Shown in pieces: positions 1-64,000 of a stretch of 64,000 nt of DNA; position 1 is the first letter of the stretch; every line of letters starts with the position of its first letter. The notes below the pieces were generated by a model, which ran no database searches, was not told the origin of the DNA, and worked only from the letters and a program-made list of their open reading frames with translations. This DNA comes from Syncephalis plumigaleata (lineage: Eukaryota > Zoopagomycota > Zoopagomycetes > Zoopagales > Piptocephalidaceae), in the NCBI GenBank assembly GCA_025201365.1, contig JAIXMF010000004.1:1178001-1242000 (forward strand), given 5' to 3'. The position numbers and the translations under genes were made by a program.

Positions 1-1143
1 GTAAGTCATCAATCTGACCGCAATGAATGCATGTACTAATAATATGGCACACGATCCATACGTATGTCCCGGTATAACAGTGTGTAAGTTGTCATTCCAT
101 TTATAAACTATGGTGTACTAATGCTAATTGACCCTCTATCCATACGTATATCTGCTTATAACAGTGTGTAGGTTGCCATTATGGTCGCAATGAATAGATG
201 TACTAACAATGATATCGCACATGATCCACATACGTCCTCGTATGATAGAAAGTAAGTCATTATTATGATTGTAATGAATGGATGTACTAATTACAACATG
301 GTACACGATTAACATATGCTCCTGTATGATAGCAAGTAAGTCATCATATGATTGTAATGGATGAATGAGTACTAATGGCAATATGACATATGATCCCCGT
401 GTGTTTATGCATTGTAGGACGTAAGTGATCATTCTGACTACAGTGAATGAATGCGCTAATTATGATATGGCACACAATTAATACATGTCTGTGTATGATA
501 GGGAGTAAGTCATTATTCTGGCTGTAATCTATGAATGTACTAATCACGTTATGACATACAATCCACCTATGCTCCTGTATGATAGAACGTAAGTTATCAT
601 TCTGACAGTAATGAATGAGTTACTAATCATAGCATGGCGCATGATTTTCTTATTATAGGACGTAAGCTATCATTGTAACTGTAACCTATGAGCGTACTAA
701 TTGTAACGTGGCACGTGATTTCCTGTATGAAAGATTGTAAGTTGACATCCCAATCGAAATGTATGATTGCTAACCGCAATATCGGCACATGTCCAACATA
801 TGTTTGCGTATAACAGGTTGTAAGTTATCATTCTGGTTATAATGAGTGAGATACTAATGATAATATGACACATGATATTCATACATTTGTGGATAACAGT
901 GCGTAAGTTACTATTCTCGATGATAACGTATAGGTGTACTAATGTTAACATGACATATGATCCATATACGCTTGTGTACGATAGCGTGTAAGTGAATATC
1001 GCTCACTGTAATGTATGAATGAGTACTAACTACTGTATGGGCATGATTCACGTATGTTTGCGTATAACAGTATGTAAGTTAGCATTCCAGTCGTCATCTA
1101 TAATACGCTAATCACAATACAATACCCATTAATTAAATGATAG
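1..1143 (+). repeat. Tandem array of fourteen homologous intron units (about 84-bp period)
   Basis: Each unit is one intron plus a 3-nt exon. Intron lengths from left to right are 80, 81, 81, 81, 82, 81, 81, 70, 72, 80, 80, 82, 83 and 70. The 5' site is GTAAGT in twelve units and GTAGGT or GTAAGC in the other two. The branch site is TACTAAT/TACTAAC in eleven, and CGCTAAT or TGCTAAC in three. All end in AG, mostly ATAG or ACAG. The bodies are clearly related (shared blocks such as TGTAATGAATG, GGCACATGAT, CTGTGTATGATAG) but have diverged, so signals are better kept than flanks. A shorter fifteenth intron (1153-1203, GTAAGT, TACTAAT, ACAG) is not clearly part of the repeat. The array probably continues to the left, because unit 1 starts at base 1. 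Confidence 0.9.
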
Positions 1144-1372
1144 CAATAAGCAGTAAGTAATACTTCAAATGATCATACTCATACTAATCCATTATGACTA
1201 CAGAACAAGACGAGGACATCATCAAGTAGATATTATAGGTATTCAAGTCAAGAATGTATTGGTGCAAGACCCTTTAGTGTCCACGCTATTCAAGTCATTA
1301 TTCCTTGATACAACAACAACAAGTATATCTACAAGTCCCTTCCGTCTATTCATCCATGGTCCTATCACATAA
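1..1372 (+). CDS. 3' part of a gene built of single-codon (3-nt) microexons; product unknown
   Basis: Seen: fifteen consecutive GT-AG introns. Between them lie exons of 3 nt at 81-83, 165-167, 249-251, 333-335, 418-420, 502-504, 586-588, 659-661, 734-736, 817-819, 900-902, 985-987 and 1071-1073, then 9 nt at 1144-1152, then a terminal exon from 1204. The triplets are TGT TGT AAA CAA GAC GGA AAC GAC ATT GTT TGC CGT TAT. Read in the frame of the terminal exon (introns in phase 2), the splice product is open and continues into an ORF with TRRGHHQVDIIGIQVKN and a stop at 1370-1372. Reading each exon as one codon is also open and gives a CCKQDGND-type peptide ending CAA TAA at 1147-1149. I favour the first reading because the terminal exon has an in-frame relative near 57.8 kb. 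The 5' part lies outside the window. No family was recognised. Transcription is not shown by the sequence. Confidence 0.55.
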
Positions 1373-1420
1373 ATATCAACTAATGGCTGATCCATTGATT
1401 GAATAAATATGTCGTATTCT
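1204..1420 (+). repeat. Dispersed segment, copy A (terminal exon of the microexon gene)
   Basis: This stretch matches 57740-57925 closely. The match starts within a few bases of the inferred splice junction, covers the ORF with QVDIIGIQVKN, and continues past the stop to a shared TTGAATAAATAT block that could be a polyadenylation signal. The two ORF gaps I see are multiples of three. Copy A has about 35 extra bases just before the AATAAA block. The pair may be two genes of one family or two copies of a mobile 3' module. From 1421 to 1696 I see only AT-rich sequence with a T-run, presumably the UTP25 promoter. Confidence 0.7.
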
Positions 1421-1696
1421 GACCATTACACTATTCGATGCCGTCGTTTATCATATTTATTAGCATGTATATGACTATAAAGCGGGAAAGAAAGAGTTTA
1501 AAATGAATCAATAAATGTGACCGTTCGCTTTATCATTGAGGCCAGAGCAAATTCTAAGAATGATCATGAAATTTGTTTGTTTGTTTAGTTTTTTTCTTTT
1601 TTTCTTACTGGTCAACTAAACGCTGTTTTCCTTCACACTATTTTTTATTAATTCAAATTAGTTTCTCCGTCTTCTTTCATTTAAACATTACACCTT

Positions 1697-4560
1697 ATGT
1701 CGCCGCAAAGAACCATACGATCAAAGTCTAGTTTGCCACGCAAACGACCGCTTAACACGGAAACTAAAACAAGTACGATAGCCGATTCTGCGGAGACACC
1801 AACGGAATCATCCTATCGTACGTTATTTCAAATGCTGAAGAAAGCCCGTAAATCTAAGCGTCAAGTGGCAGCTCACAGTAAAGAAAGCGAACTAGATGCA
1901 TCGAAGAATACGCAAATTGATGAATTAGAACAGCTATCATTGAATGAGAAGAGTGACCATGAGGAAGAGGAAGGAGAGGAAGAGACGTTTGACGATAGCG
2001 AGGAGAGTTCAGCTGTAACTGGTATTTCAGGTAGCGTCACATGCATATGCACAATCATAGCATTCTATGAAATAGTACTAATAAGATGATCCAGCATATG
2101 AAAAATACTATAGCGAAAGTCTATCCGGAAAAATGAGTGAACTCGCGACACTTATTGATGAGAAGCAATGGCGTTGCTTTACAGGTAGCAATAAAGCCAT
2201 GGGACAGATCGCTTACTACACACTGGATAGATCGTCGGTTGACGAGGAAGCAAAAGACGTGGATAATTTTGAGCAAGCTACATCGGCATTACTATCGCCC
2301 TCATCTACTATTTGTCAGAACTCATTTGGTATTAAACAGCGTTTACGGACTGCTTGGTCTAATAGAAAGACGACAAAGTCAAAATCATCTACTAGTGGTA
2401 AGTTTATAGTTATTACTTGACATTAATATATCATATTGATTTGTACATGTATATGTGGGTATGGTAGATTCAGTTACTCCAATTCAGGTGGATACATTAC
2501 AAAAACCACTTTTATCTATTATGCGACACTATCGGGATATAATGTATACCAATAGAGATGCTTCTCAGGCTGATAGCATTCGTGATATTTACACGTTGCA
2601 CCTGCTCGATCACATTTACCAAACTCGCGATTGTATCATAAAGAATAATACACGACTAGCCAAGAGTCAATCGGATGAATCGACGACTGGCGATGACATG
2701 GATGAAAAGGACGAGCTACGTGATCAAGGATTTACTCGACCAAAGGTATTGATAGTATTGCCGACGCGTAGCTCTGTTGTACGCCTAGTGGATGCCTTGA
2801 CTCGTCTCTCTGGATGCGATAGTATAGTAAGTTACTGCAGTGTTACTCATTCGAATGTATCGTAAACGATTAAACATGATCATGTTAGCAACAATATAAA
2901 CGATTTCAACAAGAATACGGCACTATGCAAGACTTTAATGTCGCACAGGATAATACATCCAAACCAGGTAAGTAACAGTAGAGTGATGGATTAACATGCA
3001 TAACAACTAATGACTATGTGTAGCGGATTATTTAAACTATTTCGCGGGTAATCCCGATGATCATTTCCGTTTGGGTATTCGTTTTACGCGTAAAACAATG
3101 AAATTATGCAGTGAATTCTACTCATCCGATATGATTGTGGCATCACCACTTGGATTACGTACGATTATTGGTGCACAAGGGTAAGAGGAACACACATTCA
3201 TATATATATGCATGTTGAAGTGCTCTAATTATCTTTTTGTAATAATCTATGATATTACAACATTCATTAATGTATAGAGAAAAGAAACGGGATTTCGACT
3301 TTTTATCCTCTATCGAGATACTCGTCATAGATCAAGCTGATAACTTTTTAATGCAAAACTGGGATCATATGGAGGTAAGGGATGAGATTAGCATATTAAA
3401 TACTAAATACTAGTACTAATAGATATGCTGTGTATTAGCATCTATTGAAACATGTTAATCTTATACCGCAAGAGTCACGCGATTGTGACTTTTCTCGAGT
3501 TAAGAATTGGTATTTGGATGGAAGGTAATAATGAAATCAATGAAGGTATACATATATACTTTGATAACCATTCTGTTAAATTAGAGCAAAATATCTACGT
3601 CAAACCCTAGTATTCTCTGATTACTTGACACCTGAATTGAATTCAGTATTTACCAAATACTGTAATAACATTAATGGAAAGTTGAAAATACGTCGTATGA
3701 ATGAAACGGGTACCATTAATGATGTGGCATTACCCATTCAACAGGTAAAGTGAATGATTATGATAATCTAACTGCAAGCATACTTATACTAATGACTATT
3801 TAGATATTCACTCGTATTGATTGTACTTCTATTGCTAAAGCAGCCGATCAACGATTTGAACATTTTAAAACAAAGGTACTGGTCATTATCTAGTACAAAT
3901 GATGAATACTTTATCTAATATTGTTATTGTTATTATGATAGGTGTTTCCTGCTTTACAACAATCAGCTGTGCAACAATCGCGTACCATGATATTCATTCC
4001 TTCATATTATGATTATGTACGCATTCGTAATTATTTCGATGAGATAGATGTTAATTTCGTAGATATTTGCGAGTAAGTAATGAGAGTACTAGTAGTTGTT
4101 CATCAAAAGATTTATAATTTACTTTGCTTATTTGTGTATGCTAGATACTCGGAACCAACCGACATTTCTCGATCACGTACCGCGTTCTTCCATGGAGATT
4201 GTGATTTCATGCTATACACGGAGCGTGTTCACTTTTATCACCGGTAAGCTAAGTTCATACTGAGTCTTATACATTATATAGACAACTAGGAGGATTAGTA
4301 CACCGAGTATTGACACAATAATTGATGATAGTTATCGTATACGTGGTGCACAGCATATCTTTTTTTATCAATTGCCGGAACATGCTCACTTTTATCCCGA
4401 GTTGCTTAGTGTATTATCAGACGCTGTTGATGGTCTACGAGATCTCACCATATCTGCACTTTATTCACGCTATGATCAATTACGCTTAGAGCGTATTGTG
4501 GGTACACAGCGTGCCATTCGTATGATCAAAGGAGAAAAGTCGGCCTATCTTTTCGCTTAA
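1697..4560 (+). CDS. UTP25: UTP25-like U3 snoRNP / small-subunit processome protein
   Basis: UTP25 (DEF in vertebrates) is a nucleolar factor needed for 18S rRNA maturation. Its fold resembles a DEAD helicase with degenerate motifs. Seen: a basic then acidic N-terminus, [26 protein letters not shown], the family block [35 protein letters not shown] with LMQNW after it, and a C-terminus with [20 protein letters not shown]. The gene has about ten exons; the first are 1697-2030, 2086-2397, 2468-2826 and 2889-2967, with GTAAGT-like donors and ACTAAT branch sites. The first ATG of exon 1 is taken as start because it precedes a typical lysine-rich nucleolar leader. The stop lies only 12 bp from the stop of the convergent SRP receptor gene. 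Confidence 0.93.
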
Positions 4561-4572
4561 GCGTACTATCAT

Positions 4573-5694
4573 TTATTGAGTAATAATAGAGGCCATCCAT
4601 TCGCGAACCGGCATTAATCCTTTCTCATTATCATTATCCTGTTGTGATTGTCGGGAAGAACAAGCCACTTGATCTACCAACTGTGGTAGATGAGTAAACT
4701 CAAATGGTTCACCCTCATAGCCAAGATATCGATCTGTAGTAAAAGTCATGTCATCTAGTTGTGAGTCTACTGCAGCTGTACGAGTTACTCGAATACGATC
4801 ACTAAATAATAATAATAGCAATAGCAATAAACATAAATATATACACGAGTATTATTATTATTTGGTAAAAGTAACCTACATCTCAGCTTCTAACATGGTG
4901 CGACAACGTTCAGGTGTATACGCTGTAGCGAGATCTGATTTATGACAAGCCAATAGTACGGGCACTTCACGTTCAATAAGATGTCGATCACTTAGTACAT
5001 CGTACAAGTATCTATGTGTATACATTATGATATACAGTAATAGTAATAAGTTATCCATTTAAACCTAGTCAAAGACGGGAAACGTACTCTGCTGTCTTGC
5101 GCACGTCCTTACTCAAACGAGATGCATCCAGCACGAATATAATGGCGCGTGCAATAGGTGTAAAGTGATGCAATTGATAGCGTAGTTTCTCATGACCAGG
5201 CACATCAATGACACGAGTGACAAGCTAGTTAACCATGTAGTAGTATCCGTATTATTATCAATAAGCTTTCAATATTCTAAATAATCACGCATACCTCATT
5301 GCCATCTGCATCCTGTAGATTTACTAGCATGGTGTTTTCTTTAAGTGATGTCTGGGTATCAACCCAGATATCGTTCGATAGCTGACAATAATGATAATAG
5401 TGACAATACTAGTAAGTAGACATGATCAGTAGTATAGTAATCTATGACTTACTCGAGCCAGCATATTGGTCTTGCCGCTAGAACAAGGACCAAGTAGTAG
5501 GAATGCATCAGCGCGTTGTTGTCTACCACGTCCTATAACCACTACAACGACCACAACTATAATAATAATAATAATAATAATAGACTATGAGTCTAACTAC
5601 TAGTAACAAGTGTATACTGAATAGACTACGTACCAACACTGATCAAGGCCAATAGTAATAGCCAAGTAGTATAATCACCAACTAATGTAAACAT
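4573..5694 (-). CDS. SRPRB: Signal recognition particle receptor subunit beta
   Basis: This is the membrane-anchored small GTPase that holds SRP receptor alpha at the ER. Seen on the minus strand: an N-terminal membrane segment (MFTLVGDYTTWLLLLALISV), P-loop LLLGPCSSGKTNML, the G3 motif DVPGHE, FVLDASRLSKDV, and the G4 motif as HKSD in VPVLLACHKSDLA. The C-terminus ends VREWMASIITQ. About six exons with small introns; some introns carry AAT or TAG triplet runs (for example 5559-5582). It is divergent from UPF2, with about 240 bp between start codons, so the two probably share a promoter region. It is convergent with UTP25. Confidence 0.92.
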
Positions 5695-5937
5695 GATATG
5701 AACTAGAAATAACGATAGAGTAGGAGAAGCATGAAATTATCCAAACATGAAATGATGTAATTTGTTATGACCTGAATGATTAGCGCTCTATTTCACAAAG
5801 TACAGTGTTTTTTCCAGTACTTCTGCTTCTACCTACTTTAGCCTTATCTATTTGTATCCGATATCGTATACTCGTACGCTAGTACCACTAGAGGTTTATT
5901 CGATTGTATATCCTACTTGAAGGTAACCGAGTATATC

Positions 5938-8900
5938 ATGTCTGTTGCCAAGGACGCCGATACGATAAAGCTATTTCGAGAGCTTCGACAACAGAATCTC
6001 GATGCATGGCGTAGTAAACCAGGTATAGCCTAACTATTTAACTAGTTCACCTATCTAGTCTATTTGACTAATAATACTAATAATACTGCTATTATTGTTA
6101 TTTGTAGATCCGGAACAGTTCAAAAATCTTGATTCTAATTTGAAAAAAAATACCGCGTTTATTAAGAAATGCCGGGCTTCATTAGGTCAAGATGCGTTGA
6201 CTCAACTAAAGCGAGATATTAAACAACTTAAATTGGAGAAATACGTTAGCGAGATTGTTACAGCAATACCCGAGGGACTACAACGATGCAAACGTGAGGC
6301 TGACGTGGCAGCCGCTGTTGAGGCAAGTTTTCACCTCACTTGTTATTGATTAATTGAAAGGAGGGAGGGAGCGAGAACAATAGATAGTAGCTAACAGTAT
6401 GTTACACCATTAGATTATATCCTTGTTACATCAACGTTTCTCGGATACTTTCTCACTTCCATTAGCGCAACAGTTGGAACGAGCAATGTCGCCCACACCC
6501 AAGGCACAACTTAATGCAATGTCGGCGGAACAACGTGAACGTGATGAAGCGGCACGCGTATCTCGTCAACGTATACTTGGTCGTATTTTTATCGATTTAT
6601 GGCTAGCGGGTATTTTTGTTGGTATGGATAATGGCAAGGAGAAGGAGCGTTCTATTCGCACAGATGATGATATGGTATATCGATCACTTCATGAATTGGT
6701 AATGACTAGAGATGAGATACAATCATATTAGATAGTCATTGCAGATTAGCTAATAAGTATCATGATTATTATGATTATTCTAGTTATCTGATGATCCTGA
6801 TCATGTCAACCTGCCCATCGCTATTTCATTTTCACGTTATTTTGGTGGACAGATTCTTAATATTATGACTAGAAAGACACGTAAACCGGATGAACCAGAC
6901 AATACGACAACGAATGAGTCGACAAAGGAAGAAGTACTAGTTAATATTTATCCTGATGAAATAATATCTAAAGAGTTACGTCAGAAATATGTTCAATTGC
7001 TTACGGAATACTATCGATCTGTTTGTAAGCATATGGTTCGTGATTATAGAGTAAGTAGTAGTAACACTATAGTATTGATTATGATTGACTAATGATTTGA
7101 TTATATGTATAATACAGCATATGAAACGAATTGAACGACGTAACAATGAATGGGCCATTGCTCGCGGTGAGATTAACGAGGAAACACAACAGAACTTTGA
7201 TCGAATTGTAAAGAATTATGAGAAATTACAAAGTAGCACACAAAGGTGAGACTGTACATTTATGATAACATTGCACTCGTCTAATAGTCGTTTATTTATT
7301 TTAGTTTGGCCGATTATCTCAATAAGGATATGCCTGAATTGCCGGTAGAAGAGGATACACCTACAGGAGTGTCACTGATTAAAGCAGGAGGACGAGATGA
7401 AGATGAAACAGTGAGTGGATTACTATTACTACTATTATTAGTTGGAGTAAGGATAGATTGACTAAAATGTCATTTATTAGGATCTAGGTAATGGTGTATG
7501 GGAGGATGAAGATTCGCGATTATTCTATGAGTCAATACTGGATCTTAAAAATGCCGTGCCTGCTATATTATTGGAGGGGCGTAAAGGCAAAAAGGAAGCT
7601 ACTACTACAACTACTACTACAACAGTAGAGGAATCGAATGCATCAACAACTAACAATAATGAGAATGAAATTGAAGAAGCAATGCGACAAATGATGGAAC
7701 GTATGGGAGTTAATGATGAACATGGAGACAATCAATATGACGTTAATCATAGTGGCGAACAAAATGAGGATATAGATGATACGGTCAATCCAGATTCATT
7801 GTTTAAGTTGGACGATACAACAGCGACCAATGAAGAGGATAAACCAACTTATGAAGATGGTACTCAAGCAGCAGCAGCAGCAGCAGCTAGCGGTAAAATT
7901 GGTACATCAGCCAAATTGGACAGTCTACTGGCTAGACTACCCGCTATGAGTAATCGTGAATTAATCGATAGGGCCGCCATTGATTTCTGCTTTCTAAATA
8001 CAAAAGGATCGCGTAAACGATTGGCACAAGTAAGTAGACTATCATGAGAAATAAAGAGAATATCTAATATATCTATACTCTATATATGTACGTGTTATAG
8101 GCATTGTATAGTGTGCCACGTACACGATTGGATCTATTGCCCTATTATGCACGTTTGACCGCCACCCTTCATCCTTATATGGCGGACATTAGCGAGCTTG
8201 TAATGGCTGGTTTAGATAGTGAATTTCGCTACTTATCCCATCGAAAGCGTAAACATCTACTAGAGTCACGTATTCGAAATGTTCGATATATCGCTGAACT
8301 AGTTAAATTCGGTGTTACACCATTGCATACTGTGTTCCATTGCTTTAAAGTGCTACTTGATGATTTCTCACCGGAAAGCATTGAGGTACTTTGCCATTTA
8401 CTCGATAGTTGCGGTCGATTTCTGTATCGGACACCTACGACGCATACACGTACCAGCTCGATGGTAAGCTAAATGGATGTGTAAAACTATGATCATCATC
8501 CTTATCAGCTAACATGTATTTTACGTATAATTCATCTAGTTGGATATAGTAATGAAAAAGAAACAGGCGCTACCGTTAGATGCACGTCTTACCATGATGA
8601 TCGAGAATGCTTATTATCAGGTACAACTAGAGCTGTTATTTATTAGTATTAGTATTACCATATTAATGCGTATTCCTACTCTTTAGTGTAATCCACCTGA
8701 AGCTGTAGTACGTGAACCGAAACAACGATCAGTTATCGAGCAATATGCACGTAAATTGATATTTACCGATTTGGGTCCACGTACGGTAGAGCGTGTACTG
8801 CGTAGTATACGTAAATTCCATTGGGATCAACCTGAAGTAAGCATTTACGATTAGAATCATACTGCTGCTGCTGCTAATAGTCATTCACTTACTCTCTCTA

Positions 8901-10796
8901 TATAGGTACTGTCAATGATGGTTCGTCTATTGTCGAAACCATGGAAGGTCCAGTATAGTCAGTTGCATTTATTGGCAGTATTAGCCAGTGGCTTGTATCG
9001 CTACCATAGTGCATTAGGTGTCATGGTCATTGATAGTCTATTGGAAGAGATTCGTATTGGCTTAGAGGTATATATATATATTGATAATGCTTGGATATTG
9101 TTTTTAACATGTAACTAATGATTGTAGAAAAATCTATTCCGTCACAACCAACGTCGTGTCTCGGTGGTTCGCTACTTGGGCGAGTTATACAACTATCGGA
9201 TGATAGATTCATCTATCGTTTTTGAAACGTTATATACTATTATTACACTAGGTCATGGTAAGTACTAGTTGTGGGAGGAGGGGAATAAGAGTGTAGGCAA
9301 ACAGTATACTAATATTGTACTCAATCAATCTTAGAGAATGGTAGGCCAGCATTGGGCCGCATTTGTTGGCTAGATCTACCGAATGACTTTTTCCGAGTTC
9401 GTTTATGCTGCGTTCTACTGGACACTTGCGGCATCTATTTCAACAAAGGACCATCGAAAACTAGACTGAATGCATTTTTGACATTCTTCCAGGTGAGTTG
9501 TATAATCGAATACTTGAGTCATGATTACTAATAGACTGATGATACGTAGATGTACTGCTTAACCAAAGGTCCAATGCCCATGGATGTTGACTATATGGTC
9601 AAGGATCTGTATGATGTAAGTAGCAGAGTTAGCATGTAACATAACTAGTTACTAATGTACTGCTACCATTAGCTATTGCGTCCACATATGACACTGTATA
9701 CGAGTTATGAGGAGGCACAAAAAGCAGTTGATGAAATGCTACTGGCTAATCTTAATGCTGTACAAGGTAAGCTAATATAAACTGCATAGAGTGGCGCAAT
9801 GCTAATACAAAGTGATGATTAGCTTCCGTGGGCGATGCACCTAATGCAGATGAAACAATAGAGGAATATATAGAAGAAGAAGAGGAGGAAGAAGCGGAAA
9901 GTGATCGTTCAGAAGAAGATGAAGAAGAGGAACACGAAGAGGAAGAAGAGGAAGAAGAGGAGGAAGGCGATGAAGGAGAGGAGGAGGAAGAGGAAGTACC
10001 GGCAGCTGATGAGGATAATGAAGAGAATAACAAGGAACACGGTACGCTTGTCGATCCGGATGACGATAATGTTGTTGTAATACTAGGACGAAAGGAGGAA
10101 AGAGACGTTGACGAGGAATTTGAAAAGGAATTCAGTTTAATGATGGCAGAAAGTTTAGAGTCACGTAAATTTGAACGTAAAGCAGGCGCATTAGATGTGG
10201 CAATTCCCATGCATTTACGCGGATGTAAGTCAATCAACTAATCAGCATAGTGAATATAGGCTGACTACTCGTTGTTGTTGTTGTATTCAACCGCAATATC
10301 ATCATATATAGCGCATAATGAGGCAGTACCGCAGAACACACCAGCCGATGAACGACACGTTTCCTTTACACTTTTACTAAAGCGTGGTAATCGACAACAG
10401 GTAAGCTCGCGTTCTATGCGCCTATTGTATCGAATCTAATGTGGACGATTAGACCAAAACGGTAGATGTACCATCCGATTCGGCATTGGCCGTGTCAACA
10501 CGTCAGAAACAGCATGCGGAAAAGGAGGAGAAACAGCGACTGAAGCAACTGGTACTTAACTATGAGGAGCGTGAACAAGCGCAAGAAATGCAATGTAAGT
10601 GATTGCACTGCACACCGTATCAATACATTACTAACCAATGGTATATGTGTGTATAGCATTGAAACGATCACTAGCTCATCAGGGAATCAATTTCAAATAC
10701 GGCTCTCATGCTACGAATCAAGGACGTCAACAGCATCACCAGCAACATCATCAGCAACAACGTGGTGCATCGCACTATGGACATCACGAGAAATAG
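5938..10796 (+). CDS. UPF2: UPF2 / NMD2, nonsense-mediated decay factor with MIF4G domains
   Basis: UPF2 bridges UPF1 and UPF3 in nonsense-mediated decay. Seen: an N-terminal helical block with NLDSNLKKNTAFIKKCRASL that opens the first MIF4G domain, further MIF4G-like helical exons (for example PRTRLDLLPYYARL at 8100-8470 and RVRLCCVLLDTCG-type sequence near 9400), a long Glu/Asp tract at about 9850-10080, and the C-terminal UPF1-binding region (FERKAGALDVAIPMHLRG, then FTLLLKRGNRQQTKTVDVP). The last exon ends in a His/Gln-rich tail with stop 10794-10796. More than a dozen exons. The gene appears unbroken, which matters as a control for the frame breaks seen elsewhere. The ATG at 5938 is the only start that joins the first short exon in frame. 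Confidence 0.93.
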
Positions 10797-11468
10797 TCAT
10801 CGATTAAACGTGCAGCTAAACGATATAACGCGTGGCACTTTTTAATTAGCACACCTATTCACACCAATAGGCTTACCTTCAAGCGATAATATACACATAC
10901 CAATGTATATGTATACATTGCCATCTATCATATGAGCCATCGCTCATTCATGACTACAACAATGGTTCTTTATATTCTTTGGCGGATAATCCTGCTTGAC
11001 CTATAGGCATGAAATCAAGATGACCCGAGTAATTATCAAACATTGCTCTGTTACTAATCTACCAATAAAGTAAAGATAATATACGCATAGTAATGATTGT
11101 GCAATAACAGGCAATATATATATGTGCGTATATTAATCATACATACTCGCACCTGTAAAGATGTAGTAACATACAGCATTTGTTCACAAAGCTAAAGAAT
11201 TCTCGGATGGTAATAACTTGTCGCAAATGTGAATGGTAGCATGGAATTATTTAGTGTGGCCTTTTTTCACTCTAATAACATGCAGGTCATGCATCCCAGA
11301 ATAATCGCATGGTACTAGAACAAAGACTTTGGTGAATAGATGCATGCATAACTGACGATAACTGGTTTATTCATACGTGTCACAGCATCGAATGGTACCT
11401 ATTGCGTGGTATAACATCAAACAACTTGTAATACTCGATGCCATTCATTTCATTCTCATTTTAACACC
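10797..11468. other. Intergenic, no gene seen
   Basis: AT-rich 3' flank of UPF2 and upstream region of the seven-TM gene. I see no ORF with coding character, no tRNA-like structure and no clear repeat. Confidence 0.6.
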
Positions 11469-13397
11469 ATGTATTGCTTTAAAGCTTGTCGCTTTTATTT
11501 ACTATTACTACTATCATTAATATTTCGTCAATTGATTGCTGTTAATGCATCAATTACCATAACTCAGCTAGGTGGCAAATCAGTTACCTATCCTACATTT
11601 GACCAGTTTTTTACAAAAGTTCCCTATTATAAATATGATGGCATAATTATTCCGGTAAACACAACAAATATAGGAGGATATGAATGTGTCATTGAGCCAA
11701 TCTATAACGAAGAAGATATGATGGAAGTATTGGAGATTTCATCGAATTATTCGACCGCAGCGATAGCTATATTTGACTCCCAGTTTTACATTGGCAAATG
11801 TGCATTCCCGGAATATGTAATTATGTTTGCATTGCTTAAGAATTATTAATACTAATTGCTATCTCAATAGTATAATCAAATATTTGAAGATTTGGTACAA
11901 AAGCTGACTACAATGGGATTTCCACCCGTGGAGCTTGTGATTATGACAGATGATTACGAAGTTGCTGCGGGCTGGGATGCGGAATTGATGGGTTTCAGTC
12001 CAATTGGAAATATTATTCAACCAGTGTCAATGGATGTTACTCGCCTTGAAAAAGAATTCTTTTACTTGTTTAATGAGAATCATATTTACACATTTAGTGC
12101 TGAGCAAGGTAATATCCATAGTATGTATGAAATAATCGACTAACATCAATATGAACATGGGATATAGAGACGGGACCGTGGACTAAATTATTTCAACATC
12201 CTGGCTATGCTATCTACAAATGGCTCTTCTTTAGCTTAGTATGTTAGTAAATACAATGATTGGAATGCCGCTAACACATTCATTGCATATAGCTATTGAT
12301 CGTGTTATCGTATACATTCATACGAGCTATCGTCATGATGATACGCAAGTCCATGCATTACAATCTCATGTTTGCATCCTACATCATTAGCGTTGTCTAC
12401 TGTATATGTAAGCAGTTACAATTGATTCACGATGATCTACACTAATAATAGCTGTTACTTGCAGGTTTCCTCATCCACTTGGCAAACTACCTTACACTTA
12501 ACGTGATTGTAAATAATATCTACAATTTCTTATCCAAGCTTCCATTTGATCTAATATTAATCCACTGGTAATCATCAATCACATTCTATTAGATCAAGCT
12601 AATCGATTGACTAACAACAATAATAATCATGTAATCTATGCAGGTCAATTGTTGGCCGGAATCTCTTTTCCAAAAAGATGCTTGTGCTCTTTAGAGTATT
12701 AATTGGTTTGGATATTACCGTGCACTCAGCTGTATTCGTATTAAGACTGCAATTTTATTCACTTTTCGCTGCTATATTCGAATTGCGTCTATCTACTAGT
12801 AAAGTATTAGATTTGCGATATATCATAAGCTTTGTTTTAATATTCAATTCTTTAGCTTTTCTAAGTTTCGGTAAGTGATGATACTATTGTAAATGCGATT
12901 CATTAATGTGATTCTCTCCTTGTGCTAGCCATATGGTTTGCATTCAATGCTTATCGATTAAGAAGACATGTAGAAGGCTATCATCGCTTCATGCAGGTAA
13001 ATCATTGCAGATAATCATAAGATATGCATGTCGTTATTAATCAAAATGATTATACTAGCTCATGTGGTTTTGCACAGTCTGTTTCATCACACATACAATT
13101 TTCAGCGTAGGCTTTATTATGTGGCTTCTAGATATAGGTCACTATTTGTCGCCTAGTGAATACGCCACTTATGATGTAATCTATGATACCACCTATTTGA
13201 TACGTGCAATCATACTACTGGTATGTCTTGGTGTAGCATGGCCCAGAGTTGAATGTGAAGACGAGAAGTCGCCACATTCGCCACTAAGTGGTATGACCAC
13301 GGTTGACCATGTCATTAAAACTCGAGTATATACCACTCATCATCCAGCAACAAGCAGATTTGCCGACATGGTCAGATACGACGAGTTCTCTAAGTAA
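11469..13397 (+). CDS. Seven-TM protein with signal peptide and PA-like ectodomain, paralogue A
   Basis: Function unknown. Seen: a hydrophobic signal peptide (FYLLLLLSLIFRQLIAVNA), an ectodomain of about 200 residues containing the sequon NTT and Cys residues, a GPW motif (ETGPWTKLFQHPGYAIYKW) and then about seven hydrophobic segments, ending in a short polar tail. About eight exons; the first intron is 11815-11870 and the second about 12108-12167. The same order (signal peptide, ectodomain, GPW motif, membrane bundle) recurs on the minus strand at 22.5-24.9 and 27.1-29.4 kb. The ectodomain layout (a cysteine block, then a strand ending in a variable V.IMTDD region) resembles a protease-associated fold; this is inferred from layout only. 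It is likely a surface or endomembrane receptor. Confidence 0.75.
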
Positions 13398-13811
13398 ATA
13401 TTCAGTACTACTAATCAACAGCAATAGCCTAATGTCAACACGGTAGACTTATGAACAAGTGAATGCTACGACTAATACTACAGTCGAGATATCAACTATC
13501 TTGATTATTACAAGAGAGCATTATTGCGTCTTTCAATGGCATCTGCTTCTTTTATCAGTAGATGTAATTCCAATAGAATACAAAATTGTTCTCTCCATCC
13601 TATTTCACCTCTATACTTTACCCTGTTCACAACCATAATAATAAATGTGCATAACTTGTGTCAGTATAATAGAGAACACTAGTAGTTCTTTACATTTCTA
13701 TGCAGCCTATATTTGACTAGTTTTTTCTAATTTACCTTTTTATTTTTTAATTACTTTTTATCACTCTTAACATTATACAGGTTGATCTATCTATCTTAAC
13801 ATTATACAACA
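13398..13811. other. Intergenic / upstream region
   Basis: This holds the 3' flank of the seven-TM gene and the promoter of the GTPase gene. T-rich runs at 13717-13765 precede the start codon. Nothing else is seen. Confidence 0.5.
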
Positions 13812-15343
13812 ATGAGTATTCCACTAAGGTTACGATTATGGACTACCTCGCTAATACAGCATAGACTAAAGGCTTACTGTGCAGACGTGTGCAAAATAAG
13901 TAGAGTATACTTGACTACCGTGTTGTCTAGTGAGCAGTCCACGCGTGTAAATCTAATACAAAAGAAATCGACCACTACGAATGCTTCGGTTAATGACGAT
14001 AACGTAAACGATACTACGTTATCAAAACGGAAGCAGCTATTACAAACGCGACCGTCGGATAGTATTCAGAGACAAGTGGACGCGCTACGCTTGGGACTAG
14101 TCAAAAAGTCGCGATTCGGTATTGGTCGACCGAGTAAAACTGCCGCTAATACTAGGAAGCAATATGAGGAGGAGCGTAGTGCACCCAACATCAAGGTAAG
14201 CTAATATAGTAATGGATTATTATATTCGTGGCATCCAGCATTATAGTAATCATTTATTCCCAAGTTACCGTCGCTTATGTTCTTCGCAGGTGCTAAAACG
14301 CCTAGCTCATTTCCACCAGAGACACTTCCAGAAGCCGCGTTTGTCGGTAAGTATACATTATAGAAATAGATCAATCATAGTAGATCGCTTACGATAATTC
14401 TGTCTGATACAACTAGGTCGATCGAATGTTGGTAAATCATCATTACTCAATGCATTGGCACGATTTACTAAACCCGCTAGAGTGTCGGAAAAGCCTGGAT
14501 TAACCCAGCAGATTAATTTCTTTACCGCGGGCAATTCATTTCATTTGATTGATATGCCAGGCTATGGATTTGCATTTGCTAAAGAGGAGGAAATCGAGAC
14601 ATGGCAAACTACTGTAGGTTGTCGTTTATTCAGCGATCTCATTGCTAGGTACACTTCTTGTATACTAATGATTTAAATGCTGCTAGATTGATACGTATTT
14701 GGCAACGCGACAAAGTCTAAAACGTGTCTACGTACTGATTGATGCACGACATGGTCAGTAGTCTATGTATTCCCATTGCGTCGATGATTGTGCTAATGTT
14801 GATGTTATAGGATTGAAAAGAAACGACAAGGAATTTATCGAGAAACTCGATCGGTAAGGATAAAGGGTGTATTAATCGCTTTGTATTTACTCGCACTAAT
14901 CCACTCATACTACAGATATAAAGTAAAATATAAGGTTGTACTCACCAAATGCGACTTGGTATTACGTCATATTCTGGCTCGTCGATGTCAACTAGTAGTT
15001 AATGTAAGGGATAGCCCCTGATTATAGAATGACTACAGATGAATGAGAGTAGTAAGAATTAACGTTATGCTGAATGTAGGAATTATCGAGTATGGGATTG
15101 CACTACGCAATTACTGAACCAATCATGGTCAGCTCGAAAATGGGACCAGGCATAGATGTGCTACGTAGGGACATTCTACATGCTGTTCATGCAAATCATC
15201 TACTGCCCAAACCAGAAGTGAAGTTGATCACTAAAGAAACACGCAAATTAGAGGGTCGTACAGCCAAGACAAATGGTAAACCATTGCCAACAACACCAGC
15301 GAAGAGCCGATCAAAGCCATTTGCTAAATCATCAAATAAATAA
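13812..15343 (+). CDS. EngB/YihA-family GTPase (GTPBP8-like), probably mitochondrial
   Basis: EngB-type GTPases assist ribosome assembly; the eukaryotic GTPBP8 group acts in mitochondria. Seen: a basic leader fitting a mitochondrial presequence (MSIPLRLRLWTTSLIQHRLK), a linker, then FFAGAKTPSSFPPETLPEAA leading into the G1 motif GRSNVGKSS, the G2 region KPGLTQQINFF, G3 as DMPGYGFAF, and G4 as TKCDL with VLIDARHGLKRNDKEF before it. The C-terminus is lysine-rich (PTTPAKSRSKPFAKSSNK). About seven exons; the G1 motif begins right after an intron at about 14346-14416. All the nucleotide-binding motifs I looked for are present. Confidence 0.88.
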
Positions 15344-15709
15344 AGTAACAATGTATGATTATATTAACTCGAACTATAGCAGACATACTTGCATATTACT
15401 AACTAGTCTACTAATTATGGCTAGGCCTATGGGGTAATATTACACTAGTATACATGAATTCACAAATGTCATGATCCAAGATGATGCCTAACTACGAAAG
15501 CTTGGAAGTAGAATCTATCAAATAGAAGACACAGCTACATGTAACCATGCAACAAACAATCGCTTGGCTTTATCGATTATCATTCATTCGATTGCCTCGC
15601 TCGTTTATTTATACCATAATTAAGCTGTTACAAATATATTCGTGTATAAATATGGCTATACAAGCATCATCATCATGACGATAATGAAGTATCATCAATC
15701 CTTGAAGCT
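15344..15709. other. Intergenic
   Basis: AT-rich region between the GTPase and aquaporin genes. No ORF or repeat is supported. Confidence 0.5.
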
Positions 15710-16876
15710 ATGTCGGTTCGTAACAATTTATGCGGCGATAATCAGGTGCCAGATTTAACCTCTGAGGAGCAGTCGCTTTTGGGTCATAGACCATCCACCG
15801 TGCAAAATCCATTTGCATCTTTGTTAAGCAGTGCCTGCAGGCCATTTAGATTCATTCGTCGCTGGCAATATGATCATCGCGATTATTTGGCCGAGCTATT
15901 CGGTACATTTCTATTTGTATTTCTCGGTCTCGCTGTAACCGCGCAGTACAAGCTGAATGTCATGGATGACTGCTCGAATATCGGTCCGTTTCTCATTTGG
16001 GGACTGGCCCTGATGATTGCCATTTACGCGTGTCGTCATGTCTCGGTAATTAACTAGCTGTGCTAACATAAAAGAAAAACAATGAACTAAACGTGAAACT
16101 GACTTGTTATAAAAAGGCGGCTCACCTCAATCCAGCCATAACTTTGGCATTTGCGTTGTTCCGCGATTTCCCTAAACGAAAGGTGATCGGCTACTGGATT
16201 GTCCAGGGAGTGGGTGCGTTTATGGCAGCGGCAGCCGTCTACAGTCTATTTCATTCGGATATCGATCGGTTTGACGATGGCCATCGACAAGTTGACGGAC
16301 CCCAAGCTACCGGCGATATATTCTACGTTACACCACTGAGTAATACATCACTCGGCAAGCAGTTTATCCTAGAGTTTCTTGGAACGTTGCTACTCGTTGT
16401 AGTCATTTGTAGCATTAGCGATCAGTATAACAGCAGAGATATCGGTGCTTTACTTCCCATTGTTGCCGGTCTTACCTTAACCACACTATTGACATGTTTA
16501 GGTAAGTGACACGAATTTATAGCTAGCTACCACTAAAGTCAATTGCCATCGCACAGTGTATGAACGTGGTGCATCATTTAATCCTGCGCGTGATCTTGGT
16601 CCACGATTATTCACGCTAATATTCTACGGTATTGGTGTGTTCACTAATCATAACTTTTACTTTTGGGTGCCTACGGTGGCTCCTCTACTTGGAGCAGCCT
16701 CTGGATGTATTGTTTACGACATACTGGTGCCATCGACACCAATAGATCAAGCATGCCACACTAGATCCCTTCCCTCCAATGTACTGTCGAATGCTGAGGC
16801 CGGCCAGAATGGAGGACATCATTATATGGGCACATCGACCGGTATCACGGTAGATAACGATGCTTCTACATGTTGA
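15710..16876 (+). CDS. Aquaporin / aquaglyceroporin
   Basis: A MIP-family channel for water or small polyols in the plasma membrane or vacuole. Seen: a cytosolic N-terminus, a first membrane helix with AELFGTFLFVFLGLAVTA, the first pore motif AHLNPAITLAFALFRDFP, the second as GASFNPARDLGPRLFT (Asp after NPAR, as in glycerol-conducting members), then a final helix and a polar tail. Exons: 15710-16045, 16117-about 16500, and about 16556-16876. The first intron falls just before the NPA loop. About 330 residues, normal for a fungal aquaporin. The Asp after NPAR favours glycerol transport, but selectivity cannot be settled here. Confidence 0.92.
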
Positions 16877-17205
16877 AAAACGACAAAAGCACAATTTATT
16901 CAGAATAACTCATGCTTACACAGTATTAATAACACTTGCACTATTGCTCTACTTGCTTCTTATTTATTTGAATGGTTAATATTAGTCAATTAGATATCAT
17001 GTTATTGTCAGTACTGCAGTCTAATTGAAATAAAGTATTCATCTGTTCTATCTATTTTGATTTACTCGTTTATTCGTATAATAGAATGGTATGAATCAAG
17101 TATGATGTTCTTGTATCTTGTACTAAGATAATAAAAAAGACAAAAAATTAAATGCTTAAAAATAAAACGATATTCTTTCTTGTCATTACCATTATTATTA
17201 TTGAT
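16877..17205. other. Intergenic
   Basis: Short AT-rich spacer with an A-rich stretch upstream of THG1. Nothing further is seen. Confidence 0.5.
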
Positions 17206-18472
17206 ATGGCCAATAGTAAATTTGAATACGTGAAACAATTCGAACAGGAGCAACGTCTCTTGCCTCAATGCTGGATTGTCGTGCGTTTAGACGGTCGTGG
17301 ATTCCACCGGTAATTCACAAGTATATATACGTGTATACACAAGTGCTGGATAGTACAATTGCTTAACACGAGAGATATGCATATGCATGTATTTGTTCAG
17401 TTTTGCGAGTAAGCACGCGTTCCTTAAACCAAACGACGACCGAGCACTTGCTTTGGCCAATGACGCAGCAACCGTTGTTATGCAAGACGTGCAAGATTCC
17501 GTGCTAGCCTATGGACAAAGTGACGAATACAGGCAAGTATGCGTTGTTTGCAGTTAATATTCCTAATAGCTGGTTCAACAATAGTCGATATACATGTGTG
17601 TATACATATCAGTATTAATGTCTGCCATGTAGTTTTGTCATTGATCGATCATCTCGTTTATTCGGTCGTCGGGGAAGGTAATAAGCGTTAATATGGCGGT
17701 GTATCATCCGTATATACCTGTCTAATCGTTGTCTCATTGTATTAGCAAGATTGTATCGACTATTTGTAGTTTGTTTACATCGGCATACGTATTGAACTGG
17801 CCGCGCTATTTCCCCGACACGCCACTGCAGTATCCGCCGTCATTTGACGCGCGTGCCGTCTGCTATCCCACTAGTCAGCATCTACGCGACTATCTCTCCT
17901 GGCGACAAGCAGACTGTAAGTATCCTGTATCGGATAGATCGTGGCCATCGTATGAACACCGCGTAACAATCGTTAATAGGTCATATCAACAATTTGTATA
18001 ATACAAGTTTTTGGGCTCTAGTACAACAGGGAGATTTATCGGAACAAGAAGCGGAGGAAACACTAAGGGTAGGTGGACAAGTGTCAATTCGTTCCATTTC
18101 ATATCAAGATGCTTCGCTCAATCGATGATTAGGGCACATTTTCTGCTGATAAAAACGAGCTATTATTTACGCAGTTCAACGTCAATTACAATGCTCTACC
18201 GGCTATTTATCGCAAGGGATCCATCTTAGTATGGGAGCGGGTAGGTTGTACCATAATATCGAATGAAGAAAGATAAACTCACCTGTATTCAGGAGAATAT
18301 CGAGGTAATGACACCAAAGGGTGAACCGACTACTCGAGTCAAGAAAGTGATACGTCTACGCCATGAAGATATGATCGGTGACAATTTCTGGATTAGTCGA
18401 CCGGAAATACTAGGCAATGATACACCAAGTGCATCTACTACCTCTGACAATACAGTTAATAAAATCAACTAA
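17206..18472 (+). CDS. THG1: tRNA-His guanylyltransferase
   Basis: THG1 adds the G-1 residue to the 5' end of tRNA-His by 3'-5' polymerisation. Seen: the family start [20 protein letters not shown], the metal-binding motif [28 protein letters not shown], the motif GQSDEYSFVIDR with the catalytic acidic pair, [27 protein letters not shown] and [13 protein letters not shown]. The C-terminus is a short polar tail. About seven exons; the ATG at 17206 is fixed by the conserved first residues. It is convergent with the bHLH gene, with 174 bp between stops. Confidence 0.93.
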
Positions 18473-18646
18473 TGAATGATAGTAGAATAGAAGACTATTT
18501 AATTTATTTGTCAAACCTATGTATTATAATAATAACATGTAATAAATGTCCGCCATTCGTTAAACGGATAGATTACATCAATGTGCAAAAAGAAATAATA
18601 AAACGCGTAATGTATATGTGTATATGTATAGCAAATCATAGGTAGA

Positions 18647-20482
18647 TTAGGAGAAGCTTGCCGTTGTTACCGACGATGATGATAGTGATAATGACGATGT
18701 AGAAGATGGTGATGCTGTACTAGCAGCAATGGCAATGGCAGGATGATGACCACCACTTGTATTGGGAATAGCGTGTATAGCAACATCACTAGTAATCGGG
18801 CTACTACTATGATTACTATTAGTGTTGACGTTCTCAATATCACCGCTAATCCCAGAGAATCCCATATTACGCATGAAATCCTCACTGTCTCCCGGTAACT
18901 CGATGGATGGTTCACCGAGTTGTCCTCGTAACTCGTGGATCCTTGCTGCCATATCACGTCTTCTTTGCACTAGTTGTCGAATGTATTCAACTGATTTCTG
19001 TAGAATTAACGCTTCACTTCGACTACACTGACTAAGTGTCGGTACCATTGAGGTTAGACTCGCGAATCCTACTCGAATATTTTGACGTCGTTTCTGTTCA
19101 GATGCAATATGATTGGCCTTCTTCTCGGATTCCGAAAGCAATTCATGCTGTGGTTTCTTAGGGCGACCTAATGTCGCACCACTACGTGTAATTGATGGTG
19201 ATGAACCCGATGTACTTGTTGCATTCGTATTTGTTGTCTTTTTCGGTGTTGTTGTTGCTGCTGCTGATGATGATGCTAATGATTTAGGTGATGTTGGTCG
19301 TGTATTATTAGTACGCTTATACTTTCGAATACCACCACCACCATTAGTAATTGTTGTTGTAGTAGTAGATGCTTTTAATCTAACATTCTTAGTATTAGGA
19401 GTAGTAACATCTCCTGCTACTGCTACTGCTACTGCTGTTTCTGTTGTTGTACTACTATTGGATGATAGAGAATTGTCGGTAGTTACCATTGGATTATTAT
19501 TTGTACTGGATGTGATAGATGGTTGATGCGTTAATAATGGCTGTTTGGCTGTTTGATTCGGGATTTCTTGAGTAGATGCAGAATTCATGAATGCAGATGA
19601 CCAACTTGCACTAGGAAGATGTTGATTTGCTAAACCTACTAGATTACTATTGGAATCTGTGGTGCTGGATGGCATTGTTAACGCCGAGGAGATTGGCAAG
19701 TCCATTCGAATTGGATTGGTAGAAGTAGAAGTGGTAGAAGTGGAAGTAGAAGTAGAAGACGATGAAGCTGATGATGATGACGTAGCCGTATATGACAATG
19801 GTTGCATTGACATACTCGCATCATTAGGTGTGGTTGATGTTATCGAATAATTGTCAATGGAAGATTTCGATTTAGTAGTAGTACTAGTAGAATTAGCCTG
19901 ATGATCTGTCGTTGCGGTAGATGACGATGCGGCATTTGTCTGAGCAGTAGCAAATGGTCCGCTACTAAACCAACTGGTATCCATTAGCATTGCAAAGTCA
20001 TCACTACTACTTAGTTGATTTAGAAACTCGCTAAACGCTTGCTGTTCAAACTCGGATAGTAGTGCGCCTGTGGCCACACACGGTGTACCATTATTACTAT
20101 AGCTTTGATTGTCCGAGTTGAGCGAGTTCGGCAAGGTGACCGAGTTAAAGGCTATTTAATTTTCACGTGTCAAAACAAGTCAACATCTTATTATGATATT
20201 TAAACGAGAAAAAATGAAGGATAGGCCGAGTACACACAAGCATAAACACACAAGCACACACTTACTTGCTAGTGGTAATTCCAAGTTGGCCGAGCGATTA
20301 TCAATGGTCGCCAAATACTGCTGCGAATCGTTGGACCTGTCCATATCCATGGAAAAAAGCGAGAGTGTTCCAGTTGGAAGAGGAGGAGGCGGACCTGGAG
20401 GAGGACCAGGTGGTGCTGAAGCTCCTGAAGACATAATATTTTCGTCAAAAGGAATTCCAGGAGGTACCGGATAACCCGACAT
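18647..20482 (-). CDS. bHLH transcription factor, Ino4-like
   Basis: A nuclear E-box-binding factor. The bHLH block LSESEKKANHIASEQKRRQN then IRVGFASLTSMVPTL and ALILQKSVEYIRQLVQ matches the fungal Ino4-like group, where basic-region His, Glu and Arg contact CANNTG. Seen: exon 1 (20482 to about 20270) is proline-rich (PGPPPGPPPPLP); exon 2 begins TFNSVTLPNSLNS and runs unbroken to the stop at 18647. Between them is a GTAAGT intron of about 120 nt. Most of the protein is Ser/Thr/Asn-rich low-complexity sequence. The bHLH lies about two thirds of the way along, followed by a short coiled region (RRDMAARIHELRGQLG). The start shares an upstream region with BUB3. Confidence 0.88.
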
Positions 20483-20908
20483 AGTGGAGGCTACAATAGA
20501 CGCAAGCGTATTTCAAGATGAGTAACAGAGGAGAAGAGCGATAGAACAACGGCAAAACGTAATTGAGCGTATGTAATGGACGTCAGATAAATAAAGGTAA
20601 AGCATAAAAAACGAACAAGGCAGCAAAGGAAGAGAGAACGAGCGAGTAAGAGAGCGAGAGAGTTTAGCAATAGTATACAGGCCAGTCTCATTCTTTATCC
20701 GGTAAGGTTGTTTCTCATTGTGTGCTCTGTGTGTGTGTAGTGAAATGATAGATACGAAGCATGTCAACAATCCAATAGTGAAATAGTAAGCAAATAAAAT
20801 GGATGAATTAACTCAGAATGTCACGGTTACCAGCTAGACTTTCTAACGTTTTCCTTATTGCTGTTATTGTTATTTTCTATACCAATCTATCTTGTGTTGC
20901 GATCAAAC
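20483..20908. promoter_or_regulatory. Divergent promoter region of the bHLH gene and BUB3
   Basis: The 426 bp between two divergent starts are purine-rich on the plus strand (GAGAGCGAGAGAG-like at about 20640-20665). No defined operator or TATA box could be assigned. Confidence 0.45.
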
Positions 20909-22369
20909 ATGGACATGCTCAAGGAGTTTGAACTCGTTGGGCCACCCACAGACGGGATAACGCGCGTTAGATTCGATCGTACTGAACCGTTATTACTTGC
21001 TTCTTCTTGGGATAAGGTAACAATTGCAGAATAAATTATGAAGTAAAGTGCGCTTAATCTAATGGCTCTCTCTCTCTCTCTTTTGGAACAGCACGTACGT
21101 CTATATGACGTGAAAGCCAACCAGGAATTGTCACGATTTGAGCATGAGGCAGCGGTGCTTGATTGTTGCTTTGGTAATGATCACCATACTGCTTATAGTG
21201 GCAGCTTAGATCGACGAGTTCGTTTGTAAGTAGCAGGAGTAGCAGGAGTAATAGTATTGCTAGTGTCAATAGGTCGACCGAGTAGTATACTCATTTTTCG
21301 TATTTCTAGATTGAATTTGGAAAATAAAACGGAAGAAGTACTGGGGAAACAAGAGGACGCGGTTCGTTGCGTGTCTTTTATGCCTGAAGTTCGTAAGTAG
21401 TTGTTCGCTATATGAATATACGCTTGCGTTAAATGTATATTGATCGACTAATTGGATGTCAATAGAGTTACTTGCCACAGGTAGTTGGGACACATCTGTA
21501 CGTCTATACGACAAACGAGACGCCAATCGTGAAACGCATCGCGTTGAGCAGCCATCTAAAGTATACGCTATGGATAGTGTGGGACACACGCTTGTTGTTG
21601 CCATGGCTGGACGACATGTCAACGTGTACGATGTACGTAGCATGGATGAACCGATGCAACGTCGCGAAAGCTCTCTTAAATTCCAGACACGTGCGATTGC
21701 TTGTATGCCTGATGGCGAAGGTAATTACCATTTGATTGTCTATCATGAATCCAAGCTGATATTGAACAAATTGTATGTGTGCGTGTGTGTGCACCAGGCT
21801 ACTTGTCCAGTTCGATTGAAGGTCGTGTTGCTGTGGAATTCTTTGATCCATCGCCTAACTCGCAGGCACGTAAATATGCGTTTAAATGTCATAGAACCAC
21901 GAATAATGGTGTAGACACAGTATACCCGGTAAATGCTTTGGCTTTCCATCCAATGTAAGCTCGTCTCTTTCTCTAAAATAAGTAGTAGCATGTAATCTAA
22001 TCTAATCCATTATATTTATATCTACATATCGAGCAGTCATGGTACATTTGCCACTGGCGGTGGTGATGGTGGTATTAGCATTTGGGATGGCAAGAACAAA
22101 AAGCGTATCACAATGTGGAAGACATTCCCCACTTCTATTGCATCGTTATCATTTAGCGCTGATGGTCAATATCTGGCTGTGGCTGCCTCGTATACCTACG
22201 AAGAAGGCGAGAAAGAGTAAGTGTAGTAAAATAATCATTTGTATGTTACTAATTAACTAACTAACTAAATGATAATTCATCTAGTCATCCTCCCGATAGT
22301 ATCATTATTCGTAATCTGGAGGAATCGGACACTAAGCCTAAACCAAAGAAATCGTCTACTAAGCAGTAG
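20909..22369 (+). CDS. BUB3: BUB3-like mitotic checkpoint WD40 protein
   Basis: BUB3 binds phosphorylated MELT repeats of the kinetochore protein KNL1 and brings in BUB1 and BUBR1/Mad3. Seen: [20 protein letters not shown], then WD repeats with [46 protein letters not shown] and [20 protein letters not shown], and the BUB3 signature [17 protein letters not shown] near the C-terminus. The tail is lysine-rich. About seven exons; one intron (about 21721-21798) contains a GTGTGTGTG run before its CACCAG acceptor. It is convergent with the second seven-TM gene, 86 bp apart. Confidence 0.93.
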
Positions 22370-22455
22370 TTGTAAGACACTAGTCAATAAATATATAATA
22401 TATAATAATAATAATAGTAATAATGGCAATTGTTATTTTATTTAAGGGTTTAATA

Positions 22456-24862
22456 CTAGTGTTGATGATCGGTACTGCTTGTAATATCATTGATTGTGCC
22501 AAGATGAGTGATTGTCGCAGGAATCACTTGTACGGTCACTTCCTCCGATACAATTAAACTGTTATTTCTCCGAGGTGGTGATGTAGGCGATTGCACCACT
22601 TGATGGGACATATCAGGTATAGTCTCAATGTACATCGTCTCGCCAAGTTGTTCCACTCGAACGGACGATTCATCTTGAGCACTTGTGTTGTTGCTCATTC
22701 CACTGGTAAGATTCTTCTGATGCTGATTATTAAGCAGTTTCCCTTGACTGTTAGCAGTTGCCACGGCCGTATTAGGATTGCTTTGAGGACCGAAATAAGC
22801 AATGATCTGCTGCCAGAATCGTGAACTCCAGCTGTTCTCAATGGCGGTCTCTTCATCGGGTACGGTCTGAGCACCTGTCAGCACTAGACGTGGTCCGGTG
22901 GCTTTTGAGATTGTCGGCCAGTTTAGACCCAGTATAGACAGACAGATTAAGGAACGAATCAGTAGAACAGTGTGGTTGAGCACATAGAACACGATATACA
23001 CCTCAATGGTTTGTGTTGCAGCACGTCTTGGCGTGAAGCTAACGTAATAGTTTTGCGCCGTGGATATCGCATAGGCAATCGACGCTAATGCTGAAAAGAC
23101 ACTCAACTAGTCGTCATTTGCAAGGTAAAAAAGCGTAAATATTAGTATTTCTCATCTATCGTAAAGAGTGATCATATACATGTGTAATATACCTGTATAA
23201 ACCGATAGCATGCCATGGGATGTCTTTTAACACGATACGCACACCAACTAAACCATATAGCTGTATCGTTACAAACGGATAAGCATTAGTAACTGTTCGA
23301 GTATAGACGTGTATCAATAATGATGACTAACCGAAAATGGCGAAAATGATCATAGAGATCAGTGTTATATTCGGCATAATGTAGGTGGTCACGACAAGTA
23401 CCCCTTGACTTGGCTCGTCCAACTGCCAGGTTAGATTGAGCATAATCGGAAATATTGTACAGATGATAAGTGTCAACATGTGTAAGCCGAGAAGAACGCG
23501 GAAACCAATTAGTATATAATTCGCGATCATTCTTTGTCCACGAATAGACCTGCGTTAGAATTAGGGTCAAAGAAAGTTAGTCAATAGGCATTACTACTAC
23601 TCAAAAAAACAAGCCAGCATTACATACCAATAGAAAAGAATCAAGTCGAACGAAAGGACCGACATTAGATCGGTGATAATTTGAAATATCTTTCCGCCAT
23701 ATGAAAACATAGTAAGAGGAAGATAGACCAGTAGCACTATTGTTGTTTGTTTAAATATAAATATATATACCATTAGATAACATGATGAATATGGTAGAAT
23801 TCAATGGTGGTACTACATACTGATAGAATAAATGCTTGCCATAATAAATGTGCACAGTCGATATATACCGGGCGTAAGTTTCAATTGTATTAATCTGACA
23901 AGACGTATCCATGTGTATATTAATAGTATCAATACCTGCACATCAATCCATAATTATTTGTTAGATTACATGGTTATCTGCTTCCATTCATTATACGTTA
24001 CCAATGAAAAGTATAACCATTGATACGTGATAAATCCGGGTGCTAGGAATATTTCATTCCATGGTCCAAGTTCTACAATAGTGTTTGTTATTGTTCGTTA
24101 TTTCTAATTTACCAATGGCCATGTAATCGTATTTTGTATCTTACCTTCTTCGGCTGTTACATGAAATGTGAGATCCACCGCTGGATTATACTTTTTGTAA
24201 AAGGTCGTGCTCGCCCATTGATCCAGTAATGCTACCGGAATTGCCGGTGGTCCTCAGGTATTCTCGACGGCTCTACCGTTCGATACATTAGGGTTAGTGG
24301 ACCCCATATAGGCGCGGTGTTGTTCGAAAATTGCATGACTACAATTAGATTGATGGGTGGAAAGTTGGCATCGACCAACTCCTTTGATGTTTTCTCCACT
24401 GCCAGTCCCAGCTGGTATAGAATATGTATATATGTATAAATTAGCAAGCTGCGTGTCTTCTTCCTCCTTTTCCTTCTTCTTCTTCTTCTTTCATGCCCAT
24501 TGATGACTTACCTGAGCAAGAGTGTAACAACCGGCCGGTGCTGCTTTCGACCAGTAAACAAATAGAATCAAATCAGGGTAACGTGACGCACTTTGAGCGG
24601 CCATTTGAACCGACTCGTCCGCTTTATTCACCGTCATAAAACTGCAATCGGTCGAGTTGCGCGCTATAGGCCAAAGGATGCCAGTGCCATTGCGTGTGTA
24701 GTGCGGTGGCGGATGATAGAAATAATCCGATGATGGCAGTGTCATTGTACCATTGCTGGTATTTATGACTACAACGCCATTAACCGTTGCAATAGGATAC
24801 CATGATATTAGCAGTACTAAACACAGGGAAAGGTGAACAAAAAAGTTCATGGCAAATATCAA
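22456..24862 (-). CDS. Seven-TM protein with PA-like ectodomain, paralogue B
   Basis: Paralogue of the gene at 11.5-13.4 kb. Seen: signal peptide (MNFFVHLSLCLVLLISWYPI, preferred start at the second Met, 24850), an ectodomain with sequons NTS, NGT and NST and a VYWSKAAPAGCYTLAQ block, a stretch NLIVVMQFSNNTAPI, the GPW motif (ELGPWNEIFLAPGF, then TYQWLYFSL), membrane segments, and a long cytosolic tail of more than 100 residues rich in Ser, Thr and Asn. Nine or so exons. The tail is much longer than in paralogue A, consistent with a signalling role; ligand and partner are unknown. Confidence 0.72.
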
Positions 24863-25289
24863 TGCTGTTGATGGTAATAAACAATAAAAAAAATGCGAAA
24901 TCAGAATTATACGAGAAACAACGAACGGATGCGTACGCCGCTACAAGCGTGCGCGCATGTTTACGCCTATTTATTACCAAGACTACGTCTCGGAAAAGGC
25001 TTGTACACGCCTTTGAGCATGCATGACAATGTGAACTGCCGTTTTGCCGCAAAACAGTCAAGCAGTCCTACTACGCATTATGATGCTATGTATGAGCAAC
25101 ATTAGTCAATGAAACAATTTCTATTATTAGTATTAATGTTATTATTCAATATACAACGATAGCGGACAATAGTAAGATATTTGACAAACAATGACCTTTA
25201 TTCCTTAATGCATATATCACCATATCACACAGTGAGGTGAATTGTCGTCTGCAGTGCCACGAAGCACGAGGTATCACAGGATGCTTGCG
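24863..25289. other. Intergenic
   Basis: Region between the paralogue B start and the end of the next small gene. No supported feature. Confidence 0.45.
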
Positions 25290-25699
25290 TTATCCGACGA
25301 CACTGTGGTAATCGCTATTTACGAAGTTGTCATTAGCGCACACATTATTCGCGGTAGTGAAGGCGTCCACATCCGAATTGGCAATGTGATCAGCCTCGTT
25401 CTGATGACTATTGAACGCGGTAGTGACTGCATTTGCATTGATGGCATTGTTATTCGCATTAAAGCGATTGTTATTGGCAGAGAACCATGGATAACGCCAT
25501 AGTAGTTATCGTAGTAGCCGCCATAGTAGCCGCCATAGCAGTAGGGATCGCATGCACTGTAGCCACAAGGATAACAGCCAGTATTGTAGATGCCGTATCC
25601 CATTGGACCAACTGGTTGAGCATCAGTTGACTGAAAAGTAAGTGCCGCAACAATTACAAGGGCGACAGTCATGACTGCAGTGCTGTAGTGAGAGAGCAT
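25290..25699 (-). CDS. Small secreted Gly/Tyr/Cys-rich then Asn-rich protein, reading frame broken
   Basis: Not a recognised family. Seen: ATG at 25699 after an ATG triplet repeat, a signal peptide (STAVMTVALVIVAALTFQ, cleavage near STDAQP), then a Cys/Tyr/Gly block (CYPCGYSACDPYCYGG, GYYGGYYDNYY). After that, the frame with biased natural composition (YPWFSANNNRFNANNNAINA) is a different one from the start, ending at 25290. In the starting frame the ORF ends at 25319 with unlikely composition. No GT-AG intron reconciles the two. It may be a decayed copy, a sequencing error or a true shift. It is probably a cell-wall or extracellular protein. Confidence 0.55.
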
Positions 25700-26538
25700 G
25701 ATGATGATGATGATGATGATGATGAATTGACAAGTGAACAATTGATATCAACGATTTGTAGGTAAAAAGAAACTCGTAGTCTATAACAGGTGTAATTCTA
25801 TTGCGATGAAATGAGTATTCAAGCTTGAACAGTATTGAAGTATTGTAGCGTTGCGATGATGATGCTGCAAACAATAGAGGACAAGAAATACTTGTCGTAT
25901 TTATACACAAAATACTGATGTTTGACATCAATAACCGTTGAACTATCGTTGACACTGTCAAATGATCATTCTAGTTGACAGAACAACAATAGAATCTAGT
26001 ATATTATCATTACTAGTAGATTTACTATGTTGGCATTGTATCAATAGCTGTATATCACTAATGCAACAATTCGGTGGAAGGAGCGTGTCATTAACCAATC
26101 ACTGATTATCGTGCAACTCTCATAGTTGACTTTTGTAAGATTGATGTCAAGTGCGTTTACTTCAACTCACGCATGACTATTTTGTACCAATAAGCGCTCT
26201 TTATGATGAATTAGCCCCCCAACTACGTACAACTTAGCGTTTACCGGATCCGCACCAATTGACGTTCAATTAACCGCTATACAGGAAGGCGATAGCTATC
26301 CGGTTAGGTATGAAAGCGAGAACTCGCTAGCATGATGTGATGGATCCGCTATAAGAAGAAGCAATCGTAATGACAAGTTGTAACGACCACATTCATCTTT
26401 ATATCAATCGTTCATCTCCTTACTTTATAATAATAGTACCCTTTTTATTATTCTTATTATCCCTGACTAACTGGTTGACAGCTTATTGTTAACACTGCTT
26501 ATAAATTATATTACCCTGTAATCATCATATCAATCAAG
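25700..26538. other. Intergenic between two divergent small secreted genes
   Basis: The ATG-triplet run at 25699-25727 is the 5' leader of the minus-strand gene. The rest is AT-rich; TATAAATTATATT at about 26500-26513 could be a TATA-like element for the gene at 26539. No other feature is seen. Confidence 0.4.
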
Positions 26539-26847
26539 ATGAAGTACATCACACTTAATCTTATCAAGGCAGTCGTCGTTCTGTCCGTGTTCTTCACGAT
26601 GGCTCATGCTGCTCCAATTGTGGATGAGTTAACCGGCGCTGGAGGTCAAGATGCACCCGTATCATCTACACCACCACCACCAGCACAACCACACAACCAC
26701 AACCAGGTACACCTACAACTACACCACCTACTCCGGGTGCTACAACTAAGGCGCCAACTACCGGTAATGAAGGAAAGAAGGAAGATTCGCATGCCTCAGC
26801 GTGGTCATTTGAGAAAGGCAATATGTAATAATTGTCGAGCTATCTAG
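26539..26847 (+). CDS. Small secreted protein with Pro/Thr-rich linker
   Basis: Not recognised. Seen: signal peptide (LIKAVVVLSVFFTMAHAAP), a short acidic stretch (VDELTGAGGQDAPVSS), then a repetitive CCACCA/ACA stretch. The starting frame ends at 26847 with His/Leu/Arg-rich residues. A neighbouring frame reads as a Pro/Thr linker (PGTPTTTPPTPGATTKAP) ending ASAWSFEKGNM at 26828 and looks more natural. A 44-nt GT-AG intron in the linker would also join the start to that end, but its donor GTACAC and branch site are poor. The start is well supported; the C-terminus is not. Confidence 0.5.
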   Translation: MKYITLNLIKAVVVLSVFFTMAHAAPIVDELTGAGGQDAPVSSTPPPPAQPHNHNQVHLQLHHLLRVLQLRRQLPVMKERRKIRMPQRGHLRKAICNNCRAI

Positions 26848-27293
26848 GAATTCTGATTACATGTTAGCAATCATTGTTTTATTTTCCATGCAGCCACTAC
26901 ACTCTCCTGTTACTATTGCAATAAAGTAGACTGACAATGTACTATTCTGCCTTTTCTTCTTATATTAATAATCCATTGATTATATTGCTAGTATAGCTAC
27001 TGAAAAGTAAAATTTATTCATATAAATAGCGTAAAGATAAAAGTATGTCATTTGTGATTTAATAAAGTGACATCACTACGAGTGCTTGTTCTCCTCTTGT
27101 GGCCCACTCTCGGGTGCAACCTTATTGCCATTGGGTCTCTCCTCGTGAATGGACTCGGACACTGGCGATTGCACTCTAACGATATCAGGAAGTATGGGAC
27201 CAAAGTAATCGTTGGAGTAGGAAATTGAACCATCCGCGGAAACCATATTATTCTGAATGAAATAAGCGGCACTAGGCGGTGTCACGCTGCCCA

Positions 27294-29383
27294 CTATTGC
27301 TTGATGATCATGCGCTGGACTGCCGGAGTACTGGTTGGCGTATACAGTACGCCTGGCATTGCGGCGTCATTTGCATTGGCAAAGTGAGCGGCATTTGGTA
27401 ATGCCATATTGACCAGTACCGGTCTAGGTCCTGACATTCTCATGTTATGCGGCATATGTAGCGGTGAGATGGCCTGAGGATTATCGGCGTTCATGTCGTA
27501 CAGTATTGTTTTGCCTCGCGTACGAGTGTGAACCTTTCTGGGCCAGTCCACTCCCAGGACAAACACGCTAATAATCGCGATGGACGCCATTACCACGCAG
27601 CGGATGTTGTAGATCATGTAGATGTATTGTATGCTATCGTCGGTCGTGAAACTATTTACGAAAACGCGTGTAATACCCGTTACCGAGGAGAATAGAACTG
27701 CAAGAAATATGAAAACAGCAATGACTGCCGCCTATTCCATTGTCATGAATTGGATGATTAGAATACGTGACAGTGATGCTGTATCGTCTATTCCGATTTA
27801 CTTACACCAAGGAAGCTAAACTGCGCATATCGATCGTCCTTTGACATGTAACTTTTCCGTCCAAGTATAAATACTGGCGATGTGTGATCAGCTTCATTTG
27901 ACCACTAGTTGAATTTATTACAGTGCTTACCGGATAAACTGAGGGCGCTACCGCAGCTTAATATACAAATGTACATAATACCCTTCCAGTAGTAGTAACC
28001 GGCATCCATGTCAATGGTATACTTAACGGTGTATAGCAGTGTAACCGAAGCGACTAGCACTACCAGTATGACGCACATGTTAAGTGCGACGAGGCTCATT
28101 AGAACGATGTAGACCATTCGGTGCAGTAGTACTCTAACTTTGTTCAACCTTAACCCAAGTAAATGACGTGAGATGATGAGCTATAGCGAATATAATACGC
28201 TAGTAAGCAGGTACATACCAGTATACAAATAGAAGCAAAGGTAAAAGTATGCTAAAATATTGCATGGCACAGTATGCCGCATCCTCTTGCATGAACGATG
28301 CTAGACTACTTAGCTGAGTGGCAAGGGCTACATGTAATGGCGAAACGTCATCATTAGTTGTCTCTATCATCATGTTGCTCTAGCATGACTTCTCACCTAT
28401 ACTATACAATACTGCTAATACAAATATATATCTTGGAAACCAGTGGGTATTTGTCCAAGTAAATGGGCCCTTACTGCACGGATACTCGTGTAGAGCAAGA
28501 ACACAAGAATCTATCGGTGTGACTACACGTTAATGACGAGGTATCGCGCTATATATTACTATCCTGCTCATTCTGCATACCAATGCACCAAATCCTATAC
28601 CGCATCCCCAGCTACTTTTAGAACGAAAGTAGTTGTTCCATGGACCATCCTCTAATAGTAGGTAGCAATGAGAATGACGTCAATCATCATTTCATACATA
28701 TTAGTATGCTGACTAACCTTGGGTGGCCTTATAGCGAAATGACCCTTCTTCAACTGGTCCAACTTGTAGAATTCCCTGCTTACATTCTGGTCGAGCAAGG
28801 CTATATCGATTGGTGGTGGATTCTCCACTCTGCCTGGTGATTTCGCCGAGTAATAGCCATAGGAGCCGGGTCCCCAGTATAATGTCGGACTCGCGGTGAT
28901 CACCGTCACGATTAGGAGGTCAACTTTTGGCTGACGAAGTGATGTCAGTTGTTTCGATATCTCCTCGACCGCATGGCCGATCTATATGATTACAATTGAT
29001 CGAATCGTTAGCAATCAATTGAATAAACGATGGGTTGAACTCACCTCTCTAATGGTTGTACACCCAGCTTGTTTCGCATCGTTAATTGACGTGACTATGG
29101 CAAAGTTCGACTCTAGGTCGGCGGACGAGTCATTGGCTATCTTCTTTAAGTTTTCGTCAAGCGGACCCAGTGTACAATTTGATGTGTTATTCGCCCAGGT
29201 CCAACTGATCGCCTGACCTGCATGCGTGTAATAAGATCGATTGTATGCGAAATAATCAAGTGTCGAGAATGTGATTGGTTTTTTGTCATCAAACACCGTA
29301 AGATCTGATGCTACTCGTGCAGTGTGATATATCAAACAATATACAATGAAGAACAAGCAATACCGAATAATGAACTGATACAT
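27294..29383 (-). CDS. Seven-TM protein with PA-like ectodomain, paralogue C
   Basis: Third member of the family, in tandem orientation with paralogue B. Seen: signal peptide (MYQFIIRYCLFFIVYCLIYH), ectodomain start ITFSTLDYFAYNRSYYTHAG (compare VTYPTFDQFFTKVPYYKYDG in A), sequons NRS and NTS, a Cys pair, LLDQNVSREFYKLDQL, a GPWNNYF motif near 28640, and membrane segments with ISVFVLGVDWPRKV near the end. The ORF ends at 27294. A second open frame from about 27345 to 27076 (IVGSVTPPSAAYFIQNN, then ESIHEERPNGNK) also looks coding, so the tail may end at 27076 after an unseen intron or a frame break. About eight exons. Confidence 0.68.
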
Positions 29384-30264
29384 ATTGCATTACAATATTG
29401 CTAAATGGATGCTAAATGAATGCTAAATGAATGCTAGGAAATGCTAAGAAATGCTAAAGAGAAAGAAACACAAAAAGACAAAAGCTGACATGCCTTACTA
29501 GTTTGATTCACCAAAGAAGAGCGTAAATATAACAGGGAGTATTGGATGTGACCTGCAATGGTTGCCTTGTCGTAGCATCGGGCGTTCTTTGTTCAGGCCA
29601 TTGCAACAATGCTTGCCATTATAAGTTGACATCCGCTTTTACTACGAAATTGATGCCAGTTTTGATGTTTATCATAGCACCAATATTGCTTGCTATATGC
29701 ATCATTTAAATGATTCATTGTCCTGTACCTAGAATGAATATAGTAGCTTTCATTATAATACAAGCAAATAATTGCAACAAATATCTTTCTTAAACTAAAA
29801 AAAATGCCAAGCATCATTTGTTGTCAATCATGAATGACGCTACAAAGGCGAGGAAAAAAGACATACCCTGTCACAAAGAGGTGACGTCCCACGAGATAAA
29901 GATTGCGTTTACGCTTATAGATAATGATCATTTTAGGATGACTGCAAAGCTACGTCTTCGCATACTCGTTATTGCGCATGCCTATTGACATTTACATGAT
30001 ATATATCAGATTAGAATGCACGCACGCACACGTAGTATTATTTACGCAAGTCATTAGTATGTCAAATAATGACAGTATTCTGTTTACGGCATGCTATTGA
30101 TGTAATCAGTGGTTCAAGAGGAAATGGCTATAAAAGCACGTCGTATGAATAGTATTCGATGCTAATTAGAACATTACATTATATCAGATTCACTCGACTG
30201 CTTGACTTTCAACTCATCGTTTCATTCACTTTTACCTGCTTGCCACGACTTTATAGAACTCAAC
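29384..30264. other. Intergenic with short ATGCTAAATGA tandem repeat
   Basis: At 29399-29457 the motif ATGCTAAATGA / ATGCTAAGAA repeats five or six times. The remainder is AT-rich. TATAAAAGC at about 30130 lies about 130 bp before the next start and could be a TATA box. Confidence 0.5.
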
Positions 30265-30523
30265 ATGATTGCTAAGAAGACAATGATCCTCGCCACCACC
30301 ATTATCGGTGCTGCTTTACTTGCGCGCACGACACTGGCCACTCCCATTTTCAGTTCATGCTCAAATCGAAACTGTTACGATCCCTGTGAATGGCCCTGTG
30401 ATCCTTGCGATTATCCATGCAATGATAAATACCAATACTGCAACCTGCAACTATCCTTGCAACTATCCTTGCAACTATCCGTGCAACTATCCTTGCCGTG
30501 ATCCTTGCCGAATCTACTATTGA
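30265..30523 (+). CDS. Small secreted Cys-rich repeat protein (CNYPC repeats), frame broken
   Basis: Not recognised. Seen: start ATG 30265, signal peptide (ILATTIIGAALLARTTLATP), then CSNRNCYDPCEWPCDPCDYP in frame 1. Then the sequence TGCAACTATCCT repeats four times. In the starting frame these repeats read as Leu/Gln/Ser; in the next frame they read (CNYPC)n, matching the preceding PC.YPC pattern, and end RDPCRIYY with stop 30521-30523. The conserved Cys pattern indicates the second frame for the C-terminus. It is similar in plan to the gene at 25.3-25.7 kb (short, secreted, Cys/Tyr repeats). It is probably extracellular or wall-associated. Confidence 0.5.
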
Positions 30524-31081
30524 TTCCTGGCAGTTTACTGCAATGCTTATTGTGATAACTTTCGATTATCGTTATCCAATTTATACTCTTTTTACTAATG
30601 ATCCTGATTAGTAGAAATAAAGCCATTATTGCAGATTTGATCATAATTACATAGCAATCGAATTAGCAAATGCATTCTAGTTCAAAGCGGTAATACTTGT
30701 ACAATACAATTATTTGGATTATCGCTCATTATTACTATTACTATTATTACTGTTGTTATTGTTGCAGTATATGTATTGCGCTTATTTTTGTTTATATAGT
30801 CGAATCGGTCTCCAATTTACCGTGCCTTGACTATGACACCAATAAAAAACAAAAGGCGCTATTATTGTTATTGTAATACCGCTAATGGAACATATGAAAT
30901 CCTTGATTTCTTCTCGACAACGCCTTGAACCACGTAACTTTTCTTTTCCGCTTTCTACCAGCTCATGTATACAATTGTTTATTTCCTTATACAAAACTAT
31001 TAGTTTGTGAATATATACATGTAGCAACATACACACACACGCACAGATATATAAATATATAAATATATACACGTATATATC
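30524..31081. other. Intergenic
   Basis: AT-rich spacer with an alternating ATATAAATATATAA stretch just before the transporter gene. Nothing else is seen. Confidence 0.45.
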
Positions 31082-32740
31082 ATGTCACAAAAAGTACATG
31101 CCAAGTCGCCGTTATTAGGAAAGCATAGTAACAATGCCGAAGACGAGGGTGTACTGACAGTTCATTACAGCACTGCTGCCGGTAACTACTGCTCGCAACG
31201 ACCTAATTCTACCCTGTTAGACGGACAGTCGAACATGCGTGCCTCTACGTCAGCTAACGAAATACCCGTCGAAGATGACAGCTGGGTTGGCGGTAGAAGA
31301 CCGGAAAAACGACGACGCGACACGATATTCGGCTATATCCTGCTCATAATAGCGTTGGCCATGTTTACCGCGCAAACCGTAAGCTACTCCTACAACCTTC
31401 TATTCCATTCATGCTTGATACTAATCATACTAACACTAATGTATCTATCCATCCATACATACAGGAAGCTACTAATGTACTGCAGACACGGTCTTATCGT
31501 AAACCATACTTTATATTGTACGTTCATCAACATCTGCTCAATTGATTAGCTTGTTGAATATCTAATTCGACTATTATTATTTTTTATTCTAGATGGGTTG
31601 TTCACTCGGCATTATCGCTTATCCTACCGGTTCAGCTGGCATTCGAGTACTGGACGTCCTCCTCGCTTCGTCGATATGTTTCCCGTATACAGCGTGCCAT
31701 TAGTAATTTACACGGTGTTTCTCCCGTTTGTGCCACGGTAACGCGCGAATCTACTAATAATACTGATGCCATCGTTAATATTAATGATACTACGTGTGAC
31801 ATTACAACCGCGCCTAACACGGCCATTTCTTCTTCCCCTGTCGCTCCTTCATCTACGGCAATTCGGATACCGTTCCTTCTATGCGCCATCAGCTTTTCAG
31901 CCTAGGTATACGTTCACTATGGCTTAGTATACTATTGGCAGCCGGTGCCTATCTATGGTATGTGGCCGCGGGAATGACGTCATCGGCCACGTTAACCGCT
32001 ATTTACAACGCGTCCTGTTGTTTTGTCTATGTATTTTCGGTTCTATTTTTTGGCGAGGCCATTCGTGTCATCAAAGTGTTGGCCGTTCTACTTAGTATCG
32101 GCGGTGTAGCCTACATGTCGTTTGCCGATAGTCATCGGCCTGATGATAGCACTAAACTGGATGCTGCATCCATCACATCTCATAATGACACATTTGTAGG
32201 CGATCTAGTGGCATTAGGCTCGGCCATTATCGTCGGTCTTTACCAGGTGATGTATCGTCATTACGCGGTACCACGACGTCATAACTCGCTTCATTTTGTT
32301 AACACCATGGTCGGGCTTATGGGCGTGTTTACCCTACTTGTCTGTTGGATTCCCATTCCAATACTGCACTGGGCCGGTTGGGAACGGTTCGAGTGGCCTG
32401 ACGCCGGAGCATGGGGTTGGATCGCGGTAATCGCTATTAGCGGCATTCTTTACAACATATGTTACACCTTTGTCATCGCCTTAATATCGCCGCTATTCGC
32501 CTCGGTTGGCATTATGCTTACCATCCCATTGTGGCATTGACCGACTGGCTACTCCAGGGTAAGCCTGTCACATTGGCCATGGCATTGGGAAGTACCGGCA
32601 TTCTGCTGGGTTTCGGTCTACTCATTAGCACGAGCTGGAAAGAGGAGGCCACCTATCGAGCTGAACCTATTACTAAATTATCAGATGATACAGTGAGCGA
32701 AAGAATTGTTCACGTGTTTTGTACTTTCCCACTTTTCTAA
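31082..32740 (+). CDS. SLC35F-type / EamA drug-metabolite-superfamily transporter, with two frame breaks
   Basis: Ten-TM family of the Golgi or vacuole. Seen: exon 1 (31082-31378) with a cytosolic leader then FGYILLIIALAMFTAQT; exon 2 from 31465 (NVLQTRSYRKPYFIL); exon 3 (VVHSALSLILPVQLAFEYW), a polar loop, then YLWYVAAGMTSSATLTAIYN, SVLFFGEAIRVIKVLAVLLS, LVALGSAIIVGLYQVMY and the family end (VALTDWLLQGKPVTLAMALG). The frame changes at about 31900 (ISFSA to LGIRSLW) and at about 32535 (LTIP to VALTDW). Each fits one missing base in a C run. Otherwise the protein is well conserved, so a sequencing error or very recent loss is likely. The last 17 codons lie inside the inverted repeat. Confidence 0.75.
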
Positions 32741-33430
32741 TCACCACATAATCAGTATGCAATGTATTTCTCTATTCTTTCACAAGTAAATAAAGGTATT
32801 TATTCTCTTTCTAACGATATAAATTAATCATATATTTAATTATAAAATGCTTGAGATATTAGTGTTGAAAGTCACGTGGTGCACGTGAACAGTTTTTTCC
32901 ATTACTAATAAAATTAATATTCTTGAGCAATAATCAATTTTTATTCAATTTAAATGTAATAAAATGTTTATATATGAGTAAATACGAGCTGTCGTGCATC
33001 GTACGAGCAATAAATAATTATAAAGCAAGTTGATGTAGTTGAGCAATATGGCTATAATTGCTCATTTTAATGTATAGTAAAAATGTTACTACAGTATGCT
33101 TTATTCACTTCCAATTGCCGTGCAAATGCTTATTAAAGCGCTTTTAAGCAATGGTAGCCTCCCTAGAACCACTGCGGGCAAGTTAGCTATGGTTAAAGAT
33201 ATGATTACATTGAACAATCACGCATGCAGTTGCTGGAATAGCGTTCACGTTACTACAATTTCGCTTATTACTCAGTGTACATTCGACCGATCCTACTTAA
33301 ATTGCAGGTTATGATAAAGCACGTCTTCGCGCAGATAATGATATAAAATAATGCTATGTCGATGGGAAAAGTGTCTAGTTGCCATCCTACAAAGATGATG
33401 TCACATTAATGTCACTGAATAGCGTAAATT
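32689..33430 (+). repeat. Large inverted repeat, left arm (742 bp)
   Basis: Exact reverse complement of 33580-34321 at every place I compared, with strict symmetry about 33505, so no length differences. It contains the last codons and 3' flank of the transporter gene, an AAATAAA block at 32788-32794, and a 72-codon ORF (33096-33314) present in both arms. No transposase, terminal motif or target-site duplication is seen. Confidence 0.95.
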
Positions 33431-33579
33431 TTAATTTTAATTTTTTGTAATAAATTTATTAATTAATGCCAAAAATAATAGTAAAAAATAGCGCAGAGCA
33501 CGTTAATAAAGCATAATAAACAATAACAATAGCAGTTAATAAAGTGTTAAAGAATTTATTAAAAGATCTAATAAGAATT
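33431..33579. other. AT-rich spacer of the inverted repeat
   Basis: 149 bp, nearly all A/T except short GC patches (GCGCAGAGCACG). It would be the loop of a hairpin transcript. Confidence 0.85.
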
Positions 33580-34321
33580 AATTTACGCTATTCAGTGACA
33601 TTAATGTGACATCATCTTTGTAGGATGGCAACTAGACACTTTTCCCATCGACATAGCATTATTTTATATCATTATCTGCGCGAAGACGTGCTTTATCATA
33701 ACCTGCAATTTAAGTAGGATCGGTCGAATGTACACTGAGTAATAAGCGAAATTGTAGTAACGTGAACGCTATTCCAGCAACTGCATGCGTGATTGTTCAA
33801 TGTAATCATATCTTTAACCATAGCTAACTTGCCCGCAGTGGTTCTAGGGAGGCTACCATTGCTTAAAAGCGCTTTAATAAGCATTTGCACGGCAATTGGA
33901 AGTGAATAAAGCATACTGTAGTAACATTTTTACTATACATTAAAATGAGCAATTATAGCCATATTGCTCAACTACATCAACTTGCTTTATAATTATTTAT
34001 TGCTCGTACGATGCACGACAGCTCGTATTTACTCATATATAAACATTTTATTACATTTAAATTGAATAAAAATTGATTATTGCTCAAGAATATTAATTTT
34101 ATTAGTAATGGAAAAAACTGTTCACGTGCACCACGTGACTTTCAACACTAATATCTCAAGCATTTTATAATTAAATATATGATTAATTTATATCGTTAGA
34201 AAGAGAATAAATACCTTTATTTACTTGTGAAAGAATAGAGAAATACATTGCATACTGATTATGTGGTGATTAGAAAAGTGGGAAAGTACAAAACACGTGA
34301 ACAATTCTTTCGCTCACTGTA
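33580..34321 (-). repeat. Large inverted repeat, right arm (742 bp)
   Basis: Mirror of 32689-33430. Its outer end stops abruptly at a GAAGAAGAAGATGATGATG run (34323-34350). It therefore carries a stranded copy of the last codons and terminator region of the SLC35-like gene, pointing towards GET1. Confidence 0.95.
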
Positions 34322-34586
34322 CAGAAGAAGAAGATGATGATGATGAAGAAGGGCAGGAAGAGAAGCATATTCATTAGAGTGATTATACTAGCAAAGCGTA
34401 TGAATAATTGATTTCTTCTTTAGCAAACAAACGAATTTCAAATGATATTAATATTAATAATAGCTCTTGACAATTGATACAACAAAACACTTCATTTTAT
34501 TATTTCATATTGCTGTTGATAACCTTTATACTTGAGCAAAACACAAATGGACAGAGCTAGATCGAATGTAATATACCCGCATGCTC

Positions 34587-35570
34587 CTACTGAGTGGTGG
34601 ATCTCCCTAACGAAGCGGGTGTTACTACCACTTGCGGCTTATTCGATGTAGCAGTGGTAGAAGAGCGTTGCAATGGCGATTTACGTCTTTCATCAAGTTT
34701 TACATCTTCTGTCATTTTATCGCGTATTTCTGCATCTGTAGTGGTTATCACGGGAACTGTACCCGATTCTGGTTGTATGACACGGTATGCTCGTAAACAT
34801 AAATCTACCACCTGGGTGCACACTAGTAACCAAACGGCCACACTAACCGAGCCTAGTATCAAAATAAGTCAGTATCATTGCCACTCATTCAATAGCATGT
34901 TAACTTACCATAAGGTGCTAAAGGCAATGAAAGTAGCGGTAAAATTGGATCTAGCCATCCTGTTGGCGGGTAGAATACTGGTTCCGCACGATACCACACT
35001 AGAACAAAGAGTCGTGCCACCCATAACAATACTCGAATACCGATAGCGGCTCGAATTTGGAATCCAGTTCGTTCATAGGCCAGCGTAGAGGCTGATCAAT
35101 CAATGTATATGATATCAAATGTGTCAGTGTAAACTATCTCAATCAATAGCGTAATAGCTTATTTATCTAATAGCGTTAAATAGCTACTATACGATGTATA
35201 GGGGTAATACTTACATAGATCATCATATTCACTGACTGTTTTATCAAGACGACGTCGAATTTTTGCCCATTTAGCAAATTCATCCTAGATATACCGTGAG
35301 TGACCATAGGATAGTTGGATAGTTTGATAGCTAGATTAGTGGTTGTACTAGTACGTTTGCCGTTAACAATATGATTCTTACATGTGGACTCGTTTGACGT
35401 AGTTGATTCTTTAATTTTAACACTGCGCGTTTGCATTGACGTTGCTTCTCGTATTTAGTATTCTTTAGGAATTGTCGACGCCATTCGTATAGCTAATAGT
35501 GCAATAACAACAATGAGCAACGAGCAAGTTCATCAGTATATCCACTTGTACAACCAGCTACACCCTCCAT

Positions 35571-35613
<43 letters not shown>

Positions 35614-35718
35614 GCCCCTAGCTGTCTTGCATACCTTTGTACCCAGTCTCCCATAACCGATAATATGTATCCATGCCGAAGTAATGACAAGTAATAGAAT
35701 CAAAGTGGCAAGTTGCAT
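34587..35718 (-). CDS. GET1: GET1/WRB-like receptor for tail-anchored protein insertion
   Basis: With GET2/CAML, GET1 receives tail-anchored proteins from GET3 at the ER. Seen: exon 1 (35718-35635) with MQLATLILLLVITSAWIHII; exon 2 from 35492 with YEWRRQFLKNTKYEKQRQCK and VLKLKNQLRQTSPH (the cytosolic coiled coil that binds GET3); then the hallmark DEFAKWAKIRRRLDKTVSEY; then two membrane segments (ALLLVARLFVLVW-like and SVSVAVWLLVCTQVVDLCL); and a polar tail. Intron 1 contains a 43-bp TAC-triplet run that would read as a Ser run if retained; it is intronic. Divergent from CCDC47. Confidence 0.9.
35571..35613. repeat. TAC/AGT trinucleotide microsatellite in GET1 intron 1
   Basis: Perfect triplet run of about 14 units, inside the first intron of GET1 on the minus strand. 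Confidence 0.95.
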
Positions 35719-36155
35719 GACGATTAGTTAGTAAGAGGAAGGAAAGACAAAAGCAAATATACACGAGCACAAATAGTACAAAGAAAAGACCGGAGAGGAA
35801 GTGTGCTTGCACTTGAACTAATAGATAAACCCGTGTGTGTGTGTAGAACCAATAAGGTGAGACAACGTCGCAAACTTTTCTATCCACTCTACTGCAACTA
35901 CTACTGCCACTACTACAATCACCGTTTATTGTTATTATTGTCACTACTACTATAGTGGTAGTGATATGAACTAGCCTTGTCGTTATTTACTATTCGTGCT
36001 TGCTAGTTGAAAATCTAGGCTATTATACGTTTTATTGAACGTGCTGCACTTGTTCTATTACGGCTAGCTCGTGCATTTATAGTAGTGCATGCATAGGAAG
36101 AACCTATTAGATATACCCTAGTCGTATTGCTAGCATAACCCGTATTACACACAGC
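35719..36155. promoter_or_regulatory. Divergent promoter region of GET1 and CCDC47
   Basis: 437 bp between two divergent starts of ER-insertion genes. It contains a TGTGTGTGTG run and triplet repeats; no defined element could be named. Confidence 0.45.
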
Positions 36156-37973
36156 ATGAATCGTTTTCTATTTAGTTGTGCCATTCTACTGCTTGGTCAA
36201 TATACCTCGTGGGCAGTAGGCGGTAGGCATACTATTACTATTGTTATGAAATGGAATTACGATTGATCAGCAGTGATTTCTAGATGTATTCGACGAACCG
36301 GAAGATACACATACTCATACGGTACTGCTACAGGATTCATTTTCCAGTAGTGTTCCACTAGGCAAGCCGGATATCACCGGTGCTACACCATCTACTGCAC
36401 TAGGTAAGAAGGGATGGCATCATTATATTTTACTAATCAATGTCGATCATCATCTATCTGCTGTATAGTGAAATCACCTAGTCTTGAGGATTTCTACATA
36501 GAATTGATACTTTGTGCCTTGTTGATATGCTACGTATTTATCTATCAATGGGGCAAATACACCAATGAACAAATAGCAAAGACATGGTAAGTAGGGATAT
36601 GAAGTGTAATGGGCACTAATCAAATGAATCTAATCTATTCACAATGACATATATATACATACGTATATGTATAGGATCAAGTATCATCTAGATCTATTTG
36701 CTAGTCATTTCGCTCATGTAGGCAATGACAAGGGACACATTCTCGTGAAGGATGGACCGGCTGATTTTCTATTCTACGCGAGTGGCCGTATTCATTGTCA
36801 GTATTTACGAGCACGATTACAAATGATACCACGTCATGACCCTATCGCCTTACTTGTAGGACTAATTTATCCACAGCATGATCGTATTGTAAGTCGAGTG
36901 ATAATATATATACATAATAACCTATTGATGATCTATCTATAATTAGAGTATTGAAGTATGCATGAATGAAGATGAATATGATCCAGTGGTATTTGGTGTA
37001 GCTACTGCTAGTAAAGTAAGCGCAGCCTTTAAATATCGATATGATTTGGTAAGTGTGTAGTACCAATATTTACGTAAATATGGTATACCTATTAACTACA
37101 TTAATCTACTACTACTACTGTCATTGTAGTCCAATTTCACTCGACAAATTCGATCACCACTACTGCCTGACAATTGTTATGCTTTCACGGAACACGGTGA
37201 TATTACGACTACGATTCTTGATGACAATGTTGTTCAAGTGTTATCGACATATAATAACTATTTCGAAGAGATGTACATCACCGATCAACCGGTGAAGAAA
37301 CCAGAGACGTAAGTGTATATTATTGTAAATGATGAAGTAAGCAATATAGTAATACGAGCAATAATTACTACAGACTAGATATCATGGCACCTCGTTTATT
37401 CTTCAATTTCCGTATGCCATCATCGGCAGATATGCAATCTATGATCGAGCTACATGAGCTTGTATTATATATGATTGATCATATACCACAAGTGGCTCAT
37501 TTCCGTGGACCTGTAAGCAAGCAAGCAAGCAAGAAGAAAAGCGATATGCGCATATACTGATGAATATTCCATTTTAGGTTAAGAGTAAATTGCAACAAGC
37601 ACGCGAGACTGCCCTAGAAGGCATTCGCAAGGCATTGGAACCATCAGCGGAAGAGGTAATATATATATATATATATATATGCCCTAGTACATGATATATA
37701 AAGTACTAATCGATGATCTATTGTATGCTAACCACTTCAGAAACTAAGTAAAAAACGTCAGGAGCAACGACAACAAGAGCAGGAACGTCTAGGTAAAATG
37801 ACTCCTGAACAACAACGCAAGGTAAACTACATTATTCTATGATAGTATGACATTCACTAATGTAATACTGAATATTAATTGACTATCCTCTCTACTTAAA
37901 CAATTAGTGGGAGGAAAAAGAACATAAACGTCAATTGAAGAAACGTCAAAATAAAATGATTAAACGACGATAG
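36156..37973 (+). CDS. CCDC47: CCDC47-like ER membrane chaperone subunit (PAT complex)
   Basis: CCDC47 joins the multipass translocon at the Sec61 channel and helps insertion of multi-spanning proteins. Seen: signal peptide (MNRFLFSCAILLLGQYTSWA), an acidic luminal part (VFDEPEDTHTHTVLLQDSF), one membrane segment (LILCALLICYVFIYQWGK), then the cytosolic domain with FLFYASGRIHCQYLRARLQM, DPVVFGVATASKVS, RLFFNFRMPSSADMQSMIEL and HIPQVAHFRGPVKSKLQQAR, and a C-terminal Lys/Arg/Glu coiled coil (RQQEQERLGKMTPEQQRKWE, then KKRQNKMIKRR). About ten exons. Start is fixed by the signal peptide. No defects are seen. Confidence 0.92.
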
Positions 37974-38694
37974 ATGAATTATCGCGTCATCATCGTCGTC
38001 GTAGTCCTCTCTATATTAATACATATACTGATATACTGATATACTGATATACTGATATGCCCCTTACTATTTGTTTATATACATGTTGATAATAGTGTTA
38101 TGTTATGTTATGTTATTATCAATTTGATAGAGTAATAATTATTAATAGTTTCTCCTTCCAAAATAAAAATCAGTTTTACACTTTCTTTTTTCCCTTCTTG
38201 CTATTGAGCCATTTTTTTACGTGTATGAGTGTATCGTGGTTATTTCCGCGTATTGTTTACGTGTCATTGGTGTTTTCGTGGTAAGCATTATAGATAGCGG
38301 ATACGTATCTATTAAAGGGATCCCATGATTTATACGCGTTCTACGTTGATACACGTTGATGTATGTCGATAACGTAACCTACTTACTGGATGTATCCATC
38401 AAGTGTGGATAATACGTCATGATGATATCGCGCGCTATTGTGGTATCTCGTCCCATTTGCATGTCTTGCTCCTTATACGGTAGTCTATCTAGAACAGGAT
38501 AGATAGAGGCAGACAGAGAGATCCTCAAGATAGAGACTGTCTATTGGTATTAGCGTGTTCTACTATGGATGATACACTAGTGGTTGTTATTAGCAATTTT
38601 ATTTCTAATGTTATCTTTACTATCTTAACTACTGTTATAGAATATTTGTTACAACACGCTTAGTTAGTAGTAAATAGTAGCCATCATAATTATC
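37974..38694. other. Intergenic with two short tandem repeats
   Basis: About 38024-38059 repeats ATACTGAT four times; about 38096-38117 repeats TTATG four times. The rest is 3' flank of CCDC47 and the upstream region of the SANT-JAMM gene. No gene is seen. Confidence 0.6.
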
Positions 38695-41686
38695 ATGTCA
38701 CCATCACCACAACCACCCGCTGCTGTTAGTGCTCAGGAGGAGGAGGCAATGTCAAGTGCCTATATTGCTCAGCTATTAGCGCAGGAAGAAGCCTATGGTA
38801 TGACAGCCGATGCCTACGATCTCTATGGTGATTACGATGATTATCGACCGGCATCCACTGTCGAGGATGATGCCTGGCCAGGATCCGGTAGGAAGCGTCG
38901 ACCTAAACGTGCCGATTCAGACTGGGAGGCCGATGATGGCGAGGAAGAAGAGGATTATCAGCCGAAACCAGGACGACGTCGTCGTGGCGGTGCCGTAGGA
39001 GGTAAGCTTCAATATAAGCAGGTTACTACTATTTACTCATCGACATAATACTACTAATAATAATAAATAGGAGGAATACGTGGACGTAGACCGGTGACCA
39101 CACCACGTCAACCATTAAGAACGAAATCGTTTTCTAACGACAAGAGTGATGGCGATTCAATGGATACAGGTAATACCACGATGAATGATGAGAATCACGC
39201 CGGTGCAATTGACGAGAACGGTGATGTGATACCGTCGGCTAAGAAACCACGTCGCTCTCGTCCCAAGCTTGAAGGTATGAATCAAGGCGCGTATACTCCC
39301 GAGGAGGAACAACGATTCTTGGATGGACTCGAGACATTTGGACGTGGTTGGAATGAGGTACGTTGGATGAAGTGAATATATGAAGATATAATCAAGTTAA
39401 TATATATATATATATATACATATTGTATTTTATATAGATATCGCAATATATTGGTACGCGTGATAGTCATTCTATACGTAGTCATGCTCAAAAGTATTTC
39501 ATTCGACTATTCCGCGATAATAAACCATTACCCGCTAAGGTAATGTTCAATAAGGAAAAAAGTACGATATCATAAATGATTACTAACTATATGCATGAAT
39601 ATCTATTACTGGTATGCAGGTACGCGAGTCAGGTGAAGGTTATACACTTTCAGGATTGGCATTGGATCCAGAATCTGCCGCTGCTCGTACTTATTTATCA
39701 CGTTACGATGCTACGGAGAAAACAGCTGCCTCTGAAGCCAATGCACTTGGTACATCACGCGTAGTCTCTCGTGTTACTACACCATTGACACCATTATCGT
39801 CATCATCATCTAATGATAATACGACTACATTAACTAATAATAATGACAATAACAACAATACTACTATTAGTGATACTACAAGTACAATGGTATCAGATGA
39901 GAATTCAACCAACGAAGAGGCTAAATCTACTAAATCGGATGTTATCGCATTCGGTCAAGCACCTACACCACTTAAGAATAAGAATAAACCACGTCAGCCT
40001 GAGCAAGATACGGAGAATACCGAACTTGATAGTCAGAATACGACTACACTAAGTGAAAAGGATACGGAACAACCACGTAAAATACCCGCCACTTTGCCTA
40101 AACCACTAGTGTAAGAAGCGATATAATTAGATAAATAAGCATGCTAGTTCACTAATAGACTGCTGGTATATTTAGTAAGAAACCGGTCAAGCCTACTCCA
40201 CCTGAATTCGTAGTACCTGTGGGTGCAGATGGTCGTACTGACTATTCGCGTAATCGACCACAACGTCGAACAAAGCCATCGGTTAACTTTTCTCAATTAG
40301 CAGTAGGCGCGTAAGTGCTCCTTATTATATCAGTATATCTTCACGTATATATATATATTTACCATGACTATTCATAATAGTGATCCATTAACTATGGTCA
40401 AGTGTGATGAGTTCTCGGGTCCACCAGGTTCGGGTATTGCAGGTGCTCAACCCTTCACGGTTACCGTACGGCCATGTGTATTGGTAGGCATGGATTTCCA
40501 CGCTCATTTGATGCATACGGAAATCATTGGATTTCTAGCTGGACGATGGATTCCAGAAAAGAAAGGTTAGTTTAGCAACGAGGCACCTTATATACATGTT
40601 ACTTATCAGCTAGAATAGTGCTAGAGATACACGATTGTTATCCGTGTCGTTCGTTGCCTATCGATCAGGAGCACACGAATGTCGAGATGGATCCAACGAG
40701 TGAATGTGAAGTGCGTCAACAAATTGTAGATCATCAATTGCAAGTAGTTGGCTGGTATCATTCGCATCCGACATTCTTACCCGATCCATCATTGGTGGAT
40801 ATCGAGAATCAACGTAATTACCAGCATCTATTCCGTGATGTTGAATGGGATGAAGAACCATTTGTAGGTGCCATTGTTGGTAAGTTGGCATTTCTGAATA
40901 CTCGTGCCAGATATTCATTACTAGTTTACTAGGACCATATGATACTCGTCTTCCAGGATCTGCTTCTGTTATCAATTGGTTCTACGTGAATCGTACTGCC
41001 GATGAACGTGGTCATCCAAAACGATTGAGATACGAGTTATCCGATGTGAAAGAGATAAGTGAAGATCGTATTAATGCCCTAGTAAGTAGTAATGGTTGAT
41101 GAATACACATAATAGTTATAGTAATAATATTGATCATGTATTCTAGTTACGATTAACGGAAGAGTATCAATTGTCACCGGATCGTGTTCGTTTACAAGAA
41201 CGTTGGCGACAAGATCGAGATGATTCTCGTATGGATAAGATGTTTGTATCGTTGCTGTCACGTACACCACGAGAAGATAGTAATGGAGATAGTAATGGTA
41301 ATGAAGATGGTAATGATGGAGATGATCCATCTAGCACTACTGAAACCAAAGAACTGTCTATGGCTACAGAAGACAAGATGAGTAATGATGATGCATCTGT
41401 GTCATTATCCTCACCACCTATCGAGGATTCTACTATGGCGATGAACACATTAACACTTGATACACCCACACCTACAATGGGTGAACCAACAGATACAGCC
41501 ATGGAGATTACTACTAGTCCAATAAAACAACAACAAGAACAAGAAGAAGAGAAGGAGCAATTAGTGGATTCAGAACTAGTTCAACAAGAGGAAACAGTAG
41601 TAGCAATAGCATCTAATGCAATTATTCCTCCAGCCTACCAGTTATTCTATGATCGGGCACGAGCCAAGTTATTGACATGGTGTTGA
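38695..41686 (+). CDS. SANT-JAMM histone deubiquitinase, MYSM1-like
   Basis: MYSM1 removes ubiquitin from histone H2A. Seen: an acidic and basic N-terminus (GRKRRPKRADSDWEADDGE), a SANT/Myb domain at about 39290-39540 (GAYTPEEEQRFLDGLETFGR, then SIRSHAQKYFIRLFRDN), a Ser/Thr/Asn linker, then an MPN+ domain (VRPCVLVGMDFHAHLMHTEI, GFLAGRW). The JAMM zinc ligands are complete in GWYHSHPTFLPDPSLVDIEN (HxH, seven residues, SxxD), with Glu in HTEIIGF. The C-terminus is Gln/Glu-rich. I see no SWIRM domain between SANT and MPN, unlike animal MYSM1. About nine exons. Convergent with the thioesterase gene. Confidence 0.87.
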
Positions 41687-41890
41687 AACAACACGATCAT
41701 TTACTAATTAGTATCATTCTTATTAATCATTATTAATTATTACTATGGTTTGTTATGTTTCCGTTACTTATAAAGATAAGCCTATCACATCTTTCTCTTA
41801 CTATTGTAGTTGATTTATTTCGTAATAGTCATCAACTAACATGTTACACATCATTCAATTCATAATGATATCCTGTATGCATTTATTTGT

Positions 41891-43368
41891 TTATTCATAT
41901 TCTTGATCTAGTAGACCTCGTTCTGCAATACGCATAGCTCGTCGTTGATGAGCGGTTTCTGCGAAATATTTCTCAATTTCCGTTTCTGGTCGTAGCTTCG
42001 GTACTTTAACCGGTTCACCCAGATGATCCACCGCTACAAATGTGAGGAATGCCTCGTTCGACAAGTGATTCGTGTCCTCGCAGGTGTTATGACTCTCGAC
42101 CGTCATGTAAATCTCCATACTACTACGGAATGTCTGACTCACCACTGAACGTAGCGTGACAATATCGCCCACTAGTACCGAGTTGACAAATTGCAATTGA
42201 TCAATCGATGCCAATAGTAAATGACGTCTGCAATGTCGATGAGCGGTGATACTCGCGCAGAAATGCATCCAATGCATGATATTACCGCCGAAACAGATGT
42301 TCAACGGGTTAACATGTTGCATGAACACCCATTCGAATGAACGGGCATAACAGTCGCCGGGTGTCAGGCTGTCTGGTGTACCATTCGCGGTTACATACGC
42401 GGGCGGTTGATCCAGTAGACTATCATACGTGCGTAGGCTACGTAATGGGTCACCGCGTCGACCTTTCCCACGGATCGAGCTCTTTTGTTGTTCACGTCGT
42501 TTCTCGCGTCGTTCCTCTGCCAATTCCCAGCGACGTTTCTCGACGTCGGTTACCGGTTCAAGTCGTGGCACTTGCATGGGTTTACCATCTTTAACTGCTA
42601 CAAACGTGGTGGTAGCTATGAATAATGACAATAATAGTAATATATCATTAGTATTAGGATGACGTTAATTACTATTTATTTGACAACACTTACCGTAACT
42701 ACACAGTCGACGCTTTCCACTGAATAGATCTTCCGCTTCTATTTGAATACCCAGCTATTATTGTGTTTTTACATATCAATAAATAAATAGATTATTAGCA
42801 GTAGTGACTTACTTCAAATGATGTATTCCAACTACGATTAACCACCGCGGTTAGTATGGCAACATCGGTAATGCGTACAGGACTGACAAAATGTACAGCA
42901 TCCACCGAGGCAGTGACACAAGGTGTACCGGCAAATCGATTGGCACTAGTGCCGGCACAGGTATCCATCCATGCTAGAATCACACCACCATAGGCATATC
43001 CACGATCGTCAACATCATTCTGAGATAGTTTCTGACTTTTAACGGCTCTACTCGACAGAATTATTACCAATTGTTATTATCATCATAATAATGAACTAGA
43101 TATAATAGTGCAATACCTTGTATATTCCGGATGGTGTACTATACAATAAGCGGATACGAATAGAACGTTAGCGCGTATTCCTATTTCCATCAAAGAAGTG
43201 ATAGTTACCTGGTCGTGTATCAGTGGAGTAAGCGTAGACACTTGGCTTAATAATACGCGTAAGTAGAGACCGACCTATTAGCGTGGAGTGTCGACTATTT
43301 ACAACGTATTGTCGTTTAACAACAGACGCTAATGAATAGATAGTTGTAGTAGTAGTAGGACGGAACAT
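41891..43368 (-). CDS. Double-hotdog acyl-CoA thioesterase, ACOT7-like, probably mitochondrial
   Basis: Hydrolyses fatty acyl-CoA to free acid and CoA. Seen: a basic N-terminus fitting a mitochondrial presequence (IIKPSVYAYSTDTRP before the first intron), a 22-nt exon reading VHHPEYT, the first hotdog (SRAVKSQKLSQNDVDDRGYA with YGGVILAWMDTCAG), the linker with PRLEPVTDVEKRRWELAEER, the second hotdog (FGGNIMHWMHFCASITAHRH) and VPKLRPETEIEKYFAETAHQ. The order and both VP.L.P(V/E)T.(V/I)EK linkers match the BACH/ACOT7 plan. Four or five exons. The exon assignment at the 5' end is my inference from splice signals; the rest is clear. Confidence 0.85.
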
Positions 43369-44170
43369 TCTTTTGCTAATTAATAAGAAAGAACAATAAT
43401 GAGCAAATACAAGGATAGTAGTTGTAGCAAAATATAATAAAGAGGTAGAAATATGACGACAACGATTGAATCTATTAATAGCCTTTCTTTTTATTAGTCA
43501 ATTAATTGGTACATAGTAATATGATATTAATAGATGAATAGTTTTAATCTGTTTAATTTCTATAATCAAATGAGGTATATATAATAAATCGCACGTATGA
43601 ATGATAATAATGTATATTAAGGAGGTATGTGTATGTGTAAATCATCTCAATAGAAGATAATGTACTAGGTGTTTCTTTGTTCCAATGAACAGTAATAAAA
43701 CAAATATACATGATGCTTTCTACAAGTCATTGACCATCGTAATGTCAAGAAAGGATAAAGGAATAACAAATAGAAGAAGGATATAGCATGGTACATGTAA
43801 ATATATATAAATATATAAAAGTGACTCTCATGAGCATAGATTGTTAACATGCACGTATATAATGTATGTGGATGTATCTGTATCTGTATATATACATATA
43901 TACTTGTGTACCACACTGTATAGAAAGCATCATCATCATCATCCTAGTAATTATCAGTAATGAATTTTTGATTGAACAATAATAGTAGTAATAGTAAATG
44001 GTGGTGGTAATAACAATAATAATCTAGGGTTCAGAGCAATGGTACAGCACAAAAAAAGGTAAAAGATATGGAAAATATCACTCATCGATAATACACCATT
44101 ATTATAGATGATACGCTTGTTCGTCATCATCATATTATCATCTCATCATCTCATCATCATTGTCACTCGA
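43369..44170. other. Intergenic, low-complexity AT-rich
   Basis: Contains ATATATAAATATATAAA (about 43800-43818), TATATACATATATAC and ATC-triplet runs near 44120-44160. No gene is seen. Confidence 0.55.
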
Positions 44171-47100
44171 TCAAGTATGCGTCGATGGTAGCCACGCGTG
44201 TAGTAAAGCAGTAAGGCCTGGAAGATTGATAGGCTTAATAAGAACATCATCCATACCGCATCGTGTGATTTGCAAACGACCCTCACCCGTTGCCAGTTGT
44301 CGATCTGCTGTTAATGCCACAATCGCTGCTCTTAACTGAGGAGCACGAGATGGACTAGCAGTAGCACTATTAACATTAGATGATGCACTACTCGTAGTAA
44401 TAGGAGTAGATCGTAATACATGACAATTGCAACGGTTATGTCTATAATTGCTGCCTACACAACGACAATGATGGTTTGGACTAGAGATTGCGGTACTCTT
44501 CTCATTGATGGCTAACATATCACCATTATTATGATTGGCATTAGTGCCTATAGTGGTATCAGAATAATTAGGATGATTTGTAGAAGATACGGGAATGACC
44601 GAGGCAGTATCATGTATAAATGATGACTCTTTCTCGCGCATCACTCGAGCAGCAGTGTAGCCATCCATACGTGGCATACGTACATCCATGAGTATGAGAT
44701 GATAATGACCGGGTTGAAATTTAGCACATGCTTCCTCACCGTTGGCTGCCGATTCAATTGTCTGAACGCCTAGAAGCTCAAGTTGTCGAGTCAACAATGA
44801 GCTAATTATCATTATTATTGATAGGATGATGTATTAGCGAAATTCCAGTGTAGATCTATATATATATATACTACTTACCGGTTAATACTATTATCATCGA
44901 CTACTAGGACACGGCCTTGGTATCGAACATTTCGTAGAGTGTTGCTAACAGGATTTACCATTCTTGATGGCATTGGTACATTTGCAAATTTGGTAGCAGT
45001 AGCAGTACTCGTTGCAATATTATTGATGGCATTCGAGGATGATGTGTGACGATGATGATGATGATTACCATTAGTCATTGTAGATGCCGCTATTGGTGAA
45101 TGTTGCTGTTGATTTTGCGCATTTTCAACGTGTTCTTTCTGTTGTATTGATGACTTGGAATAGTTGCTATTATATGCTTCTTTCCTAGATGCATCTTTAT
45201 CGGTAGTCATATAATTTGGTGTAGTTGGATCTGAATTTGTATTTGAATCAGCGGATGCTACCAATGTGTCTCGATCATTACTATTATTACTATTGTTGGT
45301 GTTAGCAGCCGTGGGTGGCTCTACTAGATCGGACATCCATGCCACTACATCGTTAAATGCATCTGCCGATGAACGCATGTCAGAATCCGACGAGTCAGTC
45401 AGTATTTGTTGTTGTAATCGTGTACGTAACTCGTCGAATGGTGGTTGATGTAACGTCTGACTCAGGGTGAATTCACCATTCGTACGATCCTCGTCGTGTA
45501 TAGTAGTGGCAGCAGTGATTGCAGTTCCCGTCGTGGTGGTAACAGAATCATCTGTAGTATGATGTGCATCTCTTTCCGTTGACTCGTCCACCAATAGATG
45601 ATTGCTAGTAGGCGATAATGGTGATGCAGTCAATGAAGGAGCAACTTGCGGGCTGGTATCGCCATTGCTAGCGATATGAGACTCATCATCTATCGCTGCT
45701 ACATTTCCTGTATCCGTAGCCAATGAATGACAATGATCACTATGACCTTGATCCTGATCCTCGAAGCGAGAGCGTAAACGATGAACAGGTATTTGTAGAC
45801 GACTAGGCGATAATGTTCGCTTAGGGATATTCTTAACGAATCCTTCCGTATGTTGACGTGCATACGATAAAGGACGGCGTACTAGCATGAGTAGTTCTCG
45901 TTCAGTGACAGGCTTACGACAAACGCTAACATCATAGACGGCGGCAAGTTGAGGCGGTACCGTGACTCGACTCGCTTGACCGAATGAATACAATAACACT
46001 ACTGTATCACGTTCCTCAGCGGTATCAACACCATTATTGTCATCGTCATCGTCATCGTCGCTGTCATCATCATCATCATCACTGTCATTAATCGTTTGAT
46101 TAGCTTGAGCACTTGCTCGTTGTAGTAATGATCGTTGAATGGCCTCTAATAGATCATCGGTATCGAGTTCCGTATCAATGGAATGAATAGAAAGCGCGCA
46201 AACTGCAGTCGATGAAGTGGGTGTGCACGCGCCGTAATGCTGTCTATCATGTCGTGTACCCGGACTATTACCCAAATCGATGAGGAATATCGACCGCTTC
46301 GATCGACGACCAGATCGACCACGTCGTTCTTGCGGTAATATCGGTGCAACTACTACATTTTTGCTGTCGTCGTTATTAGCACGAGAAGATGCTCTATGAT
46401 CATTACTCTTTTGACTGGGTATTGCTACATGTGTCTGTCCTAGATTAGTGCGCGATTCGTGAAGAATAGTACAACTATCGGCGTGCCATGACTCCGTGCA
46501 AAGATTCTCTAAATAACGACGGAAATGCTGACCTCGCGAGAATATGTAGAATGCGCAATGTTGCAGACCAGCATCAAAGTTGCCATAAGTTCGTGTGCCG
46601 CCCGGTGTTAAGCAATCCTGCAAGAATGACGGCAAGAATCCAAGTGGACCTGATGCCGATGCCGCTGTATGGAAACTGGACATCGAATCCGGATGTGGTA
46701 GTTGACCCGGCGATATGGGTGGCGGATTACGCTGCTCTAACGGAATCCGGAATCCAAATGTTGATCCAATACCTAGGCTAGAACGGAAATTAACACTACC
46801 GCCCATAAGCTCGGTGAGTTGTTTAACCTATAATTAATTATTATCATATAATAATTAGATATTTATACAGGGAAAGCAGCACAGGCAATAGTATTCCTCT
46901 TACCAAAAACAATCCTAATCCTGTGCCAGTGGGTGTGGGTCCTTCACCATTAAAGCCACATTGACTGAACTCGGCGAATAGTTTATTCTGTAAACTCTCT
47001 GGAATACCAACACCTAGACGAGTAAGTTATTGTTAGTATATCTTATATCTTATAAATATATAGTTTATTTACCTGAATCATCCACTTCACATAGTAAACG

Positions 47101-49236
47101 GGCTAGTCCATTCTCGGTATAACCTTCCTCTTTGATGGATACACGGATATAGCCTTGTTCCGTGTATTTAATGGCATTCGATATGAGATTCGATAATATT
47201 TGACGAATACGACCAGAATCACCTCGGAACAAAGTTGGCACGTTACGCGGATATTCTAGGATCATCTCCAAACCTTTCTTCGCACTTAGACCGCTCATAA
47301 TGTGACAAGTATCGACGACCAACGAGTGGAAATCAAAGTCTTCATAGATGAGCGACATCTTGCCTGCACCCAGTTTACCAACATCTAGAATGTCGTTTAA
47401 AATGCACATCAAATGACGAGAGGCCGTGTGAACCAGACGAAGACTATCGGTTCGTGATGCCTCAACGCTAACGTGTTGTGTTGCGGCATTCGCGTGATTC
47501 GTGTAAATGGCAGTGTCATCCACGGTAGTCACGGGTATCGTTGCCATCGGTGCAGGTGCTATTGGTGCAACAGTAGTAGTGGTTGTTGTTGTTGTTGTTG
47601 CAGGTGCAGGTGCAGGTGCAGTAGCAGGCGTACTGAGTGTCTGAAGTGCCATAGTCGTGTTACGTCGTGGCCAACTAAACGGAGGCTTTGGATCATCATT
47701 CGCTACGTGCGGTAGAATCGTATCATGATTGGTGTTTGTCGCGGGTTGCAAGCGCATCTCCAGCGCGTCGAGATGTTCAGAGTTTTGTCGGAATTTTTCG
47801 GCTACTTGTGCCTCGTGTACTGAACCCAACTCGATACCGATACCGCCTAGGTCGGCGTCTGCCTCCGTCAATAGTAGTTCCGTCCATCCGAGTACTGCCG
47901 ATAATGGCGTACGAAGTTCATGAGCTACTTGCGACACTAAGCGTGACTTTTCACGAGCTGCATTCTTAGCTTGTCGGTAAGCGCGTATTAGACGTCGATA
48001 ACAGCGTCTATGCGTAAATAGTACGATAACCGCTGATGACCAGGACAGGAATAGCATCCAAAGTGATCGATGCAATAGTGCTTTGCTTGATTTGTAGAAT
48101 AGAACACTCTCCACTATGTCAGGATAGAATGCGGTAAGGCTGTTACGTACTAGAAGTAGGTTTGGACAGCTGCCGCGATTTCCATTCATCATTAGATTGA
48201 TAGTAGCGGTATACTGGTCATTAATGGTGTCTAGGTCGAGAAAGTTCACCTTTTGACTAAGTTCCAATTGAAATCGTTGATAAAACCAAATGCTTTCACC
48301 CATTAATATTATAGTGGTGACTAGACTCGCCCACGGCCCAATGATGGTCATGGTGATAGGAGCCACCAGCATTGCTAGCATACCGAAGCCAATGAGATCA
48401 TGTTGTACTTCAAGTGTCCATAGAGTAAATGTTAACATAAATACAATGGGTATTGTTTCACTGGAAGACGGAATGAATCGGAATGGATGCCATGATGTCC
48501 AATTACCAATGAAATGCCACCAGGTAGTAGTACTATTAGCACTAGTGGTAGCATTATTAGTAGGAGTAGGAGTAGTACTAGGATTGATTGTCGCTTTACT
48601 CTTTTGATCAACAACAATAACGGGCCGTGTTTCACGTCGTTTCCCGGATAATCGATTTTGAACTGATTGTTGCGAATTTTGTCGTGTCATTTTAGCTCCG
48701 GTAGTAGTAGTAGTAGGAGAAGGATTGCTGCTGTTGTTGTTATTGCTGTTGCTACTATTTTTAGTGGGTGTCGTCAGGATTAATCTATTACATGCGGCTC
48801 GACATCGACGGATAAAACTCAAGAAACTAGCAGCCACCATGCATATGACTAGTTCGTAGAAAATCAAATAAAATGAATTGGTAAATAATACAAAGTGTAC
48901 AAGTGTCATGATTGGAATAAAAAACATCAGACTTCGCACTACTTGTTGCCGTACGAATTTAGTGGGTCCAATCTCCAGCGGGTCAGATCCGATAAGAAAA
49001 TTCCGCGTACGAAGATAAAGCTTACGTCGAAATCGACGAAGTTGCGATTCACTCGTCCAGCGGTAGTGTTGATTGGACAATCTACTCGTAGGATCCTCGT
49101 GTGTGGGAGTGGCCACAGGATCATCTGCGCCGTCAGCAAGCCAAGGAGATCCCGATACTTCCGGGAGAGGATCCCTATCGCATTGTGACACTTCTGAACA
49201 AGCATCGTCAATGACCGGTGCCGATGTTGTCATCAT
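44171..49236 (-). CDS. Membrane-bound hybrid histidine kinase
   Basis: Two-component sensor with its own receiver. Seen in order: a cytosolic leader, several membrane segments (about 48950-48800 and 48460-48280, plus WMLFLSWSSAVIVLFTH near 48050), the H-box REKSRLVSQVAHELRTPLSA (phospho-acceptor His), a proline/threonine insert, N-box RIRQILSNLISNAIKYTEQG, G1 box CEVDDSGKGVGIPESLQNKL, G2 box TPTGTGLGLFLVKQLTELMG, a long low-complexity region with an Asp run, then a receiver: RVLVVDDNSINRSLLTRQLE, phospho-acceptor Asp in LILMDVRMPRMDGY, and Lys in DVLIKPINLPG. All key residues are present. The receiver carries an insert of about 90 residues before IVALTA. Introns lie at about 44793-44874, 46807-46900 and 47020-47070. 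Signal sensed is unknown. Confidence 0.92.
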
Positions 49237-50000
49237 TCCCCCGAGGTTAGTGGTGTATCTTTAACGGTGCTAGCAATAACAGCCGCGGCAGCAGTAGTGG
49301 CGGAGGTATCGGGTATTTTGGCCAAATTAGCACTGGTTAATGGAGTAGCCGACGTTGCCGGTATCGTCATTGCCAATCCATCTGTATCGCTCGCCGAATA
49401 TGAAGCAATACTTGAAGCACCCTTGGTATGCGTATCCCTCGATGTATAGGATGATGTGTCAGCCATCGCCATGGTAACCTGATCAGTGTGATCGATGATG
49501 GCTGTGGAGCGTTTCAATGATCGAGGTGTTGTCGTCGATGTTGATGTTGATGTTGTCGATGCTGATGTTCCGGTTCCTGTTCTTGACGATGATGATGCTA
49601 AATGGTCGAATAATGTTGCGGCCGGTGCAATAACAGGCGATGATGAAGAGCGCAATCCAGTTAATTGTGGCGGTAAAAACGAATGCTGTTCAGTTGCTTT
49701 AAATGCACTTTGCGTTCTACGATTACTATGCCTATGCCGACGACGAAGTGATAGTACTCGAGTAGTAGGCGAGTTATTCGATCTATCATGGATTGCGCTA
49801 GCAATAGTATTTGATGACGCTGATGATGCCGGTGATGATGTTCTCGGTGATGTTGATGTCGTTGTTGTTGATGTTGTTGATGCCGTTGACATAGTCGTGC
49901 TGCCATTTTTATGATTACTACGACTCACTCGATGCATGTATGTCTTTTCATCGGTCATCACTGCAAGCGGGTCCGGTGTGGACACCACTGTTTCCTCCAT
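49233..50000 (-). CDS. Ser/Thr-rich N-terminal ORF abutting the histidine kinase, probably its true N-terminus
   Basis: 255 codons from ATG at 50000 (MEETVVSTPDPLAVMTDEKT) of Ser/Thr/Ala-rich low-complexity sequence. It ends in TGA overlapping the first Met of the kinase ORF (ATGATG after a run of five G). One more G in that run would fuse the two frames. In a eukaryote a tight overlap is more likely one protein with a miscounted homopolymer than two proteins. The alternative is a long upstream ORF in the leader. Confidence 0.55.
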   Translation of the reverse strand: MEETVVSTPDPLAVMTDEKTYMHRVSRSNHKNGSTTMSTASTTSTTTTSTSPRTSSPASSASSNTIASAIHDRSNNSPTTRVLSLRRRHRHSNRRTQSAFKATEQHSFLPPQLTGLRSSSSPVIAPAATLFDHLASSSSRTGTGTSASTTSTSTSTTTPRSLKRSTAIIDHTDQVTMAMADTSSYTSRDTHTKGASSIASYSASDTDGLAMTIPATSATPLTSANLAKIPDTSATTAAAAVIASTVKDTPLTSGE

Positions 50001-53000
50001 AATTGTATGCTACTATTTAATGCGCCAGTTCGATAAACTAAATGATTAATTAGATCAGGCAATGCAATATTACGATGATTTCGTTGCTAACGACAATAAT
50101 GCTGAGATCGTAGTGCTTGACTATACACTATCCGATATGTATATATGTATATATGTATATATTATCTACGTAATATAATGATAGTAATAGTGGCTAGCTT
50201 TATCCCAGCTTAAGCTGCGCGATTATTACCCTTTTAGCCGTTAACCACAATCTATTTGTCGTTTGCGATGAGCAAGTAGAGAGTAAAGACTATCTGCAGA
50301 GATCTATGGAATAACAGATAGCCACCGATAGGAAACGGTAAAATATAATCAGAAAACCGGTATTTCCTGTGTGTAAAAGCACTCCCACGGCTGCATACAA
50401 CCAGGTATAGGCATAGAGAGATAGAAGCGAAAAGTTATAACATAGACTTCTAGTAGATCGACCGCTATATAGCGAGTAATGGATAGCAGCAGGTAGCCGT
50501 AAGTGTAGGCACACCACCACACACGCTTGGTAGAATTAAAGGGAGTGCGGGAGTAGAGGTGCAGTTGTAACAAAAAGAGTACAATCCTTTGGTAGTTGCA
50601 ATCGTTAGCGTCTTTCAGTAATCTCACGAAAGTAACCGTAATAAAAATAGTTAAAAGACAAAGTGTAAGCGCGTGACTGATACGTAGACGATAAGCAGGA
50701 GATTGGTAAGAGAAACAGATTGTCAAGGAACATGGACGAGACTCGAATGTTTTCAACTGTGCGGGGAAGAAAAAGGAAAAGTTTTATGTGGGTGTGGTTG
50801 AGTGAGTGAGTGAGTGAATGAATGAATGAGTGGCAATAAAGTTTTAAAAGTGCCACTAAAATCTGCACTATAGTGTACTTTTCATAAAGAAAATGACAAA
50901 TACTTGTTATTAGTAGCAAGCGATGGTAAGGATGATTGGAATCGGGTTGTACGGCATCGTTCTACACAAACAATGTTGTCGATAAATAAATAAATAAAAT
51001 GTAATAAAATGAGGATTAACGAGATCAATCTGTGTAGCATACAATTGAGCGATGCAAACATTTATGATGGATAATTGTACATGTATCTATAATGTATCTG
51101 TACATACATAAAGAACCATTCTAGATTATCCTATGCTATGATCTATCTAGAGTGGCATCATCCAAAAACATGAACAGTTACTACGGTGGTATACCATAAA
51201 TAGGGCATACAAAAGCGTGTATAACATATGGCCTACTTCCATAGACGGGAATCACGAATCTAGAACACACGTACATACATCCACATACATCATAGACACA
51301 CACACACACACATACGCACATACATACATACGTACATTCACACACACCTGCTGAATATGATAGGTGTGCCTTGACATGGTAAAAAGTGTTATACTAAGAA
51401 TAGGATAGGGGGGAAGTGCCTACACAACGCATAAACATACACATACATGCACAATCGCATATCAAGGAGAAGAGGTCATCAAGTTTGAAGTATAGCAATA
51501 AAAGTGATCCTTTAGTGGATAATATGAATCATATGCTATTGCTGCTACTACTACTGCTATTACCATAGTCCTTGTAGAGTAAGCTTTTACAAAGAAAAAA
51601 AGCGCAAAACTAGCATTGCATTGCTGACAGACATCATTGAACAGCACTGAGAACCGGTTTTCTATAGTGAAATATGACGACATTATTCGGATACACGGAG
51701 GTGAATCTAAGGCAAGTAGATTAGCCGTCCACACAAATCATGTGGTACTCATAACCGCATTGACTATGATATGACGACGCTTATTTCAAGTGTGCAAAAA
51801 AAGAAGAGGATGATTATCACGTCGTTTATCCTCCTCATTTTATACGACACATACACACACGCGCGCGTATGTTTCTACCTACTACTATTACTGATGATGA
51901 TAATAATAAACTCAAATAGTAAATGTCTTCTTTTGATTAATGTTCTTCTACGCATTTAAATAATAAAATAGAGTATGGTGGCATAACAGTCATTTTGTAG
52001 GTGCAATGACAATAGTGTATATCATCCATACTGTAATCCGAGCATAGTGGCGGCAGTATCAGATGACTTACCGGTTTAATGGTAAACTTTGATTTGTAAA
52101 CCATAAAAATTACAAATGTAGCGTGATATAACCATTCATGAATATACAAAACCGCATCAACCTTAATGATTTAGAATAATAGGCAGCGATGCTATCTACT
52201 CATTAATCATATGTAGATACGCAGCTATAGCGAAGTAGCAAAATAAGCATGGAAATAATAGAGGAGAAAAAGAAACAGCTGATGGAAAAAAGTGAGAATA
52301 CAACATTATCGTACGTATTTTGTACGAATTCCATTTACTTTCACACACGTACTCTCTCCTCTCAACAAATGGTTTGACTAATGTGTAAAAATAACTGGAC
52401 TCTGAATCTACATCATTGATGAACACATGTCGTCATATTCCATCCATATTAAGGTAGAAGGGATGTTTGCAATACTCATCATTTGTATTACCACTAGCAA
52501 CCATATACATTGCAATGTAAAACATTCCATATACCGTATATACACACATATTAAAGGATAAATTAACAAGGATTATGCCTGTCTAGTCATATTGTTATCG
52601 TGGTGAATCTAGGAGGGGGACAACAATTAAGATGCTTCGATTATATTGTTTGTATTAGAGTTGTGATATCTCTCGCGTTCGACCCTTATATTATTACATC
52701 ATCTGCATCATTCGACGATGCGGCCATATCGCATCTTTTTCCCTATCCTACACCACCACAACCACCACAACAACTACTACTTTACAACTATTCACCTTAA
52801 TAATACTCTATTGATTTCCGTACTAAATATCACGTTCATATACCAGGTACAAAAGTAGCTATTCTATAAAATCGGTATAGTTTATAAAAACACAAAGAAT
52901 CAGCAAAAGTATAAAACGTAATTCCACTACTCTAAACAGGCTTATTAGGCCAGTAGTAGTAGTAGTAGTAGTAACAATCACAGCTAGCAATTATTGTTGA

Positions 53001-54491
53001 CACGTGTATGTGTGTGTGCGTATATGTAATTGTTCATAAAGCAAACGAATGAGCAAATGTAGGAGTGAGGAGGAAGGAAGGAGGAGTAGGAAGGAAGGAA
53101 AGCGAGTAAGAGCGAAGCCTGTAACCGAGGCAACAGTACTTTTTCGCTTTAGCGAGATAAACGACACAATATGCGCAATGTAGCAACTGTAGGAACACGC
53201 AAGAATATGGTCATTTACTTACCTTTAAAATAGAATTTACGAAATTGCAACGTAAAGAGCGGTGCAATGTAACAAGTAAGGTGTGGTAGAGCGGCGCGTA
53301 TAGTTGAGTCGCGGTCCATACAAACGGACGGGAAAGTGTCGAGAAAAAAAAACGAAAAAAGACGATAGTTGCACCAGGTCAGCCGGTGGCGTTACATGTA
53401 GTAACGGTCGTGTTAGTAATGCCAATAGTGGCAATAGCAGTATATCGATAATGGTTATCGGGTATAATTGATAATGGGAGATAAGCGTAGAACAATAAAG
53501 AAGAAAGATAAAGGCAAGGCCAGTGTGAACGTGCGTCAAAGCACTACTGATTCGGTCGAGTGGTGAGGGCAGTTTAACAGGAAAACCATTACAGAACACA
53601 CACATACGCATACGCACAAACACCCACTATTGGCCTCATCGTTTACGCTCGGATCTCTCCTGTAGTATAGTAGTAGCATTACCATTATTACTTATAAATT
53701 CATATTTGAAACGGCACAACTCATAAATAAAGGTGACATGATAATATTGTCACAATGTTCAATTTAATCAACTGATTAGTAGTAACAAAACATATTATAT
53801 CCACGTATTAGTCGTATAGTAGATGTGTATGACTCCCTGTTCATTATAACAATTGGATGATGATTGTCGCATGTGCCACACCGACGTGTGTGTACGTGTG
53901 TGTATCATATCCATCCACGCCATTTGTCTATCGTGGTGGTTAACATCGTCCAGATGTACTGCGTAGCAATGGCATGAAATCCAATGGCATTAGAAGAGTC
54001 GCCGCATGACATCATGTACGGTTCCATCAGGTATCATCTTGTCACTCCATTAAGACATGACGTCATTGCTCATAATATCAGGTTGTCATGTGTAATGTGT
54101 TTCGCCTGTGCTACACTCTTAGTAATTTAACCATCCACCTCGGCGTGGTAGCACATCGCACGGGCGGTGTTTGCGAACAAGTCCAACTCTAATCAAGGCC
54201 GTGTCAGATAGAAATGACGCTCATTCCATTCATTGATTGAGTATATATATATATATGATATTGTGACCATTATTACGTTTAGTAAAATGATACATTATTC
54301 TGCATTAAATTTGGTATACGTCACGTCATATTGTATTCGTATTTCTCCACTCAATTGATTTACACTTTCAGACTGAATTGAATTGTTAAAATCGTATATT
54401 TACTCCAAAGATAAAAGTCGATAGCAAATAGTATTTTAATAATAATTGACACATAAAAACATAAACCATCAATAAAACTCATATAGGCCTG
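50001..54491. other. 4.5-kb region without a supported coding gene
   Basis: Several ORFs of 60-135 codons exist on both strands but show no coding character, no family motifs and no joining introns. Pyrimidine-rich on the minus strand at about 50300-50900 and 53040-53620, as expected of leaders for minus-strand genes. A good minus-strand splice donor (GTAAGT) lies at about 53217-53222, so a non-coding leader exon may lie upstream of it. Microsatellites: ACACAC at about 51296-51311, AGT triplets at about 52951-52971, GAGTGAGTGAGTGAATGAATG at about 50803-50828. Confidence 0.5.
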
Positions 54492-55768
54492 CTATTGAGT
54501 AGGTTGCTGTTGTGGCGTTTTACGGAAATACCAAGTAAACATATTTCCAGATGATTGTTGCGGTGTTGACATGCTCCTCAATGCGGCTACAAGGCTAGTA
54601 CAGCCGTTACCTTGTGTCGATATGGAAGTTACTCGAAGCAGTGAGATATAGGCATTTACAACTTGTTCCAACTTCCTCTCTGTTAAACTTTGGGAGAAAG
54701 CAGGGCCAGAGTTTCTTATTATATGGCCTGCTATTGCCTTACGCTCATCAGAAGTAATATTTTGTGGATCTTTCACCATATTTAGGTTAACGTCGAGTGA
54801 AATAAATTCCGTAGGTGCCTTTTGGAAATCAAAACAAGCATAAGGGCTTGATGGTCCAAGGCTACCCATTGTTGACAGTGTGTTAATATCCAACAGTCTT
54901 CTATTAGGCGAAAGTTCTTGTATTATATCAAAGTCAAAGATCGTTGTCTTCAATCCCCCAAAGAATTGTTTGCTAACAATGACATCTATATTTATACGTT
55001 AAATGATGGCGATATAACTTGATAATACGTACTGCCTACGTGCAAATCTGCATGCTTAATACCGGCATTATAAAGGTAAATGAAGCCTATGAAACAGTTA
55101 GCGTATGCATTAAGCAGCATAGATCGATAGCTTACCCTTGAGTAGTTGTGGCATGATTTGGTTGATAATAACGAGACGCTCCGCATAGCTTTTCCCCGAG
55201 ATAACTTGCCATAATGGATCGCCATTAATATAGCGATAAACGTAACAGTTCCCGGCAGGATGAGGTGGCAATCGGGAATTTCGATACGTATCAATGGATA
55301 GGCCACATAATTACGGTATTCCTTATTGATTCCCGTAAGCGTATCTCGTGCAATTACAAGTTTCTTTTATACAAGGGTAAGTAGTAGTAGTAGAGCAGAT
55401 GACATTCGTTATACTCACATCAAATGCTAGTTCTTCGTTATTTTTGGAATGCATTTCATAAATTCAACTCGTCGATTATATGTAACTCTAGCAAAGCTAA
55501 AGGCATTTCTTCCACCCCCATACCACTCCACTTTTGACAGTCCGTTCTTTGCTGCTACTCCTCCATCCATATATTGGCGAGCATACGAGTTTGGGTTTTG
55601 TGCTCCTAAAAATATACGCTTGTATTAGCATTAAACAAAATATCCAGTTACTATATTACTATCGAGACTGCCACCACCGCCAACTGCTTGCGTTTGTGTG
55701 GCACATGATATTAATGCCAATACCGCGGTTGTTATCGTTAATGTAGTATAATGAAGTAATGAACGCAT
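54492..55768 (-). CDS. Secreted protein-kinase-like protein, frame-broken as sequenced
   Basis: Seen: signal peptide (HYTTLTITTAVLALISCATQ), then NPNSYARQYMDGGVAAKNGL and SKVEWYGGGRNAFSFARVTY, a block PHPAGNCYVYRYINGDPLWQ with ERLVIINQIMPQLLK (helix C to hinge region), then IGFIYLYNAGIKHADLHVGN with the kinase catalytic Asp and Asn in HADLHVGN (the last Asn arises across a splice junction), then TTIFDFDIIQEL, a DFD variant of the metal-binding DFG motif, and a C-lobe to 54492. Two frame changes are needed in the N-lobe, each at an A run; the C-lobe is intact. The signal peptide places it in the secretory pathway. No close family could be named. Confidence 0.65.
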
Positions 55769-57417
55769 GATATTCCTGATATCAAGTAGAAGCTAAGGGT
55801 AGAGCAGCGAGAGAGAAAGATAGAGAAAGAGAGAGATGGTTTGATGCAATGAAAGTAGCAGTATTACCGCCTCTATTTATGTCGTAAACAGTTCGGATGT
55901 ACCATTCTACTGAATAGAATGATGTTCTAGTTCTAAACTGCGCATTGCGGAACAGAACAATCTCAACTCCATATATAAATTACCATTCTATTAGTGGTAA
56001 TTAATAATTGTATCCTATGTGTCGTAACTTGATAATTTGGGATGTGCCAGTCTATTCCATCCTGTTTTGGATAAATGGATGTCTCAATTATAAACTGCGC
56101 ACCAAGGAAAAAAGAAAAAGCATTGCATAACATCATTTGCCATTAATAGATGCTCATTACTAATACTTCATGTATCAATCTATATGCATATAAATGATCT
56201 ACAATATAATCATTTCAATAAAGTATAGCCAGCCATGATGGTTATAACAGGTGTACGTGTCATCATTGATGGAGTATTCTGAAATGATGATGATGTGTAA
56301 ATTCAGACAATTGGTAGATCATGCGGTTTACGACACGGCAACATCGCATTCATTCATCATCATAATTGCTATGATGATTAAACAGATGGATAGCTTTCCT
56401 TACATTTCCATTTAATCGATACTCATATGCATCGTGTGGATCTAAAAGGGACTATCTTGACAATCACCCGATGCATATCTAATTCAATAGTAATAATTCA
56501 ATTGTTGTACATTCATTGTGGGGAGAGGAATAATACAAGATACATTCTAAGTAGCAATCATACGATAGTTAACGTGAACAGCTCATGTCGATATTGCTTC
56601 GCTTTCTTATTTGGATTGCATCCGACAATTGACAGAAACAAGCTTGACATGTATTCCTCCATCTAATTGATACTCATCTGCTCGGTGTACTACTACACTA
56701 ATACTACTGTCATTTGGTATTTGTCTGTCCATTGTATCCGTCAATTATCACTCGCATATTGACTACGTACGAATAAACATACTATTCCACTCACTACTAC
56801 TACTACTACTACTACTACTATAATTCATGTATACAACAATCAATGCAATCATTGTAATAATATCATCGTATAATCAATCAATACAAAGTAGTCGACATAG
56901 CTGGATGTACGATACAACAAGCAATACCAGTTGATGCAAGTGTACGCGTGCATCATTCACCGAAATATCGATAGCTATCAATGATAATGGTGATACGATA
57001 TATTCTGGCCATTTAATTGATGTCTACGTAATTGCACTAATAGGAGCAGGTATTTCTAAACTATTAAGGTGTTCGATATCACGAATAAACATACAACAGC
57101 CAACCTCTTTCATATGCACAGTCTCATATGCATATCTTCTGTCTGGAGATGATCAATTGACAAGTTTATCGTCGTCTGACATTCACAATAGCAATGACAT
57201 TGGTATGTGAATTCAACGGTCATTTGTTGTATGTTATGTCGAGACAGGAATGCTACATGGATGCTGTTGGTTGATTCACAATAGGAATAATGATGTGATC
57301 ATGCAAGAACGGACATAATGGATCAATTTAGTATTGATCAGCTTTGAGCATTCGAACTACATTGCGCATTGACAAATACAAGCTAGTGCCTGCATTCTCG
57401 ATGTACTACCCCAAGCA
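55769..57417. other. Intergenic with faint direct repeats
   Basis: At 55895-55950 and 56040-56105 a related block recurs (shared core TAAACTGCGCA, 157 bp apart). At about 56417 and 56668 the phrase GATACTCAT(A/C)TGC recurs 251 bp apart. An ACT-triplet run lies at about 56798-56820. No microexon-type GTAAGT array is seen here. No gene is supported. Confidence 0.4.
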
Positions 57418-57927
57418 ATGGATAGACTATTCAGTTATATCAATATCCGCCATCATCATCATCTCGGCTATAAATCGAGCACTTTGACACACTCACTTGC
57501 CATCTTCATACTCGCTCTTCTATTCTATTCTACTCTACTCTACTCTCGTTCTAGTCAACTTATCTGTCTATCCATTCCACTGGCCAACATCAACATAAAG
57601 TTCTCTGCCGTTGTCGCTCTCACTAGTCTGACCGCCATTGAAGCTAGCCCAATAGGATGCGTCGTCGTGCTGTTGTCGAACGCCGTGCTCCAAATCCTAA
57701 TCCTACTGTTCCTTTCGCTCATTCTTCCGACGTCTCTTAAGCGGACAAGACAAGGACATTATCAAGTAGATATTATAGGTATTCAAGTCAAGAATGGATT
57801 GGTGCAAGACCCTCATTTAGTGTCCATGCCATTCAAGTCTTTATTCCTTGGTACAACAACAAATATATCTACAAGATCATCATTCAATCATTTATTGAAT
57901 AAATATATGTCGTATTGTCCGCTATAA
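57418..57927 (+). CDS. ORF related to the terminal exon of the microexon gene; hydrophobic N-terminal part
   Basis: A single open frame of 169 codons. Seen: hydrophobic stretches (LAIFILALLFYSTLLYS and VLQILILLFLSLILP), then the shared segment KRTRQGHYQVDIIGIQVKN, FKSLFLGTTTNISTR and a stop at 57925-57927. The last 60 codons match the terminal exon at 1204-1372 in the same frame. Upstream of AAGCGGACAAG it has no microexon array. A pyrimidine-rich stretch at about 57510-57550 ending in TCTAG could be a splice acceptor, so the true start may lie in another exon. Function unknown. Confidence 0.4.
   Translation: MDRLFSYINIRHHHHLGYKSSTLTHSLAIFILALLFYSTLLYSRSSQLICLSIPLANINIKFSAVVALTSLTAIEASPIGCVVVLLSNAVLQILILLFLSLILPTSLKRTRQGHYQVDIIGIQVKNGLVQDPHLVSMPFKSLFLGTTTNISTRSSFNHLLNKYMSYCPL
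57740..57925 (+). repeat. Dispersed segment, copy B
   Basis: Match to 1204-1420, including the TTGAATAAATAT block. Relative to copy A it has one 3-nt insertion and one 3-nt deletion in the ORF, and lacks about 35 bases just before AATAAA. Most base differences change the amino acid, so either the protein evolves fast or the segment is not coding. Confidence 0.75.
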
Positions 57928-58111
57928 TGATAATGGAGTGATAAATGAATAGTAGTGACGCCTTTGCGATTCACTTCACATCCCATGAATGTGACGATAA
58001 TTGATGACGACAGCAATATAGCCATTTCATAGCTCTTCCTATTTTTCGTTCTTTCATCTTGACCGCTGCATACTGCAAGTATCTTATTGTGCGTTTATCC
58101 GATTAGTAACC

Positions 58112-60232
58112 ATGTCAGACGATGACTTTATGCTAGAAGATAACGATGGGTACGATTTCGAATACTCCTCGGGCGAAGAGGATGAAGCCCAGGATACAGA
58201 CGTGGAGAATAGATACTATAATGCTAAAGGTAAGTATTCCTCGTGTAGTGGCTAGATGTCTCCCTTAATTTGTATCCTATAAGACTTGAAGAATGAAGAT
58301 AATCCCGAGGAGGCCATTAAAGAGTTCCATCAAGTGGTCGAGGCAGAAGAAGAGAAGGGCGACTGGTAGGTGCTCAATATGGTTTTGTTTGTTTGTTTTC
58401 CTCATAGACTAAACATGTATATATACTCCTCATCTGTTAGGGGATTTAAAGCGTTAAAACAAATAGTTAAACTTGAAATTAAGTTTAAATATTATGATCG
58501 GGTAATGAGACGAGACATATGACTATTACTGCTACACGTAGTATAAGAGTGCTAAACAAGTTTCTTGGTTTATTTAGGCGTTAGAGAATTATCGTGAACT
58601 ATTAACCTATACGAAGTCAGCGGTAACGCGTAATTACGGCGAGAAAGGTGTCAACACTATTTTAGACGCGGTGTCTTTAATGACCGATCTTACCTGTATG
58701 GAACGCTTTTATAAGGTTACCCTTGATGCTTTGCTAGAAGCTAAGAACGAGGTAGGTAAACTGCAAGCATAGTGTCATCCAATGTAGAATGACAATAACA
58801 ATAATTCATTCATTTATTATGATATGCAGCGATTATGGATGAAGACAAATCTAAAACTAGCGAAATTACTATTGGACCGTGATGAGCACACGCAGCTTAA
58901 CCAAGTGTTGCGCGAGCTTAAACAAGCCTGCGAGAGTAAAAGTAGTTATGATGCACAAGCGCGTGATAATCATCTACTAGAAGTGTACGCATTGGAGATT
59001 CAATTATTAACTCGTGAAAAGAAGAATAAAAAGTTAAAGGTGAGCAAGATTTTCCTCAATTATAATCATGAGATCCATTTGCTAGTCAATAGCACTAATA
59101 GATTATAAAACAATGCCGATGCAGGAATTGTATCAAAAATGTCTCGCGGTAAAATCGGCCATTCCTCACCCGCGCATCATGGGTGTTATCCGAGAATGCG
59201 GCGGCAAGATGCATATGAGAGAGCGTAAGTGTCAATGTTGAATTAGCACTTGATCACTAACTCTCTCTCTCTCACTATGTATATACATATATAGAGGAAT
59301 GGGACAAGGCACAAACCGACTTTTTCGAATCGTTCAAGAATTATGATGAAGCTGGAAGTAAACAACGTATTCAAGTGTTGAGGTGTGTACACGTATAACG
59401 CTTAACTCATGATAGATCGGCATATTCATGGCGTGTAGATATCTCGTCTTGGCAAGTATGCTTACAGGCTCACAGATTAATCCATTCGATTCACAAGAGA
59501 CAAAGCCGTAAGTAGTGATGAGAGTTATATTTCCAATGACAATAAATGGTATGACTGACTGGTTACATAATGCTCACGTATTAGATACAAGAATGATCCG
59601 CAAATCACGGTGATGACCGATCTAGTGGATGCATACCAGCATCGAGAGATTCGTAACTTTGAAAAGATTCTAAAAAGTAATAGATAATGATTATTTTGAT
59701 AAATGACTAACCACTTTATCTGTGATGAATAATAGAGAATCACGATGATATTATGGGCGATGCATTTATTCGTGAATACATTGCTAATGTGCTACGAAGC
59801 ATTCGTATGCAAGTGCTACTCGAGTTGATTCAACCGTATACACGTATTGAAATCGCATTTATAGCTCAAGTAAGCATCCTAGTTAATCAGCAATATCTAT
59901 TGGTTAACATGCTAATGCAATCTTGATAGCAATTGAATATTCTAGAGAATGATGTGGAAGAATTGCTAGTGAGTCTAATACTAGATGAGAAGGTTGAAGG
60001 ACAAATCGATCAAGTGAGCCGTCGACTTGAATTGAAAAAGATGTTAGTATCTATCCTATTCACGATGATGATCATCATTAGTACTAATTCACTTGACTTA
60101 CACACATGATTATCATCATTTACTTATTATAGCGACCATGACTATGAGAAATATGCGAATATGACTAAATGGACGAATTCATTAACGGAATTACAGAAAC
60201 TAGTTACCAACCAGTATCAATCGAGTATCTAA
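58112..60232 (+). CDS. CSN2: COP9 signalosome subunit 2
   Basis: CSN2 is a PCI-domain scaffold of the signalosome, which removes Nedd8 from cullins. Seen: the acidic start [88 protein letters not shown]-type TPR helices, [40 protein letters not shown], the PCI part ([20 protein letters not shown]) and a C-terminal helix with [16 protein letters not shown]. About ten exons, all in frame. Length of about 440 residues matches the family. Confidence 0.94.
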
Positions 60233-60850
60233 GAGGTCTCTAGTAGTAATAGTGCCATTACTATCATTGTTTTCTATGGCAATATACTCTCATACATCTC
60301 ACATGTTCATGTCAGCATCCATATCACATTGCATCACATGAACAAGTCGTACAACTCGAGTGTGTGATCTACATTCACTCATTCAGACGTATATACCAAT
60401 TATTAAATCGTTCGTTTATCCTGTTATTACTCATGTATATCGTGTACTATAGTCGGTGAATGATCATGATTACTTTATTAGGCTATAGTGTTCTAGATTC
60501 ATTTGTATCTCAATTCTCTTTGTATACAAGCATCATGGAGACACAAGGCCTATTAGCAATAATTGACTCCGACTAATAATGCAACAGTATAACGACGACA
60601 GTGTCATCATCGTCATCATCATCGTCGTCTTTATATAAAGTAAGTTACCCACATGCTTAATAGATTAGTAGGCAGTATTTTCTTTACTTTTTTCATTCCT
60701 TCTCTCTCTCTCTTCTCTCTATTTCTTCCTCTCTCGTTATCCTATTGTTAAGGACGAGTATTCACCAAGTAGTTACTAGTACAAGTACACTAGTAAACAA
60801 CTACATTCTCATTCTGTTGTTCTCATTTACTTCTCTATTGTCGTTCAATT
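60233..60850. other. Intergenic
   Basis: 3' flank of CSN2 and the promoter of the AIG1-like gene; ATC-triplet run at about 60605-60630 and a CTCTCTCTCTCTTCTCTCT run at about 60702-60720. No gene is seen. Confidence 0.5.
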
Positions 60851-61932
60851 ATGGTCGTTACATTACAATCAAAGTCAAGAACTGCCGTACATGCTGCAGG
60901 CCTTGTTTCCTTTTCTTTTTCCTTCTGGCTTCTAACTCAACTCACTAATAAGGCGGATAATGCATTTGGTTGGCATTTCATTGTAAGTAATTGTGACAAT
61001 AATAGATATTATGAAAATGGCCTTAGTTAACAAGTTGTTTGCTCTCGATTTCACTTATCCAATGAATGTGATATCATTGATAATGATGATGATGATGATG
61101 ATTATTAGTATCTCACGATTATTGGACTTGGCCTAAGTGCCATCGTTTATTTCCTTGCCTTGTTACACGACATTCGACCACATCCTAGTAAGTGTATAGA
61201 CATATACACATCCTATCTACACGTTCCTGTTCATCTAACCTACATTTACCGCTATAGCTGTAGATTATGCTAAACAGCTCTGTCTAGTGGTTGCTTATCC
61301 GGTAGGTAATAGCAATCATTCTAGCTAATAAATAATGACTAATAACATGTTATACATGATTAGATTGAAGCGCTTATTACCATATTATATTGGAGTATCG
61401 TGCTATATGATGATACGCTTATGCATGGCGATGATCAAGAAAGGTAAACAATCTACTTGGTTAACTAATTCCTAACTGATTATTTATATATTCTATCGTT
61501 TGATGTAGATTACCCTTTCTTCTCGATGCCACGTATCATTTATTCCCGGCAGTAGCATTGTTGATTGAGTTCCTAGCCTTTAGTAATAATTTCAAACATT
61601 CCATCAAGCACATCTACGTCATTTACAGCTTTGCTCTACTCTATGGTGTCTGGCTACAAGTATGCTATTATTATAATGGATTCTGGGTAAGTAGCAATAT
61701 GTATATCAAGTATCATTGATCATTGTAGAATAAATTTCTTTCTAGCCGTATCCATTCTTCCATTTAATGGAACATCATCATCGAGTGGCTGTCTACTTGT
61801 CCAGTGCCACATTATGCAGTTTCATCTACATTACAGGTATGTATACGCTAATATAATGACAAGCAATCAGTTAATGAGTGAGTGATTATTACATACGGTA
61901 TAGGTGCAACCATTCATAGAAACTACAAATGA
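60851..61932 (+). CDS. AIG1 / FAR-17a-like multi-TM protein
   Basis: AIG1 and ADTRP are membrane threonine hydrolases of branched fatty-acid esters; fungal relatives are little studied. Seen: six hydrophobic segments, including YLTIIGLGLSAIVYFLALLH, AKQLCLVVAYPIEALITILY, the family block ATYHLFPAVALLIEFLAFS (His where AIG1 has its active-site His), YVIYSFALLYGVWLQVCYYY with NGFWPYPFLHLMEHHHRVAV, and a short tail IHRNYK. Seven exons. The start chosen is the Met at 60851; an upstream in-frame region is open but has no better start context. Convergent with the RAPTOR gene. Confidence 0.8.
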
Positions 61933-62218
61933 CGAGATGGCAACAATGGAAACAGGATGATCCCATCAAGATGTTATAACTATTTCATAACTTGCAATCT
62001 ATTCAGTTTATTTTCATGTTGTATCCATTATTCATTTATCTCGTTGTTGTTGTTGTTGTTGCCATTTTACTAATAAATATTGAAATGACAGTAAACCGTT
62101 ATTTTATTAAATACAATATATAGATATGAATAGAGATATGAATAGAGATAAAGAAGCAGCAAGAAAAAAGAACAACAATAGTGATACTATATATATACGT
62201 AGGTATATATGTATATGC

Positions 62219-64000
62219 TTAAGCATCTATCATGCGTATCGTACTTAATAGTGGTTCAGCCAATAGTGGTTTACGTATTTCACATCCTACAATCGATATG
62301 GGTCGATCAGTACCACTTATAGCTAATAAGGGACGACGTGGATGGAAGGTCAAGGCAGCGGGTGGTGGTGGTGCATGTCGCTGACCAAGTATACCACCAT
62401 GCATACGTGGTGTACCAATGACGCGACCATAGTAGTCCCATACGTTAACCCCATGTGTACCAGAACTATTAGATAAATAATAGTCAGCGACATTAATTTC
62501 TACTATAACGGCGTAACTCTTTTTTAAACTAGAATCACTTACCTAACCATCACAGGTGTATGATCATGTGCGGCAAATGCCGTTAATCCATTAGGATCCG
62601 CATCGATTGTTAGAATCGAATCAGTCTGACGTACATCCCATATCTTTATATCACCCGACATACTGTGCAGTAAGCATTGATCTGTTAGTAAATAGTTAGG
62701 GATTGTTTATACAAGTAATTACCTGGCTGATAATAAATCATGTGGTCTATTTTGAGATTGATGTACATCAAGAATCCAAGCGGGATGTTCATTCCAACTA
62801 ATTACTAGACTATAATAAAGGTGATAAGTAAACAAGATAAGATAAGATAATCGTATGCTTGTACAATACCTTTCACGAGGAGGATTTCTACGATCAAATA
62901 CACGAATCACGCCATCACCACAACCGGCAACAAATATATGATTCGACATGGGATCACTTGTAAGACATGTAACACAACTATCAGAGTGTGTATAGATATT
63001 CTATATATATATATACATTAGCTTATTAGCTTGTTATTGACTATAATTCGTGTTGTACTCACTTCTAGACAAACTTCCCGTTCAGCATTCCATACGCGTA
63101 CCACACGTGCATCACCGCCTACTAGGAGAGTGCCGCTATTTTGATGCCATTCCGTTACTAGACCACTATTGTAACTACTAGGCACTTTATCGATGAGTGC
63201 TCGCCAACTGCTCACTAATTCGACGCAAGGTGTATCGTAATTACGATAGAGCCGTACAGCACCATCATCTATATAAGAGTATGTTAATCAATGACAATGA
63301 CAATGAGTGTATTGTTCACATTACCTGATCCTACTAGTAGTAAGGCTAGATCCTCTTCATTGATTAAATCCATACTAGTAATACGACTGGTTGCGTTATT
63401 ACTATTAAGGAATGAATTCAATCGTATACGTTGCTCCCAATCCCATACACTATTCAATATTAGTAACAATACAGATATTAATACAATAGAAGCATGATGA
63501 TGCTTACCTAATGGTGTGTTGTCCATCACATGCCAGTAAATGTGGTGCATAAGTGTGGAATCGAAGTAGTTGCGCGTTCATTTCCTCGTTTACCATGCCA
63601 AATGACTTGTTCCATGGTACGGTGGCAGCCTCCTCGTGATACGGTACCGTTTCTTGTAACACTTGTTCATTACGTGTACGTCGCCATGATCGTGCATTAT
63701 AGCCTTTACTACCAGGTTCAAGATTCTCTGCCGTCTACATTACAATTGTTATTACATTGTTATATAATTGTTACTACTACTGTAATAGTTACCCTAATTT
63801 GTGGTTCTAAAAAGTAAGTGCAACACCAGTCGAATAGTTTAGACGTCAATGGTAGATGATCAATGGTCAGTGCTTGCTCCTCTTTAATCCTTGCCATCAT
63901 CGGTCCGACATTATCCGATGGCAATCGATGTTGATTAAGCGCTAATTCATTCAATGACGTAGTAGATGCGGAATTACCCAATGTTGACCATGGTCGATTC
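62219..64000 (-). CDS. RPTOR: RAPTOR/KOG1 (Mip1), C-terminal WD40 part, truncated by the window end
   Basis: RAPTOR is the substrate-binding subunit of TORC1. Seen: SKLFDWCCTYFLEPQIR, the RAPTOR pre-propeller signature (RSWRRTRNEQVLQE), then WD repeats: LLACDGQHTIRVWDWEQRIR, LLVGSDDGAVRLYRNYD, GTLLVGGDARVVRVWNAERE, DSCVTCLTSDPMSNHIFVAG, DGVIRVFDRRNPPRESLVIS, GDIKIWDVRQTDSILTID, and a final block AAHDHTPVMVSSGTHGVNVW. The C-terminus ends LLSTIRMIDA at 62219. About eight exons in view, with no breaks. The N-terminal conserved and HEAT regions lie beyond base 64000. Confidence 0.92.

Follow-up and report, generated by a model that had tools for sequence, protein, structure and literature searches.

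Can a gene carry an intron at nearly every codon of its mature protein? The question is raised by the first 1,203 bases of the window, which here means the whole analysed stretch of 64,000 nucleotides from Syncephalis plumigaleata (G000:C318:1178001-1242000). In window 1-1203, a coding-blind parse finds 15 introns between thirteen exons of 3 nt and one exon of 9 nt, exactly the parts that a preliminary description had listed. That description also reported GTAAGT-like donors and AG acceptors throughout. This stands, with small corrections: the donor of intron 22 is GTAGGT and that of intron 28 is GTAAGC, acceptor AAG. Its claim of 'an intron in every codon' is supported by comparison with related sequences, namely a stop-free frame in 18 of 19 copies, cysteines, contiguous paralogs and two deposited models.

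The parser scores the donor, the branch site and the acceptor. It is blind to coding and has no preference among exon lengths of up to 20 nt. Strict donors led to false long exons, most of which were removed by relaxed donors and by allowing GC-AG introns.

All features of the array lie on the forward strand. The first eight introns are at 1-80, 84-164, 168-248, 252-332, 336-417, 421-501, 505-585 and 589-658, and the other seven at 662-733, 737-816, 820-899, 903-984, 988-1070, 1074-1143 and 1153-1203. The intron at 1-80 (GTAAGT..CAG) is number 20 of 34. That window position 1 is a splice donor is an accident of where the window begins. The sequence just upstream (L009) ends in ..TATTATAG and then CAT, the exon before this donor.

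The one-codon exons start with two times TGT (Cys, 81-83 and 165-167), the first and second halves of a CC pair. They continue with AAA (Lys, 249-251), CAA (Gln, 333-335), GAC (Asp, 418-420), GGA (Gly, 502-504), AAC (Asn, 586-588), GAC (Asp, 659-661), ATT (Ile, 734-736), GTT (Val, 817-819), TGC (Cys, 900-902, invariant among 16 aligned paralogs), CGT (Arg, 985-987) and TAT (Tyr, 1071-1073). The penultimate exon, CAATAAGCA (1144-1152), holds Gln, the stop TAA (1147-1149) and GCA; in 18 of 18 in-frame copies, the first in-frame stop is TAA. Because the stop lies at 1147-1149, the last intron (1153-1203) and the last exon (1204-1400) are 3' UTR. The last exon is conserved between copies, as seen in blastn matches, and its 3' end is approximate.

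The gene as a whole, called C318b here, has its ATG at C318:1176317, which is 1,684 bases 5' of the window. Exon 1 is 94 nt long and codes for MKFSAVIAIAVAVVALTSLVAVEASPALVRR plus one base. After it come exons of 3, 3, 6 and 5 nt, then 28 exons of 3 nt, the 9-nt exon and the last exon. This means that the gene has 34 introns, and that 30 of its 33 internal exons are 3 nt long. The 5-nt exon shifts the phase from 1 to 0, and each later 3-nt exon is one codon. If the array is read in phase 1, as the signal peptide is, a stop appears inside the window; the upstream 5-nt exon resolved this.

The predicted precursor is 66 amino acids long, MKFSAVIAIAVAVVALTSLVAVEASPALVRRALTPKDCKPDETFYDGYGGGHCCKQDGNDIVCRYQ, and spliced mRNA is predicted to contain the joined-exon stretch GGACATTGTTGTAAACAAGACGGAAACGACATTGTTTGCCGTTATCAATAAGCA. 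Judging from the signal-like N-terminus and the cysteines, the product is probably secreted. Its precursor is perhaps cut after RR, and its four cysteines perhaps cross-linked. Syncephalis belongs to the Zoopagales and is described as mycoparasitic in PMC6784888, and a guess would be that the product acts towards the fungal host. A second complete copy, C318a, lies right upstream (L009:2565-6838). From the sequences compared here, it is very probable that the array in the window makes up the last two-fifths, at the 3' end, of a protein-coding gene whose mature product has a separate exon for almost every codon.

How common are such arrays in this genome? The signal-peptide exon has 180 genome matches with at most 3 mismatches, against 0 for the reversed control. 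The context of the boundary between exon 1 and intron 1 has 85 at the same threshold (control 0), so array-type copies may be roughly half of the family. The pattern CTAAY-N(15-45)-YAG-NNN-GTAAGT, in effect a whole one-codon exon with its flanking signals, has 2,101 matches in the 32.6-Mb genome versus 118 for the reversed control. A chance repeat was ruled out by this count, together with the stop-free frame and the contiguous paralogs.

Twenty complete array copies were fetched, and 19 of them were parsed; the one left out, L015, is split by a large insert. Of the 633 internal exons in these 19, 557 measure exactly 3 nt, and the median intron is 80 nt. The donor is GTAAGT in 515 of the 633 non-first introns, the branch site is YAYTAAY in 80% of introns, and the acceptors are TAG (428), CAG (180) and AAG (25), counts that concern the same signals the parser sought. 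With GT-AG (or GC-AG) ends and a branch-site consensus, the array introns look like ordinary U2-type introns. A GC-AG intron follows TGG (TGG, then GCAAGT) in three paralogs, L017, L018 and L021. These three donors were assigned manually once the blind parse was done, and one L017 acceptor was set by homology.

An ordinary gene lies next to the array, at window 1697-4560. Its parse gives 11 introns, 46-97 nt in length, and it looks like the ribosome-biogenesis factor UTP25. GTAAGT donors are found in 2 of these 11 introns, in an imprecise parse that leaves donor positions 3-6 unscored.

Three single arrays were noted as well. L028 (C223:612001-622000) has 69 introns and many near-identical units, and its second half consists of 3- and 6-nt exons for a tail rich in Arg and Pro. 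L029 and L030 (C1) are arrays for the simple peptides LKAKAKAKL and GLGGKGGK, again with some near-identical units. Several of P0139-P0149, mostly on short contigs, start with a similar signal peptide and perhaps come from a related species, and some of them continue into an apparent intron 1.

Are the triplets in fact codons? The signal-like peptide of exon 1 ends in ..LVRR, and the exon leaves the frame in phase 1. Next come two or three small exons and then a phase-setting exon of 2 or 5 nt, which is present in 18 of 19 copies and absent from L024. Past this exon, 517 of 557 exons in the 18 copies are 3 nt long. The frame that it sets runs through 589 codons in these copies with 0 stops before a TAA that ends the array or comes close to its end. 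Read in frame +2, the same bases give 70 stops in 571 codons, and in frame +1 they give 2 in 571. The chance of finding 0 stops is about 1e-13 if the kinship of the copies is ignored.

The spliced proteins also resemble each other. Sixteen were aligned, leaving out the near-duplicates L022 and L023 and the out-of-frame L024. All 16 share a hydrophobic signal-like N-terminus, R or RR, and a C-x-CC-x-C arrangement in which C38 and C63 never vary and C53-C54 hardly ever do; L014 is without the CC. For five family proteins, no Pfam family scored above the cut-off (sub-threshold matches were ignored), and a PDB profile search gave no family match. A profile search of the protein database listed 29 proteins, of which all the named ones are from Syncephalis plumigaleata.

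Codon usage is less helpful. In the 18 copies, Tyr is TAT 22 times and TAC 0 times, Gln is CAA 21 times and CAG 0 times, and Phe is TTT 18 times and TTC once. Asp is GAC 43 times and GAT 21 times, and GTA and GTG are absent. These choices are odd and unlike those of the ordinary gene nearby. They may stem in part from avoiding an extra AG or GT at exon edges. Given the weak correlation with the UTP25-like gene (rho 0.17, P 0.20), codon usage gives the coding reading no support.

A quite different reading is that a tandem repeat of about 84 bp merely mimics introns. The array would then be spliced out whole, or be untranscribed, and the triplets would be remnants. Tandem Repeats Finder does give a period of 84 bp at 189-629, and the introns within a gene are related, with a median identity of 56-80% depending on the gene. 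Such a repeat is nevertheless hard to reconcile with the 589 stop-free codons and the conserved cysteines and TAA. The contiguous paralogs, which equal the joined triplets, argue strongly against it, and deposited models contain the triplets as well. We hold this reading to be barely credible.

The contiguous paralogs were found through the joined junction of the last intron (TAAGCR plus the last exon), which has 27 sites in the genome with at most 2 mismatches, and 0 in the control. The intronless paralogs inspected were those at 20 of these 27 sites, together with L034, L036 and the copy that the window itself contains at 57.6 kb. In ten of the 20, one frame stays open from the signal peptide onwards and ends in a TAA that is at the junction or immediately before it. 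Another eight show a disturbed start or frame, or an early stop, and in the remaining two (L045, L046) the script detected no signal peptide.

The window's own intronless paralog is at 57592-57790, on the forward strand. Its TAAGCG followed by GACAAG resembles a joined last-intron junction, and its start and signal-peptide frame look degenerate. At 57670-57690 it reads CTGTTGTCGAACGCCGTGCTC, which is six exons of array L033 joined together. The coding-blind parse gives these exons as CTG, TTG, TCGAAC, GCC, GTG and CTC. They also stand contiguous in L043, L044, L052 and L057. Among all 720 orders of the six exons, the true one alone scores as high against the contiguous paralogs. As a class, the intronless copies (window 57592-57790, L038-L057) have the family ends and different, mostly cysteine-poor peptides, for example AVVERRAPNPNP and GMPAGMPMPPG, and several are degenerate.

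It could be that the triplets once coded, that the array copies are now mostly relics, and that the intronless class does the work. Some arrays are indeed damaged: L024 has lost its phase exon, L023 has a disturbed signal peptide and L015 carries its large insert. Moreover, among seven arrays outside the 19, L029, L030, L058 and L059 are open to TAA, and the parses of L031, L033 and L037 are not open. Still, 18 of 19 copies keep an open frame over 18-82 codons and the TAA, and L026 and L022 have 25 of 25 triplets unchanged versus a 4% difference in introns. The intronless class has decayed too, with 8 of 20 showing a disturbed signal-peptide frame. That the arrays are mostly relics is very unlikely.

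The coding reading of the arrays can also be examined in a second kind of array, L032 (C1:1411501-1418500, minus strand). It has 73 introns in this stretch and continues past its end, and the start of its protein is not signal-like. The coding-blind parse gives 72 exons for it, 62 of them 3 nt long, and no single frame is open throughout. The last 23 micro-exons of L032 align in order to a contiguous gene, L061 (C318:1455923), with a score of 62 versus a maximum of 48 in 1,000 shuffles of their order. At the protein level, in a second parse with in-frame stops forbidden, the score is 161 versus a maximum of 58 in 500 shuffles.

By eye, L061 has the start of its 3' UTR and the letters 5' of its start codon in common with the signal-peptide family. 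Because both flanks are shared, the L032/L061 type and the signal-peptide family are linked through their gene ends, with different proteins in between. The introns of L032 match those of two signal-peptide arrays at 68-90% identity over short stretches. The deposited model P0133 (BDF22DRAFT_742100, C318) seems to be a fusion of an L061-type gene and a gene of the signal-peptide family about 2 kb downstream.

Other deposited models contain parts of the predicted exon chains. P0126 (BDF22DRAFT_685769) holds NPINGSMDYVYWKPIVPGYWGPIN, which is 24 consecutive residues of the exon chain of L059. P0122 (BDF22DRAFT_685685) holds KTYEMHFENGKGCMFSNG, or 18 residues of the chain of L058. Compared with the parsed arrays, a few single exons are absent from both models, and the ends differ. 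In a six-frame genome search with these two models, the strong ones among the matches listed cover the signal peptide only, plus the tail of P0122; a few of the matches listed extend further, at low identity. A third model, P0124, fits array L011 in part only, and not in its tail.

These missing exons suggest another possibility, in which splicing generates diversity. Exons would be skipped freely and in frame, and one gene would give many peptides. Every 3-nt exon is symmetric, and P0122, P0124 and P0126 are without single exons that the parse includes, while their frame stays intact. The skips may, however, be artefacts of modelling or mapping, and that the arrays serve as such a generator seems to us rather doubtful.

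How do these genes change? Seven gene pairs were chosen by hand, and units were counted where introns match by more than 85%. In L018/L011, codon exons differ by 29.5% and introns by 3.9%, with 11 nonsynonymous and 0 synonymous codons. The corresponding values are 19% versus 5% for L019/L020, 11% versus 1.3% for L012/L014, and 31% versus 7% for C318b/L012. For C318b/L013, the difference is not significant (12.7% versus 6.1%, P 0.057). The same is true for L016/L024, where 1 of 6 codon-exon sites changed (P 0.42). In L026/L022, 0 of 75 codon sites changed, against 4% in introns.

A stricter sample consists of 69 unit pairs from nine gene pairs, in which both flanking introns are at least 93% identical. 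Here 215 of 10992 intron positions (2.0%) and 24 of 207 codon-exon positions (11.6%) differ, which means that the codon exons change about six times faster (Fisher 1.2e-11). Because the copies are related, such P values are too small. Fifteen codons changed, 11 of them nonsynonymously and four synonymously (three of these four are one event). All 6 Cys pairs are conserved.

It may also be that codon exons only seem fast, and that gene conversion homogenises the introns among copies, with no selection involved. The presence of similar introns in many copies gives room for conversion, and three of the seven pairs show no significant excess. On the other hand, conversion tracts that cover introns of about 80 bp should take the 3-nt exons along, and L018/L011 shows its 11 nonsynonymous and 0 synonymous changes beside introns that differ by 3.9%. 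On balance, conversion without selection looks unlikely as the explanation.

The arrays also appear to change in larger steps. Near-identical units or blocks recur within L012 (units 12-15 and 23-26), within L030 (adjacent GGT units) and within L028, and L014 is without a 12-unit block that L012 has. Units are gained and lost whole, and therefore the frame is kept. Together with the faster change of codon exons, this suggests codon-by-codon diversification. The arrays would evolve by substitution in codon exons, faster than in introns in most pairs, and by duplication and deletion of whole units of intron plus codon.

There is also a wider proposal, to which we give about equal weight for and against. 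Syncephalis plumigaleata would have a codon-modular class of genes, comprising dozens of genes and at least one that encodes a quite different protein. Related intron spacers of about 80 bp would let codons be duplicated, deleted, skipped or replaced in frame. A peptide could then evolve, and perhaps be expressed, residue by residue.

How might such a gene be spliced? The introns of about 80 nt would each be recognised singly across themselves, by intron definition. Recognition would use the near-consensus GTAAGT donors, the TACTAAY-like branch sites and the YAG acceptors. U1 pairs with the donor site, and just 9% of array codons have G as the last exon base in front of the donor. Since donors are near consensus and a preceding exon G is rare, U1 pairing would depend on intron bases. 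There is hardly room for two spliceosomes next to each other on a 3-nt exon, and adjacent introns are therefore probably removed one after the other. Phase-0 introns would be excised between whole codons up to the TAA, and the final intron from the 3' UTR.

Genes with many tiny exons are not new. Exons of the schistosome MEGs are 6-36 bp long, with several codons each, and those of the aphid bicycle genes also hold several codons each. In excerpts of PMC4350168, the MEGs are described as several fast-evolving families with secreted products, whose coding region is mostly made up of very small symmetric exons. The Syncephalis genes are similar in that their coding sequence is mostly small symmetric exons (517 of 557 are 3 nt), apart from a 94-nt first exon that is not small. 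The 16 spliced proteins have a conserved hydrophobic, signal-like N-terminus and may be secreted. Unlike in the MEGs, an exon here is one codon, the phase-0 introns lie between codons, and each copy has 17-45 such exons. The two are also from different kingdoms, and no sequence relation was seen in the Pfam search with five proteins or in the protein-database profile search.

The aphid bicycle genes are described in PMC9168663 as a large family under strong positive selection, with many small internal exons that share one phase (about 17 exons on average); their fast-evolving proteins are secreted. The Syncephalis arrays likewise have one phase after the phase-setting exon. It is phase 0 however, and not phase 2; the cysteine pattern is C..CC..C instead of the CYC motif, the protein is a different one, and the organism is a fungus and not an insect.

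Isolated tiny exons are known as well. Excerpts of PMC4674806 and PMC12940212 mention 1-nt exons in Arabidopsis APC11 and Fusarium CYP621A, single exons of 3 and 6 nt, and spliceosomes that include exons of 1-6 nt. Such exons are single ones in otherwise ordinary genes, unlike the runs of dozens seen here. '3-nt microexons' are mentioned in PMC7821500 and PMC8831610. Among the titles and abstract starts listed from the open-licence PMC literature, no report of runs of one-codon exons was found.

Two further comparisons come to mind, the first of which concerns the introns. Introners are near-identical introns inserted in many unrelated genes. The array introns are also related and present in many copies, but those examined are arranged in tandem, inside genes with common ends. 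The 5' consensus of one intron has 494 genome matches with at most 3 mismatches (control 0), whether in arrays or elsewhere. The second comparison is with conotoxin-type precursors, which have a conserved signal peptide and cysteines and a fast-changing mature region. Such precursors are not known to be split codon by codon. The family described here likewise has a conserved signal-like peptide and cysteines; no homology to any family was found by Pfam (five proteins) or by PDB profile. We class the Syncephalis arrays as an extreme kind of microexon gene, outside both the MEG and the bicycle families.

What does this mean? Exon size goes down to one codon here as the plan of a whole gene, and not as the curiosity of a single exon, which tests how spliceosomes define exons that offer next to no sequence. 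Such proteins can be hidden by gene prediction: the deposited models that were examined contain the exon chains only in part. The intron of 80 nt beside each codon is a ruler, by which the change of a single residue can be measured against its immediate surroundings. Finally, this genome has both contiguous and array versions of related proteins, which makes it possible to test how introns came to stand between all codons.
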